Assembly (NCBI GenBank): GCA_904390925.1
Contig: CAJFMB010000014.1
Coordinates: 1-40,366 of the forward strand
DNA: 40,366 nt
Direction of reading: 5' to 3'
Source: an uncultured Subdoligranulum sp.
GTDB taxonomy: Bacteria > Bacillota > Clostridia > Oscillospirales > Ruminococcaceae
Shown here: one piece after another, positions 1 through 40,366 of the stretch
Layout: each line of letters starts with the position of its first letter
Numbering within the stretch: the stretch's first letter is position 1
The notes under the pieces: generated by a model
What the model was told of the DNA's origin: nothing
The model's input: only the letters and a program-made list of their open reading frames with translations
Database searches by the model: none
Made by a program: the position numbers and the translations under genes

Positions 1-72
1 CTTGCCCGCGGCGTCGATCACATACCACTTGCGGTCAGCCATCTCTGCGGGCTTTGCGAGAGTAGTGCTCAT
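1..72 (-). CDS. rplM: 50S ribosomal protein L13, N-terminal fragment
   Basis: Only the first 24 codons lie in the window; the gene runs off the left edge. The translation begins MSTTLAKPAEMADRKWYVID, which matches the start of L13, a large-subunit protein that binds 23S rRNA early in 50S assembly. The KWYVIDAAGK stretch is the usual L13 beginning. The ATG at 70-72 (minus) has an AGGAGG-type site at 81-85 with normal spacing. A near-consensus promoter lies about 110 bases upstream and leaves a structured leader. In Firmicutes rplM is normally followed by rpsI (S9), which would lie outside the window. The identification rests on a short stretch but is distinctive. Confidence 0.88.
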   Translation of the reverse strand, partial: MSTTLAKPAEMADRKWYVIDAAGK

Positions 73-85
73 AGTGTAAACCTCC

Positions 86-177
86 ATCTTGTTTCCAAAA
101 GCGCCGGGACTGTGCCGGTTGTACAGCCTGTCCCGCTTATCGTAAAGCGCGGCAACAGCGCCGCGCCGTTTCGCGCA
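86..177 (-). promoter_or_regulatory. Structured 5' leader of rplM (candidate L13 leader)
   Basis: About 100 bases separate the predicted transcription start (about 177) from the rplM ribosome site. Two inverted repeats are visible: GCGCGGC/GCCGCGC (147-153 with 160-166, 6-base loop) and CGGGAC/GTCCCG (105-110 with 130-135). Firmicute rplM genes often carry an autoregulatory leader bound by L13 or its partner. Whether this one matches the known L13 leader family needs a covariance search; I see the structure but cannot confirm the family. Confidence 0.45.
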
Positions 178-183
178 TGAGAG

Positions 184-212
184 ATTATAGCAAATCCGCG
201 GTGGTTCGTCAA
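184..212 (-). promoter_or_regulatory. Sigma-A promoter for rplM
   Basis: Read on the minus strand: -35 TTGACG (207-212), a 17-base spacer, and a perfect -10 TATAAT (184-189). The bases just upstream of the -35 are rich in A and T (AATTAAAATTTT and a T-run), like an UP element, as expected for a ribosomal protein promoter. Confidence 0.82.
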
Positions 213-250
213 TACCAAAAAGCCGAAAATTTTAATTGATTCCCTGCACA

Positions 251-286
251 CTCTTGAATACTCTCAAATGCTCTTGAATACTCTCA
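251..286. repeat. Two perfect 16-bp direct repeats, 20-bp period
   Basis: CTCTTGAATACTCTCA occurs at 251-266 and again at 271-286 with a 4-base spacer (AATG). The 20-bp period places both copies on nearly the same face of the helix. They lie about 40 bp upstream of the rplM -35 element and about 320 bp upstream of the ppk2 promoter. An operator pair is possible; no known regulator site was recognised. Confidence 0.6.
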
Positions 287-299
287 TTTTCGGAAAAAC

Positions 300-315
300 A
301 ATTTTTGAAAAAATT
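300..315. repeat. 16-bp A/T palindrome next to the direct repeats
   Basis: AATTTTT-GA-AAAAATT has two 7-base arms. It adjoins a second imperfect dyad (CATTTTCGGAAAAAC, 286-300). Both resemble the CodY box only loosely (about 11 of 15 positions each), so no regulator is assigned. The rest of the gap up to 606 holds nothing else I can support. Confidence 0.35.
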
Positions 316-606
316 TGCCGGCCTGCACAAAAACAAGGGGATCGTTTTGGTCAGACCGGTGAAAATCCGGTGTTGCCCGGCTGGAAAAGGCCTATAATAT
401 AAGGAAACGGGACAGTCCCCGGCTGGCGGCATAGCGTTCTCCAAAACCTGGTATAGACCATTCCGACCGCGGAACCGGCGAAACTGACCCGTAGCCTCCT
501 TTGCTGCGGATGGAACGGTGCCCCCGGCTTGCCGTGTGCAACCTGGACACATATGTCAAAATGCACTTTCTGACGAAAGATGTCATTCTTTTTTCCCGGT
601 TCGCCG

Positions 607-635
607 TTGCATATCGGCTGCCGAACGGGTATACT
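607..635 (+). promoter_or_regulatory. Promoter for the PPK2 gene
   Basis: TTGCAT (607-612), 17-base spacer, TATACT (630-635). The predicted start near 642 leaves a leader of about 30 bases, with AGGAGG at 657-662 before the ATG at 672. This supports 672 as the true start rather than the in-frame ATG at 501, which lies upstream of the promoter. Confidence 0.7.
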
Positions 636-671
636 GAACATGGAGCTGTTTGCCCCAGGAGGCGTACCGAT

Positions 672-1544
672 ATGAAAGCCGATGCATACCGTTTTGATGG
701 AAAAACAAGCTGTGATCTTTCCCGCCTGCCCACCGATGCGGGCACCGAAAAAGGGAAAAAAGCCGAGTATGCGGAAAAGACTGCGGCCAACCTGAAAAAA
801 ATGGAATCGCTGCAGGAAGCCTTCTATGCCGATGGCCGGGAAGGTATGGTCATCCTTCTGCAGGCGCTGGATGCGGCGGGGAAGGATGGCACCATCAAGC
901 ACGTGATGGGCGGCCTCAACCCTGAGGGCGTCACCGTCTACAACTTCAAACAGCCCACCAAAACCGAGCTGGAGCACGACTATCTGTGGCGGGTGGGGCG
1001 CTGCCTGCCGCCGCGGGGCGGAATCTCCATCTTCAACCGCAGCTACTACGAGGACGTGCTGGTGGTCCAGATGCATCAGCTGCACAAAGGCTACCGCATG
1101 GCTGACCGGGTGCTGCAGGAAAGCGACCGGGAGTTTTTCGAAAAGCGTTACCATCAGATCTGCCATTTTGAGGAGTATCTGTACGAAAACAGCTTCCGGG
1201 TGGTGAAAATCTTCCTGCACTTGTCCAAGGGCGAACAGAAAGAACGGTTTCTGGCCCGCATTGACACCCCCGACAAGAACTGGAAGTTCTCCGCAGCAGA
1301 TATTACCGAGCGCGCCCGGTTTGACGAATACAATCAGCTTTATCAAAAGGTCATCAACGCCACCGCCAGCGAGCATGCCCCCTGGTATGTGCTGCCTGCC
1401 GACCAGAAGTGGTATACCCGCTATCTGGTGTCGGAGATCGTGGTGGAGGCGCTGCAGAAATGTGCGCCGTCCTACCCCAAAGTGACGGACCAGGTCCGTG
1501 CCGAGATGCAGCGGGCCCGGGTCCAGCTGATGGCGGAGGACTGA
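672..1544 (+). CDS. ppk2: PPK2-family polyphosphate kinase
   Basis: Predicted 290-residue cytosolic enzyme that moves phosphate between inorganic polyphosphate and a nucleotide (AMP, ADP or NDP, depending on class). The Walker A-like loop LDAAGKDG (about residues 66-73) is followed by IKHVMGGLNPEGV and the conserved FNRSYYEDVLV block with its lid-region arginines. The length fits single-domain PPK2. Start: AGGAGG at 657-662 is 9 bases before the ATG, and the promoter ends at 635. The stop is 33 bases before the first glycosyltransferase with no terminator between them, so the two may be co-transcribed. Nucleotide specificity (class I, II or III) cannot be read from the sequence alone. Confidence 0.88.
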   Translation: MKADAYRFDGKTSCDLSRLPTDAGTEKGKKAEYAEKTAANLKKMESLQEAFYADGREGMVILLQALDAAGKDGTIKHVMGGLNPEGVTVYNFKQPTKTELEHDYLWRVGRCLPPRGGISIFNRSYYEDVLVVQMHQLHKGYRMADRVLQESDREFFEKRYHQICHFEEYLYENSFRVVKIFLHLSKGEQKERFLARIDTPDKNWKFSAADITERARFDEYNQLYQKVINATASEHAPWYVLPADQKWYTRYLVSEIVVEALQKCAPSYPKVTDQVRAEMQRARVQLMAED

Positions 1545-1577
1545 CAGCGCCAAAACAGGAAAGCGAGGCAACGCCGC

Positions 1578-2684
1578 ATGGCACCCATCCGGGTTTTACA
1601 GGTGATGCCGGCCATGGATGCCGGCGGCATGGAGACTTTCGTCATGAATGTCTACCGTGCCATTGACCGCACGCAGGTGCAGTTTGATTTTCTGTACCAC
1701 TACGACAAACCCTGCTTTTACGATGAGGAAATCCGGTCCCTGGGCGGGCAGATCACCAAACTGACCGTCCGGCAGGACAATAACATTCCCCGTTACCTGC
1801 ATCAGCTGGACCGCTTTTTTGCCGGGCATCCCTACCGGATTCTCCACGGCCATTACAGCGGATTCGGTATGTTCTACAACCGGGCGGCCCGCCGCCGCGG
1901 TGTGCCGGTGCGGGTGGGGCACAGTCACAACACCGCCTATGAACCTAATCTGGTGGGGACGCTGGACCGGATGATGAGCAGCCGCTTCAATCATCTGCTC
2001 ACCGACCGGTTTGCCTGCAGCCGGAAGGCAGGGCAGATGCTCTTTGGCAAAAGCCCCTTTACCGTGCTGCCAAACGGCATTCAGGTGGACCGGTTCGCAA
2101 ACCCTGACCCGGCGGCCCGGGCAAAAATTCGGGCCGCCTGGCAGGTGCCGGAGTCTGCCCGGCTGCTGGGCCATGTGGGGCGGTTTTCCGAGCAGAAAAA
2201 CCATCTGGGATTGCTGGACATTTTTGCTGCCATTCATGCCCGGGACCCGCAGGCCCGGCTGGTGCTGATCGGCACCGGTGCACTGGAGCAGCAGGCAAGG
2301 GAAAAAACCGCAGCACTTGGCCTGGCCGATCGGGTGATCTTTGCCGGGGTGCGCAGCGATACCGCGGACTGCTACGCCGCCATGGATGCCTTTGTGCTGC
2401 CCAGCCTGTTCGAGGGACTGCCGGTGGTTCTGGTGGAGGCACAGACCGCAGGGCTGCCCTGCTTTGTGTCGGATACCGTGGACCGGGATGCGGCCTTTGC
2501 CGACGGGGTGCAGTTCTTGCCGTTGCAGGACCCGGCGGCCTGGGCAGAGGCCATCTGCGCTTCGCCGCTGACCCGCAACCCCAAAGCAAGGCAGCAGGCG
2601 GAGGACGCCGGGTACGACGTGCGTACTTCCGCCCGGATCTTGCAGCAATTCTACATAAAACGATATGCCGAGGTGAATCCATGA
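1578..2684 (+). CDS. Glycosyltransferase, GT4 type (EpsF-like)
   Basis: 368 residues with a GT-B fold. The N-terminal acceptor half begins RVLQVMPAMDAGGMETFVMNVYRAI, with the glycine-rich loop (GGMET) common in EpsF-like capsule/exopolysaccharide transferases. The C-terminal nucleotide-sugar half has GHVGRFSEQKNH and the E-x7-E signature EGLPVVLVE (about 279-287). It probably adds a sugar with retention to a surface glycan at the inner face of the membrane. A GAGG site lies about 10 bases before the ATG. It is first of an eight-gene glycosyltransferase run and its stop overlaps the next start as ATGA. The donor and acceptor sugars cannot be predicted. Confidence 0.87.
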   Translation: MAPIRVLQVMPAMDAGGMETFVMNVYRAIDRTQVQFDFLYHYDKPCFYDEEIRSLGGQITKLTVRQDNNIPRYLHQLDRFFAGHPYRILHGHYSGFGMFYNRAARRRGVPVRVGHSHNTAYEPNLVGTLDRMMSSRFNHLLTDRFACSRKAGQMLFGKSPFTVLPNGIQVDRFANPDPAARAKIRAAWQVPESARLLGHVGRFSEQKNHLGLLDIFAAIHARDPQARLVLIGTGALEQQAREKTAALGLADRVIFAGVRSDTADCYAAMDAFVLPSLFEGLPVVLVEAQTAGLPCFVSDTVDRDAAFADGVQFLPLQDPAAWAEAICASPLTRNPKARQQAEDAGYDVRTSARILQQFYIKRYAEVNP

Positions 2685-3661
2685 AGTCTGCACGCATCGC
2701 GGTGGTGGTACCGGTCTATAACGCCAGGGAGTATCTGCCGCTCTGCCTGACTTCCCTTGCCGCACAGAGCTTTTCCGAGTTCTGCGCCATTCTGGTGGAC
2801 GACGGTTCCACCGACGGCTCGGCGGAAATTTGTGACCGTTGGGCGGCGCGGGACGACCGATTCACTGTGCTGCATCTGCCAAATGGCGGCCCTGCTGCGG
2901 CCCGTGCCGCAGGGGTACAGGCCGCAAACTGCGAATACATATCCTTTTGCGACGCCGATGATCTGCTGCACCCGGCTTTTCTGGAAACGCTGCTGCAGGC
3001 GGCCGAGGCCACCATGCTTCCCATAGCCTGCTGCCGGTTTGATACCTTCCGGGATGCGCCGGCTCTGAACGCCGACCCGCCCCGGGACCACACCACGCTG
3101 GAAGACCCCGCCCATCTGGATGCGCTGCTCCACGACCACCGGGTGGATTACAGCCTCTGCAACAAATTGTACGATTCCGCTCTGATGACACCGGAACTTC
3201 TGAATAACGGCCTGACCCACAACGAGGACCTGCTGGCCAACTGGAAGGCATTCCTGCAGGTGCCGGGCATTGCCTTTTGCGACTTTGCCGGCTACCATTA
3301 TCGCCAGCATGCCGGGTCCTCTAGCCATCGGGCACTCACGGCGGCGGAGATCGGGGATCACCTGACCGCCGCCTGTACCATCCTGGAAACCGCACCGGAC
3401 AATTTCCGTGCCAGTGCCGGTGCCTTTTACTACGAAAAACTGGCATATCTGGCCAGCCGGATTCTCCGTCGTCCCCATGACCTGGCGCTGGACCCGGCTC
3501 TGGCGGATCTGAGAGCCCGTCTGCGCGCAGGTCGCAAGGACCCGGAACAGGGGGCAAACCCTGCACTGCCCGGAGCGGTGCGGCTGGCGGCACTTGCCAG
3601 TATCTATGCTCCCGGACCTGCCCGGCTTTTGTTCCGGGTAATGCTGCGGGACAGAGCCTGA
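2681..3661 (+). CDS. Glycosyltransferase family 2
   Basis: 326 residues with a GT-A fold. It opens RIAVVVPVYNAREYLPLCLTSL, followed by VDDGSTDGS, the nucleotide/metal-binding CDADD (about 87-91), and the downstream acidic HNEDLL motif that usually supplies the base. It is expected to be an inverting transferase using a UDP-sugar. The 4-base ATGA overlap with the GT4 gene upstream suggests translational coupling. No hydrophobic C-terminal helices of the processive (synthase) kind are seen, so it probably transfers single sugars. The acceptor is unknown. Confidence 0.87.
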   Translation: MKSARIAVVVPVYNAREYLPLCLTSLAAQSFSEFCAILVDDGSTDGSAEICDRWAARDDRFTVLHLPNGGPAAARAAGVQAANCEYISFCDADDLLHPAFLETLLQAAEATMLPIACCRFDTFRDAPALNADPPRDHTTLEDPAHLDALLHDHRVDYSLCNKLYDSALMTPELLNNGLTHNEDLLANWKAFLQVPGIAFCDFAGYHYRQHAGSSSHRALTAAEIGDHLTAACTILETAPDNFRASAGAFYYEKLAYLASRILRRPHDLALDPALADLRARLRAGRKDPEQGANPALPGAVRLAALASIYAPGPARLLFRVMLRDRA

Positions 3662-3746
3662 CGCAGGCCCCCGCATTTCTGATTTTCTTTGACATACTGC
3701 GGCGCCCGATATTTCGGACCCGCTTTTCATAAAAAGGAGCTGCCAT

Positions 3747-4997
3747 ATGCGCTTTTTGTTTGTTGTTGACAGCGTTGAAGCCCCCCAGGCGGTCAATCCG
3801 GAACTGGGGCGGAGGCTGGCTGCCTGTCTGGCTGACCAGGGCCACCAGGTCCATCTGCTGGAATTGTGGGACGGGAAAAATCCCCCGCCTGCGCCTGCCG
3901 GTGCCGGAACCCCCAACGGGGTGGTGCTGCATGATCTGCCGTTTCCCGACGAGCGGATGATGAACCAGGCGCTGGAAAACGGTTCCCGTCAGGGCAGCCC
4001 GGTCCCGGTGCGGCTGGCGCGGCTGGCCATGCACCCCACCGCGGTGGGCGCTGCGTTCCGCCAGCTGGTGCTGCACAAACCCCGCCGGGTGGAAGATACC
4101 CGTCTGGAAATCGAGCGTCTGGATGCCATCTATCATTTTGATTTTGTCACGGTTGTGGCGGCGCCCTACCGGGCTGCCTTTGCACTGGAACAGGCACGCA
4201 TCACCGGCAAAAAGGTGCTGTGGCTGATGGACCCCTATGCCGCCAACCGGAGCTATCAGGCCCCGGGCGGCTGGGCGCGGGAACTGCAGCTATTGAAATC
4301 GGTGGACACCGCTTTTGTTACCCATCAGGCGCTGCCGGACTACCAGGAGGGGCCCCTGGCTCCTTGCAAGGACCGGGTGTTTGAGCTGGCTTTTCCGTCG
4401 CTGGTGCCGCCCCAGGCAGAGGTGGTGGACCCCAACCGTGGCCGCGGCGAGATCCGCTGTGTTTTCTGCGGCACTTTGTATCCGGAGCTGCGCGCGCCGG
4501 ATTTTGCACTGGAGCTGTTCACCAAACTGGATGACCCGGATGTGCACCTGACCATGGTGGGCCGCGGCTGGGAACATTTCCCCAGGCAGGCCGAAGCGGC
4601 ACGCCGGGTGCTGGGCGCCCGGGCGGAGCTGTACGGTCCGGTCCCGCCCGCCCATGCCCGGACGCTGGTCGGCCAGGCGGATATTCTGCTGAACCTGGGC
4701 AATGCGGTGGATAACCAGATCCCCAGCAAACTGTTTGAATATTTTGCGACCGGACGACCGATTCTGCATCTGGCGGCGGGGAGCAGGGACACCGCGCTGC
4801 CGTACCTGGCCCGGTATCCGCTGGCCCTGGTGCTGCAATCGTCTGAGGGGGCGACTCCGCAGGTGATTGCCGCCCTGCGCAGCTGGCTGCACCAAAACGC
4901 CGGCAAATCCATGAGCTTTGCCCAGGCGGCGGCCATCTTCCCCGACTTCACCCCCGAGGCAGTGGCCCGGCGGTTTGTGGAGGTGGCAGCCCGCTGA
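3747..4997 (+). CDS. Glycosyltransferase, GT-B fold (GT4-like, divergent)
   Basis: 416 residues, beginning MRFLFVVDSVEAPQAVNPELGRRLAACLADQGHQVHLLEL, a Rossmann-like start. The C-terminal half has FCGTLYPELRAPD, LTMVGRGW and DNQIPSKLFEYFATGRPIL, the donor-binding loop typical of GT4-like enzymes, although the classical E-x7-E is not clear. AAGGAG sits about 8 bases before the ATG. The 85-base gap upstream has a TTGACA (3689-3694) but no convincing -10, so an internal promoter is only possible. It lies within the glycosyltransferase run and has no overlap partner, unlike three of the other GT4 genes. Substrate unknown. Confidence 0.78.
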   Translation: MRFLFVVDSVEAPQAVNPELGRRLAACLADQGHQVHLLELWDGKNPPPAPAGAGTPNGVVLHDLPFPDERMMNQALENGSRQGSPVPVRLARLAMHPTAVGAAFRQLVLHKPRRVEDTRLEIERLDAIYHFDFVTVVAAPYRAAFALEQARITGKKVLWLMDPYAANRSYQAPGGWARELQLLKSVDTAFVTHQALPDYQEGPLAPCKDRVFELAFPSLVPPQAEVVDPNRGRGEIRCVFCGTLYPELRAPDFALELFTKLDDPDVHLTMVGRGWEHFPRQAEAARRVLGARAELYGPVPPAHARTLVGQADILLNLGNAVDNQIPSKLFEYFATGRPILHLAAGSRDTALPYLARYPLALVLQSSEGATPQVIAALRSWLHQNAGKSMSFAQAAAIFPDFTPEAVARRFVEVAAR

Positions 4998-5031
4998 CAG
5001 GCTGCGTTCGGTTTTACCAAGGAGGAATTTC

Positions 5032-6315
5032 ATGCCGAAGATTTTGTGGCTGGTCAGCGTCACGCTGCCGGAGGCCGCTGTGGCGGTGGGACTGCCTGCG
5101 GGGCAGGTGGGCGGCGGCTGGCTGTCGGGAATGCTGGCAGCCCTGCCGGCCGAGCTGCCGCTGACGGTGGTCAGTGTGGATGCCCGCACCAAAACAGCCA
5201 GATCCGGCAAGACAGATGGCGTGCGGTATCTGGTTGTGCCGGATGTTTCCGGATTCGGGGCGATTCTGGCCCGGCTGCAGCCGGACCTTGTCCACATCTG
5301 GGGCACCGAATATACAGCGGCCCTTGCCATGCAGCAGGAGGCCGCGCGGCAGAACCTGCAGGTATTGGTTGGCATTCAGGGTGTCATGTGCGACTGCGCC
5401 GAACACCTGTGTGACGATGTGCCGCCGCAATATCGGCATTCCAACTGGATACAGCGGGGCATTGACCGGGTGGTACCCGGCGGCCTTTTGGATAAAATGC
5501 AGGCAAACTTTGACGCATTGGCGCAAAGCGAGGCCCGTCTGCTGGCGGGCGCCCGCCATGTGACCGGCCGCACCGGGTTTGACCGGCGTGCGGTTGCCCG
5601 GCTGGCACCCGATGCCCGGTACTATCCCTGCAACGAAACGCTGCGTCCGGTGTTCTGGCAGTCTGCCGGAAGCTGGCGTGCCCGGGAATACGGCCAGGGA
5701 CCGGTTTTGCTGCTGAGCCAGGGCAACTATCCACTGAAAAACCTGCACACATTGCTCAAGGCCATGCCCGCCGTCCTGCGGGAATGGCCGGGGGCGGTGC
5801 TGCGCATTGCCGGCTGGTCACCGCTGGACAAGGGCAAACTGCTGCGCCCGGTCATTGACGCCATGTTCCCGTACCAGACCTGGTGCAAAAAACTGATTGC
5901 CCGGGGCAAACTGGAAGGACATGTACAGTATACCGGGCCTTTGCAGGCGGCACAGATGCGGCAGGCGTATCTGGATGCGGATCTGTTCCTGCTGACCTCT
6001 TACAGTGAAAACAGCCCCAACAGTCTGGGCGAAGCCATGCTGCTGGGCATGCCCTGCGTGGCAGCAGCGGTGGGCGGCGTGCCGGATGTGACGGCTGGCG
6101 GCGCTGCCGCAGTGCTGTACGGCCCGGCCGGGGACGCCGACGCATTGGCCGAGGCCATCTGCCGGACACTGGCACTGTCCGACCACGGCACCGCGCTGGG
6201 CCGCAAGGCTGCCGACTTGGCCCGCCAGGCCCATGACCCGGCGGCCAACGCGGCCCGCATGCTGGAAATCTACCGGCAGGTGCTGGCGGCAGAACAGGGG
6301 GCAGCCGATGCCTGA
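5032..6315 (+). CDS. Glycosyltransferase, GT4 type
   Basis: 427 residues with a GT-B fold. The N-terminal half has GQVGGGWLSGMLAAL and LQPDLVHIWGTEY (acceptor side). The C-terminal half has LLLSQGNYPLKNLHTLLKAMP, VQYTGPLQ and the E-x7-E motif ENSPNSLGE (about 326-334). The start is fixed by AAGGAGG at 5019-5025, 6 bases before the ATG at 5032; an earlier in-frame ATG at 4918 lies inside the preceding gene and has no ribosome site. The final 8 bases overlap the next GT2 gene, so the pair is probably translationally coupled. Likely role: sugar addition in surface glycan assembly. Confidence 0.86.
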   Translation: MPKILWLVSVTLPEAAVAVGLPAGQVGGGWLSGMLAALPAELPLTVVSVDARTKTARSGKTDGVRYLVVPDVSGFGAILARLQPDLVHIWGTEYTAALAMQQEAARQNLQVLVGIQGVMCDCAEHLCDDVPPQYRHSNWIQRGIDRVVPGGLLDKMQANFDALAQSEARLLAGARHVTGRTGFDRRAVARLAPDARYYPCNETLRPVFWQSAGSWRAREYGQGPVLLLSQGNYPLKNLHTLLKAMPAVLREWPGAVLRIAGWSPLDKGKLLRPVIDAMFPYQTWCKKLIARGKLEGHVQYTGPLQAAQMRQAYLDADLFLLTSYSENSPNSLGEAMLLGMPCVAAAVGGVPDVTAGGAAAVLYGPAGDADALAEAICRTLALSDHGTALGRKAADLARQAHDPAANAARMLEIYRQVLAAEQGAADA

Positions 6316-7318
6316 GTTTTCGCTGCCGGCCATTTCCGCCATCGTACCCTGCTGGAATGCAGCGGCGACGCTGCAGCGGGCGGCGGACAGCATTCTGCGG
6401 GATGCCCCCGGCAATCTGGAACTGATTCTGGTGGATGACGGTTCCACCGACGAGACCCCGGCTCTTTGTGACAAACTTGCCGCGCAGGACCGGCGGGTGA
6501 AGGTGCTTCACCGGAAAAACGGTGGGGCCTCCGCCGCCCGGAACGCCGGCCTTGACGCTGCGGCAGGGGAGTGGATTCTCTTTGTGGACGCCGACGACTG
6601 CCTGCTGCCGGGCCTCTGGCAGGCGCTGCCGCCGGCTTTTGCCGCCCGCCCGCAGCTGATCCTGTTCGGTATGGAGCGCCAGAGCGGCCCGGCGCCCTGC
6701 CCGCTGGCCCCGGGATTCTATCCCACCCCCGCCGACCTGGGGGATGCCATGGACACGCTGCTGTTTGAAAGCGGGTATCTGGCGGCGCCATATCCCAAAC
6801 TTTTCTCGGCCGGGACACTGCGCCGGACGGGACTTCGCTTTGATGAACGTCTCAAAATCAATGAGGATGTCCTGTTCAACACAGTTTTTTTACAAAATAC
6901 CATTTCCATTTTCTGCGTATCTGGTGTATACTATTACCAATATGATGGCCAAAGTGGGTCCCTGTCCCGTCGTTTGCGGGATGACCTGCTGGATGCCGAG
7001 ACGGTCACCGCCCCGGCACTGGAGGCCATGCTGCGCCGCTGGGGATATGATCCGGCGCCTTATCTGGCCAAAAGCCGGCTGCGCGCCTGCCTGAACCAGT
7101 ACGGGCTGCTGACCGGCTGCCGGGGAGATCTTTCCTTTGCCCGGCGCCGGGACCTGTTCGCCCGGATTCTGGCACAGCCTGCGGCCCGCGCTGCACTGCG
7201 CGCCCGGCTGCGTCAGGATGCCCACCCGCTTCTGGCGGTGCCCTACCGCATTGGTGTGGCGCTGGGGGCACCGGGCTGGCTGGCGGCCTATACGCTGTTG
7301 AAACAGCGATTTTTGTGA
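6308..7318 (+). CDS. Glycosyltransferase family 2
   Basis: 336 residues, GT-A. Motifs in order: ISAIVPCWNAAATLQRAADSI, VDDGSTDE, GGASAARNAGLDAA, FVDADD (metal/nucleotide site) and NEDVLFN. The ATG at 6308 overlaps the previous gene by 8 bases with a GGGGG site just before it; the longer in-frame start at 6233 would run far into the neighbour. An A/T-rich patch around 6885-6950 encodes a normal part of the domain and is not an insertion. The C-terminal third is Arg/Ala/Leu-rich and not diagnostic. It is the second of the three GT4-GT2 coupled pairs. Substrate unknown. Confidence 0.85.
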   Translation: MPEFSLPAISAIVPCWNAAATLQRAADSILRDAPGNLELILVDDGSTDETPALCDKLAAQDRRVKVLHRKNGGASAARNAGLDAAAGEWILFVDADDCLLPGLWQALPPAFAARPQLILFGMERQSGPAPCPLAPGFYPTPADLGDAMDTLLFESGYLAAPYPKLFSAGTLRRTGLRFDERLKINEDVLFNTVFLQNTISIFCVSGVYYYQYDGQSGSLSRRLRDDLLDAETVTAPALEAMLRRWGYDPAPYLAKSRLRACLNQYGLLTGCRGDLSFARRRDLFARILAQPAARAALRARLRQDAHPLLAVPYRIGVALGAPGWLAAYTLLKQRFL

Positions 7319-7432
7319 TGCGTCAATCGGCGGGGAAAGGATGATCTGCGGCCCGGATTTTCCGGAAAGCCTGTCCCCGGATGATGTGAATTGCCCATAG
7401 GAGGTTCTGCAGAGTTGGAAGGGATCAAATTT

Positions 7433-8413
7433 ATGGAACGCGTCTGTGTCAGCGTGATTGTACCCATTTACAATACAAAGCCTTACCTGGAGGAGTGCAT
7501 CCGCAGCATCCTGGACCAGCAGTTCGACCAGACGTTTGAACTGATTCTGGTGGATGACGGTGCCACCGACGGCTGCGGGGCAATGTGCGATGCGTTCGCC
7601 GCGGAGGACAAGCGTGTCCGTGTGATCCATCAGGAAAACCAGGGCCTGTCGGCTGCCCGCAACACCGGCATTGATGCCGCCCAGGGCCGTTATTATGCCT
7701 TTGTGGACTCCGACGATATCCTGCGCCCCACCTACCTGCAGACGCTCTATGATGCCTGCGAGAAATATGACGCCTATATGTCCATCTGCGCGGTGGAGGA
7801 TGTGCAGGAGGACGGCTCCAGTTCGGAACCGCCTGCCTACACCATGCCCAGCGAGACCGGGGTCTTTTCCGGCAAGGAACTGCTCAACCGGTTCTATGCG
7901 CCCAACGGCACCTACTACACAGTGGCCTGGAACAAGCTGTACCGCGCCGAGGTCTGGAAGTTGCTGCATTACCCGGAAGGCCGCCTGCATGAGGACGACT
8001 TTGTTGCCCACCGCCTGTTCTGGCGCTGCGACAAGGTGGTCTGCCTGGACGAACAGCTCTACTGCTACCGGCTGCGCAGCGGCAGCATCTGCCGTACCAA
8101 CATCAAGCCGGAAGCCTTCGACGCGGTGGACGGCCTGGCTGACCGGTACCGCTTCTACGTGGAAAACGGTGCCGACCGCTCGGTGATTGACAACGCCTAT
8201 GCGGCCTGCTGGCGGCGGTATCTGTTCCTCTGCGCCAAGGTCCGCCAGAGCCCCGAGCCCAAACTGGTCAAGGCAATCTCCAAGGAGCAGTTCCTGATGC
8301 AGGGGCTGATCAGCTACCTGCCCAACTGCAAGCAGCTGAAGATGACCGAGAAGCTGTCGGCGGCCCGCTGGTCGATGATGCCTGCCGAAAGCCTGTGCCC
8401 GGTGAAAAAATAA
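7433..8413 (+). CDS. Glycosyltransferase family 2
   Basis: 326 residues, GT-A, starting MERVCVSVIVPIYNTKPYLEECIRSI. It continues with VDDGATDG, GLSAARNTGIDAA, FVDSDD and LHEDDFVAHRLFW. The start is ambiguous: AGGAGG (7399-7404) is ideally placed for a TTG at 7415, while GGAAGGG (7416-7422) serves the ATG at 7433. The ATG gives the usual GT2 beginning and is preferred; the TTG would add six residues. A 114-base gap without a terminator separates it from the preceding gene. It is not overlapped by either neighbour, so it is one of the two unpaired enzymes in the run. Confidence 0.85.
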   Translation: MERVCVSVIVPIYNTKPYLEECIRSILDQQFDQTFELILVDDGATDGCGAMCDAFAAEDKRVRVIHQENQGLSAARNTGIDAAQGRYYAFVDSDDILRPTYLQTLYDACEKYDAYMSICAVEDVQEDGSSSEPPAYTMPSETGVFSGKELLNRFYAPNGTYYTVAWNKLYRAEVWKLLHYPEGRLHEDDFVAHRLFWRCDKVVCLDEQLYCYRLRSGSICRTNIKPEAFDAVDGLADRYRFYVENGADRSVIDNAYAACWRRYLFLCAKVRQSPEPKLVKAISKEQFLMQGLISYLPNCKQLKMTEKLSAARWSMMPAESLCPVKK

Positions 8414-8433
8414 TCCGCAACCGAATAGCATCT

Positions 8434-8465
8434 GCCGCCCGTCTTTGTGCATCAAAGCGGGCGGC
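8434..8465 (+). other. Very stable intergenic hairpin without U-tract
   Basis: GCCGCCCG (8434-8441) pairs with CGGGCGGC (8458-8465), and inside it CTTTG (8443-8447) pairs with CAAAG (8453-8457), leaving one bulged T and a five-base loop. It follows the GT2 stop by about 20 bases. It is not followed by a T-run, so it looks more like an RNA-stabilising or processing element, or a weak terminator, than a standard intrinsic terminator. Confidence 0.55.
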
Positions 8466-8509
8466 ATTGCTGAAATATAAAAATTCAATCCAAGTGAGGA
8501 GGCCCGGCC

Positions 8510-9726
8510 GTGCAGTTTGTCAAGCCGGACAAGCGACAGGAAAAACGTCCCCGGGTTCTGCTGATTCCGCCCTCGACGCTGCCCATCCCGGCGGTGCAGG
8601 GCGGCGCGGTGGAAACGCTTTTGACCCATCTGATCCGGGAAAATGAGCGTCAGGGAAAGCTGGACCTTTTGTGTGCCAGTGTGGAGGACCCGGAAGCCAA
8701 AGCGGCTGCCGTCGACCTGAAGCACACCCGAATGATGTATATTGCCCGTCCGCGGGGACATCGGCGCTACTGGCCCATGGCCTTTGTGGAGCGGTGCTTC
8801 GGCATCGCTGCACCCTACGACCCCTGGTACCAGAAGGTGCAGCTGTCGCTGGCTTTGGAACTGCCCCCGCCCGACTGGATCATTGCCGAGGGCGGAAACC
8901 TGACCCAGTGTGCCGCCATCAGCCGGATGTTCGGTCGCAAGCGGTGCCTGGCACACCTGCACGGCATGACCCAGTGCAGCCGCCAGATGGATGATATTTA
9001 CGGCGGTGTGCTGGCTTTGAGTGAGTTCATCCGGGACGAGTATCTGAAAACCAGCACGCTGGACCGAAAAAACGCTTATATCCTGCACAACTGCATTGAC
9101 ACCGAACGGTTTACCCCCGGGGAACCGGACCGGGAACTGCGGGCTTCGCTGGGGTTTTCGCCGGAGGATTTTGTGGTGCTGTTCTGCGGCCGGCTGGAAC
9201 CGGACAAGGGCATCCATCGGCTGCTGGAGGCCATCGCCTCGCTGCCGGATGAGCGGATCAAACTGCTGATTGTGGGCAGTCCCTTTTTCGGACGCACCCA
9301 GTCCAGCCCGTTTTTGAAAAAGCTGGAGGCAGTCGCCCGGACGCTGGATAACCGGGTCAGGTTCACCGGCTTCATCCGCAATGAATCGCTGCCGGACTAT
9401 TACCGGCTGGCCGATCTGGTCTGCGTGCCCACCCTGGTGCAGGAGGCGGCCGGGCTGGTGGCCATTGAGGCCATGGCCTGCGGTCGCCCGGTACTGGCCA
9501 CCCGCAGCGGCGGCATGCCGGAATATCTGGACGGCAGCCAGGCAGTGCTGGTGGACCTGAACCGGGACGTGCCCGCCCAGCTGGCGTTTGCCATTGAAAT
9601 GCTGCGCGACCATCCCGACCTGCGCGCTGAGATGGGCCGTGCCGGCGCCAAAACGGCCAAGCGGTTCTCGGTCGAAACCTACTACAACAATCTGGTGCGC
9701 ATCCTGGCGGACCTGGGGGAACGCGT

Positions 9727-9730
<4 letters not shown>
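8510..9730 (+). CDS. Glycosyltransferase, GT4 type
   Basis: 406 residues starting at a GTG with GAGGAGG 7 bases upstream (8496-8502). GT-B features: the acceptor loop PAVQGGAVETLLTHLI, ILHNCIDTERF, VLFCGRLEPDKGIHRLLEAIA (donor side), VRFTGFI, and the E-x7-E motif EAAGLVAIE (about 312-320) followed by ATRSGGMPEYLDG. This is a retaining nucleotide-sugar transferase, probably acting on a lipid-linked or cell-surface glycan. Its stop overlaps the next ATG by 4 bases, forming the third coupled GT4-GT2 pair. A 96-base gap with a strong hairpin lies upstream, so its expression may differ from that of the earlier genes. Confidence 0.87.
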
Positions 9731-12790
<3,060 letters not shown>

Positions 12791-12808
12791 AGAACGGCAT
12801 CAATAAAG

Positions 12809-12840
12809 CAGGGCCGCCCCGCAACTGCGGGGCGGCCCTG
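12809..12840. terminator. Bidirectional terminator between eno and the feo genes
   Basis: A 14-bp perfect stem: CAGGGCCGCCCCGC (12809-12822) pairs with GCGGGGCGGCCCTG (12827-12840) around the loop AACT. Moderately T-rich tails follow on both strands (CCGTTTGTGT on plus, CTTTATTG on minus). Confidence 0.85.
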
Positions 12841-12864
12841 CCGTTTGTGTCAGAATTTGTCCGG

Positions 12865-13062
12865 TCAGGTTTTGTCCTGGTCGGAGGCCGAATCAGACTC
12901 CTCCGGCTTTTTGTCCGGTTTGGGGGTGCTGCAGCGCTGGTGGCAGCTGGCACAGTGGCCGCTGCAGCCGGTCTGGAAACCGCCGTTGTTGGCGATAAAG
13001 AGGATCGCCAGACCCAGCAGCACAAAAATCACCACAAGGACAATAAAACTTTGCGGGTTCAT
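12865..13062 (-). CDS. FeoB-associated Cys-rich membrane protein
   Basis: 65 residues. One membrane helix (about residues 5-24, FIVLVVIFVLLGLAILFIA) is followed by a cysteine cluster GCSGHCASCHQRC and then a charged Pro/Glu/Lys/Asp tail. This pattern (helix plus GC-x2-C-x2-C-x3-C) is that of the small protein family found next to feoB in Firmicutes, thought to assist ferrous iron transport, possibly by handling Fe2+ at the membrane. AGGAGGG precedes the ATG. It begins 37 bases after the feoB stop on the same strand, so the two are very likely one transcript ending at the terminator at 12809-12840. Confidence 0.85.
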   Translation of the reverse strand: MNPQSFIVLVVIFVLLGLAILFIANNGGFQTGCSGHCASCHQRCSTPKPDKKPEESDSASDQDKT

Positions 13063-13099
13063 GGGAAATCCCTCCTGTTGTTGCGGAAAGGTCCCTGCC

Positions 13100-15478
13100 T
13101 TATGCCAGGCCGATCAGCAGGCCGATGCTGTGCACCAGGAAGGCCGCGATCCAGGCGATGACGCACTGGGCAACCACCACGCCGGCTGCCGCCTTGGCGG
13201 AGCCCAGCTCCCGTCTGGCCGCCGCGATGGCCGCCACACAGGGGGTGTACAGCAGGGTAAAGGTCAGGAAAACAAAGGCGGTAAAGGGGGTGAACATGCT
13301 GTTCAGCAGGGCCGTGTCGCCGCCCAGCAGCACCGTCAGGGTGGAAACCACGTTCTCCTTGGCGGTAAAGCCGGTGACCAGCGCGGTGGAAACCCGCCAG
13401 TCGGCAAAGCCCAGCGGGGCAAACAGCGGCGCGATCCAGCCGCCCACCATCGCCAGCAGGCTGGCGTCCGGGGTCTCTGCCACATTCAGCCGCAGGTCAA
13501 AGGTCTGCAGGAACCAGATGATGACGGTGGCCACAAAGATAATGGTGAAGGCACGCAGGATAAAGTCCTTGGCCTTGTCCCAGATCAGCTGGCCAACGCT
13601 CTTGGGGCTGGGCAGGCGGTAATTGGGCAGCTCCATGACGAAGGGAACCGGCTCGCCGCGGAAACGGGTGCCGCGCAGAATCAGTGCATACACCACCGCG
13701 AACAGCACACCCATCAGATACAGCGCCACCATCACCACCGGCTGCCACAGCCGCGGGAAGAAGGCCGCGGTGAACAGCGCGTAAATTGGCAGCTTGGCCG
13801 AGCAGCTCATGAAGGGGGTCAGCAGCACCGTCATGCGGCGGTCACGGTCGGAAGAAAGGGTACGGGTGGCCATGATGGCCGGCACCGAGCAGCCGAAGCC
13901 GACCAGCATGGGGACAAAGCTGCGGCCGGACAGGCCGATGCGGCGCAGCGGCTTGTCCATGACGAAGGCGACACGGGCCATGTAGCCGGTATCCTCCAGG
14001 ATGGACAGGAAGAAGAACAGCGTGACAATGGTGGGCAAAAATTCCAGCACAGTGCCGACGCCGGCAAAGATGCCGTCAATCACCAGCGAGTGCACCACCG
14101 GGTTGATGCCGTATACCGTCAGGCCGGTGTCCACCAGATTGGTCAGTGCGTCAATGCCCATCGACATCAGGTTGGACAGCACAGCGCCCACCACGCCGAA
14201 GGTCAGCCAGAACACCAGGGCCAGGATCAGCAAAAAGCAGGGAATGGCGGTGTAGCGCCCGGTCAGGATTTTGTCGATGGCCACGCTGCGTTTGTGCTCC
14301 CGGCTTTCCACCGGGCGGACCACCGTCTGGGCGCAGACGCCCTCAATAAAGCGGAAGCGCATATCTGCCAGCGCGGCTTCCCGGTCGGTGCCGGTTTCCC
14401 GCTCCATCTCCACGATGGTGTGCTCCAGCGTTTCCTTCTCGTTCTGGTCCAGTTGCAGCTGTTCCAGAATCGGCTCGTCGCCTTCCACCAGTTTGGTGGC
14501 GGCAAACCGGGGCGGCAGTCCTGCACGGCGGGCATGGTCCTCGATCAGGTGGACGATGGCATGAATGCAGCGGTGGATGGCGCCCCGGGGATCGTTGTCT
14601 CCGCCGGCCTCGCAGAAATCAATGCGGCCGGGAATCTCCCGGTGGCGGGCCACATGGATGGCATGCTCGATCAGCTCATCGATGCCTTCGTTGCGCGCCG
14701 CCGAGATGGGCACCACCGGAATGCCCAGCAGCGCTTCCAGCTCATTGACAATGACGGTGCCGCCGTTGGCGCGGACCTCGTCCATCATGTTCAGCGCCAG
14801 CACCATCGGAATCTGCAGCTCCATCAATTGGATGGTCAGGTACAGGTTGCGTTCGATGTTGGTGGCATCCACAATGTTGATGATGCCGGTGGGCTTTTGC
14901 TGCAACAGGAAATCCCGGGTGACAATCTCCTCGTTGGAGTAGGGGGACAGCGAGTAGATGCCCGGCAGGTCGGTGACGGTGGCCTCAGCATGGCCGCGGA
15001 TCTGGCCGTCCTTGCGGTCCACCGTCACGCCGGGAAAGTTGCCCACATGCTGGTTGGAGCCGGTCAGCTGGTTGAACAGCGTGGTCTTGCCGCAGTTCTG
15101 GTTGCCGGCCAGTGCAAAGGTGATGGGGTCCCCCTTGGGGATCACGTCGCCGTTTTTCCGGTCCCGGTAGCTGGGTGCATGGGTGATCTCGCCATGGCCC
15201 GGGTGCGGTACCGGCATGTGCCGGGTCTCGGCAGGCGCCGGACGGTCGGTTTCGTGCACGTCCTCAATTTCAATCTGCTTGGCATCGTCCAGGCGCAGGG
15301 TCAGCTCATAGCCGCGCAGTTCCAGCTCAATGGGGTCCCCCATGGGCGCCACCTTGCGCAGAGTGACCTCAATGCCGGGGGTCAGGCCCATGTCCAGCAG
15401 GTGCCGCCGCAGGGCACCCTCACCGCCCACTGCCCGGATTCGGGCGTCCTGACCGATGGATAATTCCGCTAATGTCAT
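13100..15478 (-). CDS. feoB: FeoA-FeoB fusion, ferrous iron transporter
   Basis: 792 residues. Residues 1-75 form a FeoA (SH3-like) domain (LSIGQDARIRAVGG, HLLDMGLTPGIEVTL). A His-containing linker (about 75-103; H75, H87, H92, H95, H100) joins it to a FeoB G domain: G1 GNQNCGKTT (125-133), the FPGVTVD switch, G3 DLPG (170-173), G4 NMMDE (230-234), then SAARNEGIDEL. The membrane part carries the two FeoB gate repeats, with cysteines in VGFGCSVPAIMATRTL and PFMSCSAKLPIYALF. It imports Fe2+ across the cytoplasmic membrane. FeoA is usually a separate gene, so the fusion is notable. The ATG is preceded by AGGGG about 12 bases away, a rather long spacing. Confidence 0.94.
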   Translation of the reverse strand: MTLAELSIGQDARIRAVGGEGALRRHLLDMGLTPGIEVTLRKVAPMGDPIELELRGYELTLRLDDAKQIEIEDVHETDRPAPAETRHMPVPHPGHGEITHAPSYRDRKNGDVIPKGDPITFALAGNQNCGKTTLFNQLTGSNQHVGNFPGVTVDRKDGQIRGHAEATVTDLPGIYSLSPYSNEEIVTRDFLLQQKPTGIINIVDATNIERNLYLTIQLMELQIPMVLALNMMDEVRANGGTVIVNELEALLGIPVVPISAARNEGIDELIEHAIHVARHREIPGRIDFCEAGGDNDPRGAIHRCIHAIVHLIEDHARRAGLPPRFAATKLVEGDEPILEQLQLDQNEKETLEHTIVEMERETGTDREAALADMRFRFIEGVCAQTVVRPVESREHKRSVAIDKILTGRYTAIPCFLLILALVFWLTFGVVGAVLSNLMSMGIDALTNLVDTGLTVYGINPVVHSLVIDGIFAGVGTVLEFLPTIVTLFFFLSILEDTGYMARVAFVMDKPLRRIGLSGRSFVPMLVGFGCSVPAIMATRTLSSDRDRRMTVLLTPFMSCSAKLPIYALFTAAFFPRLWQPVVMVALYLMGVLFAVVYALILRGTRFRGEPVPFVMELPNYRLPSPKSVGQLIWDKAKDFILRAFTIIFVATVIIWFLQTFDLRLNVAETPDASLLAMVGGWIAPLFAPLGFADWRVSTALVTGFTAKENVVSTLTVLLGGDTALLNSMFTPFTAFVFLTFTLLYTPCVAAIAAARRELGSAKAAAGVVVAQCVIAWIAAFLVHSIGLLIGLA

Positions 15479-15616
15479 AAAATCTCACAACCCCTCAACT
15501 GCTTGCCCGCGTGCTCCGGAAATGCCGGTGCCAGGACAAGAAAACTACCTCTATTAAAAAGAACCTGTATGGATATCCCCGCCAGATGCAGGGCACAGCG
15601 GCCTTTTGCTTCCGCC

Positions 15617-15635
15617 GTCAGTCGGATAAACCTAC
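15617..15635 (-). promoter_or_regulatory. Possible metal-regulator site at the feo transcription start
   Basis: On the minus strand GTAGGTTTATCCGACTGAC lies just downstream of the -10 box, where a repressor would block transcription. It shares TAGGTT and the following AC with the DtxR/IdeR consensus but only about half of all positions. Its placement before an iron importer is suggestive; the match is weak. Confidence 0.25.
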
Positions 15636-15641
15636 GGAGTC

Positions 15642-15670
15642 AGTGTAGCATCGGGGCAGAACCCTGTCAA
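15642..15670 (-). promoter_or_regulatory. Promoter for the feo genes
   Basis: On the minus strand: TTGACA (15665-15670), 17-base spacer, TACACT (15642-15647). The predicted start near 15635 leaves a leader of about 155 bases before the ATG. The leader (15479-15635) has no riboswitch that I can recognise. Confidence 0.8.
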
Positions 15671-15703
15671 TAGCAGGGGAAAGCCGGAAAAGGAAAATTC
15701 CCC

Positions 15704-15747
15704 TGTCAAAAGGCCCGGCCTTCCGCGAAAAGGAAGTGCCGGGCCTT
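15704..15747 (-). terminator. Terminator after the aldose-epimerase-like gene
   Basis: On the minus strand AAGGCCCGGC (15738-15747) pairs with GCCGGGCCTT (15710-15719). An inner CTTCC/GGAAG extends the stem, and TTTTGACAG follows. It stops just before the feo promoter, so it insulates feo from the upstream gene. Confidence 0.75.
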
Positions 15748-15754
15748 CTGTCAG

Positions 15755-16627
15755 TTATTCAATGGTAATGCCCCAGTGTGCAGTCAGCGAAGCACCGGGA
15801 GCAAGCTCCTCATGGTGACCGGGCTCGTTGACGCTGTTGGCCCAGCCGTTCCAGGGTTCCATGCAGACAAAGCTTTCGGCGTCCTGCTGCCACAGCACAC
15901 CCTTGCCGAAATGGCCGTCAAAGTCCACCGTCACCCGGTGTCCGTTGCCGGAATCGGTAAAGACCATCGGACTCTCCACGCCGGTCAGAAGACGGATGGA
16001 ATCCGCCGCCCCCTCCTTGCGGGTCAGGGTGATTCTGGCCGGGGCGGCGGGCTGCTCGCCCTTGGGGTCCTCGCTGCAGGTGGCAGCCGTGATGTCAAAC
16101 TGTACGTTTTCCAGCGCGGAAGCCACAAAATACGGATGGAACCCGAAGCTGAACGGCAGGACCTTTTCGCCGGTATTCTTCACGGTCAGCGCCAGCTCGG
16201 CCCGGTTGCCGGCCAGGGTGTAGCGCATGGTCAGAAGAAAGTCGAAGGGATAGACGAACTTGGTCAGACCGTTGGGGGCCAGGGTCAGCTCAATGGCGGA
16301 ATCATCCGCGCAGGTCACCTTCCAGGGCAGCAGATCAGCAAAACCGTGGGTTTCCATGGGATAGGCCACCCCGTCGAAGATGTGTACCTTGTTGTCCGGA
16401 TTGCTGCAGCTGGGGAAGAGAATCGGCACACCGCAGCGGGGGCGGTCGGTGGATTCAAAGTTGCGGTCCCGCAGCCACAGATATTCCTCGCCGTTTTTGG
16501 TGAAGGAGGTGGCCATGCCGCCCTTTTCGGGGGTGACGGTCAGCGCGCAGCCGCCGTCCGACAGGGTCAGTGTGTCGTACTTCACGCCGTATTTTTCATA
16601 AACACCTTTGGTCAGTTGAGAAGCCAT
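15755..16627 (-). CDS. Aldose 1-epimerase-like protein (mutarotase family)
   Basis: 290 residues. It has the beta-sandwich aldose-epimerase pattern: SDGGCALTVTPEKGGMATSF near the N-terminus, CGVPILFPSCSNPDN, ETHGFADLLPW (conserved His), FGFHPYF (conserved His) and MEPWNGWANSVN near the end (conserved acidic residue). Members interconvert alpha and beta anomers of free or phosphorylated hexoses; the R/CGVPILFP and EPW features also occur in the hexose-6-phosphate epimerase branch. The ATG at 16627 is about 11 bases after AAAGG. A GTG at 16636 is in frame but only 2 bases from that site. It is divergent from uxaC, which hints at carbohydrate use, but no shared pathway is shown. Confidence 0.85.
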   Translation of the reverse strand: MASQLTKGVYEKYGVKYDTLTLSDGGCALTVTPEKGGMATSFTKNGEEYLWLRDRNFESTDRPRCGVPILFPSCSNPDNKVHIFDGVAYPMETHGFADLLPWKVTCADDSAIELTLAPNGLTKFVYPFDFLLTMRYTLAGNRAELALTVKNTGEKVLPFSFGFHPYFVASALENVQFDITAATCSEDPKGEQPAAPARITLTRKEGAADSIRLLTGVESPMVFTDSGNGHRVTVDFDGHFGKGVLWQQDAESFVCMEPWNGWANSVNEPGHHEELAPGASLTAHWGITIE

Positions 16628-16691
16628 CTCGGGCACATCCTTTCAAGGGGAGATGAAACCGGCAAAATCCGCCGGCAGATCTTTGTGTTTT

Positions 16692-16721
16692 ATTGTACCG
16701 CATGGCCGGGGATAAAATCAA
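16692..16721 (-). promoter_or_regulatory. Promoter for the aldose-epimerase-like gene
   Basis: On the minus strand: TTGATT (16716-16721), 18-base spacer, TACAAT (16692-16697). The start near 16685 leaves a leader of about 58 bases. Confidence 0.6.
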
Positions 16722-16897
16722 TCCCGCCGGATGGGGCCCAGCCGCAAAAAACACATTCCCCCGACCGATGTTGGGCGTTACAAAGACAGGAAGAACCCGC
16801 GCAGCCACGTTTGAAATGGCAATAAACCTGTGCAGTCTGCACAAATTCCTTGCGTGAATTTCGGCAGTTTCCCGCGGAACAGGGCAACTTTTGCAAC

Positions 16898-16926
16898 TTG
16901 TTCAAATGCTGTCGGACCGGTATAAT
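16898..16926 (+). promoter_or_regulatory. Promoter for uxaC with an overlapping imperfect dyad
   Basis: TTGTTC (16898-16903), 17-base spacer, TATAAT (16921-16926). TTTGCAACTTGTTCAAA overlaps the -35 and has matching outer arms (TTTG/CAAA), a possible operator. The rest of the divergent gap (16722-16897) shows nothing further that I can support. Confidence 0.68.
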
Positions 16927-16950
16927 AAAAAGTAGGAAAATGCAGATTTC

Positions 16951-16969
16951 CCCGCCGCATTCCGGCGGG
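16951..16969 (+). other. Leader hairpin upstream of the uxaC ribosome site
   Basis: CCCGCCG (16951-16957) pairs with CGGCGGG (16963-16969) around CATTC. It ends 5 bases before AAAGGAG (16974-16980), so it may protect the 5' end or affect translation. No T-run follows. Confidence 0.5.
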
Positions 16970-16991
16970 CAGCAAAGGAGAATCGCCGCTT

Positions 16992-18434
16992 ATGAAAGCT
17001 TTCATGGATCAGAATTTCCTGTTGGATACCCCCACGGCACAGCATCTGTATCACGATTACGCAGCCAAAATGCCGATCTGTGACTACCACTGCCATATTC
17101 CTCCGGAGGAAATCTACGAGGACCGCCGGTTCGAGAACATTGCCCAGGTCTGGCTGGGCGGTCACCAGGTGCTGGCTGACGGCTCGGACTATTACTTCGG
17201 CGACCATTATAAGTGGCGTGTCATGCGCTCCAACGGCGTGCCCGAGGAGTACATCACCGGTGACAAGCCTGACCGGGAGCGCTTCCAGAAGTTTGCCGAG
17301 GCGCTGGAAATGTGCATCGGCAACCCCATGTACACCTGGTGCCATCTGGAGCTTAAGAAATTCTTCGGCTACGACGGTGTGCTGAACGGCGAGACCGCCG
17401 AGGAAGTCTGGAACCTCTGCAACGAAAAGCTGCAGCATGATCCCAACATGACGGTCCGCGGCCTGATCAAGCAGAGCAACGTCGCCTTCATCGGCACCAC
17501 CGACGACCCTATCGACAGCCTGGAATGGCACAAGAAAATCAAGGAGGACCCCTCCATCACCTTCACGGTGGCGCCCTCCTTCCGCCCGGACAAGGCGGTC
17601 AATATCCAGAAGCCCGGCTTTGCTGAGTATATGCACAAGCTGGAGCAGGTGGTCGGCCGCGAGTTCAAGTGTGTCGGCTGCGTGGTCAAGGCGCTGGACG
17701 AGCGCCTGCAGTACTTTGTCTCGATGGGCTGCCGCGCCGCAGACCATGGCCTGGATTACGTGCCCTTCCGTGAGCCGGACGCCGACGCAGCAACCGCTGC
17801 CTTCCAGAAGGCGATGGCCGGTGAGCCGGTGAGCGTTGAGGAGGCCGAGGCCTACCAGACCTACCTGCTGTGCGCCATGGGCCGCCTGTACCACAAGTAC
17901 AATGTGGTGATGCAGATCCATTACAGCTGCCTGCGCAACGTCAACACCAAGATGTACAAGAAGCTTGGCGCAGACACCGGCTTTGACATGATCGCCGTCA
18001 CCGACGGCAGCGCTTCCATCAGCAGCCTGCTGGCCAACCTGACCGAGACCGGCGAATGCCCCAAGGTGATTCTGTACAGCCTGAACCCCGCCGACTTCGA
18101 TATGCTGGGTACCCTGATCGGCTGCTTCCAGGACGACGAGGTCCCCGGCAAGATTCAGCTGGGCAGCGCCTGGTGGTTCTGCGATACCGACGACGGCATG
18201 CAGCAGCAGATGCGCACCCTGGCCCGCCTGGGCCTGCTGGGCAACTTCATTGGTATGCTCACCGACAGCCGCAGCTTCCTGAGCTACACCCGCCACGAGC
18301 TGTTCCGCCGCATCATGTGCAATCTGGTGGGCAACTGGGTGGAAAACGGCCAGTATCCGGATAACGAGGCCCTGCTGAAGAAGATTGTCGAAGGCATCAG
18401 CTTTACCAACGCTGCCCGCTATTTCGGCCTGTAA
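16992..18434 (+). CDS. uxaC: Glucuronate isomerase (uronate isomerase)
   Basis: 480 residues, close to the usual 465-470. It interconverts D-glucuronate and D-fructuronate (and galacturonate with tagaturonate), the first step of hexuronate breakdown. It belongs to the amidohydrolase superfamily: HCH metal ligands in DYHCHIP (H33, H35), RGLIKQSNVAFIGTTDDPID, TVAPSFRPDKA, GCRAADHGLDY, MQIHYSCLRNVN, LGSAWWFCDTDDGM and LTDSRSFLSYTRHELFRR. AAAGGAG 11 bases upstream supports the ATG. No other uronate gene (uxuA, uxuB, kdgK, kdgA) is nearby, so the rest of the pathway must be elsewhere. It has its own promoter and terminator. Confidence 0.95.
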   Translation: MKAFMDQNFLLDTPTAQHLYHDYAAKMPICDYHCHIPPEEIYEDRRFENIAQVWLGGHQVLADGSDYYFGDHYKWRVMRSNGVPEEYITGDKPDRERFQKFAEALEMCIGNPMYTWCHLELKKFFGYDGVLNGETAEEVWNLCNEKLQHDPNMTVRGLIKQSNVAFIGTTDDPIDSLEWHKKIKEDPSITFTVAPSFRPDKAVNIQKPGFAEYMHKLEQVVGREFKCVGCVVKALDERLQYFVSMGCRAADHGLDYVPFREPDADAATAAFQKAMAGEPVSVEEAEAYQTYLLCAMGRLYHKYNVVMQIHYSCLRNVNTKMYKKLGADTGFDMIAVTDGSASISSLLANLTETGECPKVILYSLNPADFDMLGTLIGCFQDDEVPGKIQLGSAWWFCDTDDGMQQQMRTLARLGLLGNFIGMLTDSRSFLSYTRHELFRRIMCNLVGNWVENGQYPDNEALLKKIVEGISFTNAARYFGL

Positions 18435-18464
18435 TTCGATTCCCCCGAAAACAGTACAATAACC

Positions 18465-18507
18465 AAAAGGCGCCCTGCCGGCAGAAGATTCCGGCAGGGC
18501 GCCTTTT
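18465..18507. terminator. Bidirectional terminator between uxaC and the YbaK-like gene
   Basis: A 17-bp perfect stem: the arm at 18465-18481 (AAAAGGCGCCCTGCCGG) pairs with 18491-18507 around a 9-base loop. The arm ends give a T-run on either strand, so it serves both converging genes. Confidence 0.9.
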
Positions 18508-18535
18508 GCAGTTTCAACATTCCGGTGGAAAACGC

Positions 18536-19018
18536 TTACGCCTCCACCCGCCAGCCTTTGGCCACATCCACCCAGCCGGCAAAATTCTGCGCCGCCTGTT
18601 CCAGCTCCGGCACCGACAGTTTTACCGCCGAGCTTGCCGTGCCGGCGGCAGGGTAGATGATGTCAAACCGTTTCAGGCTTTCATCCAGATAGACAGGCAC
18701 ATCCTCCCGGATGGCAAAGGGGCAGACGCCGCCCATGGGGTGGCCCACCAGTTCCATCAGCTGGTCGGGGTGGACCATGGCGGCCTTGGTGTGGAATACT
18801 GCCTTGTACCGGGGATTATCCACCTTGCCGTCGCCGGCCATCACCACCAGAATCGCATGGCCAGCCACCACAAATGCCATCGTCTTGGCGATCCGGGCCG
18901 GCTCGCAGCCCAGGTCGGCGGCTGCTTCCGCCACCGTGGCGGAGCTTGCGTCAAATTCCATCACCCGGTCAGCCAGACCGAATTGAGACAGATATTCCTT
19001 CACAGATTCAACAGACAT
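18536..19018 (-). CDS. YbaK/EbsC family protein (prolyl-tRNA deacylase-like)
   Basis: 160 residues, the usual single-domain length. The family hydrolyses wrongly charged aminoacyl-tRNA (Cys- or Ala-tRNAPro) in trans. Matching features: ASSATVAEAAADLGCEPARIAKTMAFVV with the conserved Lys, VMAGDGKVDN, and the GGVCPF loop (GHPMGGVCPFAI) followed by VYLDESLKRFD and YPAAGTASSAVKLS. The ATG at 19018 has AAGAGG 6 bases upstream and gives the typical MSVESVKEYL start; a longer in-frame ATG at 19051 is less likely. It starts 53 bases after the DUF5662 gene on the same strand and may share its transcript. The exact tRNA substrate cannot be read off. Confidence 0.88.
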   Translation of the reverse strand: MSVESVKEYLSQFGLADRVMEFDASSATVAEAAADLGCEPARIAKTMAFVVAGHAILVVMAGDGKVDNPRYKAVFHTKAAMVHPDQLMELVGHPMGGVCPFAIREDVPVYLDESLKRFDIIYPAAGTASSAVKLSVPELEQAAQNFAGWVDVAKGWRVEA

Positions 19019-19071
19019 GGTCAGCCTCTTTTCCTGCGGCAAAAATCCCATGCCGGGCTGCCGCTCCAGAC

Positions 19072-19611
19072 TTATTTTTTCTTTCCCAGCAGGACAGTGC
19101 GGATGTAGTGGAAACAGGCATCCTCCCCCTGATCTTTCAGAATAGTCAGGCAGGTTTCCAGTTGACGGCGGGTTTCCGGGTGGAGAATGTAATGGTCCTT
19201 GCTGCGGTCATAGTATTCCCAGGCCGAGGCATCGGTGTATTTGTCGCCCTTGTAGTTTTTGCTGGCGGCAATGCGGTCACAGACCATCTCGGCCACATAT
19301 TTTTCCGGCATCCGCATGCCGGCCATGGCGTGGTCGCCATCCGGGGAATAGTCGATCCAGTATTCCAGGTGGTGCTTGTTGCGGCCCTTGTGATGCAGCC
19401 AGGCGGCACTGTATCCCTCCGCCTTGCGCTGGGCGTTGTTGGGGCTGCAGGTGCCTTGCCAGTACTTGGCACCTGCCAGAAATTCCACCGGGGACAGTTT
19501 GCTCAGATCGTGGGTCAGTCCCTGCCAGTACAGTCCGCAGCGAAAACAGTTCCGCCGCACCAGTACCTTGTGGTGGTGAATGGTCTTGTAGTGCCTGATC
19601 GGATGCCACAT
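19072..19611 (-). CDS. DUF5662 family protein
   Basis: 179 residues with the marks of DUF5662: IRHYKTIHHHKVLVRRNCFRCGLYWQGLTHDLSKLSP, then HHLEYWIDY and MPEKYVAEMVCDRIAASKNYKG. The repeated histidines and acidic residues (HHHK, HDLSK, HHKGRNKHH, HAMAGMRMP) look like a metal-binding helical fold, as in HD-type or similar phosphohydrolases; this is an inference. The family has no firm biochemical function, and database labels such as 'catalase' for some members are unreliable. AGGGAGGGG before the ATG at 19611 supports the start. Its promoter lies inside the intergenic terminator region (see 19685-19713). Confidence 0.82.
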   Translation of the reverse strand: MWHPIRHYKTIHHHKVLVRRNCFRCGLYWQGLTHDLSKLSPVEFLAGAKYWQGTCSPNNAQRKAEGYSAAWLHHKGRNKHHLEYWIDYSPDGDHAMAGMRMPEKYVAEMVCDRIAASKNYKGDKYTDASAWEYYDRSKDHYILHPETRRQLETCLTILKDQGEDACFHYIRTVLLGKKK

Positions 19612-19651
19612 CCGGGGCCCCTCCCTTTGTAATCGGCTGAAAATCAAAAAG

Positions 19652-19682
19652 ATGCGGTGCTCCCCGGCGGGGAACACCGCAT
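19652..19682 (-). terminator. Terminator after the polytopic membrane protein gene
   Basis: ATGCGGTGCTCCCC (19652-19665) pairs with GGGGAACACCGCAT (19669-19682), with one mismatch. On the minus strand CTTTTTGATTTTC follows. It ends the upstream transcript about 45 bases after the stop at 19728. Confidence 0.82.
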
Positions 19683-19684
19683 TC

Positions 19685-19713
19685 ATTGTAATACAAACTT
19701 TTCGGGAACGCAA
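19685..19713 (-). promoter_or_regulatory. Promoter for DUF5662/YbaK genes, abutting the terminator
   Basis: On the minus strand: TTGCGT (19708-19713), 17-base spacer, TACAAT (19685-19690). The predicted start (about 19678) falls in the first arm of the terminator hairpin, so the new transcript would lack the full stem base. Confidence 0.65.
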
Positions 19714-19727
19714 ACAAAAATTACCGC

Positions 19728-21068
19728 TTACGGTCTGGAACGCACCGCGCGGAACAAAGCCGCAACCAGTACGCCCAGCAGTGCCAGGCTGGCAGGCACC
19801 GCCGAATACTGGAACAAAACCGGAATCAAATGGCTGTGAATGTCCGAATGCACCTTGCTGAGCACCAGCCAGGAGGCAGGGGCGACCACACACAGCACCC
19901 ACAGCAGGACCATGGGCGCCAGCCCGGCAAGTGTCTGCCGGCGACGCAGCAGGGCAAGAACCGCTGCCACCACCGCGGCTGCCGCCAGAGTCAGTGCCAG
20001 CAGCATGCCCAGCGACAGGGAAAGGGAACCCAGCCGCAGAGCCGGAGTGGCATCCGCCACGAAATATTTGTACAGCACGCCGGGAATGGTCACTCCCTCC
20101 CGCACGCTTCCGTCGGAGACACTGATCCGGCTGCCTGCTGCACCCAGAAGGTTGTCCAGACTTTCCTGCCAGCTGCCGAAAAAGGCAAACCCCTGGCACA
20201 GCCAGACCAGCAGCGCGGCAAGCACGCCGCCCACGGCCGCCACGCCGGTCCCCACCATGCGCAGCACCCAGGGACGCCCGGGCAGGCGGCGGAGCAGAGC
20301 AGTGGCCCAGCAAAAGACCAGCGGTGTTTCTGCCAGAATCAGAAAGGTGGAGACAAACTCAAACCCGCACATGCAGCGCACCAGGCAGGCAAGCCCCACC
20401 AGCACAAAGGTCCAGGCAGGGGTGTGCCCCCGCCGCAGTGTCACAGCGCAGAGCAGGATTCCGGCCAGAACCGGCAACAGCCAGACCCACAAACACCAGT
20501 ACAGATCCTTCATGCCGGTCTGGATGCCGGGGGCCAGCAGGGCGGCAGCCAGCCATCCCAGTGCCGGCAAAGCACCCGCTGCCCGGTACAGGGCCAGACA
20601 TAAGGTAAGCGTCAGGGCATAAAACAACACGGCATTGGTGGTGTACAAAAGGGTTTCCCGGGCGGCGCCGTCGTCCTCAAACACCGAATAGACCTTGTTC
20701 AGTATCCCCAGCGCCGTGCCCTGCAGGCCGGACTGGTGGGTGTAGCTGTGAAAATCCGCCGGGTCCATGGGGGCATTGTCCCGGTACCAGTAACGGTTCT
20801 GGCTGTCGCCCCAGTCCTCGGTGTAAACGCCCATGAAACCACCGGGAGTACTCTGATCCTGCTGCATCTGCAACATCCGTCCGAACACCAGCTGCTGGGA
20901 GTAATCATCCCAGCTGCCGGTGGCGTAGGTGCTGCCGTTGCGCAACACCACAGCCAGCACAATAGAACACACAAGCAGGCCCAGGGCCAGCAATGCGGTC
21001 CAGAGCCTGCCGTGACGCTCCGCCCAGGCCGGGCGGGGCAGAGGTTTGGTTGAAAAAAGTTCCTGCAT
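19728..21068 (-). CDS. Polytopic membrane protein, unknown function
   Basis: 446 residues. A short cytoplasmic start (MQELFSTKPLPRPAWAERHGR) leads into one helix (about 24-44), then an outside loop of about 95 residues with aromatic/acidic content (SWDDYSQQLVFGRML, YTEDWGDSQNRYWYRDNAPMD). About nine more hydrophobic segments follow, with another loop (LDNLLGAAGSRISVSDGSVREGVTIPGVLYKYF). The first large outside loop followed by many helices is like GT-C membrane glycosyltransferases, but I see no confident D-D/E motif, so this is only a possibility. The ATG follows the preceding stop by 3 bases with no clear ribosome site, which suggests translational coupling to the beta-CASP gene. Confidence 0.68.
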   Translation of the reverse strand: MQELFSTKPLPRPAWAERHGRLWTALLALGLLVCSIVLAVVLRNGSTYATGSWDDYSQQLVFGRMLQMQQDQSTPGGFMGVYTEDWGDSQNRYWYRDNAPMDPADFHSYTHQSGLQGTALGILNKVYSVFEDDGAARETLLYTTNAVLFYALTLTLCLALYRAAGALPALGWLAAALLAPGIQTGMKDLYWCLWVWLLPVLAGILLCAVTLRRGHTPAWTFVLVGLACLVRCMCGFEFVSTFLILAETPLVFCWATALLRRLPGRPWVLRMVGTGVAAVGGVLAALLVWLCQGFAFFGSWQESLDNLLGAAGSRISVSDGSVREGVTIPGVLYKYFVADATPALRLGSLSLSLGMLLALTLAAAAVVAAVLALLRRRQTLAGLAPMVLLWVLCVVAPASWLVLSKVHSDIHSHLIPVLFQYSAVPASLALLGVLVAALFRAVRSRP

Positions 21069-21071
21069 AAA

Positions 21072-22685
21072 TTAACGGTCCCACTTGTCGCACAGCGCCT
21101 GAATCTGACTGGCAAACTTGGCCAGGTCCTTGTTGGCGCCGCCGCGGTTGTGTTCGATGACCACCAGAAGCCGCTTGCCCATGTTGACCAGCCGCTCGAA
21201 AGCGGGACTGGTGCGCACCACATCCCGGGCCTCGGCGGCAGGCTTGCGGATGCGTTCCCGGTTGCCGGGGTCAAGACATACGGCGTGCCCACCGGTCAGC
21301 TGGTAGATGGAGCCATTGTAGGGGGCGGCGGCAGTATAGCCCTCGTCACGCAAATGTTCCGCCCACCGGTCGGCCACCTCGTCCTCGCCGTGGTTGACAA
21401 AGACGAAGGCGGGGCGGGGAACAAAGCTGGCCACCCACTGTTCCAGGCCGGTGCGGTCGGCGTGTCCGGACAGTCCGGTCAGCTGCCGGATCTCGGCGTT
21501 GACCTGCACATCCTCCCCGAACAGACGGACCTCGTCGGCGCCCTCCACCAGGGCACGACCCAGTGTGCCGACGGCCTGGTAACCCACAAACAGGATGGTA
21601 CATTCGCTGCGCCAGAGGTTGTGCTTTAAATGATGCCGAATCCGTCCCGCGTCACACATACCCGACGCCGAGATGATGACCTTGGGGGTGGGGTCGGCGT
21701 TGATGGCCATCGAGTCCTCCTTGGTCTGGCTGATGCACAGCCCCGGGAAGGACAGCGGATTCTGCCCGGCACGGATCAGGGCCAGGGCCTCCTCGTCATA
21801 GCATTCGCTGTAATTTTCCCGGAATACCGTGGTGGAACGGTTGGCCAGCGGGCTGTCCACATAGACGGGAAAGTCCCCGTGCCCCTGAATCCGGCCCTCT
21901 GCCTTGATCTCCCGGATAAAATACAGCAGTTCCTGGGTACGGCCCACCGCAAAGCTGGGGATCACCACGTTGCCGCCCCGGTCCAGCGTCCGCTGCAAAA
22001 TAGCGGTCAGTTCCCCCAGATAGTCGGGGCGGGGCGGATGGTCCCGGTCGCCGTAGGTGGATTCCATCACCACAAAGTCGGCGTCGGTCAGGCAGGTGGG
22101 GTCCCGCAGGATCGGCTGGTGCTTGTTACCGATGTCGCCGGAAAAAACGATGGTCTGGGTTTCGCCGCCCTCGGTGATGCGCAGCGTGATGCTGGCGCTG
22201 CCCAAAAGATGCCCCACGTCGGTGAAGGTGATCTCCACCCCGTCAAAAATGTGCAGGGTCCTGCCGTAGGGCTGGGGCTTGAACAGACGCATGGCCTCCT
22301 CGGCGTCCTGGGTGGTGTATTCCGGTTCCACCATGGGGCGGCCGCTGCGCTGGGCCTTGCGGTTTTTCCACTCGGCTTCCTGCTCCTGGATGTGGGCGGA
22401 ATCCTCCAGCATGATTTCGCACAGGTCGGTGGTGGCGTCGGTGGCGTAGATCGGCCCCCGGAAGCCGTTTTTGTAAAGGTAGGGAATCCGCCCCGAGTGG
22501 TCGATGTGGGCATGGGTAAGCAGAACCGCCTCAATTTCGGCCGGGGCACAGGGCAGCGGCGTGTTCTCGTAAAGATTGCGCCCCTGCTCCATGCCGCAGT
22601 CCACCAGAAAACGGTGCCCGGCGGCCTCCACCAGGGTACAGCTGCCGGTTACCTCGCGGGCGGCACCCAGAAATTGCAGTTTCAT
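21072..22685 (-). CDS. Beta-CASP metallo-beta-lactamase ribonuclease-like protein
   Basis: 537 residues. Metallo-beta-lactamase motifs: LVDCGMEQG, the HAHIDHSG zinc site, DVGHLLGSAS and FSGDIG. The beta-CASP insertion follows: STYGDRDHP, VIPSFAVGRTQELLYFI, VYVDSPLA, ISASGMCDAGRIRHHL and LSGHADRTGLEQW, ending with FVNHGEDEVADRWAEHL. This is the layout of CPSF73-like RNA nucleases (RNA processing or decay) in bacteria, and of related RNA-acting hydrolases. Its C-terminal 80 residues go beyond the nuclease core. AAGGAGG 7 bases before the ATG supports the start. It follows the muramidase gene by 83 bases and is coupled to the membrane protein gene. The RNA target is unknown. Confidence 0.88.
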   Translation of the reverse strand: MKLQFLGAAREVTGSCTLVEAAGHRFLVDCGMEQGRNLYENTPLPCAPAEIEAVLLTHAHIDHSGRIPYLYKNGFRGPIYATDATTDLCEIMLEDSAHIQEQEAEWKNRKAQRSGRPMVEPEYTTQDAEEAMRLFKPQPYGRTLHIFDGVEITFTDVGHLLGSASITLRITEGGETQTIVFSGDIGNKHQPILRDPTCLTDADFVVMESTYGDRDHPPRPDYLGELTAILQRTLDRGGNVVIPSFAVGRTQELLYFIREIKAEGRIQGHGDFPVYVDSPLANRSTTVFRENYSECYDEEALALIRAGQNPLSFPGLCISQTKEDSMAINADPTPKVIISASGMCDAGRIRHHLKHNLWRSECTILFVGYQAVGTLGRALVEGADEVRLFGEDVQVNAEIRQLTGLSGHADRTGLEQWVASFVPRPAFVFVNHGEDEVADRWAEHLRDEGYTAAAPYNGSIYQLTGGHAVCLDPGNRERIRKPAAEARDVVRTSPAFERLVNMGKRLLVVIEHNRGGANKDLAKFASQIQALCDKWDR

Positions 22686-22768
22686 GTCAGGACCTCCTTA
22701 TCGCACCGGTCAGGCATTGCCTTCCGGTAATCCGTAGTGGTGTCCTTTCCCTCAGATTCCCCTCTATA

Positions 22769-25342
22769 TCAGCCTGTCACGTCCCCGCGTCCGACGCCGT
22801 ACTGCGGGGCATCGGGCAGGACAAAATTCTCGGTAAATCCGTTGGTGGCATCGTTGATGGCCATCCGCACGCACCAGAATACATCGCCGTAATCCCGCAA
22901 AACTGTGTAGCTCTGGTCGGACAGGCTGCGCAGCGTGGCGGTATCGGTCACCAGCAGGACCGAAGCATCGTCGGTGACCTCCTGGGTGACCAGGCTGTCG
23001 GTATAGGTCTCGGTCACGGTGCCGGCATTCAGAAGCTCGTTGTACATGGCATCGGTGGTCAGCACCAGCTGCAGCCGTTCCGGTACCGGCAGAACATCCA
23101 TCAGAGCCCCGCGGGTGATGTCACCGGTCTCCAGCTCACCCACGCCGCTAGCCAGTGCCACCGGCGTCATGCTCTGATACTCGGCGCCCCAGTTGGCCCG
23201 GTCGTTCTCCGCCAGGGAGAGATAGGTCTCGGCCACATAGTTGCCGAAACTGATGGTGCGGGTGCCGGCCTCGTGGGTGAACAGCACCTGGGCACGGACG
23301 CCCTCATCGCCGGCTTCCAGCTCATCCAGCGCGTCCCGGGCGGACTGCCAGGCATCCTGCTGTTGCTGGGTGGAAGCATCGGCGCGGACGGTGGAAGCGG
23401 CCGCCGTCACCGTGCCCTCAGCGGTGAAGGTCAGTTCCAGACAGCCCACCGCCTCCAGGCCGCCGCCGGCCGGCACAACGGTCAGCGGCGCGTCGGAAAC
23501 GGCATCAGTGATGCTGCCGGCAATGACTGCATTGACCCCCAGGTCAGCCAGGGTATCAGCCACCTGTGTGTAATCGGTATCGGGACCAACAATGCAGACA
23601 ATGGCATCCACGCCTTCCGCCCGCAGGGCAGCCACCTGTTCCGAGGCGGTCTGGCTCAGGTCGGCCGCCGAGAGGCTGACGCTCTCCGCCGAGGTGGAAA
23701 GACTTGCCAGCGAGAAGAATCCGATCTGTTTGCCGGCAGATTTCAAAATGGCATTCATGCCGTTGGTGATGCGGTTGCGGCTCCAGCTGGTGGAACGGTA
23801 GAAGAGCGGCACCCCATCGGCGTCCCGCAGGTTGGAAGCCAGCGATTCGCCGTTGGCGGTGACCACATCGTCCAGCAGCCGCTCATAGCCGAAGGCCAGG
23901 TCGCTGGCGTCAAAGCACTGCAGGTTGTAGCCTGCCGCCGCAAAGGCGGAGGTCATGTCCATGCCGCCGGTCAGACTGGTGGGAAGACTGCCCTGAATGC
24001 TGCCGCCGGCGTCCACCAACAGGGCATCCGGGTTGGAGGCCTTCAGTGCGGCCACGTCGGCCAGGCTCAGCTCCTCGGTGGTGATACCGCCATGCAGCTG
24101 TCCGGTGGCGTAGATGGGTACTGTGATGTCGCCCACCCGGACCACACACTCGGCCCAGGTGCGGCCGTCCGCCAGGGTAGCGGTCACGGTACACTGACCG
24201 TCGCCCTTGGCAGTCACAACACCCTTGCGGCTGACGGTGGCAACCTCCTCGTTGTCGCTGGTCCAGTAGATCTTCTGCCCGCCGTCGTTCTCGCCGGGCT
24301 CGTCGGTCAGCAGGGTGGCCTTGTCGCCTTTCTGGCCCAGGGCCAGCTCATTTTTGTAGGTGTCATTGGTAAAGCTGGGCTCCACCACTTTCCCGGAGGC
24401 ATTCTCGATGCCGGTCAGCGTCAGATCCTCCATGACAAAATCAATGTCCACCGTCTCGCTCTGCACGCCGTAGTCGGCGCCGGGTGCCTGATAGGTGGCC
24501 TGCCACATCGCGTAGGTTCCGGTATAGCCCAGGGCATTGTTGTACCGGGCGATCCACAGATTATCCCGCCACGGGTCAAATGCCGGGTCGTCAAAGCGGG
24601 CACGCACCCAGTTCAGCGAGGCATATAGGCCCTCCGGGCCATGATAGCCGTATTCCTCCAGCTGGTCGAAGAAGGCAGTGACAATGGCTGCCATCTCGTC
24701 CGGGAAGAGGCCGGTGATGGATTTGTCCTCCAGATCGTAATAGATCGGGTAGCTCAGCTGATAATTCTTGTCGGTGTAGCTGGGCAGACCCTCGATGGTG
24801 GGCTCAATCAGACCCAGCAGACGCGCCACATGGGTGGCCTCGCTGCGGGCCATCTCCTCATTGGTGGCGTAGGAATACAGATAAATGCCGAAGGGAATGT
24901 TCAGCTCGGTGCAGGCATCGGCGTTGCGCTCCCAGTAATCGTCGTCCTGCCCGTAATCCTCGTAGCTGCCCTCACCGCTCCACTCGTTGCCGAAACCGCA
25001 GCGCAGAATGGCAAAATCAATGCCGGAATCCTTGGCCTTCTGCCAGTCCACCTCGCCCTGGTATTCCGACACGTCAATGCCCTTCAGCGTGGCGGCAAGA
25101 ATCGGCTCCCCGGCATCGTTGAAGTAGTATCCGTTGCTGTTTTTGACCCAGGCGCCGGCACTCTCGCCGGTCTGGGGCACCTCGGGGGCACCTTCCTCCG
25201 GCTTGGTCAGCAGGATAATGGCCGCAATCATGGCGACAATGACAAGAACCAGCCCGCCCAGAATCGGCAGAATCAACCGACGGCGGGGGTCCCGTCTGCG
25301 GCGGGGCGGACGGGTCGGTTTGCGATAGGTGGTAGTAGTCAC
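22769..25342 (-). CDS. GH25 muramidase with Ig-like and degenerate 5'-nucleotidase-like modules
   Basis: 857 residues, GTG start with AAAGGA 10 bases upstream. Order: basic tail (1-22), membrane anchor (about 23-45), GH25 lysozyme domain (about 87-305; KGIDVSEYQGEVDW, YYDLED with D203/E205, VDIDFV), BIG2-type Ig domain (about 325-403; YWTSDNEEVATVSRKGVVTAKGDG), then a UshA/5'-nucleotidase-like region (about 408-650) and a 5'-nucleotidase C-domain-like end (about 695-772; GNYVAETYL, DITRGALMDVLP). The GH25 catalytic acids are present. The nucleotidase metal sites are lost: TNDxHG reads TGQLHG, DAGD reads DAGG, GNHEFD is absent (DASDLAFG), and the GGHxH site reads AGSITD. It probably cuts peptidoglycan outside the cell; the second half may bind a ligand. 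Confidence 0.85.
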   Translation of the reverse strand: MTTTTYRKPTRPPRRRRDPRRRLILPILGGLVLVIVAMIAAIILLTKPEEGAPEVPQTGESAGAWVKNSNGYYFNDAGEPILAATLKGIDVSEYQGEVDWQKAKDSGIDFAILRCGFGNEWSGEGSYEDYGQDDDYWERNADACTELNIPFGIYLYSYATNEEMARSEATHVARLLGLIEPTIEGLPSYTDKNYQLSYPIYYDLEDKSITGLFPDEMAAIVTAFFDQLEEYGYHGPEGLYASLNWVRARFDDPAFDPWRDNLWIARYNNALGYTGTYAMWQATYQAPGADYGVQSETVDIDFVMEDLTLTGIENASGKVVEPSFTNDTYKNELALGQKGDKATLLTDEPGENDGGQKIYWTSDNEEVATVSRKGVVTAKGDGQCTVTATLADGRTWAECVVRVGDITVPIYATGQLHGGITTEELSLADVAALKASNPDALLVDAGGSIQGSLPTSLTGGMDMTSAFAAAGYNLQCFDASDLAFGYERLLDDVVTANGESLASNLRDADGVPLFYRSTSWSRNRITNGMNAILKSAGKQIGFFSLASLSTSAESVSLSAADLSQTASEQVAALRAEGVDAIVCIVGPDTDYTQVADTLADLGVNAVIAGSITDAVSDAPLTVVPAGGGLEAVGCLELTFTAEGTVTAAASTVRADASTQQQQDAWQSARDALDELEAGDEGVRAQVLFTHEAGTRTISFGNYVAETYLSLAENDRANWGAEYQSMTPVALASGVGELETGDITRGALMDVLPVPERLQLVLTTDAMYNELLNAGTVTETYTDSLVTQEVTDDASVLLVTDTATLRSLSDQSYTVLRDYGDVFWCVRMAINDATNGFTENFVLPDAPQYGVGRGDVTG

Positions 25343-25447
25343 AGTGGCAGGTTCCTTTCAGCAATGGGGACAGGTTCAAAACGACGGCAAAGCGGCATAC
25401 AGTGAATGTATATGCACGCCCCCCGCAAGTGGATACAAATTTGTAAA

Positions 25448-25476
25448 ATTCTACTCTTATGGTATCATGTTGTCGA
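25448..25476 (-). promoter_or_regulatory. Promoter for the muramidase group
   Basis: On the minus strand: TCGACA (25471-25476), 17-base spacer, TAGAAT (25448-25453). It leaves a leader of about 100 bases. A T-run (TTTTTTTTTT) lies just upstream of the -35. Confidence 0.6.
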
Positions 25477-25534
25477 AAAAAAAACAATGCCGGACCGGAA
25501 GATGCAATTGTAAATTCGGCATCGACAAAGAAAC

Positions 25535-25563
25535 TTTGCCGCCCTTGCGGCGTGTGTTATAAT
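25535..25563 (+). promoter_or_regulatory. Promoter for the flavodoxin-like gene
   Basis: TTTGCC (25535-25540), 17-base spacer, perfect TATAAT (25558-25563). The start is about 30 bases before the ATG; GGAGG lies in between. Confidence 0.65.
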
Positions 25564-25602
25564 ACAAACAGAACCCTATCATCGAAATGGAGGCTTTGGT
25601 TT

Positions 25603-26223
25603 ATGAATGTTTTGCTGATCAACGGCAGCCCGCACGAGAAGGGCTGTACCTGGGCAGCTTTGTCCGAGGTTGCTTCCGAGCTGGAAAAGGCCGGCATTGA
25701 GACCACCATCTTCCACATCGGCAAAAAGCCGGTGGCCGGCTGCATTGGCTGCGGCGGCTGCGTCAAGGCGGGCAAGTGTGTCTTCGGCGGCCCGGTGGTG
25801 GATGTGCTGCCGCTGCTGGAAAAGGCTGACGGCGTTGTCTTCGGTGCGCCGGTTCATTATGCAGCGGCTGCCGCCGGCATGCTGGGCTTTCTGCACCGGC
25901 TGGGCTATTCGGCCGGCCGGTATCTGCGCCACAAGCCCGCGGCTGTGGTCACCAGTGCCCGCCGTGCAGGCACCACCAGTGCCCTGGATGACATGCTCAA
26001 GATTCCCACCTTCTTCGAGATGCCGGTGGTGACCTCCACCTACTGGCCGATGGTTCACGGCTCCAATGCCGATGACGCCCGCAAGGACGAGGAGGGCATG
26101 CAGATCATGCGCAACCTGGGCCGCAATATGGCCTGGGTGCTCAAGTGCATCGAGGCCGGCAAGGCAGCCGGGATTACGGCGCCGGAAGCAGAGAACGGCG
26201 TTCGCACCAACTTTATCCGCTGA
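25603..26223 (+). CDS. Flavodoxin-fold NAD(P)H-dependent reductase / iron-sulfur flavoprotein
   Basis: 206 residues. The flavodoxin-like fold starts MNVLLINGSPHEKGCT, with the FMN phosphate loop at 8-16. A cysteine cluster C47-x2-C50-x2-C53-x5-C59 (GCIGCGGCVKAGKC) matches iron-sulfur flavoproteins of the ISF/NADPH-dependent FMN reductase group. APVHYAAAAAGMLGFLHRL is the second FMN loop. It should use FMN, probably with a [4Fe-4S] cluster, for electron transfer in the anaerobic cytosol; the partner is unknown. GGAGG lies 9 bases before the ATG. An in-frame ATG at 25459 is upstream of the promoter and unlikely. Own promoter and terminator, so a single gene. Confidence 0.87.
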   Translation: MNVLLINGSPHEKGCTWAALSEVASELEKAGIETTIFHIGKKPVAGCIGCGGCVKAGKCVFGGPVVDVLPLLEKADGVVFGAPVHYAAAAAGMLGFLHRLGYSAGRYLRHKPAAVVTSARRAGTTSALDDMLKIPTFFEMPVVTSTYWPMVHGSNADDARKDEEGMQIMRNLGRNMAWVLKCIEAGKAAGITAPEAENGVRTNFIR

Positions 26224-26229
26224 GATTTG

Positions 26230-26267
26230 AAAAAGCGGGCTGACGCAGATGCGCCGGCCCGCTTTTT
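26230..26267 (+). terminator. Terminator after the flavodoxin-like gene
   Basis: AAAAAGCGGGC (26230-26240) pairs with GCCCGCTTTTT (26257-26267) around a 16-base loop that can pair partly. The T-run is part of the second arm. Confidence 0.85.
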
Positions 26268-26399
26268 GTGCGCCTGCCGCTGTTTTTTGCGGCAGTTTTG
26301 TGCTTTGTCGTTTCCTGAAATATGGCTTCAAAAACTGCACAAAAAAGAAACGATGCCGGAAAAACCGGTGCACAAAACGACGAAAATGCAAAATATTCA

Positions 26400-26428
26400 T
26401 TGACATTGTATGCTTTATGCAGCATACT
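26400..26428 (+). promoter_or_regulatory. Promoter with embedded palindrome for the amino acid ABC importer
   Basis: TTGACA (26400-26405), 17-base spacer, CATACT (26423-26428). The spacer holds a perfect dyad GTATGC-N8-GCATAC (26408-26413 with 26422-26427), well placed for a repressor. The first transcribed bases form an 8-bp stem GTCACCGG/CCGGTGAC (26435-26442 with 26465-26472). No riboswitch family was recognised. The upstream stretch 26291-26389 carries GCACAAAA-type repeats. Confidence 0.75.
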
Positions 26429-26512
26429 TGTATGGTCACCGGATAGGGAGCAGCGCAAGCTGTTCCGGTGACAACACATGAAAGACGATTTTGAGAATAA
26501 GAGGGAACCAAA

Positions 26513-27388
26513 ATGAAAAAATTGACTGCAATTATGCTGGCTTCCGTCATGGCATTCAGCCTGGCAGCCTGCAGCGGCGATTCTTCCGAGAGCACTGCTC
26601 CCGAAAGCAGCTCCACCACCACTTCTGAGGAAGCTGCCTCTTCCGAGACCGCTTCTTCTGAGACTGCCTCCGCGGAAACCGCATCCTACGATGTGACCAC
26701 CGTCGAGGACGGCAAGCTGATCATGTCCACCAACGCCGCCTTCCCGCCGTACGAGATGACCAACGACGCCGGCGAGTATGAGGGCATCGACGTGGATATG
26801 GCCACCGAGATCGCCAACCGCCTGGGCCTGGAGCTGCAGATCGACGACATGGACTTTGATGCCGCACTGCTGGCTGTCCAGACCGGCAAGAGCGACATCG
26901 CCATGGCCGGTATCACTGTCACCGAGGACCGTCTGGTCAACATGGACTTCTCCGACACCTATGCAAACGGTGTTCAGGTTGTCATCGTGCCGGAGGATTC
27001 CGACATTGCTTCCATCGATGATCTGAACGGCAAGGTGATCGGTGTGCAGGAAGGCACCACCGGCGATATGTACTGCTCTGCCGCGCCTGAGGATGGCGGC
27101 TACGGCGAGGACAACGTCACCAAGTTCAATAACGGCCTGACCGCTGTGCAGAACCTGATCAACGGCAAGGTGGACGCCGTTGTCATCGACAATGCTCCTG
27201 CTCAGGAGTTTGTTGCTGCCAACCCCGGCCTGAAGATCCTGGATACCACTTTCGCTGATGAGGATTACGCCATCGGCGTGGCCAAGGGCAACACCCAGCT
27301 GCTGGATGCCATCAACAGCATCCTGGCTGACATGGAGGCCGACGGCACCACGCAGGACATCATCAGCAAGTACATCAACGCTGACTAA
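26513..27388 (+). CDS. Polar amino acid ABC transporter, substrate-binding lipoprotein
   Basis: 291 residues. The signal peptide ends in the lipobox LAAC (Cys20). A Ser/Thr/Glu-rich linker (about 21-57, with repeated SETAS units) leads to a family 3 solute-binding domain: KLIMSTNAAFPPYEM, GIDVDMATEIANRLGLEL, GKSDIAMAGITVTEDR, IGVQEGTTGD and VDAVVIDNAPAQEF. It captures an amino acid (Gln/Glu/His/Arg/Cys type) outside the membrane and hands it to the permease. GAGGGA precedes the ATG. The permease and ATPase genes follow after a 184-base structured gap, so this protein may be made in excess. The exact ligand cannot be told. Confidence 0.92.
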   Translation: MKKLTAIMLASVMAFSLAACSGDSSESTAPESSSTTTSEEAASSETASSETASAETASYDVTTVEDGKLIMSTNAAFPPYEMTNDAGEYEGIDVDMATEIANRLGLELQIDDMDFDAALLAVQTGKSDIAMAGITVTEDRLVNMDFSDTYANGVQVVIVPEDSDIASIDDLNGKVIGVQEGTTGDMYCSAAPEDGGYGEDNVTKFNNGLTAVQNLINGKVDAVVIDNAPAQEFVAANPGLKILDTTFADEDYAIGVAKGNTQLLDAINSILADMEADGTTQDIISKYINAD

Positions 27389-27442
27389 TCAGCCGAAGCA
27401 TTCAGGTGCATTGTGCGCCTGACCCGAACAGGGAATGGGAGG

Positions 27443-27506
27443 GCGGTCCGGCAGGCGGATGCCTGCAGATTCCGGTGTTTGCCGGAAAAGGGCCGCTCTC
27501 TCTTGT
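27443..27506 (+). promoter_or_regulatory. Structured intercistronic element (partial terminator or processing site)
   Basis: An outer stem GCGGTCC/GGGCCGC (27443-27449 with 27490-27496) encloses two hairpins: GCAGGC/GCCTGC (27451-27456 with 27461-27466) and TTCCGG/CCGGAA (27470-27475 with 27482-27487). A pyrimidine-rich tail (TCTCTCTTGTT) follows. It would let the binding protein be made at higher levels than the permease and ATPase. TATAAT at 27509-27514 has no suitable -35. Confidence 0.5.
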
Positions 27507-27572
27507 TATATAATCTTCCCGTGTGTCCGCAAAAACAGGAATTGAAAACCAAACAGAAAGGTGGAGGTGGGC

Positions 27573-28346
27573 ATGGACTTGGCCGCACAGTTTGAGGCAT
27601 TGTCCGAACTGGCCCGCAGCGGCGGTGAACTGACCTTCTGGCAGGATTTCTTTGTCAAATTCTACCAGGCGTTCATTGATTCCAACCGTTGGCTGCAGTA
27701 TCTGGAAGGCGTGGGAACCACGCTGATTGTCACGGCGGCGGCGCTGTGCATCGGCGTCATCCTGGGCAGTGTGGTGGCGCTTGTGCGGGTCTCCCATGAC
27801 CAGCAGCGTGCCGGGCACAAAAATCCGATCCTCGGATTTTTCAACCTGATCTGCGAAATTTACTCCACCGTGATCCGCGGCACCCCCATGATGGTACAGC
27901 TGCTGATCATGAGCATGGTGGTGTTTGCCTCCAGCCGCCAGTATAATTTTATCGGTGCACTCAGCCTGGGCATCAACTCGGGCGCCTATGTGTCCGAGAT
28001 CATCCGCGGCGGCCTGATGGCGGTGGACGGCGGCCAGATGGAAGCCGGCCGCAGCCTGGGCCTGAACTATCCCACCACGATGCTGCTGATTGTGGTGCCC
28101 CAGGCCATCAAGTCGGTACTGCCTGCCCTGGGCAACGAATTCATCATCCTGCTCAAGGATACCTCGCTGATCACCACCATTGGCGGCAAGGAACTGCTGT
28201 ATGCGGCTCAGGGCGTTATGAACCGCACCTACGAGGCCATGTTCCCGCTGCTGGGCACTGCCGCCATCTATCTGGTTCTGGTTCTGCTGTTCACCTGGCT
28301 GCTTGGCAAACTGGAGAGGAGGCTGAGACAGAGTGATCGTCGCTGA
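27573..28346 (+). CDS. Polar amino acid ABC transporter, permease
   Basis: 257 residues, the HisM/GlnP type with about five membrane helices. The first helix is at [28 protein letters not shown]. It has [16 protein letters not shown], typical of the family, and the EAA loop [35 protein letters not shown], which docks on the ATPase, followed by LKDTSL. The ATG at 27573 has GGTGGAGG 6 bases upstream; a GTG at 27561 overlaps that site. It overlaps the ATPase gene by 14 bases. It works with the lipoprotein upstream and the ATPase downstream. Confidence 0.92.
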
Positions 28347-29049
28347 GAATCTGCAAAAACGCTATGAAAATCTGGATGTGCTCAAAGGCATCAGCCTGAC
28401 CATCAACAAGGGCGATGTGGTCTGCCTGGTCGGACCTTCCGGCTGTGGCAAGTCCACCTTCCTGCGCTGCCTGACCCGGCTGGAGGAACCCACCGGCGGC
28501 AAGGTCTTTCTGGACGGTGAGGAAGTCACCGAAAAGGGAATCGACAAGACCCGCGCCAAAATGGGTATGGTGTTCCAGCACTTCAACCTCTTCCCGCATC
28601 TGACCGTCAAGCGCACCATCACACTGGCCCCCACGCGGCTGCACCGCATGACCCGGGCCCAGGCGGACGAGCGTGCCATGGAACTGCTGGAACGCATCGG
28701 TCTGGCCGACAAGGCAAATGTGTATCCGGGCTCGCTGTCCGGCGGTCAGAAACAGCGCATTGCCATTGCCCGTGCACTGGCCATGGACCCGGAGGTCCTG
28801 CTGTTTGACGAGCCCACCTCTGCCCTGGACCCGGAAATGGTGGGCGAGGTTCTGGAACTGATGAAGGAGCTGGCCCGGGGCGGCATGACCATGGTGGTTG
28901 TCACCCATGAGATGGGCTTTGCCCGCGAGGTTGCCAACCGTGTCATCTTCATCGACGAGGGTGTCATCAAGGTGGACAAGCCGCCGCAGGAATTCTTCTC
29001 CAACCCCGAAAACGAGCGCCTGAAGGCTTTCCTTTCCAAGGTGCTCTGA
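28333..29049 (+). CDS. Polar amino acid ABC transporter, ATP-binding protein
   Basis: 238 residues with the GlnQ/HisP layout: Walker [10 protein letters not shown] (about 34-42), Q-loop [13 protein letters not shown], signature LSGGQKQR, Walker [14 protein letters not shown] and switch VVTHEMGFA. It powers import with the preceding permease. The start is a GTG after AGGAGG, 14 bases inside the permease gene. A minor change from the common family pattern ([12 protein letters not shown] in place of VLENVxLAP) lies after the Q-loop and is not expected to harm function. The transcript ends at 29094-29137. Confidence 0.93.
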
Positions 29050-29093
29050 TTGCAGAAAATGAAAGCAAACAGATAGGGCATTCTGCAGTTTGC

Positions 29094-29137
29094 GCCCGGC
29101 GTATTTCCATTCCAGGAAATACGCCGGGCATTTTGTT
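29094..29137 (+). terminator. Terminator of the amino acid ABC importer
   Basis: A 15-bp perfect stem: GCCCGGCGTATTTCC (29094-29108) pairs with GGAAATACGCCGGGC (29115-29129) around ATTCCA, followed by ATTTTGTTT. Confidence 0.92.
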
Positions 29138-29219
29138 TGTCACCGAAAATTTTGCATGCAAGAAAAAGAATAAGATCTGTAAAAACGGCATTTTTCATCT
29201 GGAAGTTGCAATTGCATAA

Positions 29220-29342
29220 TGCTATAATAAAATATCATTATGATGAAAAATACTGCTGCCCTTCCGGGACGGACGTAATATTACAAAAATGTTGACAAAT
29301 GGATTAAAAGTGTTCAAATCTACCTGGGATATGTGATATACT
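29220..29342 (+). promoter_or_regulatory. Multiple promoters upstream of the patatin/EI-like genes
   Basis: Three candidates. (a) The extended -10 TGCTATAAT (29220-29228) has no good -35 and is followed by the palindrome ATCATTATGAT. (b) TTGACA (29292-29297), 16-base spacer, TCAAAT (29314-29319), just downstream of the palindrome GTAATATTAC (29275-29284). (c) TTCAAA (29313-29318), 18-base spacer, TATACT (29337-29342), with an extended-10 TG at 29334-29335. Candidate (c) is the strongest. The block around (b) recurs at 32332-32370. Confidence 0.6.
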
Positions 29343-29408
29343 GTACAGAGAAGGTATTCTATTTCCACCGCAAACCCTGCTTTTCACGGCAGAGAGGGGG
29401 AACCCCGC

Positions 29409-30596
29409 ATGAACAACACCAAGGCACTGGTACTGGCTGGCGGCGGCGCCAAGGGCAGCTATCAGATCGGCGTTTTCCGCGGCCTGCGTGAGATGGGCTG
29501 GCAGCCGGGTATCGTCACAGGCACCAGTGTGGGAAGCCTGAACGGTGCGTTTCTGGTCATGGATCATCTGGACCAGGCCGAGCAGCTCTGGCGCACGCTG
29601 GATATCCACGGCGTGCTGGAGGTCCCCAAAAGTGGCCGCCCCGAGGAACTGAGCAATTTTGTCCTGGGAGTACTGCGAGGCGGCGGACTGAATATCGACC
29701 CGCTGGAAGATACCATCGGGATGTATCTGGACGAGGAGCTGATGCGGGCATCCTCCATCCGGTATGGGCTGGTCATGACCGAGATGAATACCCTGAAAAG
29801 CCACCAGTACACGCTGGAAGAAATCCCGCAGGGCCGCCTGAAAGAGTACATGATGGCGTCCAGTGCCTGTTTCCCGGCGCTGCGCCCCCAGGAAATTGAC
29901 GGGGTCCGCTACATTGACGGCGGCTGGAGCGACAACATGCCCATGGATCTGGCTGCCCGCATGGGGGCCACCGAGTTGCTGACGGTGGACATTGACGGTA
30001 TCGGTGTCAACCATCCCAACAATACGGGATTGCCGGGCAAAATCCTGCGTAGTCACTGGGACCTGGGACCCTTGTTTGAATTTGATGGAACAAGGGCGGC
30101 CCGCAACATTCAGCTGGGGTATCTGGACACGCTGCGCCTGTTCGGCCGGATGGGGGGAACTGCCTATGCCATCCAGCCGTCCCAAGACCATTTCGCGGCA
30201 GATTTTGCCGCTGCCTATCGTGCAGCGCTGGCCAATGCAGCCGGGCGTGCCCCCACCCTCTGGCTGACCGAAAGCATGGCCCGCCAGGTCAAGGGCTATC
30301 CTCCTGTTTACGAGCCCAACCCCGCTGCACCTACCGCAGCCGGAATTGCCCCGCTGGAGCTGGCCGCTGAGCGGATGCAGGTTCCCCCGGACAATCCCAT
30401 GACACTGAAAATGCTGGCACTGACATTTTTGGGCAGCTTTGACCGGGACCCGGCCGAAAAATTCCCTGTTCTTCTGGGCAAAAAGGAAGGCAGTGCGGTG
30501 GGGGAGGCAGCCCTGGCTGCTGCCCAGCCGGAAGAATTTGTCACGGCACTGGTGTCGCATACCCTGGCGGAAATGGGCACCGAAACCTTCTGGTGA
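29409..30596 (+). CDS. Patatin-like phospholipase family protein
   Basis: 395 residues. The oxyanion loop GGGAKG (11-16), the nucleophile elbow GTSVG (Ser40) and the catalytic dyad partner in DGGWSDNMP (Asp170) are all present, so a lipid acyl hydrolase activity is likely. No signal peptide or membrane helix, so it is probably cytosolic and acts on the inner membrane face. After about residue 200 the region GILNHPNNTGLPGKIL and LGYLDTLRLFGRMGGTAYAI is typical of the Firmicute branch with a C-terminal helical part. AGAGGGGG lies before the ATG. The Enzyme I-like gene follows after 49 bases, probably on one transcript. Lipid substrate unknown. Confidence 0.9.
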   Translation: MNNTKALVLAGGGAKGSYQIGVFRGLREMGWQPGIVTGTSVGSLNGAFLVMDHLDQAEQLWRTLDIHGVLEVPKSGRPEELSNFVLGVLRGGGLNIDPLEDTIGMYLDEELMRASSIRYGLVMTEMNTLKSHQYTLEEIPQGRLKEYMMASSACFPALRPQEIDGVRYIDGGWSDNMPMDLAARMGATELLTVDIDGIGVNHPNNTGLPGKILRSHWDLGPLFEFDGTRAARNIQLGYLDTLRLFGRMGGTAYAIQPSQDHFAADFAAAYRAALANAAGRAPTLWLTESMARQVKGYPPVYEPNPAAPTAAGIAPLELAAERMQVPPDNPMTLKMLALTFLGSFDRDPAEKFPVLLGKKEGSAVGEAALAAAQPEEFVTALVSHTLAEMGTETFW

Positions 30597-30645
30597 GCGG
30601 ACCCTCGCCGTTACCCGCATATCATACAGCAAAGGAGGAACCCGA

Positions 30646-32256
30646 ATGGCTGTATTGAAGGGAATCAAAGTCTCATCCGGTGTTGCAGTCGGGCCGGTTG
30701 TCCGGCTGGACCGCGGCATTGTCGGTCTGCACCGTATTGTCAGCGACCCCTTCCGCGAGCGTGCCCTTTACGAGGCCGCCATTGTCCTGGCCAAGGATGA
30801 ACTGCGCCGCTTGCAGCAGCATTCACAGGGGGCGGACGCCGACATCCTGATGTTCCAGATTGCTTTGCTGGAGGACGAATCCTTTACCAACGAGATCGGC
30901 GACTACATTGCGGCCGGCGCCGGAAGTGCCGCTGCGGTGGAACGGGCGGAAAAGATTTTTGCCGCCCGCCTGAACAATGTGGACAACGAGTACATACGTC
31001 AGCGCAGTGTGGATGTTCGGGATGCCTGCCGCCGTGTGGTAGACATTCTGGACGGCAGGCCCCGCCAGAAACTGCAATTGACCGAGCCGGTGATCATTGC
31101 CGCCGACCTGTTTTTCCCCAGCGATATTTTTGCCATTGACCGGGATATGATCCTGGGTCTGATTGCCGACGGGGACAGCGATACCAGCCATGCCGCCATC
31201 ATGTCGCGCACCATGGGCATTCCGGCGGTGTTCAATCTGGGTAAGGAAGCCACAATCGGATTGAAAGGGCGGGAGGTACTGCTGGACGGATTGTCCGGTA
31301 CAGTCACTTCCGAGCCGACGCCCGACGACATTGTGGCGGCCAATCACCGCCTGGCTCTGTTTGAGCGCAAGAACCGCAAACAGCATGCACTGGCCAGAAA
31401 GCCCTGCCTGACCCGGGATGGCACCCGCGTGGCGCTGTTTGCCAGTGCCTCCACACCGGAGGACATCGAAAACGCCATGCACGCCGGCGCCGATGCCATT
31501 GGCCTGGTGCGGACCGAGCAGCTGTTGCTGGACCACGCCACCGAGGCGCAGCAGTATTTCCGGTATATCAGCTGCCTGGCTGCCGCGGCCGGGAAAACGG
31601 TGGCGGTGCGTACCGGCGATGTGGGTGCCGATGATGCCGCCCCCTGGGTGGAGGATGTGCGCCGTGCCGCTGAGAACCGCCGGCTGCTGCGCACCCAGAT
31701 CACCGCGCTGCTGCGCGCCGGAACCCGGGGCGAGCTGTATGTGATGCTGCCCATGATCACCGGCCCCGAAGAATGGGACGATGTGATGCAGGAGGTGGAA
31801 CACTGCAAGGAACATCTGGAACGCCGCGGGGTTGAGTTTGACAAGGATCTGGAGTTTGGTTGCCTGATCGAAATCCCGGCGGCGGCGTTGGTGGCCGATC
31901 AGATCATTGACCATGGAGCCAAATTCCTGGCCATTGATATTGATGACCTGGTCCGCTATACGCTGGCGGCCAACACCAAGGACGGGTCCCGGCGGTATGG
32001 CCGGGCGGATGCCCCGGCGGTGCGGCGCCTGGTGAATATGGTATGCCGCATGGCGAAGGACCGCAATGTGCCGGTCTTTATGTGCGGTGTCAAGACCAAT
32101 GCGCTGCCTGCCATGGAAACCTACCTGCGGGACGGCATCCACGCCTACTGTATGGAGGCGGCCATCCTCAACGATCTGAAGGCAAAATTCATGGATCTGG
32201 ACCTGAACCAGGCTCCGACGCAGGAAGAACCGGATAAAACATTGCCGACAGCATAA
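30646..32256 (+). CDS. Divergent PTS Enzyme I-like protein
   Basis: 536 residues (Enzyme I is usually 570-575). The order matches Enzyme I: an HPr-binding/phospho-His domain (KGIKVSSGVAVGPV, VDNEYIRQRSVDVRD, TSHAAIMSRTMGIPAV, phospho-His H182) and a PEP-binding barrel (GLVRTEQLLLD, RTQITALLRAG, LIEIPAAALVAD with E409, C480). Many PEP-site residues are changed: GGRTSH reads DSDTSH, RTLDIGGDK reads RTGDVGADD, NPxLGxR is missing, GTNDL reads DIDDL, and CGEMAGD reads CGVKTNA. It may be a paralogue that no longer uses PEP normally. AAAGGAGG 7 bases before the ATG sets the start. No HPr or EII genes are nearby. Confidence 0.8.
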   Translation: MAVLKGIKVSSGVAVGPVVRLDRGIVGLHRIVSDPFRERALYEAAIVLAKDELRRLQQHSQGADADILMFQIALLEDESFTNEIGDYIAAGAGSAAAVERAEKIFAARLNNVDNEYIRQRSVDVRDACRRVVDILDGRPRQKLQLTEPVIIAADLFFPSDIFAIDRDMILGLIADGDSDTSHAAIMSRTMGIPAVFNLGKEATIGLKGREVLLDGLSGTVTSEPTPDDIVAANHRLALFERKNRKQHALARKPCLTRDGTRVALFASASTPEDIENAMHAGADAIGLVRTEQLLLDHATEAQQYFRYISCLAAAAGKTVAVRTGDVGADDAAPWVEDVRRAAENRRLLRTQITALLRAGTRGELYVMLPMITGPEEWDDVMQEVEHCKEHLERRGVEFDKDLEFGCLIEIPAAALVADQIIDHGAKFLAIDIDDLVRYTLAANTKDGSRRYGRADAPAVRRLVNMVCRMAKDRNVPVFMCGVKTNALPAMETYLRDGIHAYCMEAAILNDLKAKFMDLDLNQAPTQEEPDKTLPTA

Positions 32257-32341
32257 GACGATCCACCGATGAAAATGTAGCTTCTTTGCAGTGCAAAACC
32301 GGGAGAAAACGACCTCTGGCAAAAAATCGCGCAAAAATGTG

Positions 32342-32370
32342 TTGACAAACGGATTCGGATGTGCTTAAAT
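32342..32370 (+). promoter_or_regulatory. Promoter of the T-box-controlled importer
   Basis: TTGACA (32342-32347), 17-base spacer, TTAAAT (32365-32370). The start near 32377 is directly before the T-box stem I. The stretch CAAAAATG ... TTGACAAACGGATT closely matches the sequence before the patatin gene. Confidence 0.75.
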
Positions 32371-32379
32371 AGCTTTAAA

Positions 32380-32669
32380 CCAATGAAGCGAAAGTAAAAC
32401 TGCAGGCGCACGTACAGAGAGCCCCCGTTGCTGGGAATGGGGCCGAAAGCGGAGCAGACAAATGGTTCGCCGAGGGCACAGGGAAAGGCAGCTTGCCGAG
32501 TATCTGTTGACGGAAGCCTCCGTTACAGGGCAGGGGAATGCTGGTTCTCCGCAAAGGGGCTGCGCCAAAACGCAGCAAGCAAGGTGGCACCGCAGGTCAT
32601 ACAATCTTTTCAAGATTTGTCCTGTCCTTGCACAACACCCGTTCGGGGTTGTGCGGGGGCAGTTTTTTT
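32380..32669 (+). promoter_or_regulatory. T-box riboswitch (tRNA-sensing), probably tRNA-Trp
   Basis: Stem I: GCGAA (32388-32392) pairs with TTCGC (32466-32470), and CTGC (32400-32403) with GCAG (32454-32457). These frame a specifier loop with AGTA (32393-32396) on one side and ACAAATGG on the other; AGAGAGCC and GTTGCTGGGAAT follow the stem I consensus. Stem III is GCTGCG/CGCAGC. The T-box sequence AAGGTGGCACCGCAGG is at 32581-32596. Antiterminator: GCAAGG (32579-32584) with CCTTGC (32626-32631). Terminator: 32622-32662 plus T7 (32663-32669). The specifier is read as TGG (32463-32465), favoured by the transporter type; ATG (32462-32464) is the alternative because the base after TGG is not a purine. 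Confidence 0.9.
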
Positions 32670-32727
32670 ATACCTTCCGCAACATGCAACACCCCGGCTC
32701 TGTTGGACCCGGAAAAGGAGCATACAC

Positions 32728-32766
32728 ATGAACTACAACACAAATCTCCCCGGCCGGCGATGGTGA
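32728..32766 (+). CDS. Putative 12-residue leader peptide ending in Trp
   Basis: ATG at 32728 with AAAAGGAG (32713-32720) 7 bases upstream opens a 12-codon frame, MNYNTNLPGRRW, ending TGG-TGA (32761-32766). It lies between the T-box terminator and the importer's first gene. The last sense codon is the only Trp codon and sits next to the stop. TCTCC at 32745-32749, within its coding region, could pair with GGAGA in the ribosome site of the importer gene (about 32830-32834). This matches the idea of translation-level control by charged tRNA-Trp, as known for the Bacillus subtilis anti-TRAP operon, which also has a T-box followed by a Trp leader peptide. The expression and role here are inferred. 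Confidence 0.5.
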   Translation: MNYNTNLPGRRW

Positions 32767-32840
32767 TGGCTCAGACAAAACCTTGCCTGACAATTCCGCA
32801 GACCATCCCAACACAAAATGCCAAGAAAAGGAGAATTCCC

Positions 32841-33878
32841 ATGAAAAAACTGTTTGCTGTTATGACCGCTTCCGCTTTTGCTCTGTCCCTGGCCGCCTGC
32901 TCGGGTTCGTCCGCCTCCGGCAGCTCTTCCGCCTCCGGCAGCCAGGCTGGTGCCACCGCCGAAACTACCGATGCTGCCAGCTACCGCATTGCCATTGTGC
33001 AGCAGATGGACCATTCCTCGCTGGACCAGATCCGCACCGCCATTGAGGCGGAGCTGGACGCCCGTGCCGCTGCCGACGGTGTCACCATTGAGTACAAGGA
33101 ATTCAATGGACAGAACGATGCCACCATGCTCAACCAGATCGGTACCCAGGTGGTTTCCGACGGCTATGACGCCATCATTCCCATTGCCTCGCTGGCTGCC
33201 CAGTGCATGGTCACTGCCGCCGACGGTGATATCCCGGTGATCTACGCCGCCATTTCCGACCCCGCCACCGCCGGCCTGACGGATCTGGAAAATGTGACCG
33301 GCACCTCCGACGCGCTGGATACCAACATGATCATGGATATGATGTTCGCCGTCAACCCGGAGATCCAGACCGTCGGCCTGCTCTATTCCAACTCGGAGCC
33401 CAACTCCGAAACCCCCATTGCCGAGGCAAAGGCTTATCTGGACGACAAGGGCATCGACTATGTGGAAGCCACCGGCAACACCACCGACGAGGTCCTGACC
33501 GCTGTCAGCGGCCTGACCGACCGGGTGAACGCCGTCTTTACCCCCACTGACAACGTGATCATGGGCGCTGCCGGTGCCGTCTCTGAGACGCTGACCGACG
33601 CAGGTATCCCCTTCTACACGGGTGCTGATTCCTTCGTCACGGCAGGTGCCTTTGCCACCTGCGGCGTCAACTATGACGATCTGGGCGCCACCACCGCCGA
33701 CATCGCCGTGGATGCACTGGAATCCGGCAGCGTTCCCGCCGACTATCATGTGATGGAGGGCGGCATCATCACCGTCAATACCGAGACCGCTGCAGCACTG
33801 GGCATTGATTACAGCGCCTTCAACGACATGGCCAAGAGCGTTGTGGAAGTCACCACCGCCGCCGATACCGCCGAATAA
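32841..33878 (+). CDS. ABC transporter substrate-binding lipoprotein (TrpX/ABC_sub_bind type)
   Basis: 345 residues. Lipobox LAAC (Cys20), a Ser/Gly/Ala-rich linker (about 21-45), then a periplasmic-binding-like fold of the ABC_sub_bind family: YRIAIVQQMDHSSLDQIRTAIEAEL, FNGQNDATMLNQIGTQVVSDGYDAIIPIAS, VIYAAISDPATAGLT, VGLLYSNSEPNSE, AVFTPTDNVIMGA and GVNYDDLGATTADIAVDAL. T-box-controlled members are the TrpX proteins proposed to bind tryptophan; here the T-box upstream and the Trp-ending leader peptide agree with that. AAAAGGAG before the ATG at 32841 sets the start. An in-frame start at 32538 lies inside the T-box and is rejected. Permease and ATPase follow. Confidence 0.88.
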   Translation: MKKLFAVMTASAFALSLAACSGSSASGSSSASGSQAGATAETTDAASYRIAIVQQMDHSSLDQIRTAIEAELDARAAADGVTIEYKEFNGQNDATMLNQIGTQVVSDGYDAIIPIASLAAQCMVTAADGDIPVIYAAISDPATAGLTDLENVTGTSDALDTNMIMDMMFAVNPEIQTVGLLYSNSEPNSETPIAEAKAYLDDKGIDYVEATGNTTDEVLTAVSGLTDRVNAVFTPTDNVIMGAAGAVSETLTDAGIPFYTGADSFVTAGAFATCGVNYDDLGATTADIAVDALESGSVPADYHVMEGGIITVNTETAAALGIDYSAFNDMAKSVVEVTTAADTAE

Positions 33879-33978
33879 TCAACAGGGGACTGATTCAAAG
33901 GAATCCGCATCGCGGGGCAGGGGAAACCTTGCCCCGTACGGTGCTTTACAAGCAAATCCGCAAAGGAGCTGTTTACGC

Positions 33979-34905
33979 ATGATATCCACCGCAATTGTGC
34001 TGAGCGCGCTGGAGCTGGGCTTCATCTATGCCCTGGTCGCCATGGCACTGTTTCTGAGTTTCCGCGTGCTGAATATCGCGGACATGACCACCGACGGTGC
34101 CTTTACCCTGGGCTGCGCGGTCTCGGCCACCATGGCGGTGGCGGGACATCCCATTCTGGGGCTGTTTGCCGCCATGATCGCCGGATCGGCAGCCGGATTC
34201 ATCACCGCGCTGCTGCAGACCCGGCTGGGGGTGCCCTCCATTCTGGCCGGCATCATCACCAACACCGGCCTGTATACCATCAATCTGGCGGTGATGGGCT
34301 TCTCCTCCAATGTCCCCATGCTCAAGACCAACACCATTTTTACCATGCTGGAGGACCTTCTGGGGGAGGATTTCCCCTCCAAGCTGCTGCTGGCGGCGTT
34401 GATCACTGCCGTTGCCTGCGTGCTGCTGATCCTGTTCCTGGGCACCCGGCTGGGCCTTTCCATCCGTGCCACCGGCGATAACCCGGATATGGTGCGGGCC
34501 AGCTCCATCAATACCGCTTTCACCATCACGGTGGGGCTCTGCGTTGCCAATGCCTTCACCGCACTGTCCGGCGCCGTGCTGGCACAGTACCAGCGCTCGG
34601 CGGACATCAACCTGGGCACCGGCATGGTGGTGATCGGCCTGGCCTCCCTGATCATCGGCGAGACCCTCTTTGGACGCGGCAGCCTGTGGATCAAGGCGGT
34701 GGCCGCGGTGGCAGGCAGCATTATCTACCGCTTCATCATTGCCCTTGCCATGCGGGCAAACCTCCCCTCCGAGGCGCTCAAACTGATCTCCGCCATCATC
34801 GTGGTGCTGGCCATCTCGATGCCTGCCATCAAGAAGGGCATTGCCTTCCAGCGCCGCCGCTATGCCGCCATGCACGGGAAGGGAGGTGCCGGCCATGATG
34901 CTTGA
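33979..34905 (+). CDS. ABC transporter permease (TrpY type, LivH/RbsC-like)
   Basis: 308 residues with about eight membrane helices of the branched-chain/ribose permease type: LELGFIYALVAMALFLSFRVLNIADMTTDGAFTLGCA near the N-terminus, GTRLGLSIRATGDNPDMVRASSIN (ATPase-contact loop), and GMVVIGLASLIIGETLFGRGSLWIKAVAAVAGSIIYR. This permease class partners ABC_sub_bind proteins. AAAGGAG lies 10 bases before the ATG at 33979; the 100-base gap after the binding protein has no strong terminator. Its end overlaps the ATPase gene by 11 bases. Likely substrate tryptophan or a related compound, by context only. Confidence 0.9.
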   Translation: MISTAIVLSALELGFIYALVAMALFLSFRVLNIADMTTDGAFTLGCAVSATMAVAGHPILGLFAAMIAGSAAGFITALLQTRLGVPSILAGIITNTGLYTINLAVMGFSSNVPMLKTNTIFTMLEDLLGEDFPSKLLLAALITAVACVLLILFLGTRLGLSIRATGDNPDMVRASSINTAFTITVGLCVANAFTALSGAVLAQYQRSADINLGTGMVVIGLASLIIGETLFGRGSLWIKAVAAVAGSIIYRFIIALAMRANLPSEALKLISAIIVVLAISMPAIKKGIAFQRRRYAAMHGKGGAGHDA

Positions 34906-35716
34906 ACTTCGCGGGGTACAGAAAACCTTCAACCCCGGTACTGTCAATGAAAAGAAGGCGCTCAACGGCATCGACCTGGCACTGGAACAGGGCGATTTCG
35001 TCACCATCGTCGGCTCCAACGGTGCCGGCAAGTCCACGTTGTTCAATGCCATTGCCGGCAGCTTTATCCCGGATGCCGGGTCGATTGTGCTGGACGGGCA
35101 GGACATCACCTTCCAGCCGGATTACCGCCGCTCCAAAACCATCGGGCGGCTGTTCCAGGACCCGCTCAAGGGCACCGCACCCAGCATGACCATTGAGGAA
35201 AACCTGGCGCTGGCCTATCTGCGGGCGTCGGGGCATACTTCGCCCTTCTCCCGCATCTCCAAGGCGGAGCGGGAACTGTTCCGGGAGCGGCTGGCCGCGC
35301 TGGATCTGGGGCTGGAATTCCGGATGAAACACCCGGTGGGGCTGCTGTCCGGCGGCCAGCGCCAAGCACTGACCCTTCTGATGGCCACCCTCGTCACCCC
35401 GAAGCTGCTGCTTCTGGACGAGCACACCGCCGCTTTGGACCCGGCCACTGCCGACAAGGTGCTGGCACTGACCAAAAAGATTGTGGCGGAGCACAACATC
35501 ACCTGCCTGATGATCACCCACAACATGCACGCTGCGCTGGAACTGGGCAACCGGACCCTGATGATGGACTCCGGCCGGATTGTTCTGGACGTGGGCGGCG
35601 CCGAACGCGCCGGCATGACGGTGGACGATCTGCTGGAACGCTTTGCCCGCGGCACCGGCCATAAGCTGGACAATGACCGCATTCTGCTGAGCAAGGAGCA
35701 GTCCGCGGCCCGGTAA
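34895..35716 (+). CDS. ABC transporter ATP-binding protein (TrpZ type)
   Basis: 273 residues: Walker A GSNGAGKST, Q-loop RLFQDPLKG, signature LLSGGQRQAL, Walker B LLLLDEHTAALDP and switch MITHNMHAALELGNRTL. The His in LDEHTAALDP, where most have a Pro, is common in this transporter subgroup. It energises import with the preceding permease. Start: GGGAGG 8 bases before the ATG at 34895; the ATG at 34898 is an alternative. The three importer genes end at a clear terminator (35739-35779). Confidence 0.92.
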   Translation: MMLELRGVQKTFNPGTVNEKKALNGIDLALEQGDFVTIVGSNGAGKSTLFNAIAGSFIPDAGSIVLDGQDITFQPDYRRSKTIGRLFQDPLKGTAPSMTIEENLALAYLRASGHTSPFSRISKAERELFRERLAALDLGLEFRMKHPVGLLSGGQRQALTLLMATLVTPKLLLLDEHTAALDPATADKVLALTKKIVAEHNITCLMITHNMHAALELGNRTLMMDSGRIVLDVGGAERAGMTVDDLLERFARGTGHKLDNDRILLSKEQSAAR

Positions 35717-35738
35717 GGTCCCCGAAAAAACCAAAACA

Positions 35739-35779
35739 AAAACGTCAGGTACTGCCCGAAAGCAGTTGCCTGACGTTTT
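35739..35779. terminator. Bidirectional terminator between the importer and apbE
   Basis: AAAACGTCAGG (35739-35749) pairs with CCTGACGTTTT (35769-35779), with an inner ACTGC/GCAGT. CTTTTT follows on the plus strand and TTTTGTTTTGG on the minus strand. Confidence 0.9.
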
Positions 35780-35796
35780 CTTTTTAGGATCTGCAT

Positions 35797-36819
35797 TTAC
35801 TGGGGAAATCCGCTGCTGCGCACCACAGTCTCCTCGTCGGCGCCGTACCAGATGGCCTCCACACCGTCCAGCTGTTCCACCAGGGACTGGCCGTCATCCA
35901 GCGGCATGCAGAAAAGCCCGGTGGACAGCGCGTCCCCGACGCCGCTGTCCCCGCACAGCACCGAAACCTCCCGGAAATAGGTGGCGGGGTAGAGGGTGCC
36001 CAGGTCAATCAAATGGGAATACCGCACCCCGTCCACCGTGAAGTACCGCTGGTCATCCGCACTGGTCACCAGCGACTGTCCGTCCGCCAAAGGAACCTGG
36101 ATCATGTCGCTGCCGCCCTCGTCCCAGGGCGCGGTGACACCCGCCACCCAGGACTTGCCGTCGGCATGGGTGCCGATGGCGCGGATGTTGCTGCCTGCAT
36201 CAATCAGGGCGTTGGTCAGCCCGCGTTCTTCCGCAGCCCGGGCCGCCTTCTCGATGGCCCAGCCCTTGGCAATGCTGCCGGCGTCCAGCTGCATTTTCGG
36301 GTCGGTCAGTTCCACGGTGCCGGCGTCCTGGTCCACGACCAGATCTTCCATGCGGCTATGCGCTGCGGCAGCCTGCAGCTTTGCGCTGTCCGGCAGTGTT
36401 TCGGTTTCCCGGGCATCGTGCCACAGGTCCAGTACTGCCCCGGCGGCAATGTTGCAGCAACCGTTTGTCTCGGCGTACATCTGCTGGCCCATCGTCAGCA
36501 GGTCCAAAACATCCCCGTCCACCTTTACCGGACCCTTGCCGGCGGCTTCGTTCACATCCGCCAGATTGACCACGCCGTCGTAATGGTTGTAAATGTCAAA
36601 CAGCTGGTGGTAGTGCATCAGGTCGTCATGCAGCGCCTGGGACTGCTGCTGCCATTCCTCGTCGCTGTCACAGTAGGCGGTCACCCGGATGACTGTATCA
36701 AACATGTCAAACCAGGTCACCTGATACTGTTTGGGTCCGCCGCAGCCGGTCAGCAACAATGCCAGCAGCGCTGCCGCCGACAGGCAGACAGCAGGGGAAA
36801 ACAGATTCCGGCCTTTCAT
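35797..36819 (-). CDS. apbE: FAD:protein FMN transferase, lipoprotein
   Basis: 340 residues. The signal peptide ends in the lipobox LLTGC (about Cys26). ApbE features: FDMFDTVIRVTAY, GCCNIAAGAVLDLWH, DLGSIAKGWA-type loop LDAGSIAKGWAIEKA, NALIDAGSNIRAIGTH, and the C-terminal GDALSTGLFCM with the metal/catalytic Asp-x3-Thr. The usual HIIDPRTGxP reads HLIDLGTLYPA, a mild change. It attaches FMN through a phosphoester bond to Thr in extracytoplasmic redox proteins such as RnfG/NqrC or flavin reductases; no such target lies in the window. It overlaps the DUF3783 gene by 4 bases (ATGA). The transcript ends at 35739-35779. Confidence 0.9.
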   Translation of the reverse strand: MKGRNLFSPAVCLSAAALLALLLTGCGGPKQYQVTWFDMFDTVIRVTAYCDSDEEWQQQSQALHDDLMHYHQLFDIYNHYDGVVNLADVNEAAGKGPVKVDGDVLDLLTMGQQMYAETNGCCNIAAGAVLDLWHDARETETLPDSAKLQAAAAHSRMEDLVVDQDAGTVELTDPKMQLDAGSIAKGWAIEKAARAAEERGLTNALIDAGSNIRAIGTHADGKSWVAGVTAPWDEGGSDMIQVPLADGQSLVTSADDQRYFTVDGVRYSHLIDLGTLYPATYFREVSVLCGDSGVGDALSTGLFCMPLDDGQSLVEQLDGVEAIWYGADEETVVRSSGFPQ

Positions 36820-37226
36820 TGTGCCTGCCCCCCGCCCAATGCATGGTGTTCGGCGGACAGCTCCTCCAGCAGATGGGCCAGCGTCCAGGTCTCGCTGGTG
36901 GGGGTCACCGCGGCCCGGATGGGAAACTCGGCGCCAGACTTTTTCACGGCATCCAGAAACCCGTTCAGGTCCCCGTTGTCATGGCGCAAACCGCTGATGA
37001 TCATGGCAGGAATCTGCCACTGGCTTGCCTCGGCAGGTACCGGGGCGGGGGTTGCCCGGCCGGCGCAAAGGTCGCGGATACGGCAGTCCAGGTGCGCCGC
37101 ATCCACAAAGACGGGCGTCAGCCGGTAGGCCTGGGCCTGCTGCATGACGGCATCGTAGCCAGTGCTTTCGGGACCGAACCGCCACAGCAGCAGGGCGCGG
37201 GGCTGGGTATGAATGTGTGCTTTCAT
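36816..37226 (-). CDS. DUF3783 domain protein
   Basis: 136 residues. The C-terminal half (about 72-125) carries the DUF3783 pattern: AMIISGLRHDNGDLNGFLDAVKKSG, then FPIRAAVTPTSETWTLAHLLEELSAEH. The N-terminal half (ALLLWRFGPESTGYDAVMQQAQAY) is loosely conserved in related proteins. No signal or membrane segment, so it is cytosolic. The family function is unknown. GGAGGG 8 bases before the ATG at 37226 fits. Its last bases overlap the apbE start (ATGA). It lies between azlD and apbE on the same strand, probably in one transcript. The longer in-frame extension upstream runs over azlD and is rejected. Confidence 0.78.
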   Translation of the reverse strand: MKAHIHTQPRALLLWRFGPESTGYDAVMQQAQAYRLTPVFVDAAHLDCRIRDLCAGRATPAPVPAEASQWQIPAMIISGLRHDNGDLNGFLDAVKKSGAEFPIRAAVTPTSETWTLAHLLEELSAEHHALGGGQAQ

Positions 37227-37273
37227 GGGGAAAACCCTCCGTTCACTTGTAAAATGTGCAAAACCTGCGGCCA

Positions 37274-37615
37274 TTACAAAAGGCGCAGCAGGATCATATA
37301 GACGGCGGTGCCGCCGGCAATGCTCAAAAGGGTGTTGCGGCGCCACAGATGCAGTGCCACCACCACGGCCACCGCCACCAGCTGAGGCAGATAGCCGGTG
37401 ACAGCGGAAAAGCTGGTGGATTTCAGGCAGTAGACCACCAGAATTGCCATGACGGCAGGGGGCAGTACCCGCCCCAGATACAGCACACCGCGGCCGGGTG
37501 TGCCGCTGCGGCCAAACAGCACAAAGGGCAGAGCCCGCACCAGAATGGTGCACAGGCTAGCCACTGCCACAATGGCCAGATCGGCCAGAAATGCCGTTGA
37601 AAAAAGGCTGTTCAT
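37274..37615 (-). CDS. azlD: Branched-chain amino acid transport protein AzlD
   Basis: 113 residues with three to four membrane helices: LAIVAVASLCTILVRALPFVLF, LGRVLPPAVMAILVVYCL and VAVAVVVALHLWRRNTLLSIAGGTAVYMILL. The motifs TILVRALPFVLF and LPPAVMAILVVYC are typical of AzlD, the small partner of AzlC in export of branched-chain amino acids (or analogues such as 4-azaleucine). Its start (37615) overlaps the azlC stop (37612-37614) by 4 bases, so the two are translationally coupled. DUF3783 follows after 47 bases. Confidence 0.92.
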   Translation of the reverse strand: MNSLFSTAFLADLAIVAVASLCTILVRALPFVLFGRSGTPGRGVLYLGRVLPPAVMAILVVYCLKSTSFSAVTGYLPQLVAVAVVVALHLWRRNTLLSIAGGTAVYMILLRLL

Positions 37616-38331
37616 GAATGCGGAACCTCCCCGGAGTCCTGTTTTGCCGGTTTAGGGTCATCCAGCCGCCCGCGACAGGCGGTCAGCCCCAGCACGGTGC
37701 AGATCAGTGCCGGCAGCAGAAAGTTGTCCGGCCCCAGCACCACCAGCCAGATCAGGCCGAACACCAGCCCCAGCACGGCGGGCAGATGGCTGTCCGCCGC
37801 CCGCCACTGGTCCACAAAGATGACCACAAACAGGGCGGTCATGGCAAAGTCGATGCCGGTCAGGTCAAAGGGAATCATGCTGCCCATCACTGCACCGATC
37901 ACGCTGCCGGCAATCCAGTATCCATGATCCAGCGCCGACATCCACAGCCGGACCTTGTCGGCGCGCAAGGCGTCGGGAATCTTCACGCCGCAGAGCAGGG
38001 AATAGGTCTCATCGGTGAGGGAAAAGATCATGTAGGGCCGTGCCCGGCCCATCCGGCGGAAGGTGTCCAGAAAGGACAGGCCGTAAAACAGGTGCCGGCT
38101 GTTCACCGACAGGGTGGTCAGCGCCACCGAAAGCAGCGAGGCAAACCCGCCGCCCAGCATGCCCACCAGCACAAACTGTAGTGAGCCCGCATAGACGACA
38201 CAGCTGATCAGCAGTGCCCAGGGCCAGCTGTACCCGGCCTGCTGCAGCAGCAGACCAAAGGCAATGCCCAGAAAGAGGTACCCGCACAGAACCGGTACTG
38301 TCTGCCGCAGCGAAAAACGAAATTCCGCCAT
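37612..38331 (-). CDS. azlC: Branched-chain amino acid exporter AzlC
   Basis: 239 residues, typical for AzlC, with about six to seven helices. Family motifs: PVLCGYLFLGIAFGLLLQQAGYSWPWALLISCVVYAGSLQF, NSRHLFYGLSFLDTFRR, FSLTDETYSLL and FFVVIFVDQW-like region VVIFVDQWRA. It forms an exporter with AzlD. The ATG at 38331 is chosen because it gives the usual start (MAEFRFSLRQTVPVL); the in-frame ATG at 38421 lies in the secA terminator. The ribosome site is weak (GTGGAA). No clear promoter is seen in 38332-38398. Confidence 0.92.
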   Translation of the reverse strand: MAEFRFSLRQTVPVLCGYLFLGIAFGLLLQQAGYSWPWALLISCVVYAGSLQFVLVGMLGGGFASLLSVALTTLSVNSRHLFYGLSFLDTFRRMGRARPYMIFSLTDETYSLLCGVKIPDALRADKVRLWMSALDHGYWIAGSVIGAVMGSMIPFDLTGIDFAMTALFVVIFVDQWRAADSHLPAVLGLVFGLIWLVVLGPDNFLLPALICTVLGLTACRGRLDDPKPAKQDSGEVPHS

Positions 38332-38398
38332 TGTTTCCACTCTTTTCCCGTCCGGAGCGGTTGCGCCCTGCGGCAGAACCATTCCTGTTTTGCAAAAA

Positions 38399-38443
38399 GC
38401 AGCGGCGCAGCCGCGGCCCAAAAGCCACAGTCTGCGCCGCTGC
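38399..38443 (-). terminator. Terminator after secA
   Basis: On the minus strand GCAGCGGCGCA (38433-38443) pairs with TGCGCCGCTGC (38399-38409), followed by TTTTTGC. The loop also holds partial pairing. It is the only feature seen in the 141-base gap between secA and azlC. Confidence 0.85.
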
Positions 38444-38472
38444 CCGGTTTTGTATGCAGAGAAGTCCCGCTC

Positions 38473-40366
38473 TTACAGATCGGGATGATATTCCTTGCAG
38501 GTGCACTTCTTCCATTTCAGGCCGCTGCCGCAGGGGCAGGGATCGTTGCGGCCGATCTTGGTCACCCGGATGGGAGCGCTGCCCTTGGCACCGGCTTTGG
38601 TGGGGGCACCCTCGCCGGTGGGCTTTGCCACCTGTTCCCGCTTGGGCGCCACGTTGGGCTGGCGGACCTCGATGGTCAGCAGCATGTGCACTGCGTCCTC
38701 ACGGATGGAGGCAACCATCTCGTCAAACATGGCAAAACCTTCGATCCGGTACTCCACAATGGGATCGTGCTGGCCGTAGCTGCGCAGGCTCATGCCCTGC
38801 TTCAGCTGGTCCATGTTGTCAATGTGGTCCATCCACTTGGCATCCACATTCTTCAGCAGGCAGATGCGTTCCAGTTCCCGCATCAGCTTGCTGCCGTATT
38901 TCTTTTCCTTGGCTTCCAGCACGCTCATGCCGCGGTCATACAGCATCTTGACGATGTCCTCGACCTGCAGGTTGTTTTTCTCCTCGGCAGTGTACTGGAA
39001 GTCGGTGGGCAGGCACAGCCAGTTCATGTAATGACGGCGCAGAGCGGCAAAATCCCAGTCATCCACACTCTCGCCGCCCAGGTATGCCTTGCAGGATTCC
39101 TCAATGCTCTCCCGCATCATCTCGTGCAGCTTGGAGGACATATCCTCGCCATCCAGCACCTGGCGGCGCTCCTTGTAGATGATCTCGCGCTGCTGGTTCA
39201 TGACATCGTCATACTGCAGCACCTGTTTACGGATGGCAAAGTTGGAGGCTTCCAGCTTTTTCTGGGCACTCTCGATGGTGGAGGTGATCAGCTTGGTCTC
39301 GATGGGGGTATCCTCGTCCAGGCCCATGGAGGTCATCAGCTTCTGTACCCGGTCACCGCCGAAGATGCGCATCAGGTCGTCTTCCAGCGACAGGAAGAAC
39401 CGGGAGCAGCCCGGGTCGCCCTGACGGCCGGCACGGCCGCGCAGCTGGTTGTCAATCCGGCGGGATTCGTGGCGCTCGGTACCCACAATGAACAGGCCGC
39501 CGGCTTCCCGGACAGCATCGGCCTCAGCCTTGACATCCGGCTCATACTCGGCGCACAGCTCGTCAAAACGGCGGCGGGCCTCCAGAATATCGGCGTCGTC
39601 AGTATCGGCATGGCCGTCGGCTTCGGTCAGCAAAAAGCTCAGCCGGGCCTCGGTGTCGGTCTCGGGCGGCAGCTCGGGTGCCGGCTGGCCTGCTGCCTTT
39701 GCAGCGGCCTTGGCAGCCTTGCGGGCAGCCTCCTCGGCTTCCTTGGCGGCGGACAGCTTCTTCTGCAGCTCCTTGCGCAGGGCCGCCTTGGCCATGTAGG
39801 TGATGTTGCCGCCCAGCATGATATCGGTACCACGGCCTGCCATGTTGGTGGCGATGGTCACGGCGCCCTTGCGTCCGGCCTGGGCAACGATCTCGGCCTC
39901 GCGCTCATGCTGCTTTGCGTTCAGAACATTGTGGGGGATGCCCTTGGCCTTCAGCATGCGGGAGAGCGCCTCGCTCTTTTCCACGCTGATGGTGCCCACC
40001 AGCACCGGCTGGCCCTTGGCATGGCATTCCTCCACCTGGGCCACCACGGCACGCAGCTTGCCGTTGACCGTCTTGTAGACGCAGTCGGGCAGATCCTTGC
40101 GGGCGCGGGGCTTGTTGGTGGGAATGCTGACAATCTGCAGGCCGTAAATCTCGTTGAATTCGTCGGCCTCGGTGGAAGCGGTACCGGTCATGCCGGACAG
40201 CTTCTTGTACATACGGAAATAGTTCTGGAAGGTGATGGTGGCCAGCGTCTTGCTCTCGGCAGCCACATTGACGCCTTCCTTGGCCTCGATGGCCTGGTGC
40301 AGACCGTCGTTGTAGCGGCGGCCGTACATCAGACGGCCGGTGAACTCGTCGACGATGATGACCTCG
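38473..40366 (-). CDS. secA: Protein translocase ATPase SecA, C-terminal part
   Basis: About 631 codons of the C-terminal part; the N-terminus is beyond the right edge. It begins EVIIVDEFTGRLMYGRRYNDGLHQAIEAKEGV and continues with NYFRMYKKLSGMTGTASTEA, TNMAGRGTDIMLGG, GTERHESRRIDNQLRGRAGRQGDPG and YGQHDPIVEYRIEGF, ending in the zinc-binding tail CPCGSGLKWKKCTC. SecA drives preproteins through SecYEG. Between LGGN and GGLFIVGTERHESRR there is a 100-residue Ala/Lys/Glu-rich insertion (about 39510-39810), longer than in Bacillus subtilis or Escherichia coli. A terminator follows at 38399-38443. Confidence 0.96.
   Translation of the reverse strand, partial: EVIIVDEFTGRLMYGRRYNDGLHQAIEAKEGVNVAAESKTLATITFQNYFRMYKKLSGMTGTASTEADEFNEIYGLQIVSIPTNKPRARKDLPDCVYKTVNGKLRAVVAQVEECHAKGQPVLVGTISVEKSEALSRMLKAKGIPHNVLNAKQHEREAEIVAQAGRKGAVTIATNMAGRGTDIMLGGNITYMAKAALRKELQKKLSAAKEAEEAARKAAKAAAKAAGQPAPELPPETDTEARLSFLLTEADGHADTDDADILEARRRFDELCAEYEPDVKAEADAVREAGGLFIVGTERHESRRIDNQLRGRAGRQGDPGCSRFFLSLEDDLMRIFGGDRVQKLMTSMGLDEDTPIETKLITSTIESAQKKLEASNFAIRKQVLQYDDVMNQQREIIYKERRQVLDGEDMSSKLHEMMRESIEESCKAYLGGESVDDWDFAALRRHYMNWLCLPTDFQYTAEEKNNLQVEDIVKMLYDRGMSVLEAKEKKYGSKLMRELERICLLKNVDAKWMDHIDNMDQLKQGMSLRSYGQHDPIVEYRIEGFAMFDEMVASIREDAVHMLLTIEVRQPNVAPKREQVAKPTGEGAPTKAGAKGSAPIRVTKIGRNDPCPCGSGLKWKKCTCKEYHPDL

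Follow-up and report, generated by a model that had tools for sequence, protein, structure and literature searches.

In Bacillus subtilis, Chen and Yanofsky are said to have described in 2003 and 2004 an rtpA leader in which a Trp T-box is joined to a Trp leader peptide. The rtpA leader peptide contains several Trp codons, and its stop lies next to the ribosome site. Classical amino-acid attenuators include trpL. The ilvB uORFs (PMC10272879) belong to this type as well. The accessible part of PMC11255114 gives the Trp T-box plus Trp leader peptide for the leader of rtpA (anti-TRAP). The TrpX-type importer trpXYZ of Streptococcus suis is preceded by a T-box with a UGG specifier and is induced by Trp limitation, as described in the accessible text of PMC9382623; the terms 'leader peptide' and 'open reading frame' have 0 occurrences in its main text. 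No report of a leader peptide located behind a T-box and before a Trp importer was found in the accessible portions of the open-access literature, which is weak evidence of absence.

The importer operon and its genome

The window, by which we mean the whole analysed stretch of 40,366 nucleotides, lies on a contig (C14) of a 2.14-Mb genome which is 85% complete. The orthologues closest to it belong to genomes named Gemmiger, the others to uncultured Oscillospiraceae and Clostridia, and the window is assigned to the genus Gemmiger. The elements follow each other in the order T-box, terminator, 12-codon frame with its own ribosome site, and TrpX-like lipoprotein gene. The operon (32841-35716) consists of the genes for a substrate-binding lipoprotein (PF04392), for a permease of the BPD_transp_2 type and for an ATPase.

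32827..32834, + strand: importer ribosome site AAAGGAGA, from the sequence (GGAGA at 32830-32834)
32841..33878, + strand: TrpX-like substrate-binding lipoprotein, ATG at 32841, 0 Trp residues (PF04392, 151.9 bits, cut-off 25.9)
33979..34905, + strand: ABC permease, BPD_transp_2 (PF02653, 77.5 bits)
34895..35716, + strand: ABC ATPase (PF00005, 101.6 bits)

The lipoprotein is assigned to the ABC_sub_bind domain family (PF04392) with a score above the cut-off. Its sole NCBIfam match is NF041285 (TrpX), and because the score of 185.8 bits lies under the equivalog cut-off of 390 the protein is named only TrpX-like. Tryptophan is the probable substrate, as suggested by the T-box in front of the operon. 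The same genome encodes a second substrate-binding protein (L126, G000:C1:40832-41755) which is 32% identical and has neither a CGA-TGG leader frame nor a T-box core within 600 bases upstream.

The T-box and its tryptophan specifier

32374..32627, + strand: T-box leader (RF00230) of the tRNA-Trp class with UGG as specifier, reaching from stem I to the antiterminator
~32622..32669, + strand: T-box terminator hairpin and T run, read by eye from the sequence

An earlier note on this DNA had claimed a complete T-box. The covariance model RF00230 is indeed matched end to end (positions 1-219) with 65.7 bits and an E value of 5e-14, though this score is below the Rfam gathering score of 93. One of the nine T-boxes of the genome exceeds the gathering score, and seven of the eight others stay below it like that of the window. 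The T-box core GGTGGCACC starts at 32583. The specifier stands in the context ACAAATGGTTC and its triplet is UGG; a specifier for another amino acid, which the earlier note had named as a refuting outcome, does not occur here. Among 88 distinct T-box regions of the collected loci, 57 show the strict TGG pattern and 30 more AATGG; one (L064) shows neither.

A terminator consensus scan of 32250-32860 listed no terminator and missed even the visible one of the T-box. By eye, no second terminator was seen between the leader frame and the importer gene.

Another T-box of the same genome (L003) also has a UGG specifier and precedes a protein which, judged from its translation, has the look of a tryptophanyl-tRNA synthetase (trpS). 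No leader frame is present there, and the terminator is followed directly by a ribosome site and an ATG. Of the remaining T-boxes of the genome, apart from L002, which meets a contig end, none is followed ahead of its gene by a similar leader that starts with ATG and has a strong ribosome site. Weak GTG/TTG frames with a site score of 4 to 5 follow the T-boxes L001, L004 and L006, and the ATG frame behind L007 overlaps the gene.

A short coding frame behind the terminator

32713..32720, + strand: Shine-Dalgarno sequence AAAAGGAG of the short frame, from the sequence
32728..32766, + strand: leader-peptide frame MNYNTNLPGRRW, ATG at 32728, TGA at 32764-32766, conserved and with a synonymous substitution pattern

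Upstream regions were collected from 30 genus loci, 80 named loci, 12 more stretches and 35 order-level loci. A script scanned 111 regions of the first three sets, near-copies and several distant paralogues (among L125-L131) included; L040-L048 were kept outside the scan (their contigs are the same as those of genus loci), and L067 and L071 gave no start. A frame which reads CGATGG as Arg-Trp is present in 71 of the 111 regions. A T-box core was recognised in 69 of these 71, the remaining two being one locus counted twice with a contig end close by. Counted with near-copies, 69 of the 71 frames start with ATG and 70 are preceded by a ribosome site of at least 4 matching bases. The Trp residue falls at position 8 to 12 of the leader. 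The 71 frames correspond to 61 distinct ones, and with L130 left out (importer start uncertain) a set of 60 was obtained. L084 and L087, which carry the frame as well and were missed by the script, are outside this set, as are the 35 loci L157-L191.

Within Gemmiger an orthologue of the lipoprotein was found at E 1e-60 in 33 of 35 genomes, and all 33 have the frame. The separate 12-codon frame with its own ribosome site, which had been noticed in the window, is thus a kept element. That relatives might retain the T-box and lose the frame or its Trp codon had been named as an outcome that would refute the proposed double sensing. It does not occur within the genus, where the Trp codon is kept too (33 of 33), but it is seen in distant T-box importer loci. 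Of the 40 regions in which the script found no frame, 28 have a T-box core, and loci named Flavonifractor, Lachnoclostridium, Merdimonas and Erysipelotrichaceae are among the frame-less regions. The frame occurs in other Oscillospirales as well, and 4 of 35 further order-level loci have it. On a tree of 100 lipoproteins its presence needs 6 changes, compared to 30.8 with shuffled labels. In 70 rows of lipoproteins with a leader, counted with near-copies, a single Trp occurs among 23,638 residues; lipoproteins which lack a leader are also almost Trp-free (4 Trp in 13,861 residues).

The substitution pattern was analysed in 158 sequence pairs of equal length and at least 60% DNA identity. In the leader frame a share of 0.58 of the single-base codon differences is synonymous, whereas 0.20 is expected. 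The corresponding shares in the other two frames are 0.13 and 0.20, with 0.18 and 0.24 expected. A version filtered for peptide identity gives 0.68, a filter which itself favours synonymous change. Because it is conserved and shows this synonymous pattern, the frame is more than a chance occurrence, and judged by these comparisons it is real, translated and under coding selection.

The position of the leader stop varies. Among the 60 sequences it lies between -109 and -17 relative to the importer, and seven leaders have no stop before the importer start, six of them in frame with the importer. Leaders fused in frame with the lipoprotein are those of L034, L038, L039, L059, L072 and L075, and by translation L087; such stop-less leaders would yield an N-terminally extended lipoprotein. 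Extra intergenic sequence between T-box, leader and importer is found in L063, L079, L084 and L091, and the leader of L084 lies near the T-box, about 370 nt from the importer gene. Faecalibacterium sp. UBA7177 (L093) has the T-box but CGATGT at the leader position, and a search for an Arg-Trp frame there gave nothing.

Candidates for further copies were rejected. The genome of the window contains 25 pattern matches, two of them in frame, namely the one of the window and L137, which sits inside a 736-codon open frame. When a looser pattern was applied to five Gemmiger genomes, each had between 116 and 206 matches; among the matches listed, the leader-like L222 is the N-terminus of a 586-residue frame.

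The CGA-TGG codon pair

32758..32763, + strand: CGA-TGG pair (Arg-Trp), proposed stall site, TGG at 32761-32763 (33 of 33 Gemmiger genomes with an orthologue)
32803..32808, + strand: CCATCC, which can pair with GATGG of the codon pair (pairing probability in the window 0.05-0.85, depending on the stretch)

The earlier note had emphasised that the peptide ends with Trp. This proved to be incidental, since TGG is directly followed by TGA in only 12 of the 60 distinct sequences and by an Arg codon in 42; the conserved element is the CGA-TGG pair. The constancy of the pair in 60 of 60 distinct frames is no test, because the frames were found by searching for CGATGG, and the only counts free of that circularity are the genus-wide one and the scan of the pair-less regions. 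In the 40 pair-less regions an early Trp is never preceded by a different Arg codon in any short frame that has a ribosome site; L084 is listed among these regions because its CGA-TGG sits further upstream. Most leaders contain one Trp codon, and the pair is duplicated in L032, L073 and L158.

CGA accounts for 2 of the 206 Arg codons in eleven frames of the window which were taken as genes. The other Arg codons of the leaders are mixed (AGA 15, CGG 10, CGA 6, CGT 5, AGG 5, CGC 3). Among the tRNA genes that were detected are those for Arg(ACG) and Arg(TCT) and a single one for Trp(CCA). A gene for Arg(TCG) is absent from this list, which is incomplete, because Arg(CCG) is missing too. According to the accessible part of PMC10454642, CGA is probably read through inosine, and runs of CGA cause no slowing of translation in B. 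subtilis, which argues against a simple slow-codon view. The AUG inside CGATGG was rejected as the start of a second frame, which stops before the importer in 31 of 60 sequences and shows no preferred frame.

The hexamer CGAUGG could primarily be an RNA element which pairs with a downstream CCRTC or binds a factor, translation of the frame being secondary. We regard this as unlikely. It would account for the constancy of CGATGG in the genus, where even the free third base of CGA does not vary. CCRTC, the complement of GATGG, occurs in 32 of 60 spacers as compared to 9.3 in shuffles (maximum 20), and the duplex of CGATGG with the spacer is stronger than expected in 45 of 60 (-6.46 vs -5.32 kcal/mol); a control segment shows neither the enrichment nor the excess. 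However, the frame has a ribosome site and is under strong coding constraint, 28 of the 60 spacers lack CCRTC, and L185 (MFILSANWCCGT) keeps the Trp codon with AAT in place of CGA. CGATGG itself does not change, which leaves no covariation that could speak for the pairing.

Arg-Trp is constant in the frames which were detected, and PG(R/K) or KE often stands before it. This would also fit an arrest peptide, and Trp-dependent arrest peptides such as TnaC exist (PMC8429421, accessible part). A nascent chain ending in (E/K/R)RW would then stall in a TnaC-like manner for a small molecule, free Trp or another ligand, and not for uncharged tRNA. This explanation appears quite unlikely. Apart from RW the peptide diverges (NLPGRRW, LKERWR, LAERWRG, KLPGKRW, LSRRWRP) and varies in length, with 7 to 11 residues before the Trp, and a peptide sequence does not explain why CGA is constant among six Arg codons. 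Furthermore, the importer would have to be turned off by free Trp and yet be turned on, through the T-box, by starvation.

Predicted pairing of the leader with the importer ribosome region

To compute the cost of opening the importer ribosome region, the 30 nt around TGG were barred from pairing as an approximate ribosome footprint, and native sequences were compared with sequences whose flanks were shuffled and whose CGATGG was kept. This test was used instead of a first accessibility test (mean 0.48 vs 0.51), in which the ribosome site was misplaced in some rows. Over the 60 sequences masking lowers the opening cost on average by 1.93 kcal/mol, compared to 0.34 in shuffles, and the relief beats the shuffles in 46 of them. 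In a set of 51 less similar representatives the effect is positive for 38 (p 8e-6, species not being independent), and in 13 the relief is no greater than in shuffles. A longer stretch, which takes in 40 nt ahead of the leader and 80 nt of the gene, gives a relief of 1.03 vs 0.11 kcal/mol (32 of 51, p 0.014). For a shorter stretch the values are 1.80 vs 0.61 kcal/mol (33 of 51, p 0.002). When nine footprint positions are compared, TGG gives the largest relief, a peak which is only relative because native exceeds shuffled at all nine. Six-base masks map the relief to two places, about 12-18 nt ahead of the codon pair and 9-18 nt behind it; masking of CGATGG alone gives little relief.

Partners were also swapped between species. 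The pairing of the footprint with the ribosome region plus coding start then becomes weaker (permutation p 0.002). The 3' flank contributes with p 0.001 and the 5' flank marginally with p 0.03-0.04, all of these being values from eleven uncorrected tests. For CGATGG alone the same series of tests gives no species-specific pairing, either with the ribosome site (p 0.35) or with the coding start (p 0.74). Among the species outside Gemmiger the two flanks do not reach significance (p 0.15, 0.23). Taken as predicted folds, these data give statistical support to a fast-changing, family-wide pairing of the putative stall region with the importer ribosome region, which holds but weakens in longer folds.

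An excess of pairing between leader and importer ribosome region, above shuffles at all footprint positions, would also be compatible with a general translation enhancer or coupling device, in which ribosome traffic opens the importer site regardless of Trp; the stop-less leaders in frame with the importer (6 of 60) point in the same direction. We consider such a device very improbable, as it leaves unexplained both the CGA and the one Trp codon which is kept before a nearly Trp-free protein. A Rho-type control, in which the C-rich, G-poor spacer (32.5% C, 18.5% G; C > G in 55 of 60) is a Rho site with access set by the stopping place of the leader ribosome, is very improbable as judged by base composition, since the spacers of frame-less loci come close to it in C content (28.4% C and 20.4% G, with C > G in 21 of 28).

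For the window a more specific pairing had been suggested, in which TCTCC within the peptide frame masks GGAGA of the importer ribosome site.

32745..32749, + strand: TCTCC, possible mask of the importer ribosome site (kept 7 of 7 in the nearest clade)

The window and the six relatives closest to it all have both motifs (7 of 7). The predicted masking is less firm and depends on the stretch: the pairing probability ranges from 0.00 to 0.88 over 25 choices of stretch ends and amounts to 0.8-0.9 when the stretch of the family tests is folded. In the best fold of 32700-32870 the pairing is absent and CTCC pairs with the leader's own ribosome site, the main competitor for TCTCC in several stretches. 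That fold is no more stable than shuffles (z 0.83). The masking relief of the window itself is 1.0 kcal/mol.

Leaderless T-box importer loci (L088, L096, L101, L102, L103, L112, L114 and kin) show a different arrangement. Within the last 60 nt before their lipoprotein gene, just before the ribosome site, they carry a CATCTGCCRCCCAAATT-like element which is complementary to the T-box strand AATTTGGGTGG; the complementarity reaches p<0.05 against shuffles in 7 of 26. The T-box might be used here a second time, for translational control. In the leader group a complementarity of the spacer to the T-box core was considered and rejected (only 2 of 59 at p<0.05).

A possible two-layer control

We give about even chances to a control of the TrpX-type importer by two-layer sensing of uncharged tRNA-Trp, first by antitermination and then by ribosome stalling which frees translation. 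Several results count against it, among them the shrinking of the relief in longer folds, the representatives whose relief does not exceed that of shuffles, the distant leader of L084 and the near absence of Trp also from lipoproteins without a leader. In the first layer uncharged tRNA-Trp would cause the T-box to let RNA polymerase through. In the second, a ribosome on the read-through transcript would translate the leader up to the fixed CGA-UGG and, if charged Trp-tRNA is scarce, stall with UGG in the A site. The rare codon CGA, probably read by inosine-adenine wobble, would occupy the P site while UGG waits. The stalled ribosome would cover segments which otherwise pair with the importer ribosome-binding region, so that the importer is translated. 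With plentiful Trp-tRNA the ribosome would leave and the region would refold, and transcripts leaked past the T-box would stay poorly translated.

The T-box and the coding leader, their order, the fixation of CGA-TGG in the genus, the lack of such a leader before trpS and the excess pairing can be taken from sequence comparison and predicted folds. From these we infer the stalling, its dependence on Trp, a translational and not transcriptional second step and the reason for CGA. A rise of translation by a stall on uncharged tRNA-Trp would be compatible with the folding statistics. The purpose is probably that the stalled ribosome opens the importer gene only in real starvation, and a likely benefit is the silencing of transcripts which leak through the T-box while Trp-tRNA is charged.

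More tentatively, tandem tRNA-Trp sensors may be present clade-wide in gut Oscillospirales. The weak, inosine-read CGA in the P site would prime the stall at a single UGG, one control codon would do the work of a run, and importer translation would be gated by RNA pairings which change quickly around a stall site that stays fixed. We would not yet bet on this wider reading. If the two-layer control is real, serial sensing of tRNA charging, at transcription and then at translation, would be a recurrent design and not a peculiarity of anti-TRAP, and would serve here the tryptophan uptake of common gut bacteria. The conserved CGA-UGG also raises a sharp question, namely why one rare synonymous Arg codon stays fixed beside a control codon.

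Comparison with known systems

With the trpXYZ locus of S. suis the window shares the TrpX-type importer and the UGG T-box; the second, translated element with its Trp codon is the new part. The classical attenuators trpL and the ilvB uORFs are similar in that a control codon for the amino acid which the operon supplies lies in a short frame. In contrast to them, the leader is located here after the terminator and not before it, and usually contains one control codon and not a run.

The closest likeness is to rtpA, whose logic the earlier note had supposed to be applied here to uptake. In both cases Trp T-box antitermination is followed by a Trp leader, which by our reading would govern translation here as well. 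The Trp T-box, the conserved Trp-codon frame with its own ribosome site behind the terminator and under apparent coding selection, and the TrpX-like importer agree with that supposition. The several Trp codons and the leader stop close to the regulated ribosome site, as generally ascribed to rtpA, do not recur. As the stop moves from locus to locus, the mask common to these loci cannot be a terminating ribosome, and because the stop has no fixed place and there is usually one Trp codon, the device is not the same as that of rtpA. The regulated gene differs too, being an importer, and the usually single Trp codon stands in a CGA-TGG pair. By analogy, the best reading of the locus is an rtpA-like double sensing in an altered form, with an importer as the target and the CGA-TGG pair as the putative site of control.
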